Assembly: GCF_030680395.1 (NCBI RefSeq)
Contig: NZ_JAUXVR010000029.1
Span: forward strand, 62,001 to 126,000
From: Methylobacter sp.
GTDB lineage: Bacteria; Pseudomonadota; Gammaproteobacteria; Methylococcales; Methylomonadaceae
Length of the DNA stretch: 64,000 bases
Direction of reading: 5' to 3'
The translations under genes were made by a program, and so were the position numbers. Numbering within the stretch: the first letter of the stretch is position 1; every line of letters begins with the position of its first letter. The notes below the pieces were generated by a model. It worked only from the letters and a program-made list of their open reading frames with translations, had not been told where the DNA came from and ran no database searches. Shown here one piece after another: positions 1 to 64,000 of the stretch.

Positions 1-6
1 GCAATA

Positions 7-405
7 ATGTTATATTCAGTTTATGTGCATTTGGGCGATGATAAACACGCGCATGGCGTGACCATTCCCGATTTTCCGGGTTGTTTCTCGGCGGCGGATG
101 ATTGGGATTCGTTGCCGGCTAACATTCAGGAGGCTATCGAATTGTATTGCGAAGGGGAAGATATGGACATTCCCGTACCGACCCCGCTGGAACAATTGGT
201 ATCCCGCCCGGAATATGAAGGCGGAGCATGGCTGCTGGTGGATGTTGATGTTTCACGTTTATCAACCAAGCCGGTACGAATCAATATTTCCTTGCCGGAA
301 AATTTGGTGCAAAACATCGATAGCTACGCCAAGTCACATCATCTTACCCGTTCCGGTTTTTTGGCGCGTGCGGCGTTGGCGGAAATACAAAAAGGGGGGG
401 CGTAA
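7..405 (+). CDS. hicB: HicB-family antitoxin
   Basis: This 132-residue protein has the two-part plan of HicB antitoxins. An N-terminal HicB fold (residues about 1-75) carries the typical IPDFPGCFSAADDWD motif followed by a segment rich in acidic residues. A C-terminal ribbon-helix-helix segment follows (about residues 85-130, INISLPENLVQNIDSYAK and then SRSGFLARAA-like spacing). In the family, HicB neutralises the HicA mRNA interferase and represses its own operon. HicA normally lies just upstream, which here would fall outside the window, so the pairing is inferred. The family call is firm; whether a working toxin exists cannot be seen. Confidence 0.85.
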   Translation: MLYSVYVHLGDDKHAHGVTIPDFPGCFSAADDWDSLPANIQEAIELYCEGEDMDIPVPTPLEQLVSRPEYEGGAWLLVDVDVSRLSTKPVRINISLPENLVQNIDSYAKSHHLTRSGFLARAALAEIQKGGA

Positions 406-617
406 CTTAGCCTGCGTTGTTTAAGCGTTGATGTGCCGGGAATGCATGTTATGCCGAGCATTCTCATGTTTTAACAGGCAGGTAGATTTCGGGTTTGCCA
501 GCCGCTGTTTCAGCATCGGATGTCTTAAATATATCGGGCAACGCAAAGCTGTTGCCCGAGCTATCCGTCCGGAAATGCGGTATTTTACAATAATAAGCAA
601 GAGTTGAGGTTGTGGTA

Positions 618-1850
618 ATGTCTCGAAAGAAAAAGATTTTAGTTGTAGTTGGGGCTGGTGCTTCAATAGATTTTGGAATGCCCTCAGTAACAGAAATCAA
701 TAAGTTGTTTATCAAATGGGCAAAAGATGAGTTCCCCCTAGCTAGCAATCAGGACGATAACCTTTATTCATTTTTTGAACGAGAAATTGAGAGATATAAG
801 AGGGATCATTTAGCTGGCCACCTTAGGACATGCACTAATTTCGAAGAGGTTTTATATAATATGTACCTCATGCCAGCTTTTTACCCCAACGGAGTTTTTA
901 CCTCGTCGATTGGAGCTTTTCTAGGGGTTAGGAAGTTACCGGATATTCGTTATCTTGGCTGGCACAGAACGACTGATTCTCATGTTTTAGGGAGGCTAGC
1001 AGAATATTTAATTGAATCATTGCTTAAAGAATTTAGAAAGAGATGCCAAGAAGTTGATAAAAATAAAACAGCTCAATGGAATGACTTTTTGACCAAACTA
1101 GACGAAGATTTTGAGTTAGCTATTGTTAGCCTTAATTACGACAATCTTGTGTACCAAGCGTTATCTTCATTGAATACAGGATTCGACCCAGTTGCCAAAT
1201 TGTTTAAACCAGAAATGATTTGGCAACGCAAAAGTTGGCGATGCTTATTACACCTTCACGGTTCGGTACATTTTGATTTTTGGGAGGGTTTGCGATGGAT
1301 AGACGATTTAGCTAAAACTTATAACCCAGATTTGGGGGAAGCCAGAGGACGTTCTTCTATAAATACCAAAGAAGGGGCGGTTTTTCCAAGTTCTGAAATT
1401 GTGGCTGGATACGGGAAGTTGTCGCGACTATCAAGCCAGCCATTTAGAACGTATTATGCGGAACTGGATAGATTAGTGCATGAGTGTGAAGGGGTTTTAT
1501 TTCTGGGTTACGGCTTTGCGGATAATCACCTGGACCAAGCATTTTCAAATTTTCGTAACGATCCTAGACGTCCCGTGGTCGTTATAGACAAGGCTAATGG
1601 TGACACCATGACGATTCGATCTTCATATGATGTGTCGCCTACTGCTAAATCCGCTGTGCGTCTTTTTTGTAAAGACCCTCTATCAATGAAATGGCTCGAT
1701 AATGATTTTTCAGAACGGGTTGAACGGTTAAATGAAATAGATGAATTTGAAAGTTCAAATGATCCAAACATACCTTTATCTATTTGGTATGGCGGCATGC
1801 AAAAGGCATGCTGTAATTATGAAAAAATTAAGCATATTCTTACCAGCTAG
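618..1850 (+). CDS. SIR2-like protein, possible defence NADase
   Basis: This protein of about 410 residues has the Rossmann signature of SIR2-like enzymes. It opens with VVVGAGASIDFG (residues 8-19), then has SLNYDN (about 171-176), the histidine-containing LLHLHGSVH segment (about 210-218) and LFLGYGFADNHLD (about 294-306). In bacteria such SIR2_2-type proteins are often anti-phage effectors that cleave NAD, and some act alone. The gene is visibly AT-richer than its neighbours and sits among toxin-antitoxin genes, which fits horizontal acquisition. I chose the ATG at 618 because GAGG lies 8 bases upstream; a GTG at 612 is also in frame. The SIR2 fold is well supported, but the defence role is inference. 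Confidence 0.75.
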   Translation: MSRKKKILVVVGAGASIDFGMPSVTEINKLFIKWAKDEFPLASNQDDNLYSFFEREIERYKRDHLAGHLRTCTNFEEVLYNMYLMPAFYPNGVFTSSIGAFLGVRKLPDIRYLGWHRTTDSHVLGRLAEYLIESLLKEFRKRCQEVDKNKTAQWNDFLTKLDEDFELAIVSLNYDNLVYQALSSLNTGFDPVAKLFKPEMIWQRKSWRCLLHLHGSVHFDFWEGLRWIDDLAKTYNPDLGEARGRSSINTKEGAVFPSSEIVAGYGKLSRLSSQPFRTYYAELDRLVHECEGVLFLGYGFADNHLDQAFSNFRNDPRRPVVVIDKANGDTMTIRSSYDVSPTAKSAVRLFCKDPLSMKWLDNDFSERVERLNEIDEFESSNDPNIPLSIWYGGMQKACCNYEKIKHILTS

Positions 1851-1899
1851 CCCTGTTTGTTGGGCATGCTGTTTATGTTCGAAATTCTCTTGTTGTTGC

Positions 1900-2068
1900 C
1901 GTTCCCACGCTCCGGAGACTGTGAAAGTATTCATGTGGGAAGGGCTTTAGCCTCGACCTTCGGGGCTAAAGCCCTTCCCACGATTAATAAAACAATGATT
2001 TACAAGTCACTAAAATATTATGTGTCATATTTCAAGAATACTTTCACAGTCTCTCCGGTGTGAGAACG
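1900..2068. repeat. Nested palindromic element, possible MITE
   Basis: An outer inverted repeat of about 33 bases (1900-1932 and 2036-2068; both arms contain CCGGAGACTGTGAAAG-type sequence, with a 2-base insertion in the right arm) encloses a perfect 17-bp hairpin (1935-1951 with 1965-1981, 13-base loop). No ORF lies inside. The element sits between the SIR2-like gene and the HigB-like toxin gene. The structure is read directly; the idea that one repetitive element inserted into another is inference. Confidence 0.7.
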
Positions 2069-2117
2069 ATAATCTTCGGCCGGTTTGTTTTGAGTCAATG
2101 GAAACATATATGTTACT

Positions 2118-2453
2118 ATGAGCTACCAAATCAGAGAATTATTGCTTTCCGATGGAAAAAGCCCCTATGCCGAATGGTTCGCTTCGCTGGATGCTTTGGC
2201 TGCTGCCAAGGTTCGGGTAGCTGCTGCCCGCATGGAGCAGGGCAATCTATCCAACGTGGAGTGGTTTCGGGGTATTGGTGAATACAAAATAGATTGGGGC
2301 CCAGGCTATCGCATTTATTTAGCAAAAGATGGCTTAAAAATCATCATATTGCTGGGCGGCGGAAGCAAAAAGAGGCAACAGCAAGACATTGATCAGGCTG
2401 TCTCACTGTGGGAAGACTACAAACAACGTAAGTTACAAACGCCAAAAAGGTAG
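2118..2453 (+). CDS. HigB-like RelE-superfamily toxin
   Basis: This 111-residue protein resembles the phage Gp49-like (TIGR02683-type) branch of RelE/HigB toxins. It starts with a short helix, then has DGKSPYAEWFASLD, VRVAAARMEQGN, a WFRGIGEYKIDWGPGYRIYLA core and the IILLGGGSKKRQQQDI segment near the C-terminus that is typical of this branch. Such proteins act as ribosome-dependent mRNA interferases. Its antitoxin gene follows after 7 bases, a toxin-first order usual for HigBA. The family call is strong from the motif order; activity is not testable from sequence. Confidence 0.85.
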   Translation: MSYQIRELLLSDGKSPYAEWFASLDALAAAKVRVAAARMEQGNLSNVEWFRGIGEYKIDWGPGYRIYLAKDGLKIIILLGGGSKKRQQQDIDQAVSLWEDYKQRKLQTPKR

Positions 2454-2460
2454 GTGAACT

Positions 2461-2781
2461 ATGGCATTGACTCGTGATTTCAAAGAAACTGTTGCTGCAC
2501 GTGTGCAGACTGATCCGGCTTTTGCGCAAGCACTATTGGATGAGGCTGTGGCTCTGTTTTTCAATGGTGAGCCGGATACAGCCAAATTGATCCTGCGTGA
2601 CCTGGTGAATGCCACTATGGGTTTTGAATCACTGGCAAAAGACATTCACAAACCGGCCAAGAGTTTGCACAGGATGCTTTCCAAGTCAGGCAATCCGACG
2701 ATGAGTAATATCTCGGCGATTTTTGTCGCCATTAAACACGCGCTCAAGGTGGAAATCCATACCTCCGTGGTAAATGCCTGA
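2461..2781 (+). CDS. HigA-like antitoxin
   Basis: This 106-residue protein matches the addiction-module antidote (TIGR02684-like) family that accompanies Gp49-type toxins. An N-terminal helical segment (MALTRDFKETVAARVQTDP) precedes a helix-turn-helix region around residues 55-95 (GFESLAKDIHKPAKSLHRMLS, then NPTMSNISAIFVAIKHAL). It would bind the upstream toxin and repress the operon promoter. AGGTGA lies at suitable spacing before the ATG, and the gene begins 7 bases after the toxin stop, so the two are co-transcribed. Confidence 0.85.
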   Translation: MALTRDFKETVAARVQTDPAFAQALLDEAVALFFNGEPDTAKLILRDLVNATMGFESLAKDIHKPAKSLHRMLSKSGNPTMSNISAIFVAIKHALKVEIHTSVVNA

Positions 2782-2784
2782 TTG

Positions 2785-2862
2785 ATAAAATTAGCCAAAG
2801 CCGAGCATGACTCGATGACCGCCAAACAACTACTGGAGATTAAACATGCCCTCGACAACTAA
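2785..2862 (+). pseudogene. C-terminal stub of a RelE-type toxin
   Basis: A 25-codon open frame ending in TAA at 2860-2862 reads KLAKAEHDSMTAKQLLEIK and then HALDN. It looks like the C-terminal tail of RelE-type toxins (pattern KxExDxxTxxQL...). It has no upstream body: the preceding antitoxin gene ends at 2781. It overlaps the start of the NadS-type gene by 17 bases, the usual toxin-antitoxin overlap. I read it as the remnant of a deleted toxin gene. The tail is short, so the assignment is tentative. Confidence 0.4.
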
Positions 2863-3160
2863 ACCAATGACCGACAAAGAACTGGAAGCCTTCGAAGATG
2901 GACGTGATTTTCACGCCGACTTGTTGCAGTCCATTCATGAAATGAAGGCCGGACGCGGCACAGTGGTTCACTCCCAAGCGATTGCGGCACGCACAGCCTC
3001 AGGCCTGTCGCAGGCTCAATTTGCCGCGCTGTTGGGCGTTTCGGTGCGCACCCTGCAAGAGTGGGAACAGGGTCGCCGCAAACCTACCGGTGCGGCGCAG
3101 ACACTGCTGCGTGTGGCAGTGGCTCATCCGGAAATGTTGCGTGAGTTAGTGGCTGGATAA
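2846..3160 (+). CDS. nadS: NadS-type helix-turn-helix antitoxin
   Basis: This 104-residue protein is a Cro/C1-type DNA-binding antitoxin of the NadS family. The N-terminus has the family's DGRDFHADLLQSIHEMKAG segment; residues about 55-80 form the helix-turn-helix (SGLSQAQFAALLGVSVRTLQ), followed by EWEQGRRKPTGAAQTLL. NadS proteins normally pair with a RelE-like toxin encoded upstream. Here only a 25-codon toxin tail precedes it, so it appears to be an orphan antitoxin. It could still regulate its own promoter or neutralise a related toxin elsewhere. Confidence 0.85.
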   Translation: MPSTTKPMTDKELEAFEDGRDFHADLLQSIHEMKAGRGTVVHSQAIAARTASGLSQAQFAALLGVSVRTLQEWEQGRRKPTGAAQTLLRVAVAHPEMLRELVAG

Positions 3161-3196
3161 AGAGAAGAGCCGCTCCTACTTCTTCGCATATTCCCA

Positions 3197-6013
3197 TCAC
3201 TTAAAAAACTGCTTCAAATACTCACCAGTATGCGAAGCCACATTCTCGGAAACCTGCTTAGGCGTCCCCTCGGCAACCAACGTTCCGCCGCCATCGCCGC
3301 CTTCGGGCCCCATGTCGATAATCCAGTCTGCGGTTTTTATTACATCCAGGTTGTGTTCGATGACGATGACGGTATTGCCGTGATCGCGCAGGGTATGCAG
3401 CACAGTCAACAGTTGCTTGATGTCGTGGAAGTGCAGGCCGGTGGTCGGTTCATCCAGTATATATAGGGTTTTGCCGGTGTCGCGTTTGGACAGTTCTTTG
3501 GCGAGTTTTACCCGCTGCGCTTCGCCGCCGGACAGGGTGGTCGCGTTCTGTCCCAGAGTGATATAGCTTAAGCCGACCTCAACCAAAGTCTGTAGTTTAC
3601 GGGCCAGCACCGGTACCGGTTTGAAAAATTCGGCCGCATCTTCTACGGTCATGTCCAGCACTTGGTTGATGGTTTTGCCTTTGTAGCGTATCTCCAGCGT
3701 CTCCCGGTTATAGCGTTTGCCGCCGCAACTGTCGCAATGGACGAAAATGTCCGGCAAAAAATGCATTTCGACTTTAATCACGCCGTCGCCTTTGCAGGCT
3801 TCACAGCGACCGCCTTTGACGTTAAAACTGAACCGGCCGGGCGAATAACCGCGCGAACGTGCTTCAGGCGTCGCCGAGAACAATTCGCGTATCGGCGTGA
3901 ACAGGCCGGTATAGGTGGCCGGATTAGAGCGTGGCGTGCGGCCGATCGGGCTTTGGTCTATATCGACGACTTTATCGAAATGCTCCAAACCTTCGATTAC
4001 ATCGCAGGGCGCGGGAATGACGCCGGCACGGTTGATTAACCGTGCCGCATGACAATACAAGGTGTCGTTGATCAGCGTCGATTTGCCGGAACCTGATACG
4101 CCGGTGATGCAAGTCAGCAAACCGATAGGGAAAGAAATGTCGACATTTTTCAGGTTATTGCCATGTGCATTGCGGATGACGATCTGTTTATCTTGATCGA
4201 CAGGCGTTAGTTTTTCAGGCACGGTAATGCCGATTTTTCCCGATAAATACTGGCCGGTTAACGAGTCCGGGTTGTTGATAATGTCATCCAGCGTGCCTTG
4301 CGCGATGATTTGCCCGCCATGCACTCCGGCGCCGGGGCCTATATCGACAATATGCTGCGCCGAACGGATCGCATCCTCATCATGTTCGACCACGATAACG
4401 GTATTGCCCAGATCGCGCAGGCGAAACAGGGTGTTAAGCAAACGTTGGTTGTCGCGTTGATGCAGGCCTATCGACGGTTCGTCCAGCACATACATCACGC
4501 CGACCAGACCTGCGCCGATTTGGCTGGCAAGGCGAATGCGTTGCGCTTCGCCGCCGGAAAGCGTATCGGCGCTACGATCCAGTGTTAAATAGTCGAGGCC
4601 TACATTGACCAGAAACTCCAGCCGCTCCTGAATTTCCTTGACGATTTTTGCCGCAACTTCGCCGCGTTTGCCGGTCAGGTTCAGGTGCTTGAAAAAGTCC
4701 AAGGATTTGCGGATAGGGAAGCGGGTCAGATGGTGTATCGGCAAATCTTCAACAAACACGTTTCTGGCCGACACGTTAAGCCTTGCGCCCTCGCAAACGT
4801 TACAGGGTTTTTGGGATAAATATTTAGCCAGTTCTTCGCGTACCATCTGCGAATCGGTCTCGTGATAACGCCGTTCCATATTGGCGATGATGCCTTCAAA
4901 ACTATGGCGTTTCTTTTTGACTGATCCTGCTCCGGTCATGAACTTGAATTCAATGGCTTCATGGCCGCTGCCGTAAAGAATAACAGCCTGATGTTCTTTG
5001 GACAGCTCGGAAAAAGGCGCTTCCGGGTCGAAGTTATAGTGCTTGGCCAGCGAACAAATGATTTGATAATAATAGGCGTTGCGTCGATCCCAGCCGCGAA
5101 TCGCGCCTCCGGCAAGACTGATGTCGGGGTTATGGATAATCAGGTCGGGATCGAAATGCTGGCGCACGCCCAAGCCGTCGCAACTGCTGCATGCGCCTTT
5201 GGGATTGTTGAACGAGAAGATGCGCGGTTCCAGTTCGGACAGTGAGTAGCCGCAATGAGGGCAGGCGTAGCGCTCGGAAAACATCAATTCGCTTGCGTCA
5301 TCGATGCAGGCGGCGATGGCGATGCCGTCGGCAATGCGCAGAGCGGTCTCGAAAGATTCGGATAAGCGCAAGGCGATATCTTCGCGGATTTTAAAACGGT
5401 CGACGATGACCTCGATAGTGTGTTTCTTTTTTAAATCCAGCACCGGCGGCTCGTCCAGGTCGTACACCGTGCCGTCGATCCGGGCGCGGATGAAGCCCTG
5501 GGCGCGCAGGTCGTCAAGCAGCTGGATATGCTCGCCTTTGCGGTCGTTGACCACCGGAGCCAACAGCATCCAGCGCTGGTCTTGAGTTTGCGAGAGCACA
5601 TGGTCAACCATCTGGCTGACGGTTTGCGCTTCCAGCGAAGCCTGATGCTCGGGGCAACGCGGCGTACCGGCACGGGCATACAGCAGTCTTAAGTAATCGT
5701 AGATTTCGGTGATGGTGCCGACGGTGGAACGCGGGTTGTGCGAAGTGGATTTTTGTTCGATGGAAATAGCCGGTGACAGGCCTTCGATGTGGTCGACATC
5801 GGGCTTTTCCATAATCGATAAAAACTGGCGGGCGTAGGTAGAAAGGGATTCTACATAGCGTCTTTGGCCTTCGGCATAAATGGTGTCAAAGGCCAGCGAT
5901 GATTTACCCGAACCGGAAAGCCCGGTGATGACGATGAGTTGATCTCTGGGCAGGTCAAGGTCGATATTTTTCAGGTTATGGGTTCTGGCGCCACGAATGC
6001 TGATCGTATCCAT
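3197..6013 (-). CDS. uvrA: UvrABC system protein A
   Basis: This 938-residue protein is the damage-recognition ATPase of nucleotide excision repair; UvrA dimers load UvrB at lesions. Two ABC-type ATPase halves are visible. Walker A motifs are [14 protein letters not shown] near residue 31 and [10 protein letters not shown] near 640. The signature motifs are [12 protein letters not shown] and [12 protein letters not shown]. Zinc-binding CxxC pairs occur around residues 250-285 (CPHCG ... CSSCDG) and 735-765 (CEACKGDG ... CDSCGG). The length matches the E. coli protein. The gene converges with the NadS gene and stands alone. Confidence 0.98.
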
Positions 6014-6171
6014 TAAATAATTCCGGCAATTTAAACAACCATATAATATACGAGCAAAGCCGTATTAACACAAACGACGCACGCTATTGCAAGGCAGCCT
6101 GAAAGGCTTTTTTGTCGTTCAACATTACACAAGGCGCAGACCGGATGTTGCCGGCTTGTGCTCAAACAGGC

Positions 6172-6364
6172 TTATTCCTTTTGCTTTGGATTGGTAATAA
6201 AGCCGATTTTCATAACCCCGGCGCTTTGTGCTGCTGACATGATCCCGGCCGGTTTCCGGTACTACGGTGTAGCTCGCTCGGCGCGTAAATGCAATTCGGG
6301 TTGGTTTTTTTTGCGCCTCCGCCACCAGTCGCGAGGCAAGTTCCGCTTCTACAAAGAATGCTCC
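6172..6364 (-). pseudogene. exbD C-terminal remnant
   Basis: Read on the minus strand, this stretch encodes, across shifted frames, the C-terminal third of an ExbD protein: AELASRLVAEAQKKP, then in another frame QPELHLRAE, then GIMSAAQSAGVMKIGFITN followed by PKQKE and a stop. The intact exbD at 15312-15740 has the matching segments ELASRLTAAAQKKP, PELHLRAD and VMSAAQNAGIEKLGFITD. The N-terminal membrane anchor is absent. The frame changes and a stop after the second block show that it is dead. It lies just downstream of the TonB receptor gene at 6470-8566, suggesting that a second TonB-ExbBD set once existed here. Confidence 0.8.
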
Positions 6365-6469
6365 TGCAACGCGGTACTTTCACCCTCCTTGGCGGTCGAA
6401 ACTACGCGCTCCGCCAAGAACTATGCTGCATATAACGCCTGTGATTGTCGGCAACGTTGGCAGCGACGA

Positions 6470-8566
6470 TCAGAATTCGACCTTGGCTGTGAGCTTCAGC
6501 GCGATCGGTGCGCCGACCCCCAGCAAGCCATTACCTGCGGTGCTCCAGTAATTATTGTTGGTCGCATTGTCGAGCACCGCCTGAACCGTGGTGAGTTTGC
6601 CTGCAACCCGGGTCGCATAGCGCGCGCCTAGCGACAGCACTGCGTAATCATCGACGAAAGCCTGGTTTTCGTTGTTGACCGGACGCTTGCCCACGTAATG
6701 CACCCCGCTGCTGAGCGCCAGTCCCGGCACGCTTTGCAGGCGATACTCTGCGAACAGGCTGGCGGTTTGCTCCGGCGTGTTATCAGGTGTCTTGCCGAAA
6801 GTTGCCGTATTGGCGGCGTTCAGCTGCTTGGCGTCCATGAACATGGCCGACCCGATCAGCGACAGTTGCGGGGTCACTTCGCCGGCGGCCGACAATTCCA
6901 CGCCCCTGTATTGCGCCATGCCGTTCAGCACAAAGCGGTTGGCCGAGTCTACCGTAGTCGATGCGCGCTTGATGTCGAAATACGCCGCCTGCAGCAATAT
7001 CCCTTTTCCAAGCTCCGCCTTCACGCCGGCTTCCTTCTGCTCCGACACAGCCGGGGCCAATATCTCGCCATTATTGGCCCGGTTGGCCGGCGCCTGCCCG
7101 CTTTCCTCAACCCCTTCGATGTAACTGCCGTAGATAGACACGTTAGTAAGAGGTTTATACATCAGCGCCAGCGATGGATTGATGGTGTCCGCCTTAAAAC
7201 GCGAGGTAGCCCCGACGCTCTCATAGTCGCTGCCGCGCACTCCCAGCATGGCTTGCCATTTCTCGCCAAGCAAAACGTGATCGGATAAATAGGCGCCGAG
7301 GTCCGTTATTTTCGACGGATTTGAAGTGAATGGGACGGTCGGAGAGCGTTGCGCGATGTCAACCGGATTGTACAGGTTTTGCGCCACGTCGAACGTGGAG
7401 GAGGAGCGGGGATCCTGGCTGCGCTCATTGCCGGTAACGCCCAGCGACACTTCATGCGTGATCCACTCGCCCGGAAAGCGGGCGAACACTTCGCCGCGAA
7501 TATTCTCGTTATTCCACTCCGCTCCACGCTGGAAGAAAGTGCGCAGGGTACCCTGGCCGGTGGCGAGATTATAATTTTGGAACTGGGAGAAATTCCGGTC
7601 GCGCAAGGTTTCCGCCTTACCGGCCTCGAATAGCAAGGCCCAATCGTCATTGATCGCATAATCGGCCCGCAGCAGCAGATTAGTGGCCTCGGCGTCGTAT
7701 TTCTGCCATTCTCCGGCGAGATTTTGGCGCGCAACCGGCACGCCGGGCAAAGTGATAACGCCGTTGACCGCCGCAGGCACCTGGATTCCCGCCTGCTCGG
7801 AGGCTTCTTTGCGGTAATGTTCAATATCGAATTTCAGGGAAAGTTTATCGTTGACCAGCCAGTCGAAAGCGCCCGAGGTCAGCGCACGGTAACCGGAAAA
7901 ATTGTCGATGCCGATGTCCTCGCGGCCGCCGAGCAGGTTGACGCGCGCGCCGAATTGCTGCCGGTCGCCGAAGCGCCGCCCCAGATCAATGTGTCCATTT
8001 GTCCCGCCGTATTGATTGGCCAGCACCGAAACATTGGTAATGGGGGCATTGCCTGCGCGTTTGGTAACCATGTTGACGATACCCGAGGGCGGCACGAAGC
8101 CATAGTAAAGCGACGAAGCGCCTTTGAGCACTTCGACGCGTTCCTTGTTCTCCAGCGGAATGTCGATTAGATTGATGACCGGCAATGATCCGTTCAGCCG
8201 GTAATTGCTACGGTTTTCCACCAGAATGCCGCGAATCGAAATATTGTCGTAAGTCGAACCATTCAATTGCGCGCGGGTAACGCCCGCGGTATTACGCAGG
8301 GCGCCGAACAGCGTGCTTGCCGCTTGGGCATCGAGCACCTCGCGCGTGACCACGTTGCTGGTCTGCGGAACGTCGAGCGGCGCCATGTCCCGGAACGTGC
8401 CGACCTGAACGACATTGGACTTGAAGCTCTTGTTCTGCCCGGTTGTCACATTCACGGTGGAAAGCTGCGTGGCCGGTTCGGCCTGATCCGGCGTCTGGGC
8501 GTTTACCTGGGGAAGCAAAAATGCCAGCGTAAGCCCGCTTGCTAGGGTGGGTAAATGAAATTGCAT
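6470..8566 (-). CDS. TonB-dependent siderophore receptor
   Basis: This 698-residue outer-membrane receptor belongs to the FhuA/FecA-like siderophore receptor group. A signal peptide (LASGLTLAFLLPQVNA) is followed by a TonB-box-like STVNVTTG, a plug domain (NVVTREVLDAQAASTLFGAL, IRGILVEN, VEVLKGASSLYYGFVPPSG) and a long beta barrel ending in ALKLTAKVEF with the usual terminal aromatic. I chose the ATG at 8566 because it places the signal peptide at the N-terminus; an in-frame ATG at 8617 adds 17 polar residues. It lies downstream of an sbnA-like fragment and reductase genes, so a ferric siderophore is the likely ligand. The actual substrate is unknown. Confidence 0.9.
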   Translation of the reverse strand: MQFHLPTLASGLTLAFLLPQVNAQTPDQAEPATQLSTVNVTTGQNKSFKSNVVQVGTFRDMAPLDVPQTSNVVTREVLDAQAASTLFGALRNTAGVTRAQLNGSTYDNISIRGILVENRSNYRLNGSLPVINLIDIPLENKERVEVLKGASSLYYGFVPPSGIVNMVTKRAGNAPITNVSVLANQYGGTNGHIDLGRRFGDRQQFGARVNLLGGREDIGIDNFSGYRALTSGAFDWLVNDKLSLKFDIEHYRKEASEQAGIQVPAAVNGVITLPGVPVARQNLAGEWQKYDAEATNLLLRADYAINDDWALLFEAGKAETLRDRNFSQFQNYNLATGQGTLRTFFQRGAEWNNENIRGEVFARFPGEWITHEVSLGVTGNERSQDPRSSSTFDVAQNLYNPVDIAQRSPTVPFTSNPSKITDLGAYLSDHVLLGEKWQAMLGVRGSDYESVGATSRFKADTINPSLALMYKPLTNVSIYGSYIEGVEESGQAPANRANNGEILAPAVSEQKEAGVKAELGKGILLQAAYFDIKRASTTVDSANRFVLNGMAQYRGVELSAAGEVTPQLSLIGSAMFMDAKQLNAANTATFGKTPDNTPEQTASLFAEYRLQSVPGLALSSGVHYVGKRPVNNENQAFVDDYAVLSLGARYATRVAGKLTTVQAVLDNATNNNYWSTAGNGLLGVGAPIALKLTAKVEF

Positions 8567-9213
8567 GAATGATACCTCTTTAGGTTGATGCGTATGAAAA
8601 ATAAGGTGCGCGTGCAAAGTAAGCAGTCGGTTATGGAGCGCGGCTAGGGAAGGTTCCCTGATCGAGTGACAAACCTGGGCGGCAATACTGTTGACTTAAG
8701 AGTGCGGGCACCTTCTCCCTTGAGGGAGAAGGTGGGGATGAGGGGGATAAAATAAGCTTTTTTCCTTATTCTGATTTCCCCTCGGCGACTGCTCCCTGCT
8801 TTGCTCTACCTCCTGCATAACCCACAAGGATGGGGGGAATGCAGAGAAATGACTGGATCATTTCCTGTCCTTGCAGTCGTCACCCAACCCTCTCCCTCTG
8901 GAGAGGGCTTTGTATCGATTAAGTCAACAGCATCGAACCTGGACGGTACCCCCCGTTCGGCGGACTTCCTCATCGTTTTGCCGCAAGCCGATCAACGGGT
9001 CGTACTGTGGACGAGAAAAGCGGCGATGCGCTCCGGTCTTGCAGCAGCCATAACGAAATATTGCAATCGGGTAGCGGCGACGGAAACCGATGGCGGGTCG
9101 TTTTGGGCGGGTATAAGTCTCCGGTCCGGGCGCGGCGATAAGCTCGACGGATAGTGCCGCCGGAGTCGAGCAAAACAGCCCGTATAACGGATCATTCAGT
9201 TGCAAGCGGGCTT
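8567..9213. other. Intergenic region with palindromes and probable gene debris
   Basis: There is no convincing intact gene in these 647 bases. The stretch contains a perfect 12-bp-arm palindrome at 8709-8734 (CACCTTCTCCCT and its complement) and a second hairpin at 8888-8907. An open minus-strand frame of 99 codons (8924-9223) starts inside the end of the truncated sbnA-like gene, but I recognise no family in it and it ends in low-quality sequence. Together with the cut-off sbnA it may be remnant siderophore-biosynthesis DNA; that is inference. Confidence 0.5.
8709..8734. repeat. Palindromic intergenic repeat
   Basis: CACCTTCTCCCT is followed directly by a 2-base centre and its exact complement, giving a 26-base palindrome of the kind often scattered as REP elements. 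It lies upstream of the TonB receptor gene (minus strand), 140 bases before its start, and no T-run follows. A second, related hairpin (CCCTCTCC, loop CTCT) lies at 8888-8907. Confidence 0.6.
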
Positions 9214-9840
9214 TCAGGCGCATGGCGGCTTACCCTCTTGCGCTAATGGGATAGGTGCAAGCCGCGTACGTAAACGGATTTCCTGCCGGAAACGGCGGCT
9301 GACGCCCAGCACCAGGTAATCCACCGGCCGATCCAGAGACTTCAAGATCTCTTCGCCCTCGCCGTGGTAGTGGCTTTGCCAGTTACGTTTATTGGCATAC
9401 TGGTTGATCCATACCGCATCCGGCTGCTCGCGCAACAGGTGTTTGACACGCTCGATACGGGTTTCCAGGTAGCCGTTTTGGCTGTCTTTCTCGGTCACGA
9501 GTTCGATATTGCCGCCGTAGCATCGAATGATCTTTAAATTGATCGGCGAGATTTTCGGATCGACTACCGCCGTAAAACGCAAGCCGTGAATGCGGCACGT
9601 CATCGCCAAGGCAATGGCGAGGTTGCCCGACGAGCTTTCGATGATATGCGAATCCGGCTGGATAGTGCCTTCGTCCAGACCGCGTTCGATAATATAGCGC
9701 GCCGGTCTGTCCTTGACGCTGCCGCCGGGATTGAGCATTTCCAGCTTGGCGAGAACCTCGCATGGCGAATTGCGGAACAAACGCGACAGGCGGACGATGG
9801 GCGTTTCCCCGATGCCGTTAAGAATGCTGTGCAAGATCAT
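9214..9840 (-). pseudogene. Truncated SbnA-like synthase
   Basis: The first roughly 180 residues match the cysteine-synthase-like enzyme SbnA (2,3-diaminopropionate precursor synthesis for siderophores). It opens with ILNGIGETPIVRLSRLF, has the PLP lysine in LNPGGSVKDRPARYII and the ESSSGNLAIALA loop, then IKIIRCYGG-like sequence and WINQYANKRNWQSHYHGEGEE-type motifs. After DYLVLGVS the homology stops and an unrelated tail of about 30 residues ends the frame at 208, whereas intact family members run to about 325-330. The PLP-binding SxGT region and the C-terminal lobe are missing, so the enzyme should be inactive. Its start overlaps the preceding gene by ATGA. Confidence 0.8.
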
Positions 9841-10223
9841 TGGGCCGCCTTGCTGCGCAATACATTGAGGCCGGGCGCGCCGATGTGGAAGTGGGTGCTG
9901 CCGAACCGGCGTAGATTGCGAGCAACCACCGCTCCGGGATTCTTACGGAAGAAGTCAGCCTCTTCAGGCGGCAAGCGCCGCTTTAATGCGCGATAATCTC
10001 GTGCGCTAATAGTGACCGGAATATCATTAACGGCGGCTTCGCTACGGAGTAGCTCCGCCGCTTCTTTATGACAGGTTGATTCTTGCATTGCGGTAAAAGT
10101 ACCTGAGCTTTTCGCTTTCACGGCAGAACGCGGCTGCGGAGTAATCTCCGTAGCTTTGGAATAGGGTGCGTCCGGTAATGTAGCGGTGGTTAGCGGCAGT
10201 ACTTGATTTTGGTAATAGCGCAT
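9837..10223 (-). CDS. Unrecognised protein coupled to the sbnA-like gene
   Basis: This protein of about 128 residues (start ATG at 10223, with GAGG 9 bases upstream; an ATG 6 bases earlier is too close to the ribosome site) resembles no family I know. The N-terminal half is low-complexity and rich in Pro, Thr and Ala. The C-terminal half is basic: DYRALKRRLPPEEADFFRK, then NPGAVVARNLRRFG and HFHIGAPGLNVL. Its stop overlaps the sbnA-like start by ATGA, so the two were translated together. Given that neighbour it may be part of the same decayed siderophore operon, and it may itself be truncated. Confidence 0.5.
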   Translation of the reverse strand: MRYYQNQVLPLTTATLPDAPYSKATEITPQPRSAVKAKSSGTFTAMQESTCHKEAAELLRSEAAVNDIPVTISARDYRALKRRLPPEEADFFRKNPGAVVARNLRRFGSTHFHIGAPGLNVLRSKAAQ

Positions 10224-10255
10224 AAACATTTTCCTCGTTGAGGTTGTGTTGTTTC

Positions 10256-10290
10256 TGGCTGGCTATTCACACCCAAGTGATGGCTGGCTA
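10256..10290 (-). promoter_or_regulatory. Paired TAGCCAGCCA direct repeat
   Basis: Two identical copies of TGGCTGGCTA on the plus strand (10256-10265 and 10281-10290), read as TAGCCAGCCA in the sense of the minus-strand genes, lie 25 bases apart just upstream of the gene starting at 10223. The same pair occurs upstream of the TonB receptor at 12986-15216 and of the gene at 17235-17495. It is a candidate binding site or leader element; its function is unknown. Confidence 0.5.
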
Positions 10291-10372
10291 AATAAGGGGA
10301 TTTCTATCTGTTTAATGTTTGCCTGTTAACGCTGTAGGTGCGACAAATCCGCACCTGAAAAGGACAAGATGC

Positions 10373-11506
10373 TCATGGTCTAACCAAGCTCAAGTCGCTT
10401 TGCGGCGTCACGCAGCAGCTAAGGATTTCATCTTCGGCCAATGCTGCCTCCTTCGGCAATAGCCAGCGGACATTTCCGCTCAGAACCTTGACTCGGCAAA
10501 CGCCGCAGTGCCCGGCACGGCAATCGCTTTCAACCGCGATTTTTGCCTGCTCCAGTCCGTGCAGCAGGGTTGGCGCTCCTTTAAATTCAAACGCTTCGTA
10601 TCCCTCCAGAGTAATCCGATAGGTCGTATCGTCGGCGTTGAATTCACCGGGATTGAATCGTTCGAAATGAATGCGTCCGGTTATAATCCCGGATTCTTGG
10701 AGCCCTGCGCTAATAGCGTCCATCATCGAAGAACCGGCGCAGAGATAAAAATCCGTTTGCGAAAAATCATTAAGCCGGTGCAGCACAGTTTGCGCATCGA
10801 GCCGCCCGCATTGGCCCTGCCAGTCCGGCCCTGGCTTGGAAAGGATCGGCAGGTAGCGGAAGTTTGCGTGTTGCCTTGCGGCGGCAATAAACTCTTTGTG
10901 GTAAAGCAAGTCGTCGAAATATCGCGCCGCATAAAAAAGAACGATGCGGCCTTGTTTTAAATCGTTGTCGGCCAGCAGTGCATGCAGCATGGCGCGGATA
11001 GGCGTGATACCGATGCCTCCGGCGATCAGCGCGACATCGCCGGATGACTCGTGCAGCGTAAATTCCCCGCGCGGCGGTAACACCCGGATGTTGGAACCGG
11101 ACTGCATATTCCGATGCAGCCAAGTTGATACCCGTCCGCCGGATACTTGCCGGATTGCAAGTTCATAGCAGGCCGGATTAGGTTGCCAGGAAGCGAGCGA
11201 ATAGCAGCGCTTAAGCGATGACCGGTTGCCATCCGCTTCAATCAGCAATGTCAGGTATTGCCCGGGCCGATAGCCGGGGAGCATCCGGCCATTGGGATGA
11301 GCCAGTGTCAGCGTAAACAGCCCGTCGTTGAAATCTTTGCGCTTCAGGACGGACAGATTGATGGGCATTGCAAGCCGACGGGCGCAGTGCTTGCGCCGGT
11401 GAGGTTGCCATGTCAGCCATAGGCCGTGAGCCAAGAACAGGAATAGAGCGCAACCGACAGTCAGGCTCACCGCCCCCAGAATTGCCGCAATCATAAATGC
11501 TGCCAT
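10373..11506 (-). CDS. Ferredoxin-reductase-like flavoprotein with membrane anchor
   Basis: This protein of about 377 residues has an N-terminal membrane segment (MIAAILGAVSLTVGCALFLF), an FAD-binding ferredoxin-reductase domain (GYRPGQYLTLLI, then RCYSLAS) and an NAD(P)-binding domain (LIAGGIGITPIRAMLHALL, FYAARYFDDLLY). A C-terminal plant-type 2Fe-2S ferredoxin domain has cysteines in ESDCRAGHCGVCRVKVLSG and a last cysteine in EILSCC. The upstream gene encodes a PepSY membrane protein and overlaps it, a pairing typical of inner-membrane ferric-siderophore reduction. ATG 11506 keeps the whole membrane segment; ATG 11494 would make an exact ATGA overlap with the PepSY stop. The longer open frame to 11740 lies inside the PepSY gene and is not used. 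Confidence 0.85.
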   Translation of the reverse strand: MAAFMIAAILGAVSLTVGCALFLFLAHGLWLTWQPHRRKHCARRLAMPINLSVLKRKDFNDGLFTLTLAHPNGRMLPGYRPGQYLTLLIEADGNRSSLKRCYSLASWQPNPACYELAIRQVSGGRVSTWLHRNMQSGSNIRVLPPRGEFTLHESSGDVALIAGGIGITPIRAMLHALLADNDLKQGRIVLFYAARYFDDLLYHKEFIAAARQHANFRYLPILSKPGPDWQGQCGRLDAQTVLHRLNDFSQTDFYLCAGSSMMDAISAGLQESGIITGRIHFERFNPGEFNADDTTYRITLEGYEAFEFKGAPTLLHGLEQAKIAVESDCRAGHCGVCRVKVLSGNVRWLLPKEAALAEDEILSCCVTPQSDLSLVRP

Positions 11507-12228
11507 CCTGCCGAAGCTAAAGCCTTGCGCCGCTGCCCCATCCACCACAGGTACACACCGGTCAGGGAAAGAAAAATCATGATCCCTCCGAGAATATCGA
11601 TCCACAGCCATTCCCAGTGTTTGCCCAGGAAGGCCTTGCCCGTGTGTAAATCCATGATGAGCCTGTTCATGGTCAGCGTCTCCTCGCGGACGGCAGGCAG
11701 CAAAGCCAGGGCATCGATTGTGACGGCATCTTTTGACCAAGTGCCCCCGCCGTCCCGGCTGACTACCAGTCCGCCGGTTGTCGGGGCAGCGAAAATCGCA
11801 CCATCCGGCAGGGTGCCTGCCGTGAACACCTCGGTGTCATGGATCCTTCGCCAATCGTTGCCGCCGCCCAGCCAAACACCGGTCTTGGCGCCTACCACGA
11901 GCTTATCGGTTGCGCCTGCGATACTGCGCACGTCGCCGCCGCGCAGCGCTTCCACTGCTTCGGCTCGGCCTGCTCTAAGGATGAAAAGGCCGGTCTTTCC
12001 GCCGACATACCAAACGCCATCGGCCGCAAGTGCCACCTTAACGACAACCGGCTCCTTCTTGCTTACTGCCATAGCGTAGCCGGGCAGCCAAAGCGCATCA
12101 ATATCCATCTTGCTTAGTCCAAGCGTTTTGCCGTGTGCGATAAATACGGCAGTGACACCGATAATAAATAGGGGCAGGCTTAATATCACGCTGAGCCATG
12201 CATGCCAAGTTCGCCAATTGATTTTCAT
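11491..12228 (-). CDS. PepSY-type membrane protein with beta-propeller-like insert
   Basis: This 245-residue protein begins with a PepSY-TM-like helix (MKINWRTWHAWLSVILSLPL, then FIIGVTAVFIAHG) and ends with the matching motif DLHTGKAFLGKHWEWLWIDI followed by a second helix (GIMIFLSLTGVYLWW). The periplasmic part between them contains repeats such as GGLVVSRDGGGTWS that resemble BNR or propeller blades, unlike the plain PepSY domain. Proteins of this type act with flavoprotein reductases in reductive release of iron from siderophores, and here the reductase gene overlaps. GAGGAAACCT precedes the ATG. The reductive role is inferred from context. Confidence 0.8.
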   Translation of the reverse strand: MKINWRTWHAWLSVILSLPLFIIGVTAVFIAHGKTLGLSKMDIDALWLPGYAMAVSKKEPVVVKVALAADGVWYVGGKTGLFILRAGRAEAVEALRGGDVRSIAGATDKLVVGAKTGVWLGGGNDWRRIHDTEVFTAGTLPDGAIFAAPTTGGLVVSRDGGGTWSKDAVTIDALALLPAVREETLTMNRLIMDLHTGKAFLGKHWEWLWIDILGGIMIFLSLTGVYLWWMGQRRKALASAGWQHL

Positions 12229-12604
12229 AGGTTTCCTCTTTGAAGAGTGTTTTTGGTGATTTACTGTCTAAGGTCACCGCTCACCGCTCGTCCGCACAAA
12301 AATGGAACACGGATCCGCGCTCCCAGACTCCAGCTCTCATCGTTATACACAGCTTCGTCAAAGAGTCGCGATACCGCATGGATGCTCTCGTTCCCACGCG
12401 CTGCGTGGGAACGCCGTCAAGGCGCGCTGCGCCGCGAGTCACAGCATATACGGGACGCAGCGCGTCCAACACTGCATTCCCACGCAGCGCGTGGGAACGA
12501 GGGGTAACCTAGGTTTGTACTCCAAACTCCTGATACTTTCACATCAAGGGGGCTTGCCTGTTGCGCAAGCAAATCCCCCTCAATGTATGAACTGAATTCA
12601 GGTT
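12229..12604. other. Intergenic region with repeat pair
   Basis: This 376-base gap holds the palindrome pair described at 12389-12499 and nothing that looks coding. The open frames here on both strands are created by the repeats. No promoter could be assigned with confidence for the PepSY gene, which starts at 12228 just downstream. Confidence 0.6.
12389..12499. repeat. Inverted pair of REP-like palindromes
   Basis: Two near-identical 25-base palindromes (CGTTCCCACGCGCTGCGTGG-type), at 12389-12413 and 12475-12499, flank a 61-base spacer that is itself GC-rich and partly palindromic (GGACGCAGCGCGTCC). Partial copies of the same CGTTCCCACGC motif begin the element at 1900 and occur near 37063. 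This is a dispersed repeat, probably a REP doublet. Confidence 0.75.
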
Positions 12605-12907
12605 TTATTTATCACAGTCTTTTGCTTTTTTGTGACCGTGATGTTTATGCTTCTCCTCCATCGTGGACAGTTGTTCCGGTGTAAGAACTTGCTGCATTTG
12701 CGCATGAACTTCATCGCGTAACACTTTGCTCTTCTGTTCTTTCTGTTCAAAAATGGTTTTAACTTTGGCTTGTTGTTCCGCGTTAAGGCTCAGGTCTTTG
12801 GTTAAACGTTCGAGTTTTTTATTGACTTCAGCCTGGGTATCCTCAACAGCCATCGCAGTCAGAGGAATGCTTAAAGCCAGTACGATACCGATCAGTTTTT
12901 TGTTCAT
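12605..12907 (-). CDS. Spy/CpxP-like periplasmic protein
   Basis: This 100-residue secreted protein has a signal peptide (MNKKLIGIVLALSIPLTAMA) followed by an all-helical body: EVNKKLERLTKDLSLNAEQQ, then KVKTIFEQKEQKSKVLRDEV, the LTPEQLSTMEEK motif and a His/Lys-rich end (KHKHHGHKKAKDCDK). The LTPEQ segment and coiled-coil layout are typical of Spy/CpxP-like chaperones and metal-responsive periplasmic proteins. The histidine-rich tail suggests metal binding. It sits between a TonB receptor and iron-reduction genes. Confidence 0.7.
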   Translation of the reverse strand: MNKKLIGIVLALSIPLTAMAVEDTQAEVNKKLERLTKDLSLNAEQQAKVKTIFEQKEQKSKVLRDEVHAQMQQVLTPEQLSTMEEKHKHHGHKKAKDCDK

Positions 12908-12985
12908 TTTTATTTACCTTTGTTGTTGAAAATGAGTTGTTACAGCAGGGTTTAGTAGGGGCAACCACAAGGGATTGCCCCTACG

Positions 12986-15216
12986 TTAAAATTGCCATTT
13001 CACGCCCGCCAGGAATGTTCGGCCGTAGGTTTCCACTTTTTCGCTGCTCGTCGATCCGTTCACAGCATATTCGTTTTCGGCGCGATGCTCGTCGGTCAGG
13101 TTATTGATTTCGGCGAATGCGGAAAATCCCTTGTAGATGTGCTGGTAGGCGGACAGGTCGAAAGTTGATGACGGCAATATGGCTTTAGCGGTGCCATCCG
13201 GTTTATCTTCCCACTGCTCGGGAATGTAGTTCCAGGCCAGCGTAAAGGTGGTGCCCCAGGGCGCGTAGTTATAATCGACCCCGGCATTGGTCAGGAAACG
13301 CGGTTGGTTCTTGAATGGTCGTTGCTTGCCGGTTTTGTCGGTGAGTTCCGATTCCAGCAGGGTTTCGTTGGCCCAAAGTTTAACGCCGCTCAGAGCATCC
13401 AAACCTGTCCAGCCAAGGCCGAGCCGTTGTTCGAGTTCGATGCCGCGGGTCCAGCCATCGCCGACATTTTCCACCTGGAAGATGTCTTTAGTGCCCCGGT
13501 TGACGCCGGTATCCACTTCCTCGATGACATCGGAGACCTCCTTGTGAAACAGGTTGATGGCGAAAAACAGGTCGGCAATCGAGTACTCGCCGCCCACATC
13601 GAAATTCCAGGAGCGCGCCGGATCCAGATCGGGATTGCCGATTACGATCTTGGTATTGCCGTCGTCCTGTTCGAAAGGCGACAGCTCGTCGAATTTCGGT
13701 CGGCTCAGCGATTTGGAAAAGGCGGCGCGCAGACTGAGATCGTCGCGAACCCGGTACAAAAAATGTAATGACGGATTAAGGTCGGTGGTGTTTTTCGAGG
13801 CGTTCGCGCCGTCGCCGGTGGCGGACAGCAGCGCCACATGCTCGGCCCTGATGCCGGGCATCAGGCTGATGCGGTCGGTAAACCAAAGATTATCCTGGAT
13901 GAAAGCCGCATAGTAAGTTTCCTCCAGGGCGTACTTGTCCTTCGGCTTGGTGGCATTGGTCAGCTTGCCCGCTTTGCTGACTTCCTGGGCGAGCTTGCCG
14001 CGATCCCGTTCGCGCTGGCGGAATGCCACGCCGAATTTCAATTCCTGCGGCAATCCCAAGGTAAAAGGCGTACGCAGTGAGCTGGCGACATCCCAGGTTT
14101 TGTCTTGTTTGTCTTCTTTTTCCAGGGTGGTTTTGTCCAGGGCGAACAGGCCGCTATTGAGCTTGGTCTCCTTGAACACCGGTTTGGTTTTATCCTTGTC
14201 TTCCTCGCTTTGATAAAAGCCCGCGCGGGATTCCCACACCGAACCTTGCTTGAAGGTATGGCGATGACTTAGGCCCAGGCCATAGGTGCTCTGAAGGGCG
14301 TCTTCATGTTCATTTTCCTGGGTGGCGACTTTGCCCTTTTCCCGCACCGTTTTCGTTTTGGTCGTGTCCTTGTCGAGTTCCAAAACCATCGGCTTAAAAT
14401 GAAATTCGCCGCCGTCATAAAAGGTAGCCAGATCGCCGAAAAAATTGGTCGATTCCTGGCGTCCGGTTTCATTTTCGTCTTCGGTTTTTCCGGTAGAAAA
14501 TAACTTGAACTTAGGGCGCACCACGGTATTGTCCTGATAATCGAAAGCGCCGCTGCCGCCGAACCAATCGACCGGCCGGTAACCGAAGCCCAACGAACCG
14601 TGAATGATGTCGCCGTCCAAACCGTCATCATGGCCGCCGTAGCCCAGACGCGCTTCCGCCTGGGGTTTGCCCTTGGGTACGGTGCGGGTTTTGACATCCA
14701 CTTGCCCGGCCAAACCGTCGCTTTCGTACTCCGCGGTTTGATTGCGAATCACCGTGACTTTCTCGACCAGAAAGGACGGAATGCGGTTGACTTGAAACTC
14801 GCGCTTTTCGCCTCCGTCCGGCAAACGAACGCCGTCCACCTGAGTGCGGGTGAATTCCTTGTCGAGTCCACGCAGTTGAATATCCTGTGGCTGTCCGGGC
14901 GGGCCGCCCATCTGTACGCCCGGCAAGCGCTGAAGCACATCCCCCAGGCGGCGGTTGTTGCGTTGTCCGAATTCCTCGCGCGCGATGCCGGCTTGCGGCA
15001 CTTCGTTAGACAATCTTTGGTGTTCCAGCAATGTCGATGAAGTTACCCTGGTTTCGGCCAAGGTGATTTCGGCGGCTTTGTAGTCCGTTTGATGCTTTTC
15101 TTTTTCGTGTTTTTTCTCTTTGCGGTGCTTCTTTTTATCCTCTGTTTCTTCCGCATCGGATAAAGCAGCAATGCCGCGTTGACGTGCCTTTGCCTGAGTT
15201 GGATTGAAGGTTTCAT
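12986..15216 (-). pseudogene. TonB-dependent receptor with out-of-frame signal peptide
   Basis: From the TTG at 15061 the frame encodes 691 residues of a complete receptor: a TonB-box-like AEITLAETRV, a plug (LGDVLQRLPGVQMGG, IQLRGLDKEF, VEKVTVIRNQTAEYESDGLAGQVDVKT) and a barrel ending in FLAGVKWQF. Upstream the same frame continues as LSDAEETEDKKKHRKEKKHE and then EKEKHQTDYKAAEIT, a charged segment, but reaches a TAG without any ATG, GTG or TTG start. An ATG at 15216 opens a signal-peptide-like MKPSIQLRQRHVNAALLL in a different frame, which then stops at about 15043. A frameshifting indel inside the signal peptide (about 15150-15170) is the simplest reading. Translation from the TTG would lack an export signal. 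Confidence 0.75.
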
Positions 15217-15240
15217 GTAAGAGCCTGTATTTTGTAATAG

Positions 15241-15280
15241 TTGCTGGCTATACAAGCGATAAGGGCTCTTTGGCTGGCTG
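15241..15280 (-). promoter_or_regulatory. Paired TAGCCAGC-type repeat upstream of receptor
   Basis: TTGCTGGCTA (15241-15250) and TGGCTGGCTG (15271-15280), 30 bases apart, are imperfect copies of the TGGCTGGCTA pair seen at 10256-10290 and 17584-17624. They lie between exbD and the receptor start at 15216, in the leader of the receptor. Confidence 0.45.
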
Positions 15281-15311
15281 GATGTAAGATTGAAAGTGAG
15301 TTAGGGCGGTT

Positions 15312-15740
15312 TTATTTCTTTAGATTCGGATCGGTAATGAAGCCCAGTTTTTCTATTCCTGCATTTTGTGCTGCGGACATCACCATGGCTAATTGCTGAT
15401 AGTTTGTGGTTTTGTCGGCGCGTAAATGCAGTTCGGGTTGAGGCTTTTTCTGCGCCGCCGCCGTCAGTCGCGAGGCAAGTTCGGTCTCTTCAAATGCCGT
15501 GTCATTCCAAAACAGTTTGCCTTCCGCATTAATCGACAGGGTAACAGTGTCGGGCTTTTCCGGGTTAGTTTGGCTGCCGGCTTGCGGCAGGTCGATTTTG
15601 ATCGAATGCGTCAGCAGCGGCGCGGTAATGATGAAAATGACCAGCAGCACCAGCATGACGTCCACCATCGGCGTGGTGTTGATTTCCGCCATCGGCTGGC
15701 TATGGTGATTATCGCTGCCGAATCCGCCTGAACCCATCAT
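15312..15740 (-). CDS. exbD: ExbD, TonB energy-transducing subunit
   Basis: This 142-residue inner-membrane protein is the ExbD partner of the proton-driven TonB motor. It has the N-terminal AEINTTPMVDVMLVLLVIFI with the functionally essential membrane Asp in MVDVML, then a periplasmic domain ending LRADKTTNYQQLAMVMSAAQ and NAGIEKLGFITDPNLKK. Its start overlaps the exbB stop by ATGA. A degenerate C-terminal copy lies at 6172-6364. The order tonB-exbB-exbD followed by a receptor fits an iron-uptake operon downstream of hemP. Confidence 0.95.
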   Translation of the reverse strand: MMGSGGFGSDNHHSQPMAEINTTPMVDVMLVLLVIFIITAPLLTHSIKIDLPQAGSQTNPEKPDTVTLSINAEGKLFWNDTAFEETELASRLTAAAQKKPQPELHLRADKTTNYQQLAMVMSAAQNAGIEKLGFITDPNLKK

Positions 15741-16480
15741 AATAAAACCTCCGTTGACGCTAATTCGGTAGCCAATGGTATGCCGGTGGTCAGGTAGGTA
15801 TGCAGATCGTGCGCGAAAGTCTCTATTTCTCCCATTAACAGGCGGTTGTCGCGTACCAGGGCGTTATAGGCCAGTACGGCGGGAATGGCTACCGCCAGAC
15901 CGAACGCGGTCATGATCAGGGCTTCGCCGACCGGGCCTGCGACTTTGTCTACCGTCGCTTGACCGCCGACGGCGATAGTGCCGAGGGCATGATAAATTCC
16001 CCAGACGGTACCGAACAATCCGATGAAGGGAGCAATACTGCCGACCGAAGCCAATAAGGTGAGGCCCGTTTCCAGTTTCATGGCTTCCTGGCCGATCGTG
16101 CGGCGGAGCGCCTGGGCGATAAACTCATCGTGCCGCGAGTGCTGTTGCGGTGCGGTAGCTGTCTGTTCCGCCAGAAGTTGCGTTGTGTAACGCTTATGAT
16201 GCTCGGCAGCGTTGATGCCTTGTACGGCAAGACGTGCAAACGGATTTTCCGCTTTCTTTAAATCTTCAGTCATGGCGGTTGAGGGTAGGGTTGAAGCGTC
16301 CCAAAAACGCGCCAAGAAACGCATACTGCTGCTTTTTAAACGCCGTGACTGTATCGCTTTGATGACCATTAAAGTCCAGCTTCCTATGGACATGGCTAAC
16401 AGCCCCACCGCTACGGTAATAGACACGGCGCCGCCTTGACTGATGAATTTCAGGTTGTCTAAGAGATATTCTGCTTGCAT
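15737..16480 (-). CDS. exbB: ExbB, MotA/TolQ/ExbB proton channel
   Basis: This 247-residue membrane protein has the three-helix plan of ExbB: an N-terminal helix (AVSITVAVGLLAMSIGSWTL), a long cytoplasmic loop (residues about 45-130, with RRLKSSSMRFLARFWDASTL) and two C-terminal helices (LASVGSIAPFIGLFGTVWGI and ALIMTAFGLAVAIPAVLAYN). It forms the pentamer that conducts protons and drives TonB. It is co-transcribed with tonB (6-base gap) and exbD (ATGA overlap). Confidence 0.95.
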   Translation of the reverse strand: MQAEYLLDNLKFISQGGAVSITVAVGLLAMSIGSWTLMVIKAIQSRRLKSSSMRFLARFWDASTLPSTAMTEDLKKAENPFARLAVQGINAAEHHKRYTTQLLAEQTATAPQQHSRHDEFIAQALRRTIGQEAMKLETGLTLLASVGSIAPFIGLFGTVWGIYHALGTIAVGGQATVDKVAGPVGEALIMTAFGLAVAIPAVLAYNALVRDNRLLMGEIETFAHDLHTYLTTGIPLATELASTEVLL

Positions 16481-16486
16481 GATGAC

Positions 16487-17245
16487 TTATCCTTCTATTG
16501 AAAATCTGACCGGTACAACGACCGATGCACTAACCGATTGCTCGCCGCGTTTGGCGGGAACAAATTGCCATTTCTTGACGGCCTCCAGCGCAGCCTGATC
16601 AAGGCGGTTTGAACCGCTGCTGGTTTGCAATACTACAGAGCTGGCTGCGCCGTCTTCCGTCACCTCAACACGCAACAACACCAAGCCTTGTTCGCCCAGT
16701 CGCCGCGACAGTGACGGATAGCGGGGGGGCGGGTTATTTAAATAAGCGGCATTGAAGTTTGGCGACTGAAATGTCTGCGTATCAATATTTTTGCTTGCCG
16801 GCTTTGTCGCTGATTCGGCAGCGGGCGAGCTTGTCGGCGTTGCGGGCAGGGAGGTTTGTTCCACAGGCGGAGCGGTTGGCAGACTTGCTGGCTTTACGGC
16901 CGGTACAACAGGTTTCCTGACCGGTGTTTTGACTGGTTTCTTGACGGGTTTTTGCGGCTTTTCTATCGACGCCGGGGGAGGCGTCGGCTTTTGCGGCGCT
17001 GCTTGCAGCTCACTCAGCAAGCTAACCATGATGGGTTCGGGGAGTGTTTCGACGGGTAAAGGCTGCGGTTGTGGCCGCAATGCCGCAAACACCGCCAGAT
17101 GCGCGCACAGCACCAGACTCAGCGCAAGCCATGGTGATTTACTGATATCTGTAGTTCCGCCGTAAGTCATATTCCCCAGCAACGGGGCAGGACGGGTTTC
17201 AAGAAAATAGAAAGAGGCTGTGGGGAAGATCATTTTAGTGAACAC
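16487..17245 (-). CDS. tonB: TonB energy transducer
   Basis: This 252-residue protein links the ExbBD motor to outer-membrane receptors. An N-terminal membrane anchor (WLALSLVLCAHLAVFAAL, about residues 38-56) follows a 37-residue cytoplasmic head. A Pro/Lys-rich spacer with KPVKKPV-type repeats spans about residues 85-170. The C-terminal TonB domain has PPRYPSLSRRLGEQGLVLLR, VVLQTSSG and ALEAVKKWQFVPA. I use the GTG at 17245 because AGGAGG lies 7 bases upstream; the in-frame ATG at 17233 would be 19 bases away. The start overlaps the end of the small gene at 17235-17495. Confidence 0.93.
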   Translation of the reverse strand: MFTKMIFPTASFYFLETRPAPLLGNMTYGGTTDISKSPWLALSLVLCAHLAVFAALRPQPQPLPVETLPEPIMVSLLSELQAAPQKPTPPPASIEKPQKPVKKPVKTPVRKPVVPAVKPASLPTAPPVEQTSLPATPTSSPAAESATKPASKNIDTQTFQSPNFNAAYLNNPPPRYPSLSRRLGEQGLVLLRVEVTEDGAASSVVLQTSSGSNRLDQAALEAVKKWQFVPAKRGEQSVSASVVVPVRFSIEG

Positions 17246-17495
17246 GGCCGATCCTCCTTACTTGCTGCGTAGTGTCATTTCCCGCTGTTGCATCATGGAT
17301 TTTGGCAAGCCGTACCTTGGCGTGGTTTAAGACCGAGCTAAGTACTTGTAGCGATTCATAATTGGTGCGTATCGTTGAGGTACCGAAATTGATCTCCAAG
17401 GTGCCGCAATCAGGGCAAAATACCACGCGACATTCACCGCTATTAGAGAGGCTCACTTTTTTATGCTGTTTATTTGAATTCATTGATTTCACCAT
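17235..17495 (-). CDS. Small CPDCG-motif protein in the iron operon
   Basis: This 86-residue protein has no membrane segment or signal peptide. Its core is ECRVVFCPDCGTLEINFGTS followed by a helical stretch (NYESLQVLSSVLNHAKVRLA). The single CPDCG motif resembles half of a zinc ribbon or a metal or haem ligand site, and it may dimerise to complete such a site. It lies between hemP and tonB with its stop inside the tonB start region, so it belongs to the same operon and probably to iron or haem handling. I do not recognise a named family. ATG 17483, preceded by GGTGAA, is an alternative start. Confidence 0.6.
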   Translation of the reverse strand: MVKSMNSNKQHKKVSLSNSGECRVVFCPDCGTLEINFGTSTIRTNYESLQVLSSVLNHAKVRLAKIHDATAGNDTTQQVRRIGRVH

Positions 17496-17583
17496 TCAAA
17501 TGTTAGGCAGGAGAAAGTCTGCCGAAGCTGCTGTGTGCAGCGTTTAGACAACACTGCATACTTGCAGTGCGCGCTTCTAATAT

Positions 17584-17624
17584 TGGCTGGCTACCAATAC
17601 CTGAATGTATTGGATGGCTGGCTA
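17584..17624 (-). promoter_or_regulatory. Paired TGGCTGGCTA repeat around a hairpin
   Basis: Two exact TGGCTGGCTA copies (17584-17593 and 17615-17624, 31 bases apart) flank a small hairpin (CCAATAC, 6-base loop, GTATTGG). They lie about 90-130 bases upstream of the gene starting at 17495. This is the clearest of three such pairs in the iron region. Confidence 0.5.
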
Positions 17625-17640
17625 TTTATTTTTACTTTTT

Positions 17641-17730
17641 GCATTTTATTGTCGGCATGCTCATTCCTCAATATCAGGAGGAGAGGTTGACTGCAGGTGA
17701 GGAGAAAATAGCCTGCCGACAATAAAATGC
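17641..17730. repeat. 90-base element with 20-base inverted ends
   Basis: The left end (17641-17660, GCATTTTATTGTCGGCATGC) and right end (17711-17730) are inverted copies with one mismatch, including 17 consecutive matching bases; flanking T/A bases extend the match further. The spacer of about 50 bases has AGGAGGAGAGG-type purine runs and no ORF. It sits directly after the hemP stop. It could be a small mobile element (MITE-like) or a long terminator or attenuator hairpin of the hemP transcript. Confidence 0.6.
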
Positions 17731-17740
17731 AATAATCGAA

Positions 17741-17989
17741 TTATTTGGTCAGGATCAACTTTCCCTGACGAGTCAAGCGCAACCGGTATTCCTCACCGAC
17801 ATGTTCTATAACAATCTCGCGCGCTGTGCCAAACAGCTCCGTGCTTTGTAAACGCTGTCGCACCGGCTGTGATCCTGTCACTGTCGGCACTTCCACCATC
17901 TCGGGTGGTCGTAAAGCCGGTGTTATGTCCTGCTTTGTAGAAAGCATTATGTCTAATGGTTCGAGTGTAGAGAAAGGTTGTTTGTCCAT
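17741..17989 (-). CDS. hemP: Hemin uptake protein HemP
   Basis: This 82-residue protein carries the conserved HemP C-terminus: STELFGTAREIVIEHVGEEY followed by RLRLTRQGKLILTK. HemP/HmuP proteins accompany haem and iron uptake loci and are Fur-regulated. The ATG at 17989 lies only a few bases after the -10 box of an excellent promoter, so either the mRNA is nearly leaderless or the internal ATG at 17947 is the true start. It is the first gene of the iron region on the minus strand. Confidence 0.9.
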   Translation of the reverse strand: MDKQPFSTLEPLDIMLSTKQDITPALRPPEMVEVPTVTGSQPVRQRLQSTELFGTAREIVIEHVGEEYRLRLTRQGKLILTK

Positions 17990-17997
17990 GGGTACAA

Positions 17998-18026
17998 ATA
18001 GTAATGATTATCATTTGGCAAGTCAA
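17998..18026 (-). promoter_or_regulatory. hemP promoter with Fur box in the spacer
   Basis: On the minus strand TTGACT (18026-18021), a 17-base spacer and TACTAT (18003-17998) form a near-consensus sigma-70 promoter. The spacer contains the perfect 13-base palindrome AATGATTATCATT (18003-18015), the core of a Fur box. A weaker AT-rich Fur-like stretch (GATAATTATTCTTATT, 18035-18050) lies just upstream. Iron-bound Fur would occlude this promoter. Confidence 0.85.
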
Positions 18027-18050
18027 TACTTGTTGATAATTATTCTTATT

Positions 18051-18436
18051 TAAATCCTGCGCTTGTAACACACGCTTAATCAGTCAGTGAAATCAATCAG
18101 CATTGAGTCAAGAAAAGATGATTTATATCAATTGCATGGGCTGACTTGAATTGATGCAGATATGTGGCGGGGTAGGGCAAGCGGTTCATTTTTGCCCGGC
18201 TTTTTAATCGGCAAATGGCGGACAGAGAACAACACTGTTTGTGTGTTTTAATAACTTACAAGTTCGTGATTGCTGAAAACACCCGTACAAGCCGATTAAA
18301 ATTGGAAAAAACGAATAAATGTAGGAACATGATGGTACAAAAATTGATGTCTAAGTGTTACTTTCAAATTATTTTTAGAGCGATTACTCGGCAATCTCAG
18401 TCGATCGTCATACAGGCGTAACGGAGAGAGGGTTTA
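18051..18436. other. Divergent intergenic region before phosphoketolase
   Basis: This AT-rich gap upstream of the phosphoketolase operon must carry its promoter, but I see no site clear enough to name. The hemP promoter and Fur box occupy the left edge. No ORF has coding character before the leader ORF at 18437. Confidence 0.5.
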
Positions 18437-18487
18437 ATGTCGAGAGTTCTGTTCCCTATAAAACAAACCCGGATATATAAGTTATGA
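18437..18487 (+). CDS. 16-residue leader ORF coupled to phosphoketolase
   Basis: ATG at 18437 opens [16 protein letters not shown], and its TGA at 18485-18487 overlaps the phosphoketolase ATG (18484) as ATGA. It has a strong purine-rich ribosome site (GGAGAGAGGG, 5-6 bases before the ATG). The phosphoketolase start itself has only GGAT-like sequence before it. The arrangement suggests that ribosomes translating the leader reinitiate on the phosphoketolase gene. The peptide shows no run of a single amino acid that would suggest attenuation. The layout is directly visible; the coupling is inferred. Confidence 0.55.
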
Positions 18488-20856
18488 CCACCGAAGCGAC
18501 AAAGCTACCTCAAGAAGAAATCAGTAAGATTGATGCCTACTGGCGCGCCTGCAACTACCTTGCGGCAGGCATGATTTATTTACGCGACAATCCGCTACTG
18601 CGCGAGCCGCTCAAGATGGAGCATGTGAAGAGTCGCTTGCTGGGGCATTGGGGTTCAAGTCCCGGTCTTTCCTTTACTTATATCCATCTCAACCGGTTGA
18701 TCAACAAGTACGATCTGAATGCCATTTTTCTGGCCGGTCCGGGACATGGTGCACCGGGCGTACTCGGTCCGGTCTACCTGGAAGGCGCTTACAGCGAAAT
18801 TTATCCGAACAAGAGCGAAGACGAACACGGCATGCGCCAGTTCTTCAAAGAGTTTTCCTTTCCGGGCGGTATCGGCAGCCACTGCACACCGGAAACACCG
18901 GGCTCGATCCATGAAGGCGGCGAACTCGGCTACAGCGTCTCGCATGCGTTCGGCGCAGCTTACGACAATCCGGATTTGATCGTTGCGGTGATGGTCGGCG
19001 ACGGCGAATCCGAAACCGCACCTCTGGCTACTTCCTGGCATTCCAACAAATTCCTGAACCCGATCCGCGACGGCGCGGTGCTGCCGATCCTGCATCTCAA
19101 CGGTTACAAGATCAACAACCCGACCATTTTGTCGCGCATCTCGCATGAGGAGCTGGAAAACCTGTTCAAGGGCTATGGCTGGACGCCTCATTTTGTGGAG
19201 GGCAGCGACCCGGACACCATGCACCAAGCCATGGCCGCTACAATGGAACAGTGTGTTCTGGAAATCCGCCGTATCCAGCAGGAAGCGCGTAGCAGCGACA
19301 AGCCTGTCCGCCCGCGTTGGCCGATGATCGTGTTGCGCTCGCCCAAAGGTTGGACCGGGCCGAAAGAGGTTGACGGCAAGAAAGTGGAAGGCTTCTGGCG
19401 CGCTCACCAAGTGCCGCTGGGCAACGTGCGCGATACCCCGGAGCATTTTAAGCAGTTGGAAGACTGGCTGCGCAGCTACAAACCGGAACAACTGTTCGAC
19501 CGGGACGGCCGCTTGTTACCCGAACTTAAAGCGCTGGCGCCGAAAGGCGCACTGCGTATGAGCGCCAACCCTCACGCCAACGGCGGCCTGTTACGCAAAG
19601 CCCTGCATATGCCGGACTGCCGCGAGTATGCAGCCGTCGTGACCAAACCGGGGACCACCAGCGCCGAAAACACGCGTCCGCTGGGCAAGTTCCTGCGCGA
19701 CATCATGCGTCTGAACATGAACAATTTCCGCGTGTTCGGCCCCGACGAAAACAGCTCGAACAAGCTGGACGACGTGTATGAAGCTAGCAAAAAAACCTGG
19801 CTGGCCGACTATCTGCCGGAAGATTCCGACGGCGGCGAATTGTCGCCGGACGGACGGGTGATGGAAATGCTGTCCGAACATACCCTGGAAGGCTGGCTGG
19901 AAGGCTATTTGCTGACCGGTCGTCACGGCTTCTTTTCCACCTACGAAGCTTTTGTACACGTGATCGATTCGATGTTCAACCAGCATGCCAAATGGTTGGC
20001 GATGTCCAAGGAAGTCCCTTGGCGCGCGCCGGTATCATCGCTTAACCTGCTGATTACCTCCACCGTATGGCGTCAGGATCACAACGGCTTTACCCATCAG
20101 GACCCGGGCTTTCTCGACGTGGTGGTCAACAAAAGCCCCGAGGTGACGCGCATCTATCTGCCGCCTGACGTGAACTGCTTGTTGTCGGTTGCCGATCATT
20201 GCTTGAAAAGCACCGATTACATCAATGTTATCGTTTGCGACAAACAAAAGCATCTGCAATTTTTGGATATGGATGCGGCGATCAAACACTGCACCAAAGG
20301 TATCGGCATCTGGGGTTGGGCAAGTAACGACCAAGGCGTCGAACCGGATCTGGTGATAGCCAGTGCCGGGGATATTCCTACCAAGGAAGCATTGGCTGCG
20401 GTGGTGTTGCTGCGCCAGAATTTCCCCGCGCTCAAGATTCGCTTTATCAACGTGGTCGACCTTTACAAGTTGACGCCTGAAACAGAACACCCGCACGGTT
20501 TATCGGACAAGGATTTCGACAGCCTGTTCACGTTGGACAAACCTATCCTTTTCAATTTTCACGGTTATCCCTGGTTGATCCATCGCCTTGCCTATCGTCG
20601 CAATAACCACAAGAACCTGCATGTGCGCGGTTACAAGGAAAAAGGCAGCATCAATACACCGCTGGAACTTGCGATCCAGAACGAGATCGACCGTTTCAGC
20701 CTGGTGATCGATGCAATCAATCGCGTTCCGGCTTTGCGCGTGGCGGGCGCTCATGTGAAAGAAAGCATGCGGGACAAACAGATTGAATGCCGCAATTACG
20801 CTTATGAGCACGGCACCGATTTGCCCGAAGTCGACAACTGGGTATGGCCGTATTGA
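18484..20856 (+). CDS. xfp: Xylulose-5-phosphate/fructose-6-phosphate phosphoketolase
   Basis: This 790-residue thiamine-diphosphate enzyme cleaves xylulose-5-P (and fructose-6-P) with phosphate to acetyl-phosphate and a triose or tetrose phosphate. Family motifs are visible: [20 protein letters not shown] near residue 51, [20 protein letters not shown] near 84, the ThDP-binding [20 protein letters not shown] near 175, and the C-terminal [17 protein letters not shown] segment. The length is normal for the family. With acetate kinase immediately downstream it forms a bypass that gives acetate and ATP from sugar phosphates, as reported for methanotrophs and heterofermenters. Confidence 0.97.
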
Positions 20857-21046
20857 TGAACCTGGAAAAGATAATTTATCCACAAAAATCACAAAAAACA
20901 CGAAAAATGAAATACCAGGCTGTCGACTGCATGGGGGCAGGTGGTAGAGCACTGCATGGAACAATTGCCGAAGATAGTTGCCCAAAGGATGAATGGCTGA
21001 ACCGGTTTTATTTCGTGTTTTTCGTGGGCGAATCTCCGTTTTTACG
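20857..21046. other. xfp-ackA intergenic region
   Basis: These 190 bases lack a convincing gene. They contain imperfect inverted sequences made of CACAAAAAACACGAAA (about 20888-20905) and TTTCGTGTTTTTCGTGGG (about 21010-21027), a REP-like arrangement that would form a large stem-loop. A hairpin here could lower ackA expression relative to xfp. Confidence 0.4.
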
Positions 21047-22105
21047 ATGAACCGTTCAGTCCTAACCATCAACAGCGGTTCGTCTTCCCTCAAGGCGAGC
21101 CTGTTTTCCGCTAAGGGTACGCGATGCAACTTCCGCTATGAGCATGTACATGATCAACGGGAAGCGTTCGACCAACTGCTGCATGATTTGGCGGGTGAAA
21201 TGCCGGAGCTGGTGGGGCATCGTTTTGTTCATGGCGGCGAGAATAGCGATCCGGCAATGAAGGTCGATGCCGCCGAACGTTCCAGGCTGGAACAGTTGAT
21301 TCATCTTGCCCCACTGCATTTGCCGGGCAACCTGCTTGGACTGGATTTATGCCTGCAACATTTCAATACGCCGCAAATCGTCTGCTTCGATACCGCTTTT
21401 CATGCTGCCATGCCCGAGTTGGCCAAGCGCCTGCCGATTCCAAACGAGCTTGGCTTACACCGTTTTGGTTTTCACGGACTCAATTATGCTTACATCGCTG
21501 AAATTCTTGAGGGGATTTTGGGCGATGTAGCTTATAAAAAAATTATCGTCGCACACTTGGGTAGCGGTGCCAGTCTGTGCCTGATGGAAAACCTGAAATC
21601 CGTGGACACCACGATGGGTTATACCCCGGCGGGCGGCATCCCGATGGGAACCCGAAGCGGCGACCTTGATCCCGGCGTGATGCTGGAACTGGCGAAGCGG
21701 TATGATCCCGAACAATTGAGCGATGTGGTGTTTCACAAGATGGGGTTGATGGCTTTGTCCGCGGGTGAAAGTTCGGAAATGAATGAGCTGCTTTCGAGTA
21801 ACAGTGAAAATGCCCAATTTGCCGTCGACTATTTTTGCCGTCAGGTGAGGGCGGCGATCGGCGGTTTTGCGGCAAAAGCGGGCGGTATCGATGCGCTGGT
21901 TTTTACCGGCGGCATTGGTGAACATTCGGCAGAAGTCCGTGAAAAAATCTGCGATCCCTTGGCTTTTCTGGGGATTACTTTAGATAACACTGCCAACCAT
22001 TCCGGGATGAATGAAATCGGCCTCGCCGGTCACAAGCCGGTGCTGATTGTTCCGGCCGATGAGGAAGTGATGATTCGCAATCTTTGCTTAAGTGTTTGTC
22101 CGTAG
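21047..22105 (+). CDS. ackA: Acetate kinase
   Basis: This 352-residue ASKHA-fold enzyme converts acetyl-phosphate and ADP to acetate and ATP. Motifs include LTINSGSSSLKASLFS at the N-terminus, CFDTAFHAAMP, HRFGFHGLNY, VAHLGSGASLCLME, MGYTPAGGIPMGTRSGDLDP and VFTGGIGEHSAEVRE. It is about 45 residues shorter than the usual 400, mostly through short loops. I use the ATG at 21047, which places NSGSSSLK at residue 10 as in relatives; an earlier in-frame ATG at 20993 lies in repeat-like sequence. It works with phosphoketolase. Confidence 0.95.
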   Translation: MNRSVLTINSGSSSLKASLFSAKGTRCNFRYEHVHDQREAFDQLLHDLAGEMPELVGHRFVHGGENSDPAMKVDAAERSRLEQLIHLAPLHLPGNLLGLDLCLQHFNTPQIVCFDTAFHAAMPELAKRLPIPNELGLHRFGFHGLNYAYIAEILEGILGDVAYKKIIVAHLGSGASLCLMENLKSVDTTMGYTPAGGIPMGTRSGDLDPGVMLELAKRYDPEQLSDVVFHKMGLMALSAGESSEMNELLSSNSENAQFAVDYFCRQVRAAIGGFAAKAGGIDALVFTGGIGEHSAEVREKICDPLAFLGITLDNTANHSGMNEIGLAGHKPVLIVPADEEVMIRNLCLSVCP

Positions 22106-22205
22106 ATAGTCAAACGTCCAGGACGGAATAGACATTCCGACAGGGATTCTATAAAACCAGCCAGCCCTCTCTTGGTTCAGAATTGATACCCCGGTTTTAT
22201 CGCTA

Positions 22206-22502
22206 TTAGCTACCAAACCGCTCCAGCCAAACACCCGGCTCACGATGTTGATGGAAGAATGAAATCACCAGCAACTCATTTGGGCTTGGCAGATAAATGA
22301 GTGTGTAAGGAAATTTACGAAATAGCACCCGATAAAAACATTCTTCAATGCGCAAATGCCCATAAGGATTACGAAGTGCAGATGCAACAGCCGCGTCAGC
22401 AGCACGGGCGAACTCAAATCCAAGCCCCAGTGCTTTTGACTCATACCAAGCCTGAGCCTCCAGAAGCTCTTGCGCTGCCTCTGGACGGAGCACCACCTGC
22501 AT
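22206..22502 (-). CDS. RelE/ParE-family toxin
   Basis: This 98-residue protein has the ParE/RelE plan: an N-terminal PEAAQELLEAQAWYESKALG helix pair, FARAADAAVASALRNPYGH, and the strand-rich YRVLFRKFPYTLIYLPS core with an ISFFHQHREPGVWLER end. Such toxins inhibit gyrase or cleave mRNA. Its ATG overlaps the antitoxin stop (TAATG), so it is translated with the upstream antitoxin. Confidence 0.88.
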   Translation of the reverse strand: MQVVLRPEAAQELLEAQAWYESKALGLGFEFARAADAAVASALRNPYGHLRIEECFYRVLFRKFPYTLIYLPSPNELLVISFFHQHREPGVWLERFGS

Positions 22503-22735
22503 TAGGTTCGATCGGAAAACAACTTAGCCCGAACCTGTTCCCACGGAACTGCTGAGGAAGGATCGGCTTGGTGCTCAGCAACACGACGATGCAACTCAGC
22601 CTTTTGAGTTTGAGACAAGCCAAGGGCATCATCAGGCGCTTCCGCAGCAATACTGTCCCATATGTCCTCGACGAGCTGGATGCGTTCAGAAACGGACAGT
22701 TTCATGTATTCAGTGGTGACGGTAGAAGGATTCAT
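22502..22735 (-). CDS. Addiction-module antitoxin (CHP02574 type)
   Basis: This 77-residue protein belongs to the putative addiction module component family. Its conserved LSVSERIQLVEDIWDSIAAE is followed by LSQTQKAELHRRVAEHQADP and VPWEQVRAKLF. It precedes and overlaps its ParE-type toxin by one base. Proteins of the same family occur at 22947-23153 and 61817-62044 in this window, neither with an evident toxin of this type next to it. Confidence 0.88.
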   Translation of the reverse strand: MNPSTVTTEYMKLSVSERIQLVEDIWDSIAAEAPDDALGLSQTQKAELHRRVAEHQADPSSAVPWEQVRAKLFSDRT

Positions 22736-22946
22736 GGAAGTATTATCAGGGCTAAAAATTTAACGAAAGTGATTAGGTCTAAAAAAACCGCTTTAGTCAT
22801 AGTATATGCTGCCTTTTTCATACGAGACAAGCTGCATAGGCTGTGCATCATGCGTCTTTCCGATGTCGCTGAGACTCTAAAATCCACAAATGGTGCGCGG
22901 TGCGCACCCTACGGGGCTGACCGGAGAACCTGAACTTTCATTCAAA

Positions 22947-23153
22947 TTACGAACGTAATGCTTTCTTGGCTTGCTGCCAATCCAGCACGTCATTGTCTCC
23001 GGAGAGAAATTTTTTTTCAGTCTCTATGAGTTCGGTTTCATGCCAAGACGGGCTGGAGAGATTATCTTCGTCACTGACCAAATCCCCCCAAAGCGCCTCG
23101 ATAATCTTTAGCTTTTCTACGGCGGATAACTTGTGAAGTTCTTCGATGCTCAT
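22947..23153 (-). CDS. Orphan addiction-module antitoxin
   Basis: This 68-residue protein is a second member of the CHP02574-type family: SIEELHKLSAVEKLKIIEAL, WGDLVSDEDNLSSPSWHETE, and the C-terminal DWQQAKKALRS. A toxin gene would be expected downstream on the minus strand, but that space (22736-22946) contains no ORF of the right kind. It is either an orphan antitoxin or half of a broken pair. Confidence 0.75.
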   Translation of the reverse strand: MSIEELHKLSAVEKLKIIEALWGDLVSDEDNLSSPSWHETELIETEKKFLSGDNDVLDWQQAKKALRS

Positions 23154-23407
23154 ATAGGAAGTACCTGTGATTGATATTGCGTCTTTACCACGAACAGCTT
23201 AACCTTAAAGGAAAAGCACTGGTCTTGCAATCACACCTTCCGTCGACTCGGCAACAATGCGGCGGAAAGGACCGGCTCGTTAGCTTTGTAGGTCAACAGT
23301 TTTTTCGTTGCCTGACTTTAGCTCATTTGATTATATGGCATCAATAACATGCCCTTAGCTTAATCGCAGTCGCAGCGCGTGAGAACGAGAAAGCTATGTA
23401 GGCCGGG

Positions 23408-24499
23408 TTACGACGCTACGCTAACCCGATCTGCGATCAGTTCTTCAAATTCATTCAACGGCATCGGCTTGCCAAACAAGTAGCCTTGATAGGAGGAGCA
23501 ACCCAGCTGTTTTAGGCAGGCAAATTGCTGTTCGGATTCCACGCCTCCGGCAATCACGTCGATCCCCAGTTTATGGGTCATGTCTATGATGGTTTTTACG
23601 ATCATTGCATCGCAACTGTCTATGGCGATGTCGCGCATCAGAAATTGATCGATCTTTAACTGATCGATGGGTAATTTTTTAAGATGACTTAATGAAGAAT
23701 AACCCGTACCGAAATTATCCATTGAAAACCGGACGCCAAGCCGTTTCAGCGCCTTCATTTTTTCGATGGTGTTGGAAATGCCGTGCAACATCAGACTTTC
23801 GGTCAGTTCCAGTTTTAGCCGTGCCGCGTTGATGCCGGTTTTTTCCAGTATCCGGCGCAGTTGGTCAACGAATTTTGGATGGCTGAATTGACGCGGGCTG
23901 ATGTTGACGGAAAGCAGTAAATCCTGTTTAAGCGGGTCGCTCTGCCACAGTTTGAGTTGTTCGCAGGCGGTTTGCAGCACCCAGGTATCGATGAGCAGGA
24001 TCAGGTCTGATTGTTCCGCTATGGGGATGAACTGATCCGGGGCAATCAGCCCGTATTGCGGATGTTCCCAGCGCAACAGGGCTTCTACACCGAACATTTG
24101 ACGATCGCTGTCTACCTGAGTTTGGTAGTAAAGCATAAACTGGCGTTTTTCTAACGCAAGGCGTAGCTCGGATTTCAACGACATCCGATTATGCTCAGGA
24201 TCGGTTCGTCTCTTTTTGTGCGCTAAGGAAGGCGTTATATCTGTCTTGCCGTACCAATCAAGGTCAAGCTGTTTGAAAAGACTTTGGGTCAGCTGATGAG
24301 TGATTAGTTTGCGTCCTTCTCTATTCTTGAACAGGACAGCATCGGGGATCGTATTGATCAGTTGGGTCAGTTGTGTATTGAATATATGTTGTTTGCCCTC
24401 GTTCTTATGCAATGCTCCCATTGCGTTGATTTGTTTTTTTATTAAGGCGTATTGATCCTGCCTTGCGCTTAATATTTTTTTATTCAGTTTTTTTGTCAT
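23408..24499 (-). CDS. Degenerate EAL-domain protein
   Basis: This protein of about 363 residues has an N-terminal coiled or PAS-like stub (IPDAVLFKNREGRKLITHQL, then LDWYGKTD) and an EAL domain (VEALLRWEHP, LLSVNISPRQF, LKLELTESLML). Two catalytic positions are changed. The paired metal-binding aspartates of the DDFGTGYS motif read MDNFGTGYS, and the AEGVE motif reads AGGVE, losing the catalytic glutamate. The EAL-, NIS- and ELTE-type positions remain. It may therefore bind c-di-GMP or a protein partner rather than hydrolyse it. ATG 24499 follows GAGAAAG; a TTG at 24565 is in frame but less likely. Confidence 0.85.
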   Translation of the reverse strand: MTKKLNKKILSARQDQYALIKKQINAMGALHKNEGKQHIFNTQLTQLINTIPDAVLFKNREGRKLITHQLTQSLFKQLDLDWYGKTDITPSLAHKKRRTDPEHNRMSLKSELRLALEKRQFMLYYQTQVDSDRQMFGVEALLRWEHPQYGLIAPDQFIPIAEQSDLILLIDTWVLQTACEQLKLWQSDPLKQDLLLSVNISPRQFSHPKFVDQLRRILEKTGINAARLKLELTESLMLHGISNTIEKMKALKRLGVRFSMDNFGTGYSSLSHLKKLPIDQLKIDQFLMRDIAIDSCDAMIVKTIIDMTHKLGIDVIAGGVESEQQFACLKQLGCSSYQGYLFGKPMPLNEFEELIADRVSVAS

Positions 24500-24820
24500 A
24501 ACTTTCTCGCGAGGGCTGGGGTTGTCATCGGTAGTCGGTGCAGCAAAGAAGATTTCATTATTCAATCGCCATTGGCAACAGCGTGCAGTTGAGGCTTCGA
24601 TTTGGATGTCGCTACGTTTTCAATATTGCGGAGGGCATTACTACCGTTAGTTCTTATGGTTTACCAACACGGTGTCGCGCGCTGTATTGGATAAATTAAT
24701 TAAACTGATGATGGCAAGAAAACCAAACAGAATGCGGGATTTGAAATTGATATATTTAAACATTTTGAACCTTTTCAGAGCGCGTTTAATGTTTTACCTG
24801 CACGGAGTGACGCATCAGGA
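24500..24820. other. Gap between the two EAL genes
   Basis: These 321 bases hold no recognisable gene on either strand. The plus-strand open frame here (24672-24869) has no family resemblance and runs into the end of the downstream EAL-GGDEF gene on the other strand. I see no terminator with a clear T-run. Confidence 0.5.
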
Positions 24821-26632
24821 TTACTTAACGGCATGCAATTTGGTTGTTGAGCTATGTGTAAGGGATTGAAAGTTTTCTGAATTCTTTACGGTCATTCGTT
24901 TGTTAATAAATAAACTATTGCCTGCGATTTTTTTGGCCATTTTTTTTGCCTCGGACGCTAAATCGGCTATATCGACATGGGACTGACACTGACCGGTTGC
25001 TACAGGGTCTACCAGTCCGATGGACAGACTGATCAGGGGGAAAAAGCATTTTTCTCCCGCCCTGTTTTCAGTATGAATGCCGCCGGATTTTATATCGCTG
25101 TTACGGTAATAGGATGGGACAGTATTTTTAAAGGCTTCCAGTATGTTTTCGCAGCGGATTAACCAGTCATCGCAGGTAAAAATCACAATAAAATCATCAC
25201 CGCCTATATGTCCGACCCGACCGCTCTCCGCCGGAATGTAGTTAATTAGCACATTGGCAACGGCTTTGATGATGTCATCGCCCGCATCGTAGCTGTAAAT
25301 ATCATTAAAGGGTTTGAAGTTATCAAGATCAAAATAGCCGAAACCGAAAGGTATTTTGTTGGCCAGTAATTGATTGATCTGAATATTGATGGGAACGCTA
25401 CCCGGCAATAAGGTAAGGGGATTGGCGTGCCTGGCATTATCAATTTGCTGGCGGGTAAATTCGGCGAGTAAATCCAGCAGCGTGCCTATGCCCATATAGG
25501 CCCCGTTATCGGTAATGATAAAGGCCGAGTCGTTAGTCATTAATGATGTCAGTTGTTTACTGACTAAATCGATGGGCATGTTTTTATCAATACATAACGG
25601 TGTATTTTCAATAAACATTTTTATGGGATTCTTTCCATGTAAGTCAATACCATATCGATTGGAGAACAGTTTGGTGAGGAATTTGTCACGAAAAATAATG
25701 CCCGAAGCCGTATTGTCATCGACCAATGGCAGTATGGTTAGTTCACTGTTGTGATGAAACAGATTCATCACGTCACTGATAGTGGTTTTTGATGAAATAG
25801 GCGTGATGTCTCTGATGATATGAACTGCCGTTACGGCGTTATTAAATGGAACCGTTTTGTAATCCTTGGTCTGGACGGTAGCAAACAGTAAAGTGTCTAT
25901 TTTCTCTGCGGGAATAGCCGTTGGCTTGGCAAAATAATAGCCTTGGGCATGGGTTATGCCAAGTTTTTCTATGGCCTTAAATTCTTCTTCTGATTCGATA
26001 CCTTCGGCAATGACGTTGCAATTGAGAGAGACCGCCATGCTTTGAATTGAACGAACAAAATTAAGTTTGATCTGATCGTCATCAAGGCCGTGGATAAAGT
26101 GTTTATCTATTTTGACATATTCAGGCAGTAATTCAGCCCAGAGTCTTAGCCCTGAATAACCGGCGCCCAAGTCGTCCAAGGCAATCTCAAAACCCATGCC
26201 CCGGTAGTGTTTGGCCGAGGCGCGCATGATTTCGTAGTTATCGGACGGCTTGTGTTCGGTTAATTCAATAATGACAGAATGCGGATTGACGCCGTAGTGG
26301 TCGAGTAACCTGAGTGTTTCGCCTTTTTTAAATTCCGGTTGCAGTAGCACCAAAGGACTGGCGTTAATAAACAGTTTTTCTTTAATGCCCAGGTCGGCGT
26401 AGCGCTGTATGGTTATTTCCCGGCAGAGGAACTCCAGTCTTGTGCTTAAATTAAAGCGTTCGGCAGTGGTGAATAAGTTAAACGGGCTGTGTAGCGGGCT
26501 ATCGGATGGGCCGCGAATTAGTGCTTCGTAACCCATGATTCTCTTTTGAGTCAAGGAAACAATAGGTTGGAAATACGGGGTTAATAGTTTGCCGTCAAGG
26601 ATACTGATTATTTCTTTGCGTAGATCCGGCAT
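24821..26632 (-). CDS. EAL-CBS-GGDEF signalling protein
   Basis: This 603-residue cytoplasmic protein combines an N-terminal EAL domain (about 1-250), a CBS-pair region (about 270-400) and a C-terminal GGDEF domain (about 410-580). The EAL domain keeps all the usual residues: YEALIRG, FINASP, ELTEH, LDDLGAGYS, VKIDK, AEGIE and QGYYF. The GGDEF motif reads GGDDF (HIGGDDFIVI), a common active variant. No RxxD inhibitory site precedes it. The protein could both make and degrade c-di-GMP, with the CBS pair sensing an adenine nucleotide. It has no membrane segment. Confidence 0.93.
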   Translation of the reverse strand: MPDLRKEIISILDGKLLTPYFQPIVSLTQKRIMGYEALIRGPSDSPLHSPFNLFTTAERFNLSTRLEFLCREITIQRYADLGIKEKLFINASPLVLLQPEFKKGETLRLLDHYGVNPHSVIIELTEHKPSDNYEIMRASAKHYRGMGFEIALDDLGAGYSGLRLWAELLPEYVKIDKHFIHGLDDDQIKLNFVRSIQSMAVSLNCNVIAEGIESEEEFKAIEKLGITHAQGYYFAKPTAIPAEKIDTLLFATVQTKDYKTVPFNNAVTAVHIIRDITPISSKTTISDVMNLFHHNSELTILPLVDDNTASGIIFRDKFLTKLFSNRYGIDLHGKNPIKMFIENTPLCIDKNMPIDLVSKQLTSLMTNDSAFIITDNGAYMGIGTLLDLLAEFTRQQIDNARHANPLTLLPGSVPINIQINQLLANKIPFGFGYFDLDNFKPFNDIYSYDAGDDIIKAVANVLINYIPAESGRVGHIGGDDFIVIFTCDDWLIRCENILEAFKNTVPSYYRNSDIKSGGIHTENRAGEKCFFPLISLSIGLVDPVATGQCQSHVDIADLASEAKKMAKKIAGNSLFINKRMTVKNSENFQSLTHSSTTKLHAVK

Positions 26633-27026
26633 CTGATAGAGCCCCTATGCAAGTTGAGGTTAGCAGCAGGATAGAGGGCTTTTATGACGGGGATATTTCT
26701 TCATGATGACATGAATATTTCAGTACATGATTCGAGACAGAGAAGTGTTGTGTATTTTATTGATAAGTATATAAAAAATATACTTTAGTCGGTGGCTTGG
26801 GATTAATAATACACCCCGGCTGAACCTACCGCAGGAGTCAGTCGGCTTGGTGTTTTTAAACGATATTTAGCAGTATGCCGGACACGGTAAAGTCGCCGAG
26901 CAGCGGATAATGGGTGCCTTTAAAAATCGATCATCGGATCTCTCAATTCTTAGAAGCACCAGGTTATCATCTGGTTTGACCGATTTTGCGCCGGAGACAA
27001 TTCGATAAGCGGTCTTATGTCTCAGA
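26633..27026. other. Non-coding gap before the chemoreceptor
   Basis: This is an AT-rich gap of 394 bases between two minus-strand genes, the upstream region of the EAL-CBS-GGDEF gene and the downstream region of the chemoreceptor. No ORF, repeat or clear terminator was recognised. Confidence 0.45.
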
Positions 27027-29357
27027 TCAAAACTCTTCCCACTCGTCGTCATTGTTTTTTGCATTGCCATGTGACGCGGTTTTTACATGCGCCGGCTTCA
27101 CTATTGGAACTACTGGCGCTTTACTTCGCGCGATTGCTTTAACGGGTGCAGAATTATTCTTCGAATTTACTTTAAAGAAATTGAGTAACTTGGTCATGCT
27201 GGCAGACTGTTCACTCATGGAAATACTGCCGGCCGCTGCTTGTTCCGCTAAAGCTGCATTTTGCTGGGTAATATCGTCCATTTGAGAAACTGCTTGATTG
27301 ACTTGCTCGATACCCGCCGATTGTTCCGAGCTGGCACTGGCAATGTGCGCCACAATCTCGCCAACCTTCGCGACACTTTCGACAATTTCAGTTAGCGCCG
27401 CACCTGTTTCGTTAACAAACGAGGTACCGGCACGGACTTTTTGGACACTGTTCTGAATCAGGTCATTACTTTGTTTGGCGGCATTGGCACTTCGCTGGGC
27501 CAGGTTACGTACTTCTGTTGCAACAACCGAAAAACCGCGACCTTGCTCTCCCGCCCTGGCAGCTTCTACGGAAGCATTCAATGCGAGTAAATTAGTCTGG
27601 AAGGCAATTTCATCAATCACACCAATAATTTCAGCAATCTTATTACTGCTTTCATTAATTTCCTGCATCGCAGCGATAGCTGATTTAACTACATCGCCGC
27701 CTTTTTGCGCTAATTGACTTGCCGAATTAACAACCTCTGTCGCTTGAACGGTATTTTGTGCATTATTTTTTACGGTACTGGCAAGCTGTTCCATACTCGC
27801 AGCGGTTTCTTCCAGGCTGGCCGCCTGTTGTTCGGCACGACTGGAAAGGTTGTTATTGCCGCTGGCCATTTCCTGCGATGAACTGTCTATAAAATCAGCC
27901 GCATCCCTGATTTGAATAATAAATTCGCTCAATTTTTCCAGGGTGCCATTGATATTATTCTTGCACTCGGCATAGACGCCTTGATAGTCATTGGTAATCG
28001 TACTGGTTAAATCGCCTTGGGACATGTTTTCCATGACCCTGTTAATATCACTAAAGGCGCATTCTATGACGTCCGTTAATTCATTGATGCCGGACGACAA
28101 CATTTTGGTAAACCCTTGTTTATCGCTCATGTTGATGCGGCTGCCGAGGTCGCCCGCTTTAACATCCTGCACCAATTGTCCAATCTCTTGTTCAATTAGA
28201 ATGTCTTGTGTTCTATTTTTCCATTCCGCAACAAAACCGATGCGCTCGCCTTCACCATCAATGACAGGACTGGCAATAACATTAATATGTTGACCTCCAA
28301 TAACCAGCTCTGAACTATAAGGTTCTTTTAAGTTTTCCAACAGTCGGCGTTGATGAGCGGGATCCTTGTGAAAACTGTCGATACTCGCGTCCATCAGTTT
28401 ATCGACATTGAAGTCCGGTAACTGTTGGCGAATATCATTCTCCGCAGCCTTGAACATGCGTTCAACGCTATCGTTGGTGTAAATAATTTCAAGATTGGTA
28501 TTGGTCACCATGACACCGGATTGGACATTATCCAGCGCCTGATTAATTCGTATGGCTTTTGCGGTATCGTCTCTGGATTGTGCCAAATCCAAACTCAAAT
28601 TTACTTCCATCGAGTACAAGGCGCGCTGAAAATCACCGATCAGGTCATTTCGGGTTAAGTCCTGCACATTGCCGAACCTTTTCTCGGCCAGACGATAAAA
28701 AATACCGATGGTTTTATTTAACATCGTGGTGAAGTTTTTGATTACATTGAAACCTATCGCCGATGCAATCATGACCGACGCTGCAACAGCAGCCAGCAGC
28801 AAATGGTCCTGCGCTAAAAACAACAGGTACATCAAGTAGAAAACGGGAACCAAGAGCACCGCCAGCGCTACTGTCATTTTTTTCCAGACATCCATTTCCT
28901 TGATGGATTTAACCATTGCGGCTAAACCGGTAGGTCTTATTGTTGCCGTCTTGGCATCAAGCTGCCGGTATAGCCGCTCTGCTTTTTCAATATTTTCCCG
29001 GCTTGGCGCGCGTCGAACGGAAAGATATTCATGAACCTTGCCATTTTTAAAAACAGGCATTGCATTCGCATCTACCCAATAATAATCGCCGGATTTAGCT
29101 CTGTTTTTTACCAGGCCATTCCAGGGTCTAAGCGCTTTTAAAGTCCGCCATAAATCTTCAAAGGCGGCCGCCGGCATGTCGGGATGACGAACAATATTAT
29201 GTTCAGCGCCTATCAGTTCATCGCGGGTATAACCGCTGATATTGATAAATTCATCGTTGACGTAAGTAATAACTCCTTTTAAATCGGTTCGTGTAATCAG
29301 CAACCCACCTTTTTTCATCAGGATTTCCTGATTAGTTACAGGCATATTTATTTTCAT
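27027..29357 (-). CDS. PAS-containing methyl-accepting chemotaxis protein
   Basis: This 776-residue receptor resembles Aer-type energy or redox sensors. An N-terminal PAS domain (about 15-125, with FINISGYTRDELIGAEHNIV and RHPDMP) is followed by two adjacent membrane helices (about 165-210) without a periplasmic domain. A second PAS (about 270-385), HAMP-like segments and the MCP signalling domain follow, with its hairpin tip (EIAFQTNLLALNASVEAARA, then GEQGRGFSVVATEVRNLA). The C-terminus DEWEEF resembles the CheR/CheB-tethering pentapeptide NWETF. GAGGGG precedes the ATG. The signal is probably intracellular, such as redox state or a flavin ligand. Confidence 0.93.
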   Translation of the reverse strand: MKINMPVTNQEILMKKGGLLITRTDLKGVITYVNDEFINISGYTRDELIGAEHNIVRHPDMPAAAFEDLWRTLKALRPWNGLVKNRAKSGDYYWVDANAMPVFKNGKVHEYLSVRRAPSRENIEKAERLYRQLDAKTATIRPTGLAAMVKSIKEMDVWKKMTVALAVLLVPVFYLMYLLFLAQDHLLLAAVAASVMIASAIGFNVIKNFTTMLNKTIGIFYRLAEKRFGNVQDLTRNDLIGDFQRALYSMEVNLSLDLAQSRDDTAKAIRINQALDNVQSGVMVTNTNLEIIYTNDSVERMFKAAENDIRQQLPDFNVDKLMDASIDSFHKDPAHQRRLLENLKEPYSSELVIGGQHINVIASPVIDGEGERIGFVAEWKNRTQDILIEQEIGQLVQDVKAGDLGSRINMSDKQGFTKMLSSGINELTDVIECAFSDINRVMENMSQGDLTSTITNDYQGVYAECKNNINGTLEKLSEFIIQIRDAADFIDSSSQEMASGNNNLSSRAEQQAASLEETAASMEQLASTVKNNAQNTVQATEVVNSASQLAQKGGDVVKSAIAAMQEINESSNKIAEIIGVIDEIAFQTNLLALNASVEAARAGEQGRGFSVVATEVRNLAQRSANAAKQSNDLIQNSVQKVRAGTSFVNETGAALTEIVESVAKVGEIVAHIASASSEQSAGIEQVNQAVSQMDDITQQNAALAEQAAAGSISMSEQSASMTKLLNFFKVNSKNNSAPVKAIARSKAPVVPIVKPAHVKTASHGNAKNNDDEWEEF

Positions 29358-30237
29358 CCTTTCCCCTCACAAACTCTAATGTTCGTTTTATTATTGATAT
29401 TCATCTTGATTCAACTGTTCTAATTTTAATAATTTATCCATATCGAGCGTAGCGTCATCCTGCTTGTATTAATGGACATCATCGTGTTATTCCTCTTTTG
29501 GCAGCATTAAAATTCTTCCCAATCGATACTATTAATAAATGTGATTGTGGTTTCAGCTTGACTTGATTGCTACTGAACTTTTATGTGCGCTCATTCCGGT
29601 CAGTATTGTTTCTTTAGAGTGAAAAAGGAAGGTGCCCGAATAATCATCCACTTTAAAACCCTATTATAATCAACAGGCTTTGCGCTTGTTTTTTGGTGAT
29701 TCCAGTCGCTACGACTTGCATCTATTCGGGTGAAGGTTTGATGGGTTCGATACCGGATGCTTGCTCAATTAAGGCAATGTTGATTTTGAGTCATCATGAT
29801 AGTGACAAATACGGCAATATTTTACGGAGATAAAAGCGCGGCAATAAAACAGCCTGTAAAAATTTGTCTCGTTGACTATTTGTGAGTTTTTCAACCGTAC
29901 TTTGCGCCAATCAACTTGTTTCCACATTTATTATTGATATACATTAAATTAAGTCATTACCCAGTAATATTTCCATGTTTTCTTGTTCAAGCTTAAGAAA
30001 AGCATCATGAAATAATTCATCTTGTATATTCATTTTATTATCCGCCAAATCATAACGGTTAGAAATCAGCTAATCGCTATCAAATCGATAAGACTTACAA
30101 GAGACTATATGTAAGAATATTCCTACATAAAAAACAGCGAGCTAACTTTCGGCGGGGGTTGCTGACACGATACAGAGGGAATAAATAGAGTGCACTGCGA
30201 ATGGTATCAGGATAACTTCAGCGAACAGTATGAAGCC
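29358..30237. other. Long AT-rich gap with a small ORF
   Basis: This 880-base gap separates the chemoreceptor from the two-component genes (all on the minus strand). It contains the 29-codon ORF listed at 29944-30033 and a shorter minus-strand peptide frame near 29408 (MDKLLKLEQLNQDEYQ). Both are followed by the shared stretch TATCAATAATAAA, as if a small segment had been duplicated. Nothing else was recognised. Confidence 0.5.
29944..30033 (-). CDS. Possible 29-residue small protein
   Basis: ATG at 30033 encodes MNIQDELFHDAFLKLEQENM and then EILLGNDLI. GGCGGA lies 7 bases upstream of the start. The peptide is acidic and helical, without a membrane segment. It is not recognised and the call rests only on the ribosome site and amphipathic composition. 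Confidence 0.3.
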   Translation of the reverse strand: MNIQDELFHDAFLKLEQENMEILLGNDLI

Positions 30238-30870
30238 TTAATCAAGCAAATCATTCTTAAAGGCATAATGGATAATTTCGGCATTTTTGGACATATTCAT
30301 TTTTTTCATGAGACGGGTTCTATACGTGCTGATAGTCTTGACGCTGAGCGTCATCTGCTGGGCAAGGTCGGTAATGCTTTTACCTGCACAAATACCGCAA
30401 AAAACCTGAAACTCGCGATCGGTCAGCGTGGTATGCAACGGTATTTTCTGGTTCGTATTCAATTCTGCAATCAGTTTTTCAGTCATCGCCGGGCTGATAT
30501 ATTTCCCCCCCTTAGCGACTTTTCGAATCGCCTCGACCAATTGCTCGGGCGCACTTTCTTTGGTGAGATAGCCGTCAGCACCGGCGCGCAGCATTCTGAT
30601 CGCATATTGATCTTCCGGATACATGCTCAAGATCAGGATGGGTAGGTGCGGAGATTGATGCTTCGCCAGCTTAATCAATTCCATCACATTTTTACCCGGC
30701 ATGGCGATGTCGAGCAGCATGATATTCCAACCCTCGTCCCGGATAAACTTTAAAGCCTCATCGCCCGAACCCGCTTCACCGAACACCTCCATATCGGGAA
30801 TATCGGCGAGGATTTGCTTGAGTCCCCGCCTGACGATGGCATGATCGTCGACAATTAATACTTTAATCAT
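30238..30870 (-). CDS. NarL/LuxR-type response regulator
   Basis: This 210-residue regulator has a receiver domain (VLIVDDHAIVRRGLKQILAD, phosphoacceptor Asp in MLLDIAMPGKN, Lys in YLTKESAPEQL) and a C-terminal LuxR-type helix-turn-helix (LTDREFQVFCGICAGKSITD, LAQQMTLSVKTISTYRTRLM). It overlaps the sensor kinase gene by 8 bases, so the two form a cognate pair. Its target genes are not evident here. Confidence 0.95.
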   Translation of the reverse strand: MIKVLIVDDHAIVRRGLKQILADIPDMEVFGEAGSGDEALKFIRDEGWNIMLLDIAMPGKNVMELIKLAKHQSPHLPILILSMYPEDQYAIRMLRAGADGYLTKESAPEQLVEAIRKVAKGGKYISPAMTEKLIAELNTNQKIPLHTTLTDREFQVFCGICAGKSITDLAQQMTLSVKTISTYRTRLMKKMNMSKNAEIIHYAFKNDLLD

Positions 30871-33079
30871 GGTAACCGTCGCTTTCGGATGACTTTAAAT
30901 GCATGTTCAAGACCAGTGAGGTTCCTTTTTCCGGTTTACTGACGATGATGACTTCGCCGCCAAAATGACGGGCGCGCTCATGCATGCCCAGAATGCCGTA
31001 TTTACCGGATTTGTGCATCTGCGCCTTAGTCATGCCGCAGCCGTTATCCGTTATTTTCATCATCAGACTGTTTGCACCTGTTTCAACATCAAGCGTTACA
31101 TGGGTTGCTCCGGAATGTTGAGCAATATTGGTTAATGCTTCCTGCATAATTCGGAAAACGGCGATGTCCCGGCCTTCATCCATGACAATATCATTTTCCT
31201 GAACCGTTAAAACGCATTGAATACCGTTTTGCCGTTTAAATTCATCAAGCTTCCACTCGATGGCCGCTAATAAGCCTAGATGATCCAGAATACTCGGTCT
31301 AAGATCGGCAATGATTTTTCTGACCGAACCAATGCCATCGTTTAAATGCAGATTCATCACCGCAATTTTTTCATGACATAAGGACAAATCTGCCGGTATC
31401 TGTTTCTGCAACCAGCTTAAATCCATTTTGTGCGCGGTCAGAAGACTGCCCAATTCATCATGAATTTCCCGTGCGATTCGGGTTCTCTCGTCTTCCCTGA
31501 CGGTCTCCAGGTGGCCGGATAAATCCCGTAACGCTTCCTCAGCCTTCTTGCGTTCGGTTATATCATGCACCGTGCCGATAAAAAAATGACGCTGATCCAC
31601 GTAGAACCGACTGACGCCGAGTTCCATAGGAAAAATCGAGCTGTCTTTTCTGAGTCCGCTCACCTCGCGTCTGATGTCGATTATTTTAGCTTTTCCGTTG
31701 CTCAGATAGTTTTTTAAATAGGAATCGTGTCGACTCCGGTCGGGCTCAGGCATCAGTTTGTTAATATTATGACCTGTCAATTCCTCGGCGGAATAACCGA
31801 AAAGCCTTTCGGCAGACGGATTAAGTTTCTCAATGAATCCATGTTCATCAATAATGATAATGCCGTCGGATACATTATTAAAAACAGAGCGTATCCTCGT
31901 TTCGCTTTTACCTAGCGCATCTTCCATTTCGACGCGATGAGTCACGTCGTTCAGCACGCCGACGTAGTGGGTAATCCTGCCTTGTTGATCCTGTATCGGC
32001 GAAATATAGATTTCGTTCCAGAACAGACTGCCGTCTTTGCGATAGTTGCGCAAAATGGCATGGGCATCGCGCTTACTTTGCAATGCGGCGCGCAATTCAT
32101 GAATATCTTCTTGATCGCTATCGTTATTTTGCATAATACGACAATTATGGCCTAACAGTTCCTGCAGGGAATACCCCGTCATGCGTAAGAAGGCTTTATT
32201 GGCATAAATAATGGCATAATCCGTGTCCGCCAAACCGGTAATGACAATGCCGTTACTGCTGGAATCAATGGCATGCTGCATCAAATACAATTTTTCTTCA
32301 ACGTTACGGCGGGCGGTGATGTCTTGCATGACGCCGTATATTTGTATGACTTTACCGCTGATGAGATCGCGAACCGGCAATGAATGATCGCTAAAATAGC
32401 GAACTTCACTGCCATTAATAATGCCCCGGTACTCGCTGGTATCTTCGCGCCCCGTCAGTAGTTTGTTAAATCGATCCTTAATAATCGGCATATCGTCAGG
32501 ATGGATCGGCAATACCCAATCGCGAGCCGGGTTTGACTCGCCCTGAAATGCGGCATCGCCGATAAGCCGTTTTAAAGGTTCCGTGACCCATTCGAATACC
32601 GGTTTGCCCTCCGGGGAAATGCGTATGAAATAAGCGAAATCCCGTGTGAATCGGGAAATGAAAGGGTCCCTTCTTTCATGTAACTGGAATTTGTTGTCGT
32701 TTTTGCAATGCTCTTTTTTTGTTTTAAACAGGCTTTGTTCTATTGCGTCGGGTAAAGAATGACGATTGCGTTTGACGACATAATCGGCCATGCCGATCTT
32801 GATCGCAGCGGCCGCTATGTCTTCGTTTCCAGCGTCGGTCAACATGATGACAGGCAGGCAGGCATAGCGGGATTGGATTTCCTTAAATAAAGTCAATCCG
32901 TCTGTCCAATCGAGCCGATATTCGGTAATCGCCAGATCAAAACCGGCTTCGGTGATTTTCTCGTCAAACGCCTCGCGGCTGCTAACCTGAACGATATCGG
33001 CGTCGGCAAACACACAGCGCAATGTTTTTAAAGTTAGGGAACGCTCAACGGCATCATTATCGATAATCAGGAATTTCAT
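30863..33079 (-). CDS. NarX-type sensor kinase with REC and PAS domains
   Basis: This 738-residue soluble kinase has an N-terminal receiver-like domain (1-120), three PAS/PAC domains (about 150-265, 270-390, 395-520), a HisKA_3 dimerisation region (RTRIAREIHDELGSLLTAHK, His in REIHDE) and a HATPase domain (FRIMQEALTNIAQHSGA, KITDNGCGM). In the receiver the usual phospho-Asp of the second strand is replaced by Glu (DLAITEYRL), while the Lys (VVKRN) and Thr (MLTDAG) are kept, so it may be locked or be a ligand-type domain. There is no membrane segment, so the signal is intracellular. Confidence 0.93.
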   Translation of the reverse strand: MKFLIIDNDAVERSLTLKTLRCVFADADIVQVSSREAFDEKITEAGFDLAITEYRLDWTDGLTLFKEIQSRYACLPVIMLTDAGNEDIAAAAIKIGMADYVVKRNRHSLPDAIEQSLFKTKKEHCKNDNKFQLHERRDPFISRFTRDFAYFIRISPEGKPVFEWVTEPLKRLIGDAAFQGESNPARDWVLPIHPDDMPIIKDRFNKLLTGREDTSEYRGIINGSEVRYFSDHSLPVRDLISGKVIQIYGVMQDITARRNVEEKLYLMQHAIDSSSNGIVITGLADTDYAIIYANKAFLRMTGYSLQELLGHNCRIMQNNDSDQEDIHELRAALQSKRDAHAILRNYRKDGSLFWNEIYISPIQDQQGRITHYVGVLNDVTHRVEMEDALGKSETRIRSVFNNVSDGIIIIDEHGFIEKLNPSAERLFGYSAEELTGHNINKLMPEPDRSRHDSYLKNYLSNGKAKIIDIRREVSGLRKDSSIFPMELGVSRFYVDQRHFFIGTVHDITERKKAEEALRDLSGHLETVREDERTRIAREIHDELGSLLTAHKMDLSWLQKQIPADLSLCHEKIAVMNLHLNDGIGSVRKIIADLRPSILDHLGLLAAIEWKLDEFKRQNGIQCVLTVQENDIVMDEGRDIAVFRIMQEALTNIAQHSGATHVTLDVETGANSLMMKITDNGCGMTKAQMHKSGKYGILGMHERARHFGGEVIIVSKPEKGTSLVLNMHLKSSESDGYHD

Positions 33080-33504
33080 GCTTTCTCAGGTGCATCTGTT
33101 GTGTTGGGTTAGGCCATTGTAACTTTAATTACGCTGCATCGGTTGTTGCTGGAAGGATAGATAACGAAGTTGACCTGATTTAGCAAGATGCTTCAGCCAA
33201 CCAACCGTAGAGACGCGATTTATCGCGTCTATCGATTTATCGCGTATCCAATCGTTGCGCCTTTTCCGGATTTTGGGTCAAACTGGAGAGCAGACGCGAT
33301 AAATCGCGTCTCTACAGGTCGCATTTTTTGGAATTAGCTGTTGGTATATCGAATATTTTGTCTCTGACTGAAGCATCTTGCCAATCAGGAAAGTTTTTAA
33401 CAAAATGAAAAAAAACATTTGTTCCTTTTACCACGGAGAAAAAACATAAAACTCCGTGTCCTTCGTGCCTTCGTGGTGAATAATGCTTTTTGCTACGGAC
33501 TATC
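33080..33504. other. Gap holding an inverted repeat
   Basis: This 425-base gap contains the inverted 24-base repeats at 33207-33315 and a CCACGGAGAAA / TTCGTGGTGAA-type inverted sequence at about 33430-33482. No coding signature was recognised. Confidence 0.5.
33207..33315. repeat. Perfect 24-base inverted repeat
   Basis: The arms at 33207-33230 and 33292-33315 (starting GTAGAGACGCGATTTATCGC) are exact inverted copies, and each arm contains its own small palindrome (AGACGCGA/TCGCGTCT). A further half copy (CGATTTATCGCG) follows the left arm. This is a dispersed-type repeat between the sensor kinase and the AraC gene. Confidence 0.75.
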
Positions 33505-34464
33505 TTAGTGCTTTTTTGAAATGGCCTTGGGTGAAATCCCAAAATGTTTAACAAACGCAGTGCTGAAATTGCTGGCATGACTGTAGCCAACCCGATCTGC
33601 GGCAACACCCACCTGACACTGTCCCGATTCCAGCAATTGATAGGCATTATTCATCCTGATTTCCAACAGCAAACCGTAAGGCGTGTTGTTAAAAAAGTGA
33701 TGAAATAGCTTTTTTAATTTGAATTGATTGGTTCCCGCCCGTTTTGACAGCTCTTCCACTGACGGCGGGTTCTTGAATTCATGGAATAAAATATCCCGCG
33801 CCGACTTTGCGATAGCGGCATCTTTTTGATTGAATTCCGCTGAATTTCGACGCTTGTCTTCGCACAGGTGGCTTAACTCAAAAGCCAACAGCGACATGAT
33901 TTGTCCATGCATGAATATCCGGTTGGTTTCCCTGGATTCGTTGCAGTTCAATAACTGTTGCGCAGCGCATATCGCCTGTGGAGAGATAGGCCGATAGCTT
34001 AATAATTGAATGCCGTTTTTGTTAAACAGCTGGGTAGTCTTATGTTCGCCAACATATCGGTTCAGCCAATTCTTAGTCAGTGCGAAACGAAGCTGCATCG
34101 TCGGTTTATGGGCTTGGTATTGCCGTTCGCCAACACTTGAACGCATGGTTGTTATCGACGTGTAGCCCTCGTTAAAAACAACTTCATCGCCGTTTTTTTC
34201 GGCAAATCGGGATTGCCCTTTTAAGCCTAGCGTAACCACCAGTCTCGGCTCCTGATAGTCTGTTTTGCTCAAAACAGCCAGGTCTTTTGACGGCGTGTAG
34301 CGGGTTTCTATATAGCTTAAGTCTTGGTCAAGCTGGAATATGGCTGAGCGGCCCACGCCTAAATCTTCCGGTAAGGACTGATGCAGGCAGTTTTTTTGCT
34401 GGTGAAATTGCAGTTCGTCGCTGCTGATGCGCCACCGTTTCGCTGTTGTTTGCTGTGTTTCCAT
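33505..34464 (-). CDS. PchR-like AraC-family regulator
   Basis: This protein of about 319 residues has the AraC helix-turn-helix pair at its C-terminus (SVEELSKRAGTNQFKLKKLF, then GVAADRVGYSHASNFSTAFV and KHFGISPKAI). Its N-terminal ligand-sensing part is of the PchR sort, as found in regulators that activate ferric-siderophore receptor genes. It is transcribed away from the TonB receptor at 34840, and a 21-bp-phased direct repeat lies between them. ATG 34464 is chosen; upstream in-frame starts add a segment unlike the family. Confidence 0.85.
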   Translation of the reverse strand: METQQTTAKRWRISSDELQFHQQKNCLHQSLPEDLGVGRSAIFQLDQDLSYIETRYTPSKDLAVLSKTDYQEPRLVVTLGLKGQSRFAEKNGDEVVFNEGYTSITTMRSSVGERQYQAHKPTMQLRFALTKNWLNRYVGEHKTTQLFNKNGIQLLSYRPISPQAICAAQQLLNCNESRETNRIFMHGQIMSLLAFELSHLCEDKRRNSAEFNQKDAAIAKSARDILFHEFKNPPSVEELSKRAGTNQFKLKKLFHHFFNNTPYGLLLEIRMNNAYQLLESGQCQVGVAADRVGYSHASNFSTAFVKHFGISPKAISKKH

Positions 34465-34839
34465 TATGACTCGTTTGGTTTTGTGACTATAAAACATCCA
34501 GGTTATTACTGACCAAATCCTAAGCACAAACTGCGCCTTGACTTGTTATCGCATTATTTTCATGGCGTTAATGGTTTTTTGGGGGGCGATAAAAAACATT
34601 CCGGTGTAAAAAGTACGGCATATCACACACTAAATTGAAGAAACCGGGTCATATCGCGCAATCCTACTTTTGGCATACGAAATACTCCTTTTGCCATACG
34701 AATGCGCGAGGAAATCGCTGTCGGTATTGGGTAGTATCTCCGCACCGTATTCGAGCCAAAGCCAAGTGTTGCTTTGACTGTCGAATAAAAAATTCTCAGC
34801 CAATACTGAGGCGTGTTTCTTTACTACGTTGGAATTATC
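34465..34839. other. Divergent promoter region, AraC regulator and receptor
   Basis: This 375-base divergent region contains the direct repeat listed at 34668-34702 and, 30 bases further, a TAGTAT box (34732-34737) that could be the -10 of the receptor with a poor -35, as expected for an activator-dependent promoter. No ORF with coding character was seen. Confidence 0.45.
34668..34702 (+). promoter_or_regulatory. Candidate AraC-type binding site (21-bp direct repeat)
   Basis: TTTTGGCATACGAA (34668-34681) is repeated as TTTTGCCATACGAA (34689-34702), with one mismatch in 14 bases and a period of exactly 21 bases, i.e. two helical turns. AraC-family proteins typically bind such direct half-sites on one DNA face. 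It lies between the regulator gene and the TonB receptor it probably controls, upstream of a weak -10. Confidence 0.6.
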
Positions 34840-37044
34840 ATGAAATTCATACGCTCCAATCGACCTGTTTCGCTTTTACAGCTAAGCAGCCCCCTGGTTA
34901 TTTCCTTTTTACTGGTTAATTCCAGCAGCGCAGTGATGGCGCAAGAGCAGCCGAAAACAGTTAAAGCAGAGAAAAAAACGACCGAAGCACAATCTCCCAT
35001 CGAACTTAAAACAATGGAAGTGACGGAAAAAAGCGACCGGAAACTTGAAACGGCAAGCGCAGAAGTCGCTCTTTCGCCGGGCGGCGTCAGCCTGGTTAAT
35101 ATCAATGAGTTGCATGACCGTAATGTATCCAGCGTAGCGGATTTCTTCCGCTACGTGCCCGGTGTTTGGGCGACCAGCCAAAGCGGCAACGACGAAGTGT
35201 TTATAACCAGCCGCGGTTCGAATCTGGATGCCAACAACTTTGCCGGGAGCGGCGTTAAGTTGCTGCAAGACGGCCTGCCGGTCACGGCCGCTGACGGCAA
35301 CAACCACAACCGCATGATCGATCCGCTGGCCTCCAGTTTCGCAACCGTTGCCCGCGGCGGCAATGCGTTTAAGTACGGCGCCAGCGCCTTGGGCGGCGCC
35401 ATCGATTTTACCTCGCCCACCGCTCAGGACAGTCCTACCGCGCGGCTCTCACTCAGCGGCGGCAGTTTCGGCCAGTTTCTCGGTCGCGGCACGGTCAGCA
35501 AGGTTTTCAATGACAGCTTCGACGGCTTATTGACTCTGGAAGGCAAAGAATGGGACGGCTACCGCGACCATAACAAACAGGATCGCTTTGGCCTTTACAG
35601 CAACTTCGGCTGGCAAATCTCCGATTCCGTGGTTAACCGTACCTTTGTCAGCTACATTAAAAATAATCAGCAGTTGCCGGGGCAGTTGACCAGGGCGCAA
35701 TTCGACGCCAACCCCTATCAGGCCAGCAGCCAGGCTATCGGCGGCAATTATCAGTTGAATACCGAGACCGAGCGCGTTGCCAACAAAACAACCTGGACCA
35801 TTGACGACAAAAGTTCGTTCGATGTCGGTTTTTCTTTTGAAAACCAGCATCTTTATCATCCGATCGTCGATACGGTGCATTTTTTTCCCGGCGATACGGC
35901 AGACAGGTTTAGTCTGCTGGTCGATTCAGTCCAACAGGACTGGGGTACGTCCGCCCGCTACAACCTGCGTCTGGACAGTCATGAATTATTGCTGGGCGTG
36001 AATTACGGCACCAACTCGGATAAAGGCGGCAACTACACGAATGTCGGCGGCGTGCGTGGGCCTATGACCAATCAAATCACCAAGGAAGCAGCCGATAACG
36101 TCGAAATTTTTGCCCAGGATCACTGGCATATTACCGATAAATGGACGCTGACACCCGCGTTGCAAGGCGTGTTTGCGCACCGTGAAGTCAATAATACCAG
36201 GCTGCCGATTCCTCAGGACGCCAACTTCAATGTGTATTCTCAAGGCGGCAACCACAGCAATGACTATAGCGGCATTAATCCCAGTTTAGGCTTGATGTAT
36301 AACCTGACCAAGAGCGCCAGCCTTTATGGAAATGTCAGCCGTTTATACGCACCGCCGACTAACTACAACATATCGGACAACATCACCGCAGGCTTAGGCA
36401 CTACCAACCTGAAGGCAATGGAGGGCACTTCTGTCGAAATAGGCACGCGCGGCACTCAAAAACTCGGCAACTTAAACACGGTGAACTGGGATTTGTCGCT
36501 GTATTATTCATGGCTTAATAACGAGATTCTATCCACGACCCCGCCCGGCGGTTCTGCCAAGGCGGCGAACTTTGATAATACCATTCACGCAGGCATTGAA
36601 GGTTTAATCGGCGGCAGCTTTGCCCTGGATGGCAAGGGTACGCATACCATCAAACCCATGCTGACCTACACTATCAACCATTTCAATTTTGATAATGACC
36701 GCACTTACGGCAACAATGCGTTACCGGCAGCGCCCAAATATTTTTTAAAGGGCGAGGCGCTCTATCACCATGCGAACGGCTTTTTTATGGGGCCTACTTT
36801 CGATGTGGTCGGCAAGCGTTGGGGAGACTACGCGAATACCTATAAGATTGATGCTTACGGTCTGCTCGGCATGCGTACCGGCTGGTCCAATGATCATTAC
36901 AAGGTGTTTCTCGAAGGCCGGAACCTGCTCGACACCAAATACGTTGCCAATACCAATATTATGAACACCGCAACAGCAACCGATGCGATGTTAAACGCGG
37001 GAGCACCGCTGTCTTTCTATGGCGGCATAGAAATCACTTATTAA
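34840..37044 (+). CDS. TonB-dependent receptor
   Basis: This protein of about 734 residues has a signal peptide ending SSAVMA, a TonB-box-like IELKTMEVTEKS, a plug domain (NVSSVADFFRYVPGVWATSQ, TSRGSNLDANNFAGSGVKLL, VARGGNAFKYGASALGGAID) and a barrel ending PLSFYGGIEITY. The plug is of the FecA/YncD-like kind. The ligand is unknown. It is followed by an exported amidohydrolase and preceded by a divergently transcribed PchR-like regulator, suggesting induction by the imported compound. ATG 34840 is chosen because it begins the signal peptide; a GTG 27 bases upstream is in frame. Confidence 0.9.
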   Translation: MKFIRSNRPVSLLQLSSPLVISFLLVNSSSAVMAQEQPKTVKAEKKTTEAQSPIELKTMEVTEKSDRKLETASAEVALSPGGVSLVNINELHDRNVSSVADFFRYVPGVWATSQSGNDEVFITSRGSNLDANNFAGSGVKLLQDGLPVTAADGNNHNRMIDPLASSFATVARGGNAFKYGASALGGAIDFTSPTAQDSPTARLSLSGGSFGQFLGRGTVSKVFNDSFDGLLTLEGKEWDGYRDHNKQDRFGLYSNFGWQISDSVVNRTFVSYIKNNQQLPGQLTRAQFDANPYQASSQAIGGNYQLNTETERVANKTTWTIDDKSSFDVGFSFENQHLYHPIVDTVHFFPGDTADRFSLLVDSVQQDWGTSARYNLRLDSHELLLGVNYGTNSDKGGNYTNVGGVRGPMTNQITKEAADNVEIFAQDHWHITDKWTLTPALQGVFAHREVNNTRLPIPQDANFNVYSQGGNHSNDYSGINPSLGLMYNLTKSASLYGNVSRLYAPPTNYNISDNITAGLGTTNLKAMEGTSVEIGTRGTQKLGNLNTVNWDLSLYYSWLNNEILSTTPPGGSAKAANFDNTIHAGIEGLIGGSFALDGKGTHTIKPMLTYTINHFNFDNDRTYGNNALPAAPKYFLKGEALYHHANGFFMGPTFDVVGKRWGDYANTYKIDAYGLLGMRTGWSNDHYKVFLEGRNLLDTKYVANTNIMNTATATDAMLNAGAPLSFYGGIEITY

Positions 37045-37402
37045 CTTGGTCGTTGTTTCTCGTTCCCACGCGCTGCGTCAAGGCCATTAAGTTAAGCGTT
37101 GTAGGAGCGGGCCGCGCCCGCGATGAAAGCGCTGCAACTTTGCAATCGTCGTCCAAATGTCGCGGGCGCGGCCCGCTCCTACGGCGTCATTGTCTTCTTA
37201 ACTTTGGCAGTGACTCGCTACGTGAGAATGCAGTCAAGGTGCGCTACGAACGGTGAATTGCCGACAATGCGCAAAACATAAACTTTTCTAAATACATGAC
37301 GTAGAGCGGGAATAAAGCAAAACAAACTTTATGCATCCAAAGCCGAACATCCCTAACACTTTATTGATTGAACAACGCAGGCTCCGTTTAAAAGGACATG
37401 AA
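37045..37402. other. Gap with a GC-rich inverted repeat
   Basis: This 358-base gap between the receptor and the amidohydrolase holds the 23-base inverted repeat at 37101-37182 inside a partial CGTTCCCACGCGCTGCGT copy. There is no gene. The large hairpin may act as a transcription or mRNA-stability boundary between the two genes. Confidence 0.5.
37101..37182. repeat. Perfect 23-base GC-rich inverted repeat
   Basis: The arms at 37101-37123 and 37160-37182 (GTAGGAGCGGGCCGCGCCCG...) are exact complements around a 36-base loop. The structure is typical of REP or BIME elements dispersed in intergenic DNA. Confidence 0.8.
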
Positions 37403-38641
37403 ATGCAAAATCGCCTGATAATGAAAATACACGCCCTCATCAAACCGTTATTGTTTTTAACCTTAACGGCCGTTGCCTCATTTCCGATTATCGCTCAAGA
37501 AACGGCACCCGTTCTTATTCATGCCGCGCGCGTTTTCGACGGCAATAATATGAGGACGAATACCTCGGTATTGGTGGTCGGCGGGCTTATCGCCCAAATC
37601 GACGCCCGCGAGACATTCAAGTCCGGTGCGGCAAAAGTCATCGATTTGGGCGATGCAACCTTGCTGCCGGGTTTCATCGAATTGCATGGACATATGGCCT
37701 ATCAACATATTCCGGCCGATACCGTTCTAAAGCACGGCATCACCACGATCCGGGACGTAGGCGGGCCGTTGCACCCGCCTTATGGCGGCGACGGCAGCTT
37801 GCGTGTGCTGACCTCCGGGCCGATTATCACCGCGCCCGGCGGTTATCCGATACCTGAATTGGGGGCTGAAAATATCGCCATAGCCGTTGCCACCGAACAG
37901 CAAGCGCGGGAAACTGTCCGCACCCTTATTAACGGCGGCGCGGTCGTGATTAAGGTCGCGTTGGAGCCGGGCGGCGAAGCGGGCGCGCCGTGGGCCTCGG
38001 GTCATCATCATGCCGATGGCGGTCCCCATCGCAAGACTTCCCGCTCAAAAAAGCGATGGCCGCTATTATCCGAACATATCGTCAGGGCGATAGTCGATGA
38101 AGCCCATCGACAGGGACGCAAAGTGGCGGCGCATATCGGCGAGGCAAAAGGCGCAAAGATAGCCGTTGATGCCGGCATTGATGAATGGGCGCATGTGCCT
38201 TGCGACATTATTCCGGATGCGTTGCTGAAAAAAGCGGTATCGCAACAGGTAAAAACAATCACCACGCTGGATACCTTATCCAAGTGTACGGGGGCCGCTC
38301 ACAATGCCCGCGCTTTTGCGGCATTGGGCGGGGCGCTTTTATACGGTGCCGAGATTGCGCATCCCGACATTCCCTGGGGCATTGATGCGCAGGAGCTTAT
38401 CGCTATGATGCATCTGGCAAACATGCAGCCGATTGAGGTCTTGCGTAGCGCGACATCGAAATCAGGCCGGTATTTGAATAGTCCGCTGCTGGGCACTCTG
38501 CAACCGGGCGCCCCGGCCGATATGATTGCCGTCAAAGGCGACCCTACGCATGCGCTAAAAATACTCGAATATCCCGATCTTGTAGTGTCGGGCGGAAGCA
38601 TTATCCTCAACAATTTTGAAAGGAGTGTCACAATGCCTTAA
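37403..38641 (+). CDS. Exported amidohydrolase-family protein
   Basis: This protein of about 412 residues has an N-terminal signal sequence (LLFLTLTAVASFPIIAQ) and an imidazolonepropionase-like amidohydrolase fold. Metal-ligand motifs are visible: GFIELHGHM (HxH), VAAHIGEA, EWAHVP and the C-terminal GAEIAHPDIPWGID, where the usual Thr-Asp is changed. A His-rich SGHHHADGGPH loop lies in the middle. Such enzymes hydrolyse cyclic amides or dipeptide-like bonds in the periplasm. It lies directly downstream of a TonB receptor and may process its imported ligand. ATG 37403 has AGGA 7 bases upstream; an ATG at 37421 is a second candidate. Confidence 0.8.
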   Translation: MQNRLIMKIHALIKPLLFLTLTAVASFPIIAQETAPVLIHAARVFDGNNMRTNTSVLVVGGLIAQIDARETFKSGAAKVIDLGDATLLPGFIELHGHMAYQHIPADTVLKHGITTIRDVGGPLHPPYGGDGSLRVLTSGPIITAPGGYPIPELGAENIAIAVATEQQARETVRTLINGGAVVIKVALEPGGEAGAPWASGHHHADGGPHRKTSRSKKRWPLLSEHIVRAIVDEAHRQGRKVAAHIGEAKGAKIAVDAGIDEWAHVPCDIIPDALLKKAVSQQVKTITTLDTLSKCTGAAHNARAFAALGGALLYGAEIAHPDIPWGIDAQELIAMMHLANMQPIEVLRSATSKSGRYLNSPLLGTLQPGAPADMIAVKGDPTHALKILEYPDLVVSGGSIILNNFERSVTMP

Positions 38642-38755
38642 TGTACACGACCGCCTGAATGCCTTACACTAACGTCAACCATAATGCTCAAATGTCTTAT
38701 ATGACGATAGCCGTTACGGGGATGCAACATTGCTAATCATTTAAGGAAAATTCTC

Positions 38756-39100
38756 ATGAAATTAAAATCTATTACTGTATTAATGGCTGCCATCGCTCTT
38801 GGCTTAAGCTCACAGGCTAACGCTACCGAACATCATACAGCGCAAGCACTGGAGCATTCGGCTATGGCTACGGCACATGGACAAGACGGTCATGCCGACC
38901 AACTGCTTAAGCATGCTGAAGAAGGTCTAAAACATGCCGAAGCGGCTGAAAAGGAACATGCTGAGGCGCATGTGCATATGACTGATGCGGTTAAGCATTT
39001 AAAAGAAGCTATAGCTCACGCTAAACAAGGACATGCCGATGTCGGTACCAAGCATACCGAAGAAGCAATGACCCATATGCGTCAATCCATCGGTCAATAA
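38756..39100 (+). CDS. smbP: SmbP-like small metal-binding protein
   Basis: This 114-residue secreted protein has a signal peptide (MKLKSITVLMAAIALGLSSQ, then ANA) and a mature part made of repeated helical heptads with histidines: HHTAQALEHSAMATAHGQDG, ADQLLKHAEEGLKHAEAAEK, HAEAHVHMTDAVKHLKEAIA and related. This matches SmbP, the periplasmic copper-binding four-helix protein described from Nitrosomonas. It probably buffers copper or other divalent metals. It stands alone, with an AAGGAAAA site before the ATG. Confidence 0.88.
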   Translation: MKLKSITVLMAAIALGLSSQANATEHHTAQALEHSAMATAHGQDGHADQLLKHAEEGLKHAEAAEKEHAEAHVHMTDAVKHLKEAIAHAKQGHADVGTKHTEEAMTHMRQSIGQ

Positions 39101-39213
39101 AAAACCGGTATGATGAACGGTGGTTGAGAACTTTCTTGACCACCGCCTGGTGCTGTAATCATCCCTGATATAAGACCGCCTATTGGAATTCGTTCAAGCC
39201 GTTTTAGTAAAAA

Positions 39214-39525
39214 CTAGGCTTTCTGTTTAATCTCGCAGCTTGTTCTTAACAAATCCACTCGCTGCCGTAGCTCTCTGCCCGGTTTGAAATAAGGTGAATA
39301 CCGGGCCGGCAACTTTAATTCCGCTCCGGTTCTGGGGTTTCGGCCTGTAAAAGGCGGGTGGTAATGCAGGGAAAAACTGCCAAAGCCCCGGATTTCTATT
39401 CTATCGTTAGCGGTCAACGCTTTACTCATCTGCTCGATCATGCAGCCAACGGCCAGTTCCACCGCTTTCCGCTCTAAATGCGGCCATTTTTTAGCCAATA
39501 GGTCGATGAGTTCCGATTTAGTCAT
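39214..39525 (-). CDS. IHF beta / HU-family DNA-binding protein
   Basis: This 103-residue protein has the IHF/HU fold: [51 protein letters not shown] and the arm motif [20 protein letters not shown]. The length and the RNPRTG arm are those of IHF beta (IhfB). A C-terminal extension of about 10 residues is extra. It may be a second IhfB paralogue. AGGAG lies 5 bases before the ATG. Confidence 0.88.
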
Positions 39526-39874
39526 GTTAGCTCCTGTGTTGGGTTGAAAGTCAGATAGGGTTGTACGGCATATGACCTATTTTGCTGTGTTAAATGCCTT
39601 GGAAGTCCGGATAATGATTTGTTTAAGTCCAGTATTTATGCAGCCTGTAAGCATTTTTATAACGCAAACTTAAATGTTAAGCATGTATCGTGCCAATTTG
39701 CGCGGCTTATTGTCGCGCGTCAATCGGTCACATTTTCAAGGCCGATTTTATTCATTAGAATATTTGCAACTCTTGTGATTGCTCCCTTATTCAGGGAATT
39801 AGAGTTTAGCTATCCTTCCTCTTTAAATGCGGCCGGCAGCCCTGACCGCATCTTTTTAGCTTACGGGTGAAATC
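39526..39874. other. Gap between divergent genes
   Basis: This 349-base region is shared by the divergent ihfB-like and M41-like genes. It must hold both promoters, but no clear -35/-10 pair could be assigned. The plus-strand frame from 39619 lacks coding character. Confidence 0.4.
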
Positions 39875-40558
39875 ATGAAACGGAATTACCAGACGGATAC
39901 ATCCTATACCATTAACGATCACGATTTGATCAGACAAATAGCCTTCCATGAGGCGGGTCACGCTGCCGCCATTTATCTTTACAATAAACAAAAGCAACTG
40001 CCCTCGGTGTATTTTCAAATCACTATTAAGGCATTGGATTGTCAAAAAGACAGTTCTTTGGATAACCGCTTGGCTTATGATCATTTTGCCGCAGTCGTGG
40101 AAGGAGGCCGCCTGATTCAAAGCCTGCCGGTTGCGCTGATTGAAAGCACCCATTATTTCTCGGCCGCTGAGCAAGATGCCTATCAGACTGCTTTTGAAGC
40201 GGATATGATCAATTTATTGGCAGGGCCTCTGGCGGAAGCAAAACATGTGGCTCTTCGTGATGATGAGCAGTTTAATGCCCGACTGGTTAACATTGATGCC
40301 TTGCATTATTACGGCGGCACATCCGACCTTGAAAAGGTTTATGAGTATCTGGATATTTTTATTGCAGCCGGAAGTCGGCACGAAGAAAAGCTGGTTGAGC
40401 TGTTTGACAAAGCCTTTGAGTTCATAAGCTCACACACTCATTGGAAGGCTATTGAGTGTCTGGCGGACTATATTCTTAACAACAAGGAAAATATAATCAG
40501 CTGCGAGGAGGCGATTGCCGTACTGGACGAAAGCGGGTGGCCGCGGACGAAGTATTAG
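39875..40558 (+). CDS. Orphan M41-like metallopeptidase
   Basis: This 227-residue protein has the HEAGHAAAIYLYNK zinc motif (HExxH) at about residue 30 and a later NLLAGPLAEAKHVALRDDEQ followed by GGTSDLEKVYEYLD, which resembles the GASNDLxxA segment of the FtsH (M41) peptidase domain. There is no AAA ATPase domain and no membrane segment, so it looks like a free-standing protease domain or a regulatory relative. GGTGA precedes the ATG. The substrate is unknown. Confidence 0.65.
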   Translation: MKRNYQTDTSYTINDHDLIRQIAFHEAGHAAAIYLYNKQKQLPSVYFQITIKALDCQKDSSLDNRLAYDHFAAVVEGGRLIQSLPVALIESTHYFSAAEQDAYQTAFEADMINLLAGPLAEAKHVALRDDEQFNARLVNIDALHYYGGTSDLEKVYEYLDIFIAAGSRHEEKLVELFDKAFEFISSHTHWKAIECLADYILNNKENIISCEEAIAVLDESGWPRTKY

Positions 40559-40615
40559 TCTTTTGTCGAGGAAAAGGCAAAGGTCTCAGGCTGCGCTATG
40601 TTTTGCAAGTGCAGG

Positions 40616-40807
40616 TTAAAAATGAATCATTAAGCAGTCGATATGGGTAGTCGATGAAATGAGGATGATGTCGCCGTATTCGGGGTGTTTGACACATTTG
40701 GCAGCAATCATTCCGGCACAGTCACATCGCTCAATTTCGTCGTAAACTTCGTCGGAAATTGCTGCATATTGCCGTACCGTAAGGGGGGTTATCTTTGCTA
40801 CTTTCAT
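40616..40807 (-). CDS. Small hypothetical protein
   Basis: This 63-residue protein (MKVAKITPLTVRQYAAISDE, VYDEIERCDCAGMIAAKCVK and so on) has a CxC pair and a later Cys. It has a good ribosome site (GGAGAG, 8 bases before ATG 40807) and no recognised family. It is probably real because of the start signal and balanced composition. Confidence 0.55.
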   Translation of the reverse strand: MKVAKITPLTVRQYAAISDEVYDEIERCDCAGMIAAKCVKHPEYGDIILISSTTHIDCLMIHF

Positions 40808-40989
40808 TTGTATACTCTCCGATAGATTAAAAAGTGAGCATAGCCGGTAGTGCTATTTTGTTTATGAATATTCTCATTTATTATTGAAACTCAAGGTTAG
40901 CTAACGCATCAATGTAAGCAGTTCTGCATATTGAAAAATGATCTGACGATTTCTTCATCACGCCGCGTACTTCGTTTCACTCTCCTCCT

Positions 40990-42030
40990 TCATTGCTTAA
41001 TCTGCAAAACCTCCACAGTACTCCAGACAGCTTCAATAAAATCCGTATCCATTTCAGGCATACCGTTCTGTATCCATTGCACCAGCACTTTGGCAATATT
41101 GGGATAGGTAATATGGACGGCGCGGTTGTCATGCAGCCAGTGTTCAATAACTGAGCTGTCCATATCATGCATGATGTGCCCGTAACCTAACTGCTGTAAG
41201 GCGGCGGCATTGGAGATTTGTTCCATTTGCGCATGCAGCGGTTTAGCCAGGATTCTTTTGCCCAGTTGCAGCGATTCACTGGCCAGCTCAAATCCGGCAT
41301 TGCTGATAATACCGGCGCAATCGTATAAATCTTTCTGGAAACCGTTGCGCGACAGCGAATTGCAGGTGATGTGGGCGAATTTGGATGGAACCGGTTCCGG
41401 CGAATAAATATGAAAGTCAAAATTTTTAAAGGGCGACAAAAGCCGGATGACTTCATTCTGGTCTTCGAAAGGAAGGTACACAATGATCTTGTTTTTGATA
41501 ATGCTTTTTGGCGTTTCGGGCGTGTCGATAATGGGCGGTAAAATGGGCTGGCCAAAATGATGCCAGTGTAAACCGACACCCACATCAGCCGGGGCAAAAT
41601 ACTTTATAACTTGATTGGCGATAGGATCCGATCCCTCTCTGGGGATTTTATGGTTAAACGCATATTGATGTCCGATGCCCAAAACAGGCTTTTTCTGGTT
41701 TTTTGCCGCCCAGGCGGTAACCGGTTCAAAATCGCTGATGACCAGATTATAGCTGCTTAAATCCAGTGATTTTATATCTTTTATAAAAGTAATGGGTTTG
41801 GCATCGCATGCGGTTTTCAAATAGCTGACTTGGCCTTTCTCGGTATGAAAGGTCAGGCCGGTGCGTGATTGATAGCCGTTAAAGACTTCCATATCGAAAT
41901 ACTTATCCGCAGGGCGGCCGGTAAATTGAAAGGTAACGTCAATTCCGGCGGCATAAAGTTCTTTCGCCATCACCCGCGCGCGAGTGATGTGGCCGTTACC
42001 GGTGCCCTGTACGCCATAAAAAATATTCAT
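40990..42030 (-). CDS. MJ1255/VC2487-family glycosyltransferase
   Basis: This 346-residue protein matches the MJ1255/VC2487 family (TIGR00661-like, MurG-like GT-B fold). It opens with NIFYGVQGTGNGHITRARVM (nucleotide-sugar transferases of this kind begin with a Gly-rich GxGHxxRA motif), has LVISDFEPVTAWAAK in the middle and the C-terminal ISNAGFELASESLQLGKRIL acceptor-binding stretch. Its start overlaps the PAP2 phosphatase stop by ATGA. In this lipid cluster, glycosylation of a diacylglycerol acceptor is a reasonable guess, but the substrate is unknown. Confidence 0.85.
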   Translation of the reverse strand: MNIFYGVQGTGNGHITRARVMAKELYAAGIDVTFQFTGRPADKYFDMEVFNGYQSRTGLTFHTEKGQVSYLKTACDAKPITFIKDIKSLDLSSYNLVISDFEPVTAWAAKNQKKPVLGIGHQYAFNHKIPREGSDPIANQVIKYFAPADVGVGLHWHHFGQPILPPIIDTPETPKSIIKNKIIVYLPFEDQNEVIRLLSPFKNFDFHIYSPEPVPSKFAHITCNSLSRNGFQKDLYDCAGIISNAGFELASESLQLGKRILAKPLHAQMEQISNAAALQQLGYGHIMHDMDSSVIEHWLHDNRAVHITYPNIAKVLVQWIQNGMPEMDTDFIEAVWSTVEVLQIKQ

Positions 42031-42551
42031 ATTACGATTTGTCCCAAACTAAAGAGCGCTGTACCGATGCCCAAGATGACGCCTACCAACGTATCGGTCG
42101 GGAAATGCACGCCCAGCACCACGCGGGAGAAACCGACCAATGCCGCCCAACAATAAAGAAGGATCATTAAGGGGGGTAAGTAATAACCGAGCAAAGTCGC
42201 CATCATGAAAGCGGCGGACGTATGGCCGGATGGAAAACTGAATTGATCCGAGGGCGTAATAATGCTGCGAAAGTTTTGTAAAGCAGCTTGCGGCCGATTG
42301 CGTTTCAGGCTGTTTTTTAATACAAAATAGATGGGTCTTTCGATTAAAAAAGCCAACAGAACAGCATGCAAAAAGGGGCTTTCAAAACCCTCACTCCAAT
42401 ATAGCAAGCCTATGATGACCAGATACAGCGGGCCGTCGCCGGTTTTCGATATATAGCGGCTGGCCTTGGTCAAGGTGCCGTGTATTCTGGCATTGATCAG
42501 CCAGGTGAACATGAAAACGTCGTATTTATGGATGGAATAGAGCAGTTTCAT
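42027..42551 (-). CDS. PAP2-type membrane phosphatase
   Basis: This 174-residue membrane protein carries the three PAP2 motifs: KNSLKRNRP (KxxxxxxRP), FSFPSGHT (PSGH) and SRVVLGVHFPTD (SRxxxxxHxxxD). Several membrane helices surround them. It would dephosphorylate a lipid phosphate such as phosphatidate or undecaprenyl diphosphate. It is translationally coupled to the glycosyltransferase and has 11-bp-phased Pho-like half-sites upstream, so generation of diacylglycerol for glycolipid synthesis is plausible. Confidence 0.92.
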   Translation of the reverse strand: MKLLYSIHKYDVFMFTWLINARIHGTLTKASRYISKTGDGPLYLVIIGLLYWSEGFESPFLHAVLLAFLIERPIYFVLKNSLKRNRPQAALQNFRSIITPSDQFSFPSGHTSAAFMMATLLGYYLPPLMILLYCWAALVGFSRVVLGVHFPTDTLVGVILGIGTALFSLGQIVI

Positions 42552-42648
42552 ATCTTTATCCTCTTGAGAGAAACTCTACAAAAGCCGGTTGCGATCTTTT
42601 GCGGGGACGAAAGGCGTTAACCTTCAAGGCAAAGCATAAAACTCTTCT

Positions 42649-42688
42649 GTGACAAAGATATGAACGTTTGTTTAAGTTTTTGTGACAA
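42649..42688 (-). promoter_or_regulatory. Pho-box-like array upstream of PAP2-GT operon
   Basis: Read on the minus strand from 42688: TTGTCAC-AAAA-ACTTAAA-CAAA, then CGTTCAT-ATCT-TTGTCAC. These are four 7-base half-sites exactly 11 bases apart. TTGTCAC matches the PhoB half-site CTGTCA(C/T) at 6 of 7 positions twice, and CGTTCAT at 5 of 7. It lies just after the plcP-like stop (42693) and about 100 bases before the PAP2 start. Confidence 0.6.
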
Positions 42689-42692
42689 AGAC

Positions 42693-43490
42693 TTACGCTA
42701 CTTGTGCATATTCGGGTTGCGGCTCAAGCTGCTGATCCAGCAGTTGCTGACTTTCTTCCAGCCAGTGGACAATGGACAGCTGTCCGGCTTCATCTTCGAT
42801 CAATGCGGTGCAACTTTCCACCCAGTCGCCGCAATTGCAGTAGGTTTTACCGAATTCCATTTCAGTTATGTCGGCGTGATGGATGTGTCCGCAAATAATC
42901 CCGTCCACATGCCTTTTTTGCGCTTCCAGGCTTAGGATATGCTGATAGTTATCCATGAAACTGATGATGTTTTTGACCTTGTGCTTTAAAAATGCGGAGA
43001 TGGACCAGTATTTGAAGCCCATTTTTGAGCGCAACACATTCAGCCAGCGGTTGATGACCAACAATACCTCATAAGCCTCGCCGCCGATGTAAGCCAGATT
43101 TTTATTGTGACAGACGATGCTGTCGAATTCATCGCCGTGCAGAACCAGGAACTTGCGGCCGTCCCGGGTGGTATGAATGGCATTGAGCTGTATATCAACA
43201 CCGTTAAAATGCATCCCGGCATGTTTGCGGAACGGCTCGTCGTGATTGCCGGGTATATAAATGACCCGTGTGCCTTTTTTGGCCTTGTCGATCACCCGTT
43301 GCACAATGTCGCCGTGCAGGGCAGGCCAATAAAAGCCGGATTTGAATTTCCACAAATCGATAATGTCACCGACCAGATAGAGATAGTCGCATTCGACATT
43401 ATCGAGAAAATCCCTCAGCTGTTCAGCCTTGCAGCCTTTAGTGCCCAGATGGGTGTCTGAGATCCAAATTGAACGATACTTTAATGTCAT
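42693..43490 (-). CDS. PlcP/LpxH-like metallophosphoesterase
   Basis: This protein of about 265 residues has the full calcineurin-like metal-binding set: SIWISDTHLG, LVGDIIDLW, IPGNHDE, HGDEFD and CGHIHHADI. The stretches HLGTKGCKAEQLRDFL and KAKKGTRVIYIPGNHDEPFR resemble the branch often annotated UDP-2,3-diacylglucosamine diphosphatase, which includes the phospholipase C PlcP (SMc00171) of Sinorhizobium. PlcP removes phospholipid head groups under phosphate starvation. AGGTGG lies 5 bases before ATG 43490. The Pho-like box upstream and the ornithine-lipid genes nearby favour the PlcP reading; LpxH-like activity remains the alternative. Confidence 0.8.
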   Translation of the reverse strand: MTLKYRSIWISDTHLGTKGCKAEQLRDFLDNVECDYLYLVGDIIDLWKFKSGFYWPALHGDIVQRVIDKAKKGTRVIYIPGNHDEPFRKHAGMHFNGVDIQLNAIHTTRDGRKFLVLHGDEFDSIVCHNKNLAYIGGEAYEVLLVINRWLNVLRSKMGFKYWSISAFLKHKVKNIISFMDNYQHILSLEAQKRHVDGIICGHIHHADITEMEFGKTYCNCGDWVESCTALIEDEAGQLSIVHWLEESQQLLDQQLEPQPEYAQVA

Positions 43491-43539
43491 GCTATCCACC
43501 TTTAACAAGTTTCGATGGTAGCTAAAATACCCTTGAATT

Positions 43540-43568
43540 ATTACAGGAAGTTAACTGTTTGATGACGT
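43540..43568 (-). promoter_or_regulatory. Pho-box-like site upstream of plcP-like gene
   Basis: On the minus strand, ACGTCAT-CAAA-CAGTTAA-CTTC-CTGTAAT has half-sites at 0, 11 and 22 bases. Ten bases downstream of the last half-site is TATTTT, a possible -10, which is the spacing expected at PhoB-activated promoters. The gene starts 50 bases downstream at 43490. Confidence 0.55.
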
Positions 43569-43580
43569 TTCCATTAAGTT

Positions 43581-44357
43581 TCAGCGGCCTGCTTCAATGT
43601 CTACCCACTCTTTCAGTTGCAGCACCACCCACGCGCCGTCATCCAACGTCAGGTCGTGGCCTGCCCAAAGATGTCTGCGAAGTTCCAGATTCCACTTTTT
43701 GTGTATCGCCTCTGAGCAGGCCGGCGCAACCAGTCGATCGCCTAGTCCGTTTAATAATAAAACCGGTTGCTTCGGTTTTATCTTGCCGGGCCGATAAGTT
43801 GCAGCCGCTATAATCTGGCGGACGCTGTTTTTAAGGCTTATGGGGCGTTCATTTTGTATCTTTTCCCAGACGCGAATGGTTTGTTTCCGCTGATTTCGGC
43901 GGTTGCTTGTCAACCGCAAGATTCCCGATTCCCGGTTATGCAAGTCGCGCATCATCGCCAATGCGACAAAGTCTCGGTAACTTTGCCAGCGTAGCCGGTG
44001 ATAAAAGGGACTCACATCGGCAAAACTGGTGTTCATCAGGGTTGCGCCGCAAATATCCTCGGGATAGCGGCGCATCCACTCCCAGGCCACCATCGCTCCC
44101 AGCGAAAGCGCAAGAATCGTTGCCGGTTGTTGTATGGCACCCCTATCCAGCGCATCGTGGCGTACGCTGTCGGTTATCGCCTTGATCGTGTTCGGACTGG
44201 TTTCCCGATGAAAGCAACCGGTGCCGGGCAAATCCAGCAGCGTTATTTGAGCCTCCGGAAATGCCGATTTTAAAAGAGGAACAAAATCGCCCCAATGTCC
44301 CGACTCACGCGCCAAGCCTCTCAGCAGTATCCAGTTTTTTCCTGGCGCTTTATTCAT
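43581..44357 (-). CDS. Alpha/beta-hydrolase
   Basis: This protein of about 258 residues has an alpha/beta-hydrolase layout: WILLRGLARESGHWGDFVPL, LLDLPGTGCFHRE, the nucleophile elbow LALSLGAMVAW (Ser in xLSLG, with Ala in place of the first Gly), NGLGDRLV for the acid and WAGHDLTLDD for the histidine. The start ATG 44357 overlaps the M14-like gene by 8 bases. It could be a lipase or esterase; no specific substrate can be assigned. Confidence 0.8.
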   Translation of the reverse strand: MNKAPGKNWILLRGLARESGHWGDFVPLLKSAFPEAQITLLDLPGTGCFHRETSPNTIKAITDSVRHDALDRGAIQQPATILALSLGAMVAWEWMRRYPEDICGATLMNTSFADVSPFYHRLRWQSYRDFVALAMMRDLHNRESGILRLTSNRRNQRKQTIRVWEKIQNERPISLKNSVRQIIAAATYRPGKIKPKQPVLLLNGLGDRLVAPACSEAIHKKWNLELRRHLWAGHDLTLDDGAWVVLQLKEWVDIEAGR

Positions 44358-45366
44358 ACCAAAGACCTGAGGCCTTTTTTTCATAGGCTGCCTTTTGTCG
44401 CGGCTTCAGCTGTGTCCATTGTTCCGGATACAAAAGGCTGCGGTATAAAAAGTCAAACAGCATGAAATGCCGCCGAAAAATCCGTTGCTGACGGTGCGGC
44501 AGCAGCGGATGGAACAAGCCGTGCCGCGAGAATAGATGCATCGGACTTTTGCGCAGCCAAAGCCATGAGCCCATTTCCAGTGTCAACGGCAGGAATAAGC
44601 GTTCGGCCTCAAAGCGTTGCACAAAATCATCGAACAGGTAATCCCACAGGTCGCCGTTAATCATATATTCCTGACAGGTCGGTTCAATCCTGTAGATATG
44701 GTGTTGATAGCAACGATCAAACAGTTCTTTTAAGGCCAAGGTTTCGGCAATAAAGGCAAACGGGGTCTTGCGCGAGGCGTAGGGAAACCATAGTCGATCC
44801 TGAATGCCGAATCCCGAGTGCAAATCCAGGGCGATCGACAACGGAGAATTGAACATGTGTTGTTGTACAACGCGGCATAAAGCTTGAGCTTCCTTTTCCA
44901 TTTTGGATTCATCGCCGCGATACCAGGGCAGGCGGGGAGTGAGGCGGTGGCCGCTGAAAATACGGGTTGCGCCTATGCCTTCCACAGGCGAGTTGCGCAT
45001 CAGGTCGACGCCGTTGCCATTGCAACGCGTGCCCAGATAAACGCCGACCGGATTGACGAGGGGGACAAAAACCAGTCGGGATTTTTCCAGCCGGGCCAGA
45101 AATTCCTGATCCCAGTCCAATAGCTGACTGATGGTTTCCATATAGGACAGGATCACTTCGGAACCGATTTTCTCCAGTCCATGTACGCCGCCGAAAAAGG
45201 CCAATACAGGCACATCGGGCTGAGTCGATCCCAGGGTAATGCAATGAATGGGGAATTCATGATCCTGGTATTGGATCTTTTCTATGACCTCGGTTTGGGC
45301 TCGGTCTCCTAATTGCTCAATAATGCGTTCAAGTTGTTCGAGTTCAGGGAATTTAATGGCAGTCAT
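44350..45366 (-). CDS. M14-family metallocarboxypeptidase-like protein
   Basis: This 338-residue protein has zinc-site motifs of the M14/AstE-like superfamily: FFGGVHGLEKIGSEVILSYM (HxxE), VPLVNPVGVYLGTRCNGNGV, VDLMRNSPVEG and LDLHSGFG (third ligand His). The LEMGSWLWLRKSP stretch may hold the catalytic Glu. It may cleave a terminal amide or peptide bond. It belongs to the DUF2817-like group by appearance. Its stop overlaps the hydrolase start, so the two are co-expressed. Confidence 0.75.
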   Translation of the reverse strand: MTAIKFPELEQLERIIEQLGDRAQTEVIEKIQYQDHEFPIHCITLGSTQPDVPVLAFFGGVHGLEKIGSEVILSYMETISQLLDWDQEFLARLEKSRLVFVPLVNPVGVYLGTRCNGNGVDLMRNSPVEGIGATRIFSGHRLTPRLPWYRGDESKMEKEAQALCRVVQQHMFNSPLSIALDLHSGFGIQDRLWFPYASRKTPFAFIAETLALKELFDRCYQHHIYRIEPTCQEYMINGDLWDYLFDDFVQRFEAERLFLPLTLEMGSWLWLRKSPMHLFSRHGLFHPLLPHRQQRIFRRHFMLFDFLYRSLLYPEQWTQLKPRQKAAYEKKASGLWYE

Positions 45367-45467
45367 AAAACCGAATCAGTATTTATAGTCAAATACAGCA
45401 CTATTTCCCAAAAAACCGGTTGCGACAATAATTCTTTTTTCATACTGGATTCATGCAAGGGAGGTGA

Positions 45468-45980
45468 TCAGAATATCCGCGCTATTTTAAAAGTAGAAAT
45501 CATCAGGAAACCCTGAATTAAAAAGACTATCGGCCAATAATTCAGGCTTTGAGGGAAGCTGCCAAAAAGCAGGAAAAGGACCGGAAACAGGACACCGTTC
45601 ACGGTAATAGGCACGCCCTCGAAGCCCGTTCCGTCTGAAATATTATAGCGAGCGAGCCGAAGCATGCCGCAGGCGATAAAGAACAAGGCCACTGCGATGC
45701 CTAACATACCGGGAGAGCTCAGTGAGTAAAATAACAAGGCGGGAGCAACGCCAAAGGATACCAGATCGGACATGGAATCGATTTGTTTGCCGAAAAGATT
45801 CTTTTGATGCAGTAGACCGGCTATTTTTCCATCAAGCACATCAAACACCACCGCCAAAAACAGCAGCAATGCGCTTAAGTAAAAAGAACCGTCAATGGCG
45901 AACAAAATCGAAAGGACGCCGCAGCACAGATTTCCAACGGTAAAAATATCAGCAATTTTCATTAAACTTAAAATTTTCAT
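45468..45980 (-). CDS. CDP-alcohol phosphatidyltransferase (PssA-like)
   Basis: This 170-residue membrane enzyme has the family signature with correct spacing (VLDGKIAG, eight residues, then GKQIDSMSD), but the Arg after DGxxA is replaced by Gly. It has several helices and the SDLVSFGVAPALLFYSLSSP stretch typical of phosphatidylserine synthase type II. Family members swap the CMP of CDP-diacylglycerol for an alcohol such as serine or inositol. The Arg-to-Gly change is unusual and might alter substrate binding. A Pho-like box (46020-46037 and upstream) precedes it. ATG 45980 has AGGA upstream. Confidence 0.8.
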   Translation of the reverse strand: MKILSLMKIADIFTVGNLCCGVLSILFAIDGSFYLSALLLFLAVVFDVLDGKIAGLLHQKNLFGKQIDSMSDLVSFGVAPALLFYSLSSPGMLGIAVALFFIACGMLRLARYNISDGTGFEGVPITVNGVLFPVLFLLFGSFPQSLNYWPIVFLIQGFLMISTFKIARIF

Positions 45981-46019
45981 AGCGTATCCTGTGGTTAACG
46001 TTATAACTGTTGCAAGCTT

Positions 46020-46048
46020 ATAGCAGGCTCATGACAGGGTGATGAATT
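46020..46048 (-). promoter_or_regulatory. Pho-box-like site upstream of PssA-like gene
   Basis: Read on the minus strand: AATTCAT-CACC-CTGTCAT-GAGC-CTGCTAT, half-sites 11 bases apart. CTGTCAT is a perfect PhoB half-site and CTGCTAT matches 5 of 7. A TATAAC box lies about 15 bases further downstream, and the gene starts at 45980. Confidence 0.6.
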
Positions 46049-46053
46049 GAACC

Positions 46054-46848
46054 TTAAGATGATTTTAAACGCTGTTGATCCGAATTACCCGCCGGTACAC
46101 CTTCTGAAATTTTTTCCCATATCCTGTCTCGTGCTTCAAGGCTGACGGTATGACGGTCTTTTCCCGAGCTGTTAATAACAGGGAGAAAACTAAGCCGCAC
46201 CTCGATTTTATCCAAAGCCAGCATCCTGATTAAATGCGGCACAAAGGCATCGTCACCGACAAAAGGCGCATGTTCTTTGGCTGTGCCTTGGTATTGAAGG
46301 ACTACGGGTTGAACAGTTGACTTGGTTAGTAAGGCAGGTTGAAATAAAGAGGAATGAAAGTGCAAAACCTCGTCGCCTTTAGTCGTCGTCCCTTCAGGAA
46401 AAGCAATAATGTTGCTGTTTTGTTTTAACAACCAGACCATTTTTTCGGCGGTAGTCCGGATATGCTGTTTATCGCCGCGACGGATAAAAATAGTGCCTGC
46501 TTGTCGGGCCAGATAACCGATGACCGGCCAGTTTGAAATGTCGCTCTTGGCAATAAAACAGGCCGGTAAATATTGGCCGATCACGATGATGTCCAACCAG
46601 GAGATGTGATTGCTAATTAGGATGGCGCGTCGTTCCGGCAACTCGCCATCTTTGATTATATGCAGGTTAACAATCGAGCTGAACTTTCGTAGCCAGCGGG
46701 TTTTGATTGCATCCTTTTTGACTTTGGCGTCGCGCGTTGAATATAAAAAACTCAGTGCCGGGAAAACACCCGTAGCTATGATGAGTCCATTGGTAAACAG
46801 GACGACAACCAGGAACAGTTTATAGTACAGCCGTATTTTCGATTTCAT
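46054..46848 (-). CDS. OlsA-like 1-acylglycerol-phosphate acyltransferase
   Basis: This protein of about 264 residues has an N-terminal membrane segment (LFLVVVLFTNGLIIATGVF) and PlsC motifs: ISNHISWLDIIVIGQYLP (NHxxxxD), GTIFIRRGDK and IIAFPEGTTTKGDEVLHFHS. Downstream of OlsB such enzymes usually act as OlsA, which adds the second acyl chain to lyso-ornithine lipid. ATG 46848 starts 7 bases after the OlsB stop. It could instead be a general PlsC, but the pairing with OlsB favours OlsA. Confidence 0.85.
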   Translation of the reverse strand: MKSKIRLYYKLFLVVVLFTNGLIIATGVFPALSFLYSTRDAKVKKDAIKTRWLRKFSSIVNLHIIKDGELPERRAILISNHISWLDIIVIGQYLPACFIAKSDISNWPVIGYLARQAGTIFIRRGDKQHIRTTAEKMVWLLKQNSNIIAFPEGTTTKGDEVLHFHSSLFQPALLTKSTVQPVVLQYQGTAKEHAPFVGDDAFVPHLIRMLALDKIEVRLSFLPVINSSGKDRHTVSLEARDRIWEKISEGVPAGNSDQQRLKSS

Positions 46849-46855
46849 TGCCGGC

Positions 46856-47716
46856 CTACTGCGCCACGCCAGTTCCCGATTGGCTTGCGGTATACACTCC
46901 ATCCCTGGAGATATAGCCGCGCATGTAGTGTTTGCTGTAACGCTCTTGCAATTGGTCGAGCGGTAATAACATAAATAAATCCATGCAGTTAAAATCTTTA
47001 TCCCAGCAAGGTTCGCCGCAGACCATAGCGCCGAAACGAAAATAAGCCTTTAATAAAGGAGGAATACCCGACTCGTCCCGAGCGCATCTTAATTCGCTGG
47101 GTACCGGGATGCTGGGATTGACTTGAATAGAGGAGGGCGCAATATTTTTGGCATCGATATTCCGGTAAACCGCATCGACGGCAAAACCGCTGGGCCCCGG
47201 AGTAATGCTGGCACAACCGAGCAAATAATTAAACTGTCCTTCAAGCGCGTATTGAACCAGTGCCGACCAAAGCGTAGTTAGCACCGCGCTGCCGCGATAA
47301 TCAGGGTCAACGCAAGTTCGGCCTATTTCCAAAAAACGGCCGGGTAACGTTAATACCTGATCCAGATTGAATTCGCTTTGAGAATAAAAACGGCCAAGGC
47401 GTTCCGCCTGATCTTGATTAAGCAATCGCGTGTAACCGACTATTTTTTTATTGACGTTGTCATACACAATCAAATGATCGCAATAATTATCCACCTCATC
47501 ATAATCCAGTCCTTCCGATTCGGTCTTGAGCTTGGCGCCCATTTCTTTGGCGAACACACGGAAACGCAACGCCTGGGCTTCTTTTATTAACGTTTCTGAG
47601 TCTGCCTCCGCGCCAGCTCCCGGCAGGTTTCCGGCATACACACCATCCCTGGCGATAACAAAAGATTCCAATCGCTTGGAAGACTTGAACTGTATTGCTG
47701 CGTCTGTTTTTTTCAT
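46856..47716 (-). CDS. olsB: OlsB-like ornithine N-acyltransferase
   Basis: This protein of about 286 residues matches OlsB (acyl-ACP:ornithine N-acyltransferase, which makes lyso-ornithine lipid). Conserved segments are IKEAQALRFRVFAKEMGAKL, YCDHLIVYD, IVGYTRLL, GRFLEIGRTCVDPDYRG, LLGCASITPGPSG and CMDLFMLLP. The gene is paired with an acyltransferase of OlsA type. ATG 47716 is chosen although no clear Shine-Dalgarno is present; a hairpin (47718-47751) covers the region just upstream. The promoter carries phased CTGTCAT half-sites. Confidence 0.85.
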   Translation of the reverse strand: MKKTDAAIQFKSSKRLESFVIARDGVYAGNLPGAGAEADSETLIKEAQALRFRVFAKEMGAKLKTESEGLDYDEVDNYCDHLIVYDNVNKKIVGYTRLLNQDQAERLGRFYSQSEFNLDQVLTLPGRFLEIGRTCVDPDYRGSAVLTTLWSALVQYALEGQFNYLLGCASITPGPSGFAVDAVYRNIDAKNIAPSSIQVNPSIPVPSELRCARDESGIPPLLKAYFRFGAMVCGEPCWDKDFNCMDLFMLLPLDQLQERYSKHYMRGYISRDGVYTASQSGTGVAQ

Positions 47717-47717
47717 G

Positions 47718-47751
47718 GGTATCCACATGGCTAAATAAAGATGTGGATACC
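47718..47751 (-). promoter_or_regulatory. Hairpin covering the olsB translation start region
   Basis: ATGTGGATACC (47741-47751, plus strand) and GGTATCCACAT (47718-47728) form an 11-bp stem with a 12-base loop, ending 2 bases before the olsB ATG. It would occupy the usual ribosome-binding region of the mRNA. This could be an RNA thermometer, a protein-bound translational operator or simply a REP-like hairpin. Confidence 0.5.
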
Positions 47752-47786
47752 TTAATGAATAAAGGTGTCAGTTTTGTGTCGAACTC

Positions 47787-47826
47787 ATGAACATCAAATG
47801 ACAGAATAGTTAAGTTTTGATGACAG
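47787..47826 (-). promoter_or_regulatory. Pho-box-like array upstream of olsB
   Basis: On the minus strand from 47826: CTGTCAT-CAAA-ACTTAAC, then TATT-CTGTCAT-TTGA, then TGTTCAT. There are four half-sites spaced 11 bases apart, two of them perfect CTGTCAT. The array lies 70 bases upstream of the olsB start. The shared ACTTAA second half-site recurs at the PAP2 array (42649-42688). olsB is known to be PhoB-controlled in Sinorhizobium. Confidence 0.7.
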
Positions 47827-47937
47827 GCTATTTGCGATGTTGAGTTGAATGTAACTTCTCATTACTCTCAGGCCGCATTCAGAATCAAATCGGCTAAGCA
47901 CGGAATGCTGGTAACAGGTGATTAAAAGTCATTTATT

Positions 47938-47981
47938 CACCACAAAGATACGAAGAAATAGAACTTCGTATCTTTGTGGTG
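47938..47981. repeat. Perfect 18-bp hairpin
   Basis: CACCACAAAGATACGAAG (47938-47955) and its exact complement (47964-47981) enclose an 8-base loop. It lies 30-75 bases after the stop of the GNAT-nitrilase gene (minus strand), where it could act as a terminator, and upstream of the olsB promoter. There is no T-run directly after it; it may be a dispersed repeat. Confidence 0.6.
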
Positions 47982-48012
47982 ATAATTTCTTATAAAAGGT
48001 TTAACCGATTTT

Positions 48013-49542
48013 TCAAAACCACTCTAAACGATATAAATCCGGGCGCCGATTCGCAAGATTACGTGCAGCGCCGCGAGTACGGACTTGTTTTAATAAATCC
48101 AGGTTAACATCGGCAATCAAAGTCATTTCGGTGTTTGGCGTCGCTTCCGCTAATATCGCATCATGCGGAAATGAAAAGTCGCTGGGACTGAAAATGGCCG
48201 CTTGCGCGTATTGGATATCCATGTTTTCAGCGTACGGCAAATTGCCGACACTGCCGGTAATCGCCACAAAACATTCATTTTCAATGGCGCGGGCGTGAGA
48301 GCAATAGCGTACCCGTTGATAGGCATTCTTGGTGTCGGTCCAGAAGGGGACAAAAATAATTTGCGCGCCCTGGATAGTCGCCAAGCGGGCAAGTTCGGGG
48401 AATTCGGAATCGTAACAGATTAATACCGCGATTTTTCCGCAATCGGTATCGAACACTTTTAACGCATCGCCGCCTTTAACGCCCCAACAACTGACCTCGT
48501 CAATGGTGACATGGATTTTGTATTGGGCTTCAAAGGTGCCGTCGCGCCTGAGCAGCCACGACACGTTATAGAGTTCATGGGCGCTATACTCGGGCATGGA
48601 ACCGGCAATAATATTGATATTGTAAGACATGGCCATTTCCAGTAAGCCATTCCTGATTTCACTGGTAAAACCCGCCAAGGCGCGAATGGCATCGGGAGGG
48701 CTTTTATCATTAAACAAGCCCATCAGCGGCGCGCTCATGTATTCGGGGAAGAGCACAAAATCGGCATGGTAACCGGCTACCGCATCAATGAAAAATTCGG
48801 CATGCTTGAGCAATTCTTCGACGCTGGTCAAGGTTCGCATCTGCCATTGTACAACGCCTAAACGGATGACATTTTTGGAGCTGCCTAGCGATGGCGTTTT
48901 ATCGACATAATCAAGATTGACCCATTCAAGCAGGGTAGCAAACCCCTTCGAATCGACATCGACAGGCAGATAGCCGGTTAACAGCTTACGTACATGGAAA
49001 CCGTTAAACAGCTGAAATGAAAGCACCGGATCATAAATTTCCCGATTTTTGACCTCTTCGATATAACGCACCGGCGTTAAGGTATCGGCGTATTTGGCAT
49101 AGCCGGGAATCCGTCCACCGGCAATAAATCGACGCAGGTTCAGGTTGCGGCATAACTCTTTGCGCGCATCGTACAATCTTCGGCCCAAGCGCAAGCCTCG
49201 ATACTTTGGGTGGACAAAAATATCGACGCCATACAAGGTGTCGCCGAGTGGGTCATGATGAGTCAGATAACCATTACTGGTAATTTGAGCATAGGTGTGG
49301 ACATCGCCAAAGCGGGCATAATCAACGACCATGCTTAATGCAGCGGCCACTAACTGGCCATTATCTTCAATGACAATCTGCCCTTGAGGAAAACGGGTGA
49401 TTTGGGACGTATACTGGTCTTTCTTCCAGGCCCCACCCAAATTACCGTAGACATGCTCCATTAAAACCGCAATATTAGCGTAATCGTCAAGGGTCAGATG
49501 CCGAAGTAAAAGCTTATGTTTTTTGATCTTGTCTTTTTTCAT
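48013..49542 (-). CDS. GNAT acetyltransferase fused to carbon-nitrogen hydrolase
   Basis: This protein of about 509 residues has an N-terminal GNAT domain (residues 1-160, YGVDIFVHPKYRGLRLGRRL acetyl-CoA motif) and a C-terminal nitrilase-like domain (from about 220) with Glu in LFPEYMSAP, Lys in YKIHVTIDE and Cys in AVLICYDSEFPELARLA. Such fusions are common in gammaproteobacteria and may acetylate and then hydrolyse amides. ATG 49542 (MKKDKIKK) is preferred to the TTG at 49548. Confidence 0.9.
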   Translation of the reverse strand: MKKDKIKKHKLLLRHLTLDDYANIAVLMEHVYGNLGGAWKKDQYTSQITRFPQGQIVIEDNGQLVAAALSMVVDYARFGDVHTYAQITSNGYLTHHDPLGDTLYGVDIFVHPKYRGLRLGRRLYDARKELCRNLNLRRFIAGGRIPGYAKYADTLTPVRYIEEVKNREIYDPVLSFQLFNGFHVRKLLTGYLPVDVDSKGFATLLEWVNLDYVDKTPSLGSSKNVIRLGVVQWQMRTLTSVEELLKHAEFFIDAVAGYHADFVLFPEYMSAPLMGLFNDKSPPDAIRALAGFTSEIRNGLLEMAMSYNINIIAGSMPEYSAHELYNVSWLLRRDGTFEAQYKIHVTIDEVSCWGVKGGDALKVFDTDCGKIAVLICYDSEFPELARLATIQGAQIIFVPFWTDTKNAYQRVRYCSHARAIENECFVAITGSVGNLPYAENMDIQYAQAAIFSPSDFSFPHDAILAEATPNTEMTLIADVNLDLLKQVRTRGAARNLANRRPDLYRLEWF

Positions 49543-49597
49543 AGCCAAAAAGTATAACTTTGCTTTTTGACGGCTTTATTACAATGTAATTAATCCA

Positions 49598-50035
49598 TTA
49601 TTTTTTTGAAGAATTCGGGCGGCCTGTTTTAACTTTTTCAACCTGTTCGATGGCTTGTTTGAGTTCGGCAAGGCTCAATTGGGTAAGCAACTGGAGTCCT
49701 GCACGAAGAAGTTCGCCTTTTTTAACATGGATTCCCTCTGCCAGGCAGGTTTGCTTGAGTTCTGAAATTTTCAGGTAATCATGTTCCGGAAAAGAAAAGC
49801 TATCCCTGATTACTTTTTCTTTAATGGATTTTCTTTTTTTAACCGACGTTTCCGCTTCTTTTTCAGGTATCTCAACGGCTTCTTTGACTTCCGTGGTATT
49901 ACCGGCTTTTGCTATTGATGGCTTTTTTGAGGTTTTTTTGTTTGCTTTATGCTCTGTTAATGCTTCGGTAATCGGTTGATTTTCCGGCTGTTCAGTTGCA
50001 GTTTTTGGGGATTTAGGTTGTCTTGGGTTCATCAT
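49598..50035 (-). CDS. Lys-rich protein with helix-rich C-terminal domain
   Basis: This 145-residue protein has a charged, low-complexity N-terminal half (Lys, Thr and Glu with KKTSKKPSIAKAGN-type repeats). Its compact C-terminal half (FPEHDYLKISELKQTCLAEG, KKGELLRAGLQLLTQLSLAE) resembles ribbon-helix-helix or KfrA-like DNA-binding segments, a guess from appearance. Just upstream is a perfect 13-bp inverted repeat (50058-50090), consistent with autoregulation. Ribosome site GGAGA is followed by two ATG codons at 50035 and 50032. Confidence 0.55.
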   Translation of the reverse strand: MMNPRQPKSPKTATEQPENQPITEALTEHKANKKTSKKPSIAKAGNTTEVKEAVEIPEKEAETSVKKRKSIKEKVIRDSFSFPEHDYLKISELKQTCLAEGIHVKKGELLRAGLQLLTQLSLAELKQAIEQVEKVKTGRPNSSKK

Positions 50036-50057
50036 TATTCTCCGTTATACTTAAATA

Positions 50058-50090
50058 AAAAAACAGTATATACCGTTTATACTGTTTTTT
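50058..50090. promoter_or_regulatory. Operator-like 13-bp inverted repeat
   Basis: AAAAAACAGTATA (50058-50070) and TATACTGTTTTTT (50078-50090) form a perfect inverted repeat around a 7-base centre. Rather than a terminator it is probably a protein-binding operator or a bidirectional hairpin, because it lies 22-55 bases upstream of the start of the gene at 49598-50035. Confidence 0.5.
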
Positions 50091-50189
50091 ATGGCTGTAT
50101 TTTGTTAAATAAATCTTACTTGACCCAATGTAGGCAATGCAGGATCAGCGCGGCGTGCCGAAAACTCGAATGAGGCCGTTAATGTTACC

Positions 50190-50519
50190 TCAGTGCAGAT
50201 GAGCAGCCAGCCAGATGGTGTGAAGGTCGGGCGGGGTCCATTCAACCCGGTGTCGGGTGTGTGCCGGAATCAGCAGATAATCACCGGCATTCAAATGGAA
50301 GGTTTGATGGTCTTTTTCGTAAAGGAGTATGGCCTCTCCATGAAGCAGCAGTACCCATTCATCCCAATCTTGATCGTACCATTGTCCTGCCGGTGTAATA
50401 TGACCTTGGGATATAATGCGTTCAATTCGAATATTATCCCGATTGAAGATGCATTCAATGAGCTCTTCCGATAATTGATTCGGTATGTTTTTAAAAATGT
50501 TGGCGTTAACAGGATTCAT
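50190..50519 (-). CDS. Small cupin protein
   Basis: This 109-residue single-domain cupin carries GHITPAGQWYDQDWDEWVLL, LLHGEAILLYEK and AGDYLLIPAHTRHRVEWT, the two cupin motifs with His and Glu ligands. Some ligands of motif 1 (usual GxxxxxHxH) are replaced (GHITPAGQWYDQD). Function is unknown: probably a metal-dependent or sugar-binding small cupin. Confidence 0.8.
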   Translation of the reverse strand: MNPVNANIFKNIPNQLSEELIECIFNRDNIRIERIISQGHITPAGQWYDQDWDEWVLLLHGEAILLYEKDHQTFHLNAGDYLLIPAHTRHRVEWTPPDLHTIWLAAHLH

Positions 50520-50701
50520 CTGGTTTTTGAGCCGATAGTGGGTTTTATTTTATGAATTCAAGGACAAAATGGTATTGTATAATAGCTATTGTTTGTCATG
50601 CAGAGACTCTGTTAAGTAATGGAAACTTCGAGTTATGAATCAATTTAATTGTAGAGAGCAAGACAATCAGTAATACCTTGATAAACCTAACAGCGCCAGA
50701 G

Positions 50702-51961
50702 ATGGCGGTCGAGACTGCCGGGAACCAAGGCCGCTACCGAACCGTTGCGATTATCGGCGGCGGTCCGGCCGGATTGATGGCAGCGGAAGTTTTAAGTCAA
50801 GCGGGTGTGACGGTCGATCTTTACGATGCCATGCCTTCCGTGGGGCGAAAATTTCTGATCGCTGGAAAAGGCGGAATGAATATCACCCACTCAGAGCCGT
50901 TCGATAAGTTTTTGTCCCGCTACGGCTCCCGTCAATCCTATATTAAACCGATGCTTGATAGGTTTGGACCCGAGGCTTTAAGAGCATGGGTACAGGGTTT
51001 AGGTATTGAAACTTTCATCGGTTCGTCAGGAAAAGTATTTCCTGTTGATATGAAAGCTGCGCCTTTGTTACGTGCATGGTTGCCTCGATTGCGTGTAAAG
51101 GGTGTGAGTTTTTATATGCGTCATCAATGGCTGGGCTGGGATGATGGCGAGGATAGAGCGCTGCGTTTTTTAACGCCGGAGGGTGAGCGGAAAGTCAGTG
51201 CAGATGCCGTGGTGCTGGCTTTGGGCGGCGGTAGCTGGGCGCGACTGGGTTCTACAGGCGCGTGGGTGCCGTTGCTGGCTCAACGCGGAGTTTCGGTTGA
51301 GCCGCTACAGCCTTCAAACTGCGGGTTTGATGTGGCTTGGAGCGAGTTCTTTCGCAGTCGTTTTGCCGGACAGCCTTTGAAGTCAGTGCAAGCGTCTTTT
51401 ACCAATTCGGCCGGAGCTGAATTTTGTCAGCCGGGCGAATTGGTCGTCACTGCGGATGGTGTTGAGGGGAGCTTGATTTATAAGATGTCTGCCTTGTTGC
51501 GCGAACAGATTGCGGTATCGGGAACGGCGTTGATTTATCTTGATCTCGCTCCCGACAAGGATAAACAGTTTCTTATCGACAGAATTTCGCAGCCGCGCGG
51601 CAAGCACAGTATGGCAAATCATCTTCGCAAGCGAATTGGTATCGACAGCTTAAAGGCCGGCTTGCTGAGGGAAGCTTTATCGAAGGAGAATTTCGATGAT
51701 CCTGTTCATCTTTGCGAAGCTATCAAGGCGCTGCCGGTTAAACTGCTTGCCGCAAGGCCGATTGATGAGGCAATCAGCAGTGCGGGCGGCGTTACCTTTG
51801 AGGCGCTCGACGAGCGATTAATGGTACGTTCCATGCCGGGCGTGTTCTGCGCCGGTGAAATGCTGGACTGGGAAGCGCCGACCGGCGGCTATTTGTTAAC
51901 CGCCTGTTTTGCTAGCGGGCGTGTTGCAGGGGAGGGCGTATTGGCCTGGTTGCAGGATTGA
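50702..51961 (+). CDS. BaiN/TIGR03862-like flavoprotein
   Basis: This protein of about 419 residues has an FAD-binding Rossmann start (VAIIGGGPAGLMAAEVLSQA), GKGGMNITHSEP, LALGGGSWARLGSTGAWVPL and the C-terminal GVFCAGEMLDWEAPTGGYLL followed by TACFASGRVAG. This matches TIGR03862-type NAD(P)/FAD oxidoreductases related to BaiN and HI0933. The exact reaction is unknown. The ATG at 50702 is used; a TTG at 50678 is in frame. Confidence 0.9.
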   Translation: MAVETAGNQGRYRTVAIIGGGPAGLMAAEVLSQAGVTVDLYDAMPSVGRKFLIAGKGGMNITHSEPFDKFLSRYGSRQSYIKPMLDRFGPEALRAWVQGLGIETFIGSSGKVFPVDMKAAPLLRAWLPRLRVKGVSFYMRHQWLGWDDGEDRALRFLTPEGERKVSADAVVLALGGGSWARLGSTGAWVPLLAQRGVSVEPLQPSNCGFDVAWSEFFRSRFAGQPLKSVQASFTNSAGAEFCQPGELVVTADGVEGSLIYKMSALLREQIAVSGTALIYLDLAPDKDKQFLIDRISQPRGKHSMANHLRKRIGIDSLKAGLLREALSKENFDDPVHLCEAIKALPVKLLAARPIDEAISSAGGVTFEALDERLMVRSMPGVFCAGEMLDWEAPTGGYLLTACFASGRVAGEGVLAWLQD

Positions 51962-52134
51962 ATGTAAAAATTGATTACAAAGCGATGTTAAAGGCAAATC
52001 GCTAACCCTATCGACGTTGCACATCATAAAATAAACTAAAATATGAACGAAAGAATTACCGGATCAAAGTCTATGTCGAAGAAAAAGGCCGCTAATGTTT
52101 TTAACTTTTACCAAGATAGCGTATAAGGGCGGCT

Positions 52135-52977
52135 ATGAAAACTCCAAAAAGTATTGAACCGCTGGTGCGGGACGGCCTCGTCGACGAGGTTATTCGTCCG
52201 TTAAAGAGCGGTAAAGAGGCCGCTGTCTACGTGGTACTCTCCGAAGGCGAGATACGCTGCGCCAAAGTCTATAAAGATGTTAACCAACGCGGTTTTCACA
52301 AACAGGCCCAGTACCAGGAAGGGCGCAAGGTGAGAAACAGCCGTCAGGCTCGTGCGATGGAGAAAAACAGCCGGTTTGGGCGGCAGCAGCAGGAAGAGGT
52401 GTGGCAAAATGCCGAAGTGGATGCGTTGTACCGTCTTGCCGCCGCCGGTGTGCGCGTTCCGCAGCCCTACAACTTTGTCGAAGGGGTGTTATTGATGGAG
52501 TTGGTGACTGATGAACACGGCAGCGCTGCGCCCAGATTGAACGATCTTGAATTGAGCCGGGAGCAAGCTCTTGAATACCACGGCTTGCTGATTAAGGAAG
52601 TGGTTAGGATGCTTTGCGTCGGACTTGTACACGGCGATCTTTCCGAATACAACATATTGGTTGACGCCAACGGCCCGGTCATCATCGATCTGCCGCAAGC
52701 TGTCGACGCGGCGGCGAATAATAATGCCGCCAGAATGCTGGAACGCGATGTCGATAATCTGGCCGATTATTTTGGCCGTTTTGCTCCCGAACTGCTTACT
52801 ACCGAGTATGGCAAAGAGATCTGGAAACTTTATGAGACAGGCGATTTGACTCCGCAAGTTGAATTGACCGGCCGATTTAAGGCCAGCAGCAAAGTGGCGG
52901 ATGTTGGTAGTATCATGCGGGAGATCAATGATGCCAGAGATGAAGCGATACGTCGTCGCTATGAACATGAAGATTAG
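52135..52977 (+). CDS. RIO1-family serine protein kinase
   Basis: This 280-residue RIO-type kinase is recognised by the ATP site (LKSGKEAAVYVVLSEGEIRC with Lys in CAKVYKD), the catalytic VHGDLSEYNILV (HxDLSxxN) and VIIDLPQAVD (metal Asp). It is the PA4780/YihE-unlike RIO1 branch found in proteobacteria. Together with the following VF530 gene it forms a likely two-gene unit (3-base gap). The substrate is unknown. Confidence 0.93.
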   Translation: MKTPKSIEPLVRDGLVDEVIRPLKSGKEAAVYVVLSEGEIRCAKVYKDVNQRGFHKQAQYQEGRKVRNSRQARAMEKNSRFGRQQQEEVWQNAEVDALYRLAAAGVRVPQPYNFVEGVLLMELVTDEHGSAAPRLNDLELSREQALEYHGLLIKEVVRMLCVGLVHGDLSEYNILVDANGPVIIDLPQAVDAAANNNAARMLERDVDNLADYFGRFAPELLTTEYGKEIWKLYETGDLTPQVELTGRFKASSKVADVGSIMREINDARDEAIRRRYEHED

Positions 52978-52980
52978 ATT

Positions 52981-53202
52981 ATGAGTGACAAACAACCGGG
53001 AAATCCACTGCATGGCGTTACCTTGGAAAGGATACTCGAAGAGCTGGTAGCCGATTACGGCTGGGCCGAACTGGGCAGGTTGATCGACATCCGGTGTTTT
53101 AATAACGATCCCAGCATTAAGTCGAGTTTGAAGTTTTTAAGAAAGACCGAGTGGGCCAGAAAGCAGGTTGAAGAGTTGTATCTCTCAAAAAAAGAAGGTT
53201 GA
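52981..53202 (+). CDS. VF530-family small DNA-binding protein
   Basis: This 73-residue protein matches the VF530 (DUF2132) family: [62 protein letters not shown]530 has a helix-turn-helix-like structure. It follows the RIO kinase by 3 bases, so the two are co-expressed. Confidence 0.9.
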
Positions 53203-53359
53203 ATATTTTTATCCTAATAAACGGATAGCTGGGTTGGGCGACATCTTTTCGTCGTCCAACATTTTGGCTGACACAGTTAATGAAAAAATCCTGAGATTAT
53301 TGTCCAGATAATGATTATTAGCGATGATATATGGAAACCAATAATTACTTATTAGGCCA

Positions 53360-53656
53360 ATGCATACTGAATACATACTTGAACTGTGTGACACATCAGG
53401 CGAGCATAAACCGGTTGTTCGGTTTAAGTCTTCAGCACCATTTATCGCAGTAAATCTTGGAGACCGCTTCGATGATACAGGTTGGGAAAGGTTAGATGGA
53501 GTTGGCATTATTGCTTCATTAGAACATCCAAAGCGATATACGGTTCATTCAATAAAGCACCACATCGTGTCCAGCGCCGATAAATTGGTTGTGAAATATT
53601 GTTTGAATTTAGAACCCTATATTGGCCCCAGCTCTCCGGTGTGGGGCGATAATTAA
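53360..53656 (+). CDS. Hypothetical protein
   Basis: This 98-residue protein (MHTEYILELCDTSGEHKPVV, RFKSSAPFIAVNLGDRFDDT, then YTVHSIKHHIVSSADKLVVK) looks like a small strand-rich barrel. There is no signal peptide. The family is not recognised and the start signal is weak; the composition suggests a real gene. Confidence 0.5.
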   Translation: MHTEYILELCDTSGEHKPVVRFKSSAPFIAVNLGDRFDDTGWERLDGVGIIASLEHPKRYTVHSIKHHIVSSADKLVVKYCLNLEPYIGPSSPVWGDN

Positions 53657-54165
53657 CAACAATCTAACACCGCAGTCGAGCAATCTTTTCACTATGGGTT
53701 TCAAAGATTCCAAGAGTTTTCATTATTTATATCAAAACAGCACACATTAAATGACATAAAAGTTGAAAAAAATATGGTATTTATCAATACCCACTTTTTC
53801 ACTCATTGTGTCACCTAACAGCTTGCCCATGCAGTCGCGCTCACACTCCTTACCTATATTTATGTAGTTAAAGCTTGCTTTGACTATTCCAAAGAAAGTT
53901 GATCGCCTATCTTAAGACCAAAGATGTTTAAAGAAGCTTAGATTCAACTCATAAGTGCAATCGGCAATCTACGGTGCTAAAAAAACGATTGGGTTTAACG
54001 ATGAGAAATTGTCGAAATTCTGATTCATGTTGCGGTGAATACGTTTTTTATAAAACTGCGTTGACCGAAATTGCTTTTCCCGCTTGTCAATATTAACGAT
54101 GTCAAAACGGTTTGATGTATTATTTAAACTCCTTAGGGCAATCGTCTGGAACAAAGGAGTTGATC
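53657..54165. other. Non-coding gap before msrP
   Basis: These 509 bases are AT-rich with no ORF of coding character, no clear repeat and no RNA gene that I recognise. The msrP promoter must lie at the right end. Confidence 0.5.
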
Positions 54166-55110
54166 ATGTTAATTAAAACCAAATCAAACATCTTAAGCAG
54201 CGAAATTACTGACCGGGCGGTTTTTGAATCCCGACGGGAGTTTATTAAAGCGGCAACCATATTTTCAGCGGGGATTATGTTGCCGAGTTTAGGACATGCA
54301 GAAGCGGGAAAATATGCCGATGTGCCGGTCGGGCCTTATTCCGCAAAATTACCGGTCACCGATCGTGAGGATGTAGCGAATTACACCAATTACTATGAGT
54401 TCTCCTCGAATAAAAAGGATTCGACTGTTTTAGCCAAGGGATTAAAAACCAAGCCGTGGAGTGTGGAAGTTGCAGGCGAGGTGGAAAAGCCGGGTGTTTA
54501 CAATCTGGAAGATATTCTAAAAGATAATCCCGTGCAGGAACGTATTTACCGGTTTCGGTGTGTGGAAGCCTGGTCTATGGTGGTGCCGTGGATAGGCTTT
54601 CCGTTGGGCGACATGTTGAAGCGGTTTAAGCCTACCTCAAAAGCAAAGTTTGTCGAATTTACCACGATTTATAATCCGAAAGTCATGATCGGTCAGCGCT
54701 CCGGCGGCTTAGACTGGCCTTATGTGGAAAGTTTGCGCATCGATGAAGCCATGCATCCGTTAACGATGATGGTCACCGGCATGTACGGCGATGAGCTGCC
54801 TAATCAGAATGGCGCGCCGTTGCGCTTGATTGTGCCGTGGAAATACGGATTCAAGAGCATCAAGGCGATTGTCAAAATACGCTTTATCGAAAATATGCCT
54901 GAAACTGCGTGGCATAAAAGCGCGCCTAATGAGTATGGCTTTTACGCCAATGTTAATCCTGAAGTATCCCATCCCCGGTGGAGTCAACGCCGCGAGCGGG
55001 TGCTGGGCAGCAGTCTCTTTACCCCGAAGCGCGATACCGAAAAGTTTAACGGCTATGGTGCGGAAGTCGCTGCACTTTATTCCGGTATGGATCTGAAAAA
55101 GTATTTTTGA
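54166..55110 (+). CDS. msrP: MsrP, periplasmic methionine sulfoxide reductase catalytic subunit
   Basis: This protein of about 314 residues is the molybdopterin enzyme MsrP (YedY), which repairs oxidised methionines in periplasmic proteins. A Tat signal (SRREFIKAATIFSAGIMLPS) precedes the sulfite-oxidase-like domain with RFRCVEAWSMVVPWIGFPLG, where Cys binds molybdenum, and the C-terminal KYGFKSIKAIVKIRFIENMP. GGAG lies 7 bases before ATG 54166. msrQ overlaps the stop (TGATG). Confidence 0.96.
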   Translation: MLIKTKSNILSSEITDRAVFESRREFIKAATIFSAGIMLPSLGHAEAGKYADVPVGPYSAKLPVTDREDVANYTNYYEFSSNKKDSTVLAKGLKTKPWSVEVAGEVEKPGVYNLEDILKDNPVQERIYRFRCVEAWSMVVPWIGFPLGDMLKRFKPTSKAKFVEFTTIYNPKVMIGQRSGGLDWPYVESLRIDEAMHPLTMMVTGMYGDELPNQNGAPLRLIVPWKYGFKSIKAIVKIRFIENMPETAWHKSAPNEYGFYANVNPEVSHPRWSQRRERVLGSSLFTPKRDTEKFNGYGAEVAALYSGMDLKKYF

Positions 55111-55721
55111 TGTTACCCGGCAAAAAAGGCTGGGCGGCCATAAAAGTTATTGTTTTTTTACTGAGCTTGCTGCCTTTTTTGTTGCTGACCAATGATGCCT
55201 TTAACGATCAGCTTGGCGCTAATCCAGTAGAAGCCCTGCATTTCGGTTTTGGCGATTGGGCTTTGCGGTTTTTGTGCATCGGTTTGGCGCTGTCGCCCAG
55301 TAAAACAATAACCGGGCAGAATTGGCCGATGCGCTTTAGGCGTATGATGGGCTTGTATGCTTTTTTCTACGCCAGTCTGCATTTGCTGGTTTTTATCGTC
55401 CTTGATTTGTCGTTATCCTGGGAGGCATTTAAAGACGAGGTGCCGAAAAGCCCTTATATACTGATGGGCTTGCTGACTTATTCGTTGTTGCTTTCTTTAG
55501 CCGTAACCTCAACAAAAAGAATGCAGAAAAGATTGGGACGAAGCTGGATAAAGCTGCACAAGCTAGTGTATGTGGCGGGAATTACGGCTCTGGTACATTA
55601 TTTTTGGTTGATAAAGTCAGATTATACCGAGCCGTTGATTTACGCTGGGGTGATAGCTGGTTTATTGGCAGTACGTATTGTTGTTTATTTCCGGAGAGCC
55701 GCTAAACTTTTTAGCCTTTAG
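55110..55721 (+). CDS. msrQ: MsrQ, haem-binding membrane subunit
   Basis: This 203-residue membrane protein passes electrons from the quinone pool to MsrP. Six helices are visible, including FRRMMGLYAFFYASLHLLVF and WIKLHKLVYVAGITALVHYF with haem-ligand histidines. Its ATG overlaps the msrP stop as TGATG. The last codons run into a 7-base tandem repeat (TAGCCTT). Confidence 0.95.
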   Translation: MLPGKKGWAAIKVIVFLLSLLPFLLLTNDAFNDQLGANPVEALHFGFGDWALRFLCIGLALSPSKTITGQNWPMRFRRMMGLYAFFYASLHLLVFIVLDLSLSWEAFKDEVPKSPYILMGLLTYSLLLSLAVTSTKRMQKRLGRSWIKLHKLVYVAGITALVHYFWLIKSDYTEPLIYAGVIAGLLAVRIVVYFRRAAKLFSL

Positions 55722-55753
55722 CCTTTAGCCTTTAGCCTTTAGCCTTTAGCCTT
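55712..55753. repeat. Six tandem copies of TAGCCTT
   Basis: This is an exact array of six 7-base units that spans the msrQ stop codon and ends just before the convergent acyP stop. A repeat of this kind is prone to slippage; a change in copy number would not alter msrQ, whose stop is in the second unit. Confidence 0.85.
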
Positions 55754-56023
55754 TTACTTTACTTCAAAAGACGTCAACAATTCACCAGGTTGAAGTTCAG
55801 TAATTTCAACATGATCGACACGGGCGGTTATAGGACCTTTGTGGCACCATTTGATAAACTTTTCAATGGCCATGCTTCCTGCCTCGGCGATGATTTCAAC
55901 CCGGCCATCCGGAAGGTTTTTGACGCTGCCTTTTATAGCAAAATGTTTGGCTTTGTTCTGGGTGAAAAGGCGAAAGTAAACGCCTTGAACTCGACCGGAA
56001 ACCAGGATTTTAACTTTACGCAT
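55754..56023 (-). CDS. acyP: Acylphosphatase
   Basis: This protein of about 89 residues hydrolyses acylphosphates. The family motifs KILVSGRVQGVYFRLFTQNK (catalytic Arg) and GSVKNLPDGRVEIIAEAGSM (catalytic Asn) are present. The ATG at 56023 overlaps the rlmKL stop by one base (TGATG), so it is translated after rlmKL. Confidence 0.95.
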   Translation of the reverse strand: MRKVKILVSGRVQGVYFRLFTQNKAKHFAIKGSVKNLPDGRVEIIAEAGSMAIEKFIKWCHKGPITARVDHVEITELQPGELLTSFEVK

Positions 56024-58347
56024 CACTCTTGAATTCTCCAGCAATAATGAATTTTTGGGTTACGGGCAAAATCTTCCGGAATAGTTGCCGCACTGATGTC
56101 TTCTACAATTAAATCAGACAATGCCTGCTTGTCGATTTTAAAACGCCTGAAATTAGTGGAGAAGTATAGGACACCTCCCGGCGACAGCAAAGAAACTGCG
56201 TTATTGATCAGTTGCACATGGTCAGCTTGTATATCGAACACGGCGTCCATCCGTTTCGAATTGGAAAAAGTGGGCGGATCAAGAAAAATTAAATCGTAGT
56301 GTCTGTTAGCCAGCTGAGCTTCAATGGTTAGCCATTCCAGACAGTCCGCTTGTATAAATTCATGCGCCCCTTCGTTGGCGTTCAGTGCCATGTTCTTTTT
56401 TGCCCAGTTGATATAGGTATTGGACATGTCGACTGTCGTCGTTGATTTGGCCCCACCCATTGCCGCATGGACCGTCGCGCTGCCGGTATAGGCAAACAGG
56501 TTTAAAAAGCTTTTATCTTTGGCTTGTTTTTGAATTAACATCCGAATCGGCCGGTGATCAAGGAATAATCCGGTATCCAGATAATCTTCAAAATTCACCA
56601 GTAATTTACAGCCGCCTTCCTCAATGATGTGAAATCGGCCCTGATCATCGTGTTTTTCGTATTGATCGGTGCTTTTTTGCTTGCGGCGTATTTTCAGGAA
56701 AACCTGCTCGCGATTGACGCCGAGGACGCGGGGGATTTCGGCCAGTAGCCCCGCCAGGCGCTGATCGGCTTTGTGTTGATCGATGCTTTTGGGCGGTTCG
56801 TATTCCTGTACATTGATCCAGATTTGATCGCCTACAGGGATGTAGGCGAGGGGCGTGAGCTGGGAGCGGCAAGCTTCGCCTTGATAAATATCGACGGCAA
56901 CCGCGTATTCGGGCAAATCGGCATCGTAGACCCGATAGCAGGTGATGCGATTTTGCTTGGCCCAATTGGACAGTTTTTTCAGGTTCTTTTTGAGCCGGTT
57001 GGCGAACATTTCCGCTCCCAGCTCACTTATATTCCGGTCGGCAAGCGTGTCGGCGCTGGTGGTTTCGGGTTGCTGTGTAGTGCTGGTCTGGGTTGCTTGA
57101 GCAATCCGCTGTTCCTGAATTTTGCTGGTTTCAATCGCCTGAGTAATGCGTTCTTCCTGTGTTCTGGCTTTGGGGATGAAAAAATTGCGTTCTTCAATAT
57201 CCAGCCGTAACAGTTTGCATTCAAGCGCGCCGTTAAACAGGGTAATCGGTTTTTGCGAGCGTATGCCCAAACGAAAGCCCAGTTCCGGGTTGCTGATGAT
57301 CATCGCGGCTTTCCAACCGGTAAAATGCGCCTTGAGTGATTCGCCGAATTTTTTGTATAACTCGGCCGTTTCCTGCTCGTCGCCCAAGCGTTCGCCGTAA
57401 GGAGGGTTACAGATCAACAGGCCGGGGTTCCAGCTTTCGGCGGGTTCCGCGTCTTCAATATCGCGGCGCTCAACATGAATCTTATTTTGCAGACCGGCAT
57501 TGGCGATATGCGCCAGAGCAGTGTTGACGGTATGGCGATTTTGATCGAAGCCCACAATAACCGGCAGTTTTTCCAGGCCGATTTTTTTGCGCTGTTCGGC
57601 TTCCGCGCGTAATTTTTTCCAGCATTGCGCATCGTGTTTTTTCCAGCCGGTAAAGCCGAAATAATCGCGCAGCAAACCCGGCGCATAATCGGCGGCGATC
57701 ATTGCGCCTTCCAACAGCAGGGTTCCTGAGCCGCACATCGGGTCGATTAATGACCCTTGTTGTTTGGCGATTTGGGGCCAGCCGCTACGCAGTAACATGG
57801 CAGCCGCAAGGTTTTCCTTCATCGGTGCTTTGATATTGACATCCCGATAACCGCGGCGATGCAGACTTTCGCCGGATAGGTCGAGGCTCAACTGAGCATT
57901 TTCGCCATTCAAATACACATTGATGCGGATATTGGGTTGTTCGGTATTGATGCTGGGTCGGGTTTGAAACCTTGCCCGCATCTGATCGACGATGGCGTCT
58001 TTAACTTTTAATGCGCCAAAGTGGGTGTTGTTAATCGCCGCTGAGTTTTTCGCGCTGAACGAGACGGCAAAGCTGTCTTCAGGATTAATATGCTCAAACC
58101 AGTCGATTTTTTGTACGCCGTTATACAAGTCTTCCTGGGTTTTTACCTCGAAAGAGCTCAGCACCAGTAAAATCCGATTTGCTGTTCTTGACCACAGGCA
58201 GGCCCGATAGGCGGTTTCCAAGTCTCCCTGAAAAGAGACGCCGGCTAGAGTGGCCTTGATATTGTTGACGCCGAGTGCTTGGAGTTCATCGGTAAGGATG
58301 GTTTCCATCGCCTTGGGCGTTGTAGCAAATAATTGGTAAGTGGGCAT
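56023..58347 (-). CDS. rlmL: Bifunctional 23S rRNA methyltransferase RlmKL
   Basis: This 774-residue fusion enzyme methylates 23S rRNA G2445 (RlmL half) and G2069 (RlmK half). It has an N-terminal THUMP domain, LICNPPYGERLGDEQETAEL in the first catalytic domain (NPPY), and LIFLDPPTFSNSKRMDAVFD in the second. It is about 70 residues longer than the E. coli enzyme, mostly from a low-complexity linker around residues 395-450 with repeated ERITQAIETSKIQEQRIAQA-type units. acyP follows immediately. Confidence 0.96.
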   Translation of the reverse strand: MPTYQLFATTPKAMETILTDELQALGVNNIKATLAGVSFQGDLETAYRACLWSRTANRILLVLSSFEVKTQEDLYNGVQKIDWFEHINPEDSFAVSFSAKNSAAINNTHFGALKVKDAIVDQMRARFQTRPSINTEQPNIRINVYLNGENAQLSLDLSGESLHRRGYRDVNIKAPMKENLAAAMLLRSGWPQIAKQQGSLIDPMCGSGTLLLEGAMIAADYAPGLLRDYFGFTGWKKHDAQCWKKLRAEAEQRKKIGLEKLPVIVGFDQNRHTVNTALAHIANAGLQNKIHVERRDIEDAEPAESWNPGLLICNPPYGERLGDEQETAELYKKFGESLKAHFTGWKAAMIISNPELGFRLGIRSQKPITLFNGALECKLLRLDIEERNFFIPKARTQEERITQAIETSKIQEQRIAQATQTSTTQQPETTSADTLADRNISELGAEMFANRLKKNLKKLSNWAKQNRITCYRVYDADLPEYAVAVDIYQGEACRSQLTPLAYIPVGDQIWINVQEYEPPKSIDQHKADQRLAGLLAEIPRVLGVNREQVFLKIRRKQKSTDQYEKHDDQGRFHIIEEGGCKLLVNFEDYLDTGLFLDHRPIRMLIQKQAKDKSFLNLFAYTGSATVHAAMGGAKSTTTVDMSNTYINWAKKNMALNANEGAHEFIQADCLEWLTIEAQLANRHYDLIFLDPPTFSNSKRMDAVFDIQADHVQLINNAVSLLSPGGVLYFSTNFRRFKIDKQALSDLIVEDISAATIPEDFARNPKIHYCWRIQE

Positions 58348-58385
58348 AAGAGCTTAGGCAAAAGGCGAAAGGCTAAGGGCAAAAT

Positions 58386-58439
58386 GTCCAAAGCCAGCTT
58401 TGGACTCCTTTAACGCTGGAGTTCAAAGCCGGCTTTGAA
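58386..58439. repeat. Two intergenic palindromes
   Basis: GTCCAAAGCCAGCTTTGGAC (58386-58405) and TTCAAAGCCGGCTTTGAA (58422-58439) are related palindromes, arranged in tandem between the FKBP and rlmKL genes. They probably belong to one dispersed repeat family and could end transcription of the FKBP gene. Confidence 0.65.
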
Positions 58440-58534
58440 TAGTCGGAACGGATGATCGGGTACTGTTTAAGGCTGAGCGGTAGATGCAAAGCAACGGTTT
58501 TTTGTCCTTCGCCTTGCGCCTTTAGCCTGCTTTC

Positions 58535-59017
58535 TTACTGAATTTTAATCAGCTCAACATCGAAGATCAATGCAGCGTTCGGGCCGATTGCACGACCTGC
58601 ACCTTGTTCGCCATAAGCAAGTTCTGACGGGATATAAAAACGGTATTTGGCGCCTTCTTTCATTAACTGCACGCCTTCTGTCCATCCGGCGATGACTCTG
58701 TTTAGCGGGAATGTGGCTGGTTCGCCGCGGCTGTAAGAGCTGTCGAACTCTTCGCCGTCAAGGGTTGTGCCTTTGTAATGTACGGTAACGTTATCGGTGG
58801 CTGAAGGTGAAGCAGTGCCGGTTCCGGGTGTTAATACTTCGTATTGCAAGCCGGTTGCAGTTGTTACTATATTGGGTTTTTTAGCGTTTTCTGCAAGAAA
58901 GGCTGTTCCTGCGGCTTTATTTTCTGCGGGGGTGGTGGCATTGGCCATTGAAAACATAGTAAATCCTATAAGAAGAACGGTGACGATTGAAAGAACTTTA
59001 GTTTGAATTTTTCTCAC
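58535..59017 (-). CDS. FKBP-type peptidyl-prolyl isomerase
   Basis: This 160-residue secreted FKBP has a signal peptide (LSIVTVLLIGFTMFSMANA), a short spacer (NKAAGTAFLAENAKK) and the FKBP domain with VHYKGTTLDGEEFDSSYSRG, TFPLNRVIAGWTEGVQLMKE, YRFYIPSELAYGEQGAGRAI. It accelerates proline isomerisation in the periplasm. It is shorter than FkpA because the N-terminal dimerisation arm is minimal. Confidence 0.94.
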   Translation of the reverse strand: MRKIQTKVLSIVTVLLIGFTMFSMANATTPAENKAAGTAFLAENAKKPNIVTTATGLQYEVLTPGTGTASPSATDNVTVHYKGTTLDGEEFDSSYSRGEPATFPLNRVIAGWTEGVQLMKEGAKYRFYIPSELAYGEQGAGRAIGPNAALIFDVELIKIQ

Positions 59018-59055
59018 GACTTATCCTTTATTGTTAACGTAGAATCGATAGTTTA

Positions 59056-59652
59056 TCAAAAAAACCAGCCTTTGTTTTCTAAATCGCTTTGGCATCCGCT
59101 TAATTGGCTTTGAAATAGTTTTGCCCGTTTGGCTACTTTGTTGGCAATCTGTACGAGTCCTGCTTTTTGTAAATAACTTTTGCGCTGATAACCGCCATGT
59201 CCTTCATGATAGGCGAGGTATAAGTTTTTGGTATCCAGCTTCGATATGCCCAGCCGGGTGTGGCTGATGTTGCAATACCAGCCGATGAAATCAGTAGCAT
59301 CTGCAAATTCATCGCGATCCGCCCCCCAACTGCCTGCCTTGTCCTGATAACTGTCCCAGGTTTCATCTTTGGCTTGGGCATAGCCATAGGCGCTGCTGGC
59401 TCGGGGCAAGGGAATAAACCCCAGCAGCCAAGGGCGCGGCGGTTGCGCATCGGCGACAAAGTGCGACTCCTGATGCATGATTGCCATTTGAATGTGAATG
59501 GGTACGCCCCATTTCTTAAATGAGCTTTTAGCGTCATCGTACCAGTCATCTTTTTCCCTGAAAGTAGAGCATATATTGTCACTGTTTTTAGGCGTGAGTG
59601 CCGTACAGGCGGTCAGGGACAATAGCAAGAGCAGGATTAATGGCTTTTTCAT
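59056..59652 (-). CDS. Lipoprotein with lysozyme-like fold
   Basis: This protein of about 198 residues has a lipobox LSLTAC and a transglycosylase-like core: IQMAIMHQESHFVADAQPPR (catalytic Glu in HQES) and SSAYGYAQAKDETWDSYQDK, then LYLAYHEGHGGYQRKSYL. It probably cleaves or binds peptidoglycan from the outer membrane. ATG 59652 begins the signal peptide; upstream in-frame codons are not part of it. Confidence 0.85.
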   Translation of the reverse strand: MKKPLILLLLLSLTACTALTPKNSDNICSTFREKDDWYDDAKSSFKKWGVPIHIQMAIMHQESHFVADAQPPRPWLLGFIPLPRASSAYGYAQAKDETWDSYQDKAGSWGADRDEFADATDFIGWYCNISHTRLGISKLDTKNLYLAYHEGHGGYQRKSYLQKAGLVQIANKVAKRAKLFQSQLSGCQSDLENKGWFF

Positions 59653-59829
59653 AATGCGGTGCGTTGTGTAGGATTCAGATATTGTGGGCAATCCCGTTCG
59701 ACAAACTCAGGACAGGAAAAATAATTGCAATGAAAAGAAAAAATATAACACAGACACTATAATTGCACGAGGTAGCCTTATACAGTATTTAAACAGCAAG
59801 ATAAATAGATAATCAGAGAGGAAAGTTAG

Positions 59830-60447
59830 ATGAATTTAGATTTAAACCGGCCTTATCGAAAAAATTTAATGTCGCATGGTCTGATTTATATGGGGGAAGA
59901 AGAGCAGGAAATCACTATTAAAGATCTTTCATTAACCGGTGTGCTTGCAGAATTAAAACCTGATCAGGCGGGTAGAGATGTCAAAGATATTTTTAATATG
60001 CTGTCTGCATCGACCACGATAGATTTGTATCTTCCGGAAATGCGCTTGGCTGGTGAAGCCGAGGTAGTCAGGGTTGATATGCTTAATAATCATATATTGT
60101 TAGCACTGGAATTTAGAAATGTTACCTATGACGTTGATAATCAACTATACAAGAGAAAAGTGCATAGAAAAAACATGACAGCTTCAGGCAGAATCCTGCT
60201 AAATGGTGCATATCGCGAATTTAATACCGTCAATGTTTCGGTGGACGGGTTAATGGTTACGCTTGCTGAATCCGTCGCTGTTGAAGCCGGTGAGATAACC
60301 GTGTTTGAATTTGAGCGGTTGGGTCTGGACGGCGAGATTAAGGTGGTATGGGTTGAGCGTACTGCCGATGCAGGAACATTGCTCGGCTTGCAATATGTAC
60401 ATATGGAAAAAACGGAGATTAAGGGGATACCCAGTTTTGCCCGTTAA
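59830..60447 (+). CDS. Tandem PilZ-domain protein
   Basis: This 205-residue protein shows two similar halves. The first starts RPYRKNLMSHGLIYMGEEEQ with IKDLSLTGVLAEL; the second starts KRKVHRKNMTASGRILLNGA with VNVSVDGLMVTL. Each has the RxxR and DxSxxG-like pattern of PilZ c-di-GMP receptors, the second reading VSVDG in place of DxSxxG. Its 3' end overlaps the convergent alpha/beta-hydrolase by 29 bases. It could be an effector for the c-di-GMP enzymes at 23-27 kb. Confidence 0.7.
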   Translation: MNLDLNRPYRKNLMSHGLIYMGEEEQEITIKDLSLTGVLAELKPDQAGRDVKDIFNMLSASTTIDLYLPEMRLAGEAEVVRVDMLNNHILLALEFRNVTYDVDNQLYKRKVHRKNMTASGRILLNGAYREFNTVNVSVDGLMVTLAESVAVEAGEITVFEFERLGLDGEIKVVWVERTADAGTLLGLQYVHMEKTEIKGIPSFAR

Positions 60448-61240
60448 CAAACTGCATAACCTCTTGCCACCACGGAAGCTCTTTATTTAGCGGTAGGGTG
60501 TTATGACCCGCGCCTTTAAATGTCCAGAGTTTCTTGTTATGGTGCAGTGACTCGAACAGCTTTAAGCTGTATTTATTGGGGATGATTTCATCCGCTTCCG
60601 CGATCAAAATCGCAGCGTTACCCGAGTAATTTTGCAGATTTTTAATATTGTCGAAGTTATCGCGGATCAGCCATTTGGCAAGAAAAAACCAGTAATGGTG
60701 TTGCGCAACATCGGCCATGCTGCTAAACGGCGTGATCAGGACAATGCCTTTAACCGGAACCTGCCCGCTCTGCACAATGCCGCTGACCACGCCTCCTCCG
60801 ATTGATTCCCCCCACAGAAAAACAGGTTCGCCAAAGTCGTTTAACGCCTGTTTTGCAGTTTGGACGCCGTCCGAAACCAATGCAGCTTCCGATGGCGCGC
60901 CGTTTCTGGCGGCATAGCCAGGATATTCGGCCAGGATCACCCGGTAACCTTGTTTTTCCAACGCGTCCAGATAATAAGTCCGGTCGGTTGCAGAACCTGC
61001 ATTGCCGTGAAAAACGATAACCGTGCCCTTGTTGTTTGGTTGGGATGTGTTAGAGACCAGTCCCCGATAATCATCCGCTGACGGCCAGAGTTTCAGGTCG
61101 GCTTGATCGGCCAATTGTTGTTGGTCTTCGATCGAATACGTATCGGGGAAATAGATCATTTTTCGTTGGAATAGAAAAACTATCAGCAGGAGCAGTAAGT
61201 AGGTCAGCAGTATTGAAAGCATAGGTTTAAATGTTGGCAT
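60419..61240 (-). CDS. Alpha/beta-hydrolase of the Bem46 type
   Basis: This 273-residue protein has an N-terminal membrane anchor (LLTYLLLLLIVFLF), VIVFHGNAGSATDRTYYLDA, the nucleophile elbow LWGESIGGGVVSG and the acid and His segments (EADEIIPNKYSLKLF, KGAGHNTLPL). It resembles YqkD/Bem46-like serine hydrolases. The substrate is unknown. It overlaps the PilZ gene at the 3' end. Confidence 0.88.
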   Translation of the reverse strand: MPTFKPMLSILLTYLLLLLIVFLFQRKMIYFPDTYSIEDQQQLADQADLKLWPSADDYRGLVSNTSQPNNKGTVIVFHGNAGSATDRTYYLDALEKQGYRVILAEYPGYAARNGAPSEAALVSDGVQTAKQALNDFGEPVFLWGESIGGGVVSGIVQSGQVPVKGIVLITPFSSMADVAQHHYWFFLAKWLIRDNFDNIKNLQNYSGNAAILIAEADEIIPNKYSLKLFESLHHNKKLWTFKGAGHNTLPLNKELPWWQEVMQFVNGQNWVSP

Positions 61241-61246
61241 TTTTTG

Positions 61247-61564
61247 TTAGCTGGAGCCTTGTATCCGATCATCCAGCAAGTACTTCCGGAGTTGCCTCTC
61301 TCCCCGCATAACATAAACTATGTAGACCTTGTCTTGACCGACACGATATAAGATTCGGCAGGGGCCAACGATGATTTCACGATACTTTGAGTGCTCTAAT
61401 TCTGGAGGTATACGGCCTGATTCAGGAAACTGTTCAAGACGGTCAACACTGGAAAATACCTGTTTAACCAAGCGGCCCGCCGCATCTGGTTTATCAAGTG
61501 CAATGTATTCGGCAATTTCATTCAAGTCTAATAAGGCCGGCTCGGTCCAGATTATTTGAGCCAT
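61247..61564 (-). CDS. RelE/ParE-family toxin
   Basis: This 105-residue RelE/ParE-type toxin has IIWTEPALLDLNEIAEYIAL, DAAGRLVKQVFSSVDRLEQF, YREIIVGPCRILYRVGQDKV and YIVYVMRGERQLRKYLL. It overlaps the Phd-type antitoxin (61552-61809) by 13 bases, as usual in ParDE/Phd-like pairs, and lies beside three other antitoxin or toxin genes. Confidence 0.9.
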   Translation of the reverse strand: MAQIIWTEPALLDLNEIAEYIALDKPDAAGRLVKQVFSSVDRLEQFPESGRIPPELEHSKYREIIVGPCRILYRVGQDKVYIVYVMRGERQLRKYLLDDRIQGSS

Positions 61565-61809
61565 TTGCCCATTTTCTCTTTCGCTTCCGATTGGCTATAG
61601 GTGCGATTTTCCAAAATGGCCGATTCCCCTCTCGCTATACCTTCAAGAAGACGCATACGACTTTGCATAAGCTCATAATCATCGACATCTACCAGATAGG
61701 CCGACGGTTGACCGTGCTCGGTTATTAAAACAGGCTCTTTGGACTCGTGCAGTTCGGCAAGAATTTTAGTGGCCTGACGTTTAAGAGTGGTGACGAGTTC
61801 TATTTTCAT
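61552..61809 (-). CDS. Phd/YefM-family antitoxin
   Basis: This 85-residue protein has LVTTLKRQATKILAELHESK, EPVLITEHGQPSAYLVDVDD and YELMQSRMRLLEGIARGESA, the Phd/YefM pattern: N-terminal DNA-binding segment, then helix that wraps the toxin. It is the partner of the RelE/ParE gene at 61247-61564. Confidence 0.92.
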   Translation of the reverse strand: MKIELVTTLKRQATKILAELHESKEPVLITEHGQPSAYLVDVDDYELMQSRMRLLEGIARGESAILENRTYSQSEAKEKMGKWLK

Positions 61810-61816
61810 AAAAAGC

Positions 61817-62044
61817 CTAATGGGGTTGTTTGTTCACGATTCTCTGGTAGACATCATCCCACGGAGAGCCTGATTCAGGGCTTTGGTGATACTTTTCCAG
61901 CCGCTCATCAATTATGCTTTTCTCCTCGTCGGTCAGTTCAATAGAAGATGCTTTTGCAGTTATCGTATCCCAGATGTCTTCTATCAATTGAATCCTTTCA
62001 TGTATTGATAATTCAAGAGTATCTGCTGCGGTTATTTTGCTCAT
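61817..62044 (-). CDS. Addiction-module antitoxin (CHP02574 type), possibly orphan
   Basis: This protein of about 75 residues is like the antitoxins at 22502 and 22947: LSIHERIQLIEDIWDTITAK, ELTDEEKSIIDERLEKYHQS, SPWDDVYQRIV. The ATG at 62044 is preferred. The gene directly after it on the minus strand is the Phd antitoxin, so its own toxin may be missing. Confidence 0.8.
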   Translation of the reverse strand: MSKITAADTLELSIHERIQLIEDIWDTITAKASSIELTDEEKSIIDERLEKYHQSPESGSPWDDVYQRIVNKQPH

Positions 62045-62197
62045 ATTCTGGTTCCCATTTTCGCCATATGAATAACCTCTATATCGCCACACTCGTAGGA
62101 AAGTAGGCCAGAATAAGGCCACCCAAGCGTAGCGCGAGGTGGCGTTTCCAGCTTACGAATCAATGAGGTCGTACTCGATTGGTTTGCAATACTTATA

Positions 62198-62524
62198 TTA
62201 CAAAAGTCGCTGGACATCCGCGCTTTCGCTGTGAGGACGAACAGTAACATGCACGTCAACATCCTGATCGAGACGTTTAAGGATTGTCATAAGCCGGTCA
62301 ATGGTGAAGCGGTCGAGCTTGGTTTTACGGATGCGTGAAAAGTCAGCGGCGGCAATGCCGGTCAGTTCTTCTGCTTTACGCACTGTGTAGGCGCAGTCAT
62401 CAAGAACACCGATAATTTCTGCGGCCAACAATGCTTTCAGTTGTTCAACTGCGGCATTGGGGTGGCCGAAGTCGGCAAATACGTTGCCACTGCCACGGAT
62501 AATTTCAAAAGGTTCGTCATTCAT
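62198..62524 (-). CDS. XRE-type antitoxin (HigA2-like)
   Basis: This 108-residue Cro/C1-type protein contains GSGNVFADFGHPNAAVEQLK, ALLAAEIIGVLDDCAYTVRK, AEELTGIAAADFSRIRKTKL, DRFTIDRLMTILKRLDQDVD. The helix-turn-helix is at about 45-70. It overlaps the toxin gene (62521-62868) by ATGA. It represses and neutralises its partner. Confidence 0.9.
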   Translation of the reverse strand: MNDEPFEIIRGSGNVFADFGHPNAAVEQLKALLAAEIIGVLDDCAYTVRKAEELTGIAAADFSRIRKTKLDRFTIDRLMTILKRLDQDVDVHVTVRPHSESADVQRLL

Positions 62525-62868
62525 TGCAACATTTCCTTTAATCGTTTTAGACGTTCATGCACAAGGTCTATTTCATGTTTCGGTGTTTTAATGCCTTGCG
62601 TTGATTTCTTCTGAAAGGCGTGAACAACCCATAATTCTTCACCGATTTGGACGGCATAAACAACGCGAAAAGCGTCGCCACGGTGACGCAGGACAATTTC
62701 CATAACACCTGTGTCGAAGCCCTTTAACGGTTTTACATGGTCGGCCATCCGGCCTTCCGTTGCGACGGTCAGTGCGCGGATGGCATCCATCTGCACCGGT
62801 GCAGGAAAATCCTCAAAGTCTTTCCGCGCCGCTTTTATCCATGAAATAGACCGTGTCTTTTTAGCCAT
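62521..62868 (-). CDS. Gp49-like (HigB-type) toxin
   Basis: This 115-residue RelE-superfamily toxin has ISWIKAARKDFEDFPAPVQM, GRMADHVKPLKGFDTGVMEI, HRGDAFRVVYAVQIGEELWV, HAFQKKSTQGIKTPKHEIDL. The HAFQKKxxxGxxTPxxEI stretch is the hallmark of the phage Gp49-like/HigB2 family. It precedes and overlaps its antitoxin. Confidence 0.93.
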   Translation of the reverse strand: MAKKTRSISWIKAARKDFEDFPAPVQMDAIRALTVATEGRMADHVKPLKGFDTGVMEIVLRHRGDAFRVVYAVQIGEELWVVHAFQKKSTQGIKTPKHEIDLVHERLKRLKEMLQ

Positions 62869-62970
62869 ATGTTTGCCTTATTTGGGCAATATTGTCATAT
62901 TTGACAACGTACTGCAAGCAGATGCTTTTTGCTTAAAAAAATGTTGGAGAGTTCTGCTAAGAGTTTGGTT

Positions 62971-64000
62971 TCAGTTATTAGATAACCCTGCATATTTTTG
63001 CTTATCCCGTCCCAACCAATAATCAGTCGCCAATTGCTGAGCCTGTTCTTGAGTTTCAGCCTTGCCCAATAACTTAAGCGCAATTGCAGCCGTGCCGATG
63101 ATGGAGGCTTGCGCAAACTCGTCTTCAACCTTTCCCTGCCAGATTAACGCCAATTGCTCCGGCTCAAGCAGCTCGGGTTTAACATGGCGGTGCTTAAACA
63201 AAGCGTGCCAGTTTTCGTCGGACAATTCGCCGTTGTGCACGCTTTGCACCAGGCATTCCATATCGGGATTACGTTCGGTTTCGCCGCCTTCGCCTTTTAA
63301 TACCGCCATGTGCGGCTGGTTTAACAGGGCGGCAGCTTGTTGATGCACGGGACGGTAACCGGGATGGAATATGCCCTGGATGCTGTATTGTGCATTAAAC
63401 GGGTTTAACAAACGCACCAGGGTGTGCACCGGCGAGCGCAAGCCCAGTATCGGGCGCAGTTCGATAATTTCATGCAACTTGGGGCAGAAATGCTCCAGCG
63501 ATAAATAACTGAAATTCTGTTGCTCAAGTTGCAGTTTGGCGTCGTTAATTGAGCTTGCGCATTGAATGCCCAAATAACCCAGCATGTTTTCAGTGTACAG
63601 CCTGCCTGCTGTATGGCCGCTGGCACCATGCATAAAAACGGTGATGCCGTTTTCGGACAGCAGCAAAGCCGACAGCAAAAACCAGGGCAAGTGTCGGCGT
63701 TTTCCGGCATAAGACGACCAGTCCAGGTCGACTTTTACGGCATTATCAGCAAGATCGAATGATTCTCTAGCCGCTTGGGCGAAACCTGCCAATTCTTCTG
63801 GAGATTCTTCCTTGACGCGCATCAACACCAGGAATGCGCCCAGCTGAATGGGCTGCACCTGGTCGGTCATAATCATGTGCATCGCGCGATAGGCTTCATC
63901 CTGAGTTAGCGGTCTTGAGCCTTTTTTGCCTTTACCCAGGATGCGGATGAATTCTGCGAATGGATGTTCCGGGTAGGGTGTTTGTTCGTGATGAGTGAAT
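62971..64000 (-). CDS. ybiB: YbiB-like anthranilate phosphoribosyltransferase-family protein (5' end outside window)
   Basis: The frame runs to the window edge on the minus strand (FTHHEQTPYPEHPFAEFIRI, then LGKGKKGSRPLTQDEAYRAM), so the start lies beyond 64000. It matches YbiB, a TrpD-like fold protein that binds DNA: GRGK-like LGKGKKGSRPL, MHGASGHTAGRLYTENML, HPGYRPVHQQAAALLNQP, VLKGEGGETERNPD. E. coli YbiB is about 320 residues; about 343 residues are present. It probably acts in nucleic-acid binding and not in tryptophan synthesis. Confidence 0.9.
   Translation of the reverse strand, partial: FTHHEQTPYPEHPFAEFIRILGKGKKGSRPLTQDEAYRAMHMIMTDQVQPIQLGAFLVLMRVKEESPEELAGFAQAARESFDLADNAVKVDLDWSSYAGKRRHLPWFLLSALLLSENGITVFMHGASGHTAGRLYTENMLGYLGIQCASSINDAKLQLEQQNFSYLSLEHFCPKLHEIIELRPILGLRSPVHTLVRLLNPFNAQYSIQGIFHPGYRPVHQQAAALLNQPHMAVLKGEGGETERNPDMECLVQSVHNGELSDENWHALFKHRHVKPELLEPEQLALIWQGKVEDEFAQASIIGTAAIALKLLGKAETQEQAQQLATDYWLGRDKQKYAGLSNN

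Follow-up and report, generated by a model that had tools for sequence, protein, structure and literature searches.

The 64-kb stretch of Methylobacter sp. DNA that was analysed as a whole (hereafter, the window) carries a cluster of lipid genes on its minus strand. An OlsB-like ornithine N-acyltransferase of 290 aa (46856..47728) has OlsB as its best NCBIfam model, at 159 bits and below the equivalog cut-off of 320, and matches Pfam Acetyltransf_5. The end of its gene is overlapped by the gene for an OlsA-like O-acyltransferase of 282 aa (46054..46902; best model OlsA, 123.5 bits, below the equivalog cut-off of 300), and an OlsA match is present in 76 of 80 OlsB loci. They are followed by genes for a PssA-like CDP-alcohol phosphatidyltransferase of 170 aa (45468..45980), an M14-family zinc carboxypeptidase-like protein (44350..45366), an alpha/beta hydrolase (43581..44384), a PlcP-like metallophosphoesterase of 271 aa (42693..43508), a PAP2-family phosphatase of 174 aa (42027..42551) and an MJ1255/VC2487-family glycosyltransferase (40990..42030), the last overlapping the PAP2 end by 4 bp. 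The PlcP-like protein has intact metal-site motifs (DTH, GDIID, GNHD, HGD and GHIH) and is distinct from LpxH (35 bits with the LpxH model, cut-off 190). Its family falls mainly into two groups, with identities to the window protein of about 72-92% in one and 40-48% in the other; one member stands at 55%. A PDB sequence search with this protein found no relative at E <= 0.01, and a PDB sequence search with the glycosyltransferase returned just one chance-level match. A structural model of the glycosyltransferase (mean pLDDT 67.9, 7 sequences) has GT-B-type glycosyltransferases, at low TM-score, among the 50 matches listed. A glycosyltransferase match lies at most 1.5 kb from PAP2 in 30/30 loci examined, window included.

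The original prediction had named 14 half-sites upstream of olsB (47787-47826), pssA (46020-46048), plcP (43540-43568) and PAP2 (42649-42688), and all of them were found on the minus strand in exact 11-bp steps. At olsB, the four units named are present and two more had been missed, TCGACAC and CTGACAC (47765-47782), which adjoin the -10. The predicted olsBA Pho promoter (47749..47826, minus strand) thus has six half-sites (CTGTCAT 47820-47826, ACTTAAC 47809-47815, CTGTCAT 47798-47804, TGTTCAT 47787-47793, TCGACAC 47776-47782 and CTGACAC 47765-47771) followed by 10 bp (N10) and the -10 hexamer TAAGGT (47749-47754). The predicted plcP promoter (43524..43579, minus strand) consists of four half-sites (ACTTAAT 43573-43579, ACGTCAT 43562-43568, CAGTTAA 43551-43557 and CTGTAAT 43540-43546), N10 and -10 TATTTT (43524-43529). 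The predicted PAP2-glycosyltransferase promoter (42633..42688, minus strand) has the same layout, with TTGTCAC (42682-42688), ACTTAAA (42671-42677), CGTTCAT (42660-42666), TTGTCAC (42649-42655), N10 and -10 TATGCT (42633-42638). An ACTTAA second unit, proposed to be common to the olsB and PAP2 arrays, is present in both, and a similar unit occurs in those of plcP (ACTTAAT) and pssA (TCTTAAG) as well. In-register nnTTAAn was found in 58 of 79 olsB arrays, and ACTTAA was dropped as a special shared half-site, being a common degenerate unit.

Comparison of the arrays with shuffled DNA had been proposed as a check, and its outcome depends on the scope of the search. Each upstream region was subjected to 2000 dinucleotide shuffles (p floor 0.0005); the pssA and plcP regions, being short, were extended 30 bp into the neighbouring gene. 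Scores exceeded those of the shuffles in all four regions. The four-unit score gave p = 0.0005, the floor, at olsB, pssA, plcP and PAP2; the corresponding values were 0.0005, 0.0005, 0.0020 and 0.0105 for three units and 0.0005, 0.0015, 0.0005 and 0.0010 for array, N10 and -10 combined. In a consensus-only search of the whole 64-kb window, olsB and pssA, with four-unit scores of 19.7 and 16.9, remained above the maxima of 20/20 shuffles, although with three units 2/20 shuffles reached olsB and 2/20 reached pssA. The PAP2 four-unit score of 14.0 was reached by 7/20 shuffles, and plcP (12.0 with four units, 13.2 with three) fell within the shuffled range. A relaxed genome-wide count (three units, at most 3 mismatches) gave 91 arrays against 74 in the control, and plain whole-genome consensus searches were rejected as too noisy for defining a regulon. 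For plcP and PAP2, consensus matches within this single genome carry little weight as evidence.

Where window- and genome-wide consensus scores are weak, conservation across orthologues decides, and at the sequence level the comparison across Methylococcales settles both plcP and PAP2. The mean four-unit score upstream of orthologues at 11-bp spacing was compared with the best among spacings 7-10 and 12-16. The score peaked at 11 bp: 22.0 vs 5.5 for olsB (79 regions, window included), 12.5 vs 4.6 for plcP (13 regions), 16.1 vs 6.1 for PAP2 (7 regions) and 12.7 vs 7.1 for pssA (8 regions). The same test revealed no 11-bp peak upstream of the glycosyltransferase, OlsA, M14 and hydrolase genes, and in the window no array was found before any of the four; since most of the sequence upstream of OlsA and the hydrolase is coding, these two are weaker negative controls than intergenic DNA. 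The period is confined to one strand at olsB, PAP2, pssA and in a 30-locus plcP set, whereas both strands score in the plcP set of 13 regions (9.8 on the opposite one vs 12.5). Across 32 non-redundant olsB promoters half-sites carry 0.96 bits of information compared to 0.37 for spacers and 0.35 for flanks. These figures are to be read with the bias of the olsB anchor score towards three of the five units in mind. The unit next to the anchor, which lies outside the score, is equally strong, while the most distal unit is weak (about 0.3).

The spacing between a Pho box and the core promoter is strict (PMC10294691). The distance of 10 bp used here is our own measurement on four E. coli promoters. 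Scored with the matrices applied here, phoA and pstS peak at N10, and so, by a narrow margin, do phoB and phoE. We required half-sites followed by exactly 10 bp and TAnnnT, with a score of at least 12. Such promoters were found at N10 in 63/79 olsB, 30/30 plcP and 25/30 PAP2 regions, the latter two sets including the window; the counts at the next best gap were 22, 8 and 3, and shuffling each olsB region once gave 0. The olsB promoter of the window itself scored 11.9, just below this threshold; adding a fourth unit raises the score to 21.8. Promoters of pstS in the family conform in 22/30 cases, the next best count being 13 at gap 7. Without the TAnnnT requirement N10 is preferred only modestly at olsB (mean 14.8, against 13.9 for a gap of 11), and the top-scoring olsB triple has TAnnnT at N10 in just 42/79, as distal units come out ahead where arrays are dense. 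An unconstrained -10 test is blurred by the many olsB units, and the test demanding TAnnnT was used in its place. The top arrays C45 and C2 and that of this genome's own pstS (CATAAT) do not end in N10-TAnnnT.

The same switch lies before two further genes of the window, so that the window contains six probable Pho promoters, as judged from sequence; the proposed set of four is supported, pssA being its weakest member, and proved too small. The predicted EAL promoter (26668..26723, minus strand; beyond the region originally considered) has CTGAAAT, ATGTCAT, AAGAAAT, CCGTCAT, N10 and TATCCT. It precedes a gene for an EAL-CBS-GGDEF protein of 603 aa (24821..26632, minus strand), a probable c-di-GMP phosphodiesterase in which the EAL motif is present and other active-site residues were read by eye. 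There are two EAL-GGDEF paralogues, with arrays before both. The other predicted promoter (49551..49584, minus strand; TTGTAAT 49578-49584, CCGTCAA 49567-49573, N10, TATACT 49551-49556) precedes a gene for a 511-aa fusion of GNAT and carbon-nitrogen hydrolase domains (48013..49548, minus strand; GNAT-nitrilase), whose true start is probably downstream of the called TTG. In the TAnnnT test 28/32 EAL rows, two of which are the same gene, and 26/30 nitrilase loci, window included, conformed at N10, with next best counts of 4 and 11. A fixed distance of N10 was thus found at olsB, plcP, PAP2, EAL and nitrilase and is ambiguous at pssA. A full score (array, N10 and -10) of at least 14 was reached by 6/53 regions of the window and by 0/208 regions in stretches that had not been picked for arrays. 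The latter are the better control, even though one of their stretches has a two-mismatch box; with wrong geometries, 0-2 of these 208 regions reach 14 as well, so this line is not wholly immune to chance.

A sequence-only model, R1, was trained on promoters of other genomes. From 43 extracted promoters, 9 (those of close relatives and L155) were excluded and 34 aligned; one plcP row misplaced by 11 bp and olsB rows L157 and L170 were dropped, leaving 31, among which olsB rows dominate. The whole-genome scan, which scored 150 of 1165 candidates, ranked olsB first (E = 8.4e-7) and recovered other strong arrays too. The plcP, PAP2 and pssA promoters were absent from the 7 matches at E <= 10 among the 150 candidates scored.

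The pssA-like promoter is the weakest of the original four. The prediction (45993..46059, minus strand) comprises TCTTAAG (46053-46059), AATTCAT (46042-46048) and CTGTCAT (46031-46037), followed either by -10 TAAGCT (46015-46020) at N10 of CTGTCAT or by further units CTGCTAT (46020-46026) and TTGCAAC (46009-46015). The readings score 13.9 and 14.6, respectively, and since they score alike, the view of CTGCTAT as certainly a spacer was softened. The signature of CDP-alcohol phosphotransferases includes an AR arginine. This arginine is missing in 8/8 cluster copies, window included, which have DGKIAG or DGKIAS; we therefore call the protein PssA-like. It matches TIGR00473 with 121.8 bits (cut-off 107) and is one of two genome copies over the cut-off, the other having DGRVAR. 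It is possible, though we consider it unlikely, that olsB, plcP and PAP2 are controlled by PhoB and pssA is not, its array being a relic or a weak site that does not function, with transcription coming by read-through from olsBA or from a -10 of its own. The array is missing in 3/8 copies compared, -10 gaps of 5, 10 and 16 each give 5/8, with gap 10 giving the lowest mean of the three, and in L099 pssA starts about 40 bp past the aligned olsA end. Against this, the array is retained in 5/8 copies, window included, its shuffle p value is at the floor, and no array precedes the genome's other PssA gene, where three units score 7.2 at best.

The genome encodes PhoB (TIGR02154, 336 bits, curated cut-off 296; 59% identity with its E. 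coli counterpart across 222 aa), and an adjacent kinase gene bears the PhoR domain PF11808. No clear box was found before phoB itself (score 9.1), and the strongest array among the stretches examined precedes a Porin_O_P (phosphate-selective porin) gene. PhoB relatives can read similar direct repeats, and several other regulators of the genome match the PhoB model full length, though below its cut-off. It is nevertheless highly improbable that the arrays are sites of another OmpR-family response regulator, or plain sigma-70 promoters with TTGTCA words as -35: just 1 of 69 matches exceeds the PhoB cut-off; 10 and 21 bp separate the half-sites from the -10, where a -35 element would need about 17 bp; and the same architecture is seen before relatives' pstS, before the porin gene and in E. 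coli Pho promoters. Still less credible are chance words, TGTCA-like and picked by eye from AT-rich intergenic DNA: although relaxed counts barely exceed the control and plcP and PAP2 fall inside or close to what shuffles of the whole window give on consensus alone, conservation, with period-11 peaks and N10-TAnnnT in many genomes, speaks against this for olsB, plcP and PAP2, and so do the unchosen regions, none of which reaches the score.

The arrays are thus very probably tandem Pho boxes of PhoB-activated sigma-70 promoters, a prediction from their anatomy and conservation. The proposal of a local Pho regulon is borne out by the 11-bp period, the N10 distance shared with E. coli, the occurrence of this architecture at pstS of relatives and at the porin gene, the phoB and phoR genes, and family-wide conservation; the switches look real and common to related methane eaters. 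By analogy with E. coli, when phosphate is scarce PhoR would phosphorylate PhoB, which would bind the 11-bp units head-to-tail, substituting for a -35 element, and RNA polymerase would start from the -10 hexamer 10 bp past the last unit. The induced genes would reduce the cellular need for phosphorus. If protein families and gene neighbours are a guide, head groups or phosphate would be taken off phospholipids by the PlcP-like enzyme, possibly with PAP2 as well, to give diacylglycerol, the PAP2-coupled glycosyltransferase would convert this to glycolipid, and OlsB and OlsA would make ornithine lipid, which is free of phosphate. A bolder reading, which we regard as improbable in its entirety, is that in the Methylococcales Pho regulon one neighbourhood joins lipid exchange, lowering of c-di-GMP by Pho-driven EAL proteins and a new GNAT-nitrilase Pho enzyme, with a PssA-like copy that lost its signature arginine and was recruited for a non-serine head group. 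The compact gene set and exact sites offer a way in which low phosphate could alter membranes and the c-di-GMP level. Gammaproteobacterial methanotrophs are a main methane sink of lakes and wetlands, and reports on the effect of phosphorus on methane oxidation conflict (PMC9239053).

PhoB-linked lipid remodelling is already known elsewhere, and the present cluster is a new member. In the P. aeruginosa PlcP-Agt renovation, phospholipid is exchanged for glycolipid in low phosphate, and plcP and lipid glycosyltransferases likewise stand behind predicted Pho boxes (PMC8528852). Here, unlike in P. aeruginosa, plcP, PAP2-glycosyltransferase and olsBA of a single cluster each have their own predicted Pho promoter, the glycosyltransferase belongs to the MJ1255/VC2487 family, and the lipid exchange is predicted from genes. 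According to a study of Methylosinus trichosporium OB3b, PlcP is ubiquitous in proteobacterial methanotrophs and OlsBA occurs in some, and Methylobacter tundripaludum has a putative diacylglycerol glycosyltransferase near plcP (PMC9239053). The term 'Pho box' is absent from the main text of that account of lipid remodelling, and the passages compared here cover neither the promoters nor the pairing of PAP2 with the glycosyltransferase nor the window's other Pho genes. In Acinetobacter baumannii, where aminolipid formation is regulated through PhoR, a Pho box is also predicted before olsB; olsA is described there as having no box and no response, whereas here olsB and olsA overlap behind one six-unit array (PMC11828411). 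The EAL gene resembles that of Pseudomonas fluorescens RapA, a c-di-GMP phosphodiesterase whose gene has a Pho box and is expressed in low phosphate (PMC3032545); the likeness is one of predicted function, and in the present case both paralogous EAL-GGDEF genes have arrays.

Genome G000, to which the window belongs, comprises 4.36 Mb in 49 contigs. The lipid gene cluster of the window lies on the minus strand and consists of overlapping olsB and olsA, a pssA-like gene, genes for an M14 peptidase-like protein and an alpha/beta hydrolase, a plcP-like gene, and PAP2 and glycosyltransferase genes that overlap by 4 bp. All 14 Pho-box-like half-sites of the original prediction, upstream of olsB, pssA, plcP and PAP2, were found in an 11-bp register. 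The olsB array contains two additional downstream units, TCGACAC and CTGACAC, which form the pair adjoining the −10 hexamer; the plcP and pssA arrays each have one additional upstream unit of the nCTTAAn kind. Two probable Pho promoters absent from the prediction were identified on the same strand: a conserved array at 26668-26723 before an EAL-CBS-GGDEF gene (24821-26632) and a conserved two-unit box with a −10 element (49551-49584) before a GNAT-nitrilase fusion gene (48013-49548). Cluster proteins found in Methylobacter tundripaludum SV96 are 86–99% identical to those of the window (OlsA 86, hydrolase 89, glycosyltransferase 92, OlsB 93, PAP2 97, PssA-like 98 and M14 99%), which makes a Methylobacter the probable source of the window. 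No plcP-like match was found in the 20.8-kb SV96 locus (L163); its place between the hydrolase and PAP2 genes (L163:14342-16477) holds reading frames that are transposase-like by appearance.

The arrays were compared with 2000 shuffles of each of the four upstream regions. The four-unit half-site score gave p = 0.0005 at every promoter, and the three-unit score 0.0005 at olsB and pssA, 0.0020 at plcP and 0.0105 at PAP2. A full score, combining the array, a gap of exactly 10 bp and the −10 hexamer, gave 0.0005 at olsB, 0.0015 at pssA, 0.0005 at plcP and 0.0010 at PAP2. When the four-unit consensus was scanned across the window against 20 shuffles, olsB and pssA scored above all of them, but plcP and PAP2 (matched by 7 of 20) did not; with three units, olsB and pssA were each equalled by 2 of 20. 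A whole-genome model scan (150 of 1165 candidates scored) ranked olsB first, and plcP, PAP2 and pssA were not among the matches listed.

The full score was then ranked over 350 upstream regions in 433 kb of G000, including 116.9 kb (stretches L073-L079) chosen for arrays or Pho genes. OlsB came 3rd, the EAL gene 4th, pstS 5th, plcP 6th, the nitrilase gene 8th, PAP2 9th and pssA 10th. Of the 53 window regions, 6 reached a line of 14; among the chosen stretches 4 of 89 did so, and in DNA picked without regard to arrays, none of 208. With wrong unit spacings of 9, 10, 12 and 13 bp no window region reached it, and 2, 1, 0 and 0 of the 208 did. With wrong gaps of 7, 8, 12 and 13 bp, 1, 1, 1 and 0 of the 208 reached it; in the window 3, 3, 1 and 2 of 53 did, which reflects the score of the arrays as such. 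Chance at this line is therefore about one in 100 regions at most, compared to 6 of 53 in the window.

OlsB loci were taken from the best 80 of 227 relatives, named as Methylobacter, other Methylococcales and, for a few, only "Gammaproteobacteria". Together with the window they provided long enough upstream regions for 79 olsB (two loci dropped), 13 plcP (one dropped), 7 PAP2 and 8 pssA genes. The predicted 11-bp spacing stood out at all four by the four-unit score. The opposite strand did not score at olsB, PAP2 or pssA; at plcP it did (9.8 vs 12.5 in the 13-region set), which fits divergent plcP genes near olsB (e.g. in loci L129 and L135), and it was low in a 30-locus plcP set (5.0 vs 17.6). 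Sets of 30 loci, closest first and each including the G000 gene, were assembled for pstS, plcP, PAP2, nitrilase and EAL, the last containing a paralogue from contig C33 twice. With TAnnnT demanded at the 10-bp gap, a score of at least 12 was reached at 63/79 olsB, 11/13 and 30/30 plcP (two sets), 6/7 and 25/30 PAP2 (two sets), 26/30 nitrilase, 22/30 pstS and 5/8 pssA regions, and in 28/32 EAL rows. Three of the other five PAP2 loci have the same layout just below 12, and two are without it. At pssA, gaps of 5 and 16 equalled the 10-bp gap by count and exceeded it by mean. Comparison regions reached 12 in 1/8 (glycosyltransferase), 0/77 (OlsA), 0/34 (M14) and 0/33 (hydrolase) cases. The window's own scores were 11.9 (olsB), 13.9 (pssA), 18.5 (plcP), 15.4 (PAP2), 17.5 (EAL) and 16.5 (nitrilase). 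Anchoring succeeded in 75 of the 79 olsB regions and yielded 32 non-redundant promoters, in which the −10 is conserved in part by design, TA and the final T having been required.

Scored with the same matrices over gaps 5–15, E. coli phoA, phoB, pstS and phoE all peak at gap 10, narrowly for phoB (20.5 vs 19.8) and phoE (13.6 vs 12.5). G000 encodes one PhoB over the cut-off, which has 59% identity with the E. coli protein across 222 aa and a PhoR domain in the adjacent gene, and has a pstSCAB-phoU gene run. Upstream of phoB no clear box was seen; pstS has CATAAT at the 10-bp gap, and a phosphate-selective porin gene is preceded by the strongest array of the fetched stretches (four near-perfect units, the 10-bp gap and TATTCT). 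Another of the strongest arrays (C45:16091-16152, in L073) follows urease-cluster genes; the 103-aa reading frame after it had no Pfam match. An array at C2:30898-30926 (L078:8899-8927) lies upstream of a gene whose product combines cyclic-nucleotide-binding and rhodanese domains.

The PlcP-like protein has intact metallophosphoesterase motifs and is not LpxH by model cut-off. Matches occur in 114 of 151 family genomes and form two main groups, about 72–92% and 40–48% identical to the window protein, with a single protein at 55%. Both groups occur together in some genomes, G000 has only the first, and boxes were found before members of each. PAP2 has a glycosyltransferase match no more than 1.5 kb away in 30/30 loci, and a PlcP-like match (query of either group) nearby in 8 of them. 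In the PssA-like protein (45468-45980) each of the eight cluster copies has glycine or serine in place of the family-signature arginine; the second PssA copy of G000 keeps the arginine. Protein families and gene neighbourhood suggest a scheme in which phospholipid would be converted to diacylglycerol by the PlcP-like enzyme, perhaps also PAP2, and diacylglycerol to glycolipid by the glycosyltransferase, while OlsBA would make ornithine lipid.

PlcP lipid remodelling in methanotrophs is already known (PMC9239053), and the kind of promoter is known from elsewhere, Pho-linked plcP, agt or olsB being described for other bacteria (PMC8528852, PMC11828411). Titles and abstract starts of the open-access literature contained no Pho boxes of Methylococcales among the matches listed; these promoters may have been described elsewhere. 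A literature search on three terms for the GNAT-nitrilase fusion gene found no paper. The C33 paralogue of the EAL gene (99765-101546) is 73% identical and has a stronger array. Control of c-di-GMP by phosphate in Methylococcales is possible. The RapA gene of P. fluorescens carries a Pho box (PMC3032545) and resembles the EAL gene and its paralogue in having such a box or array before the gene.
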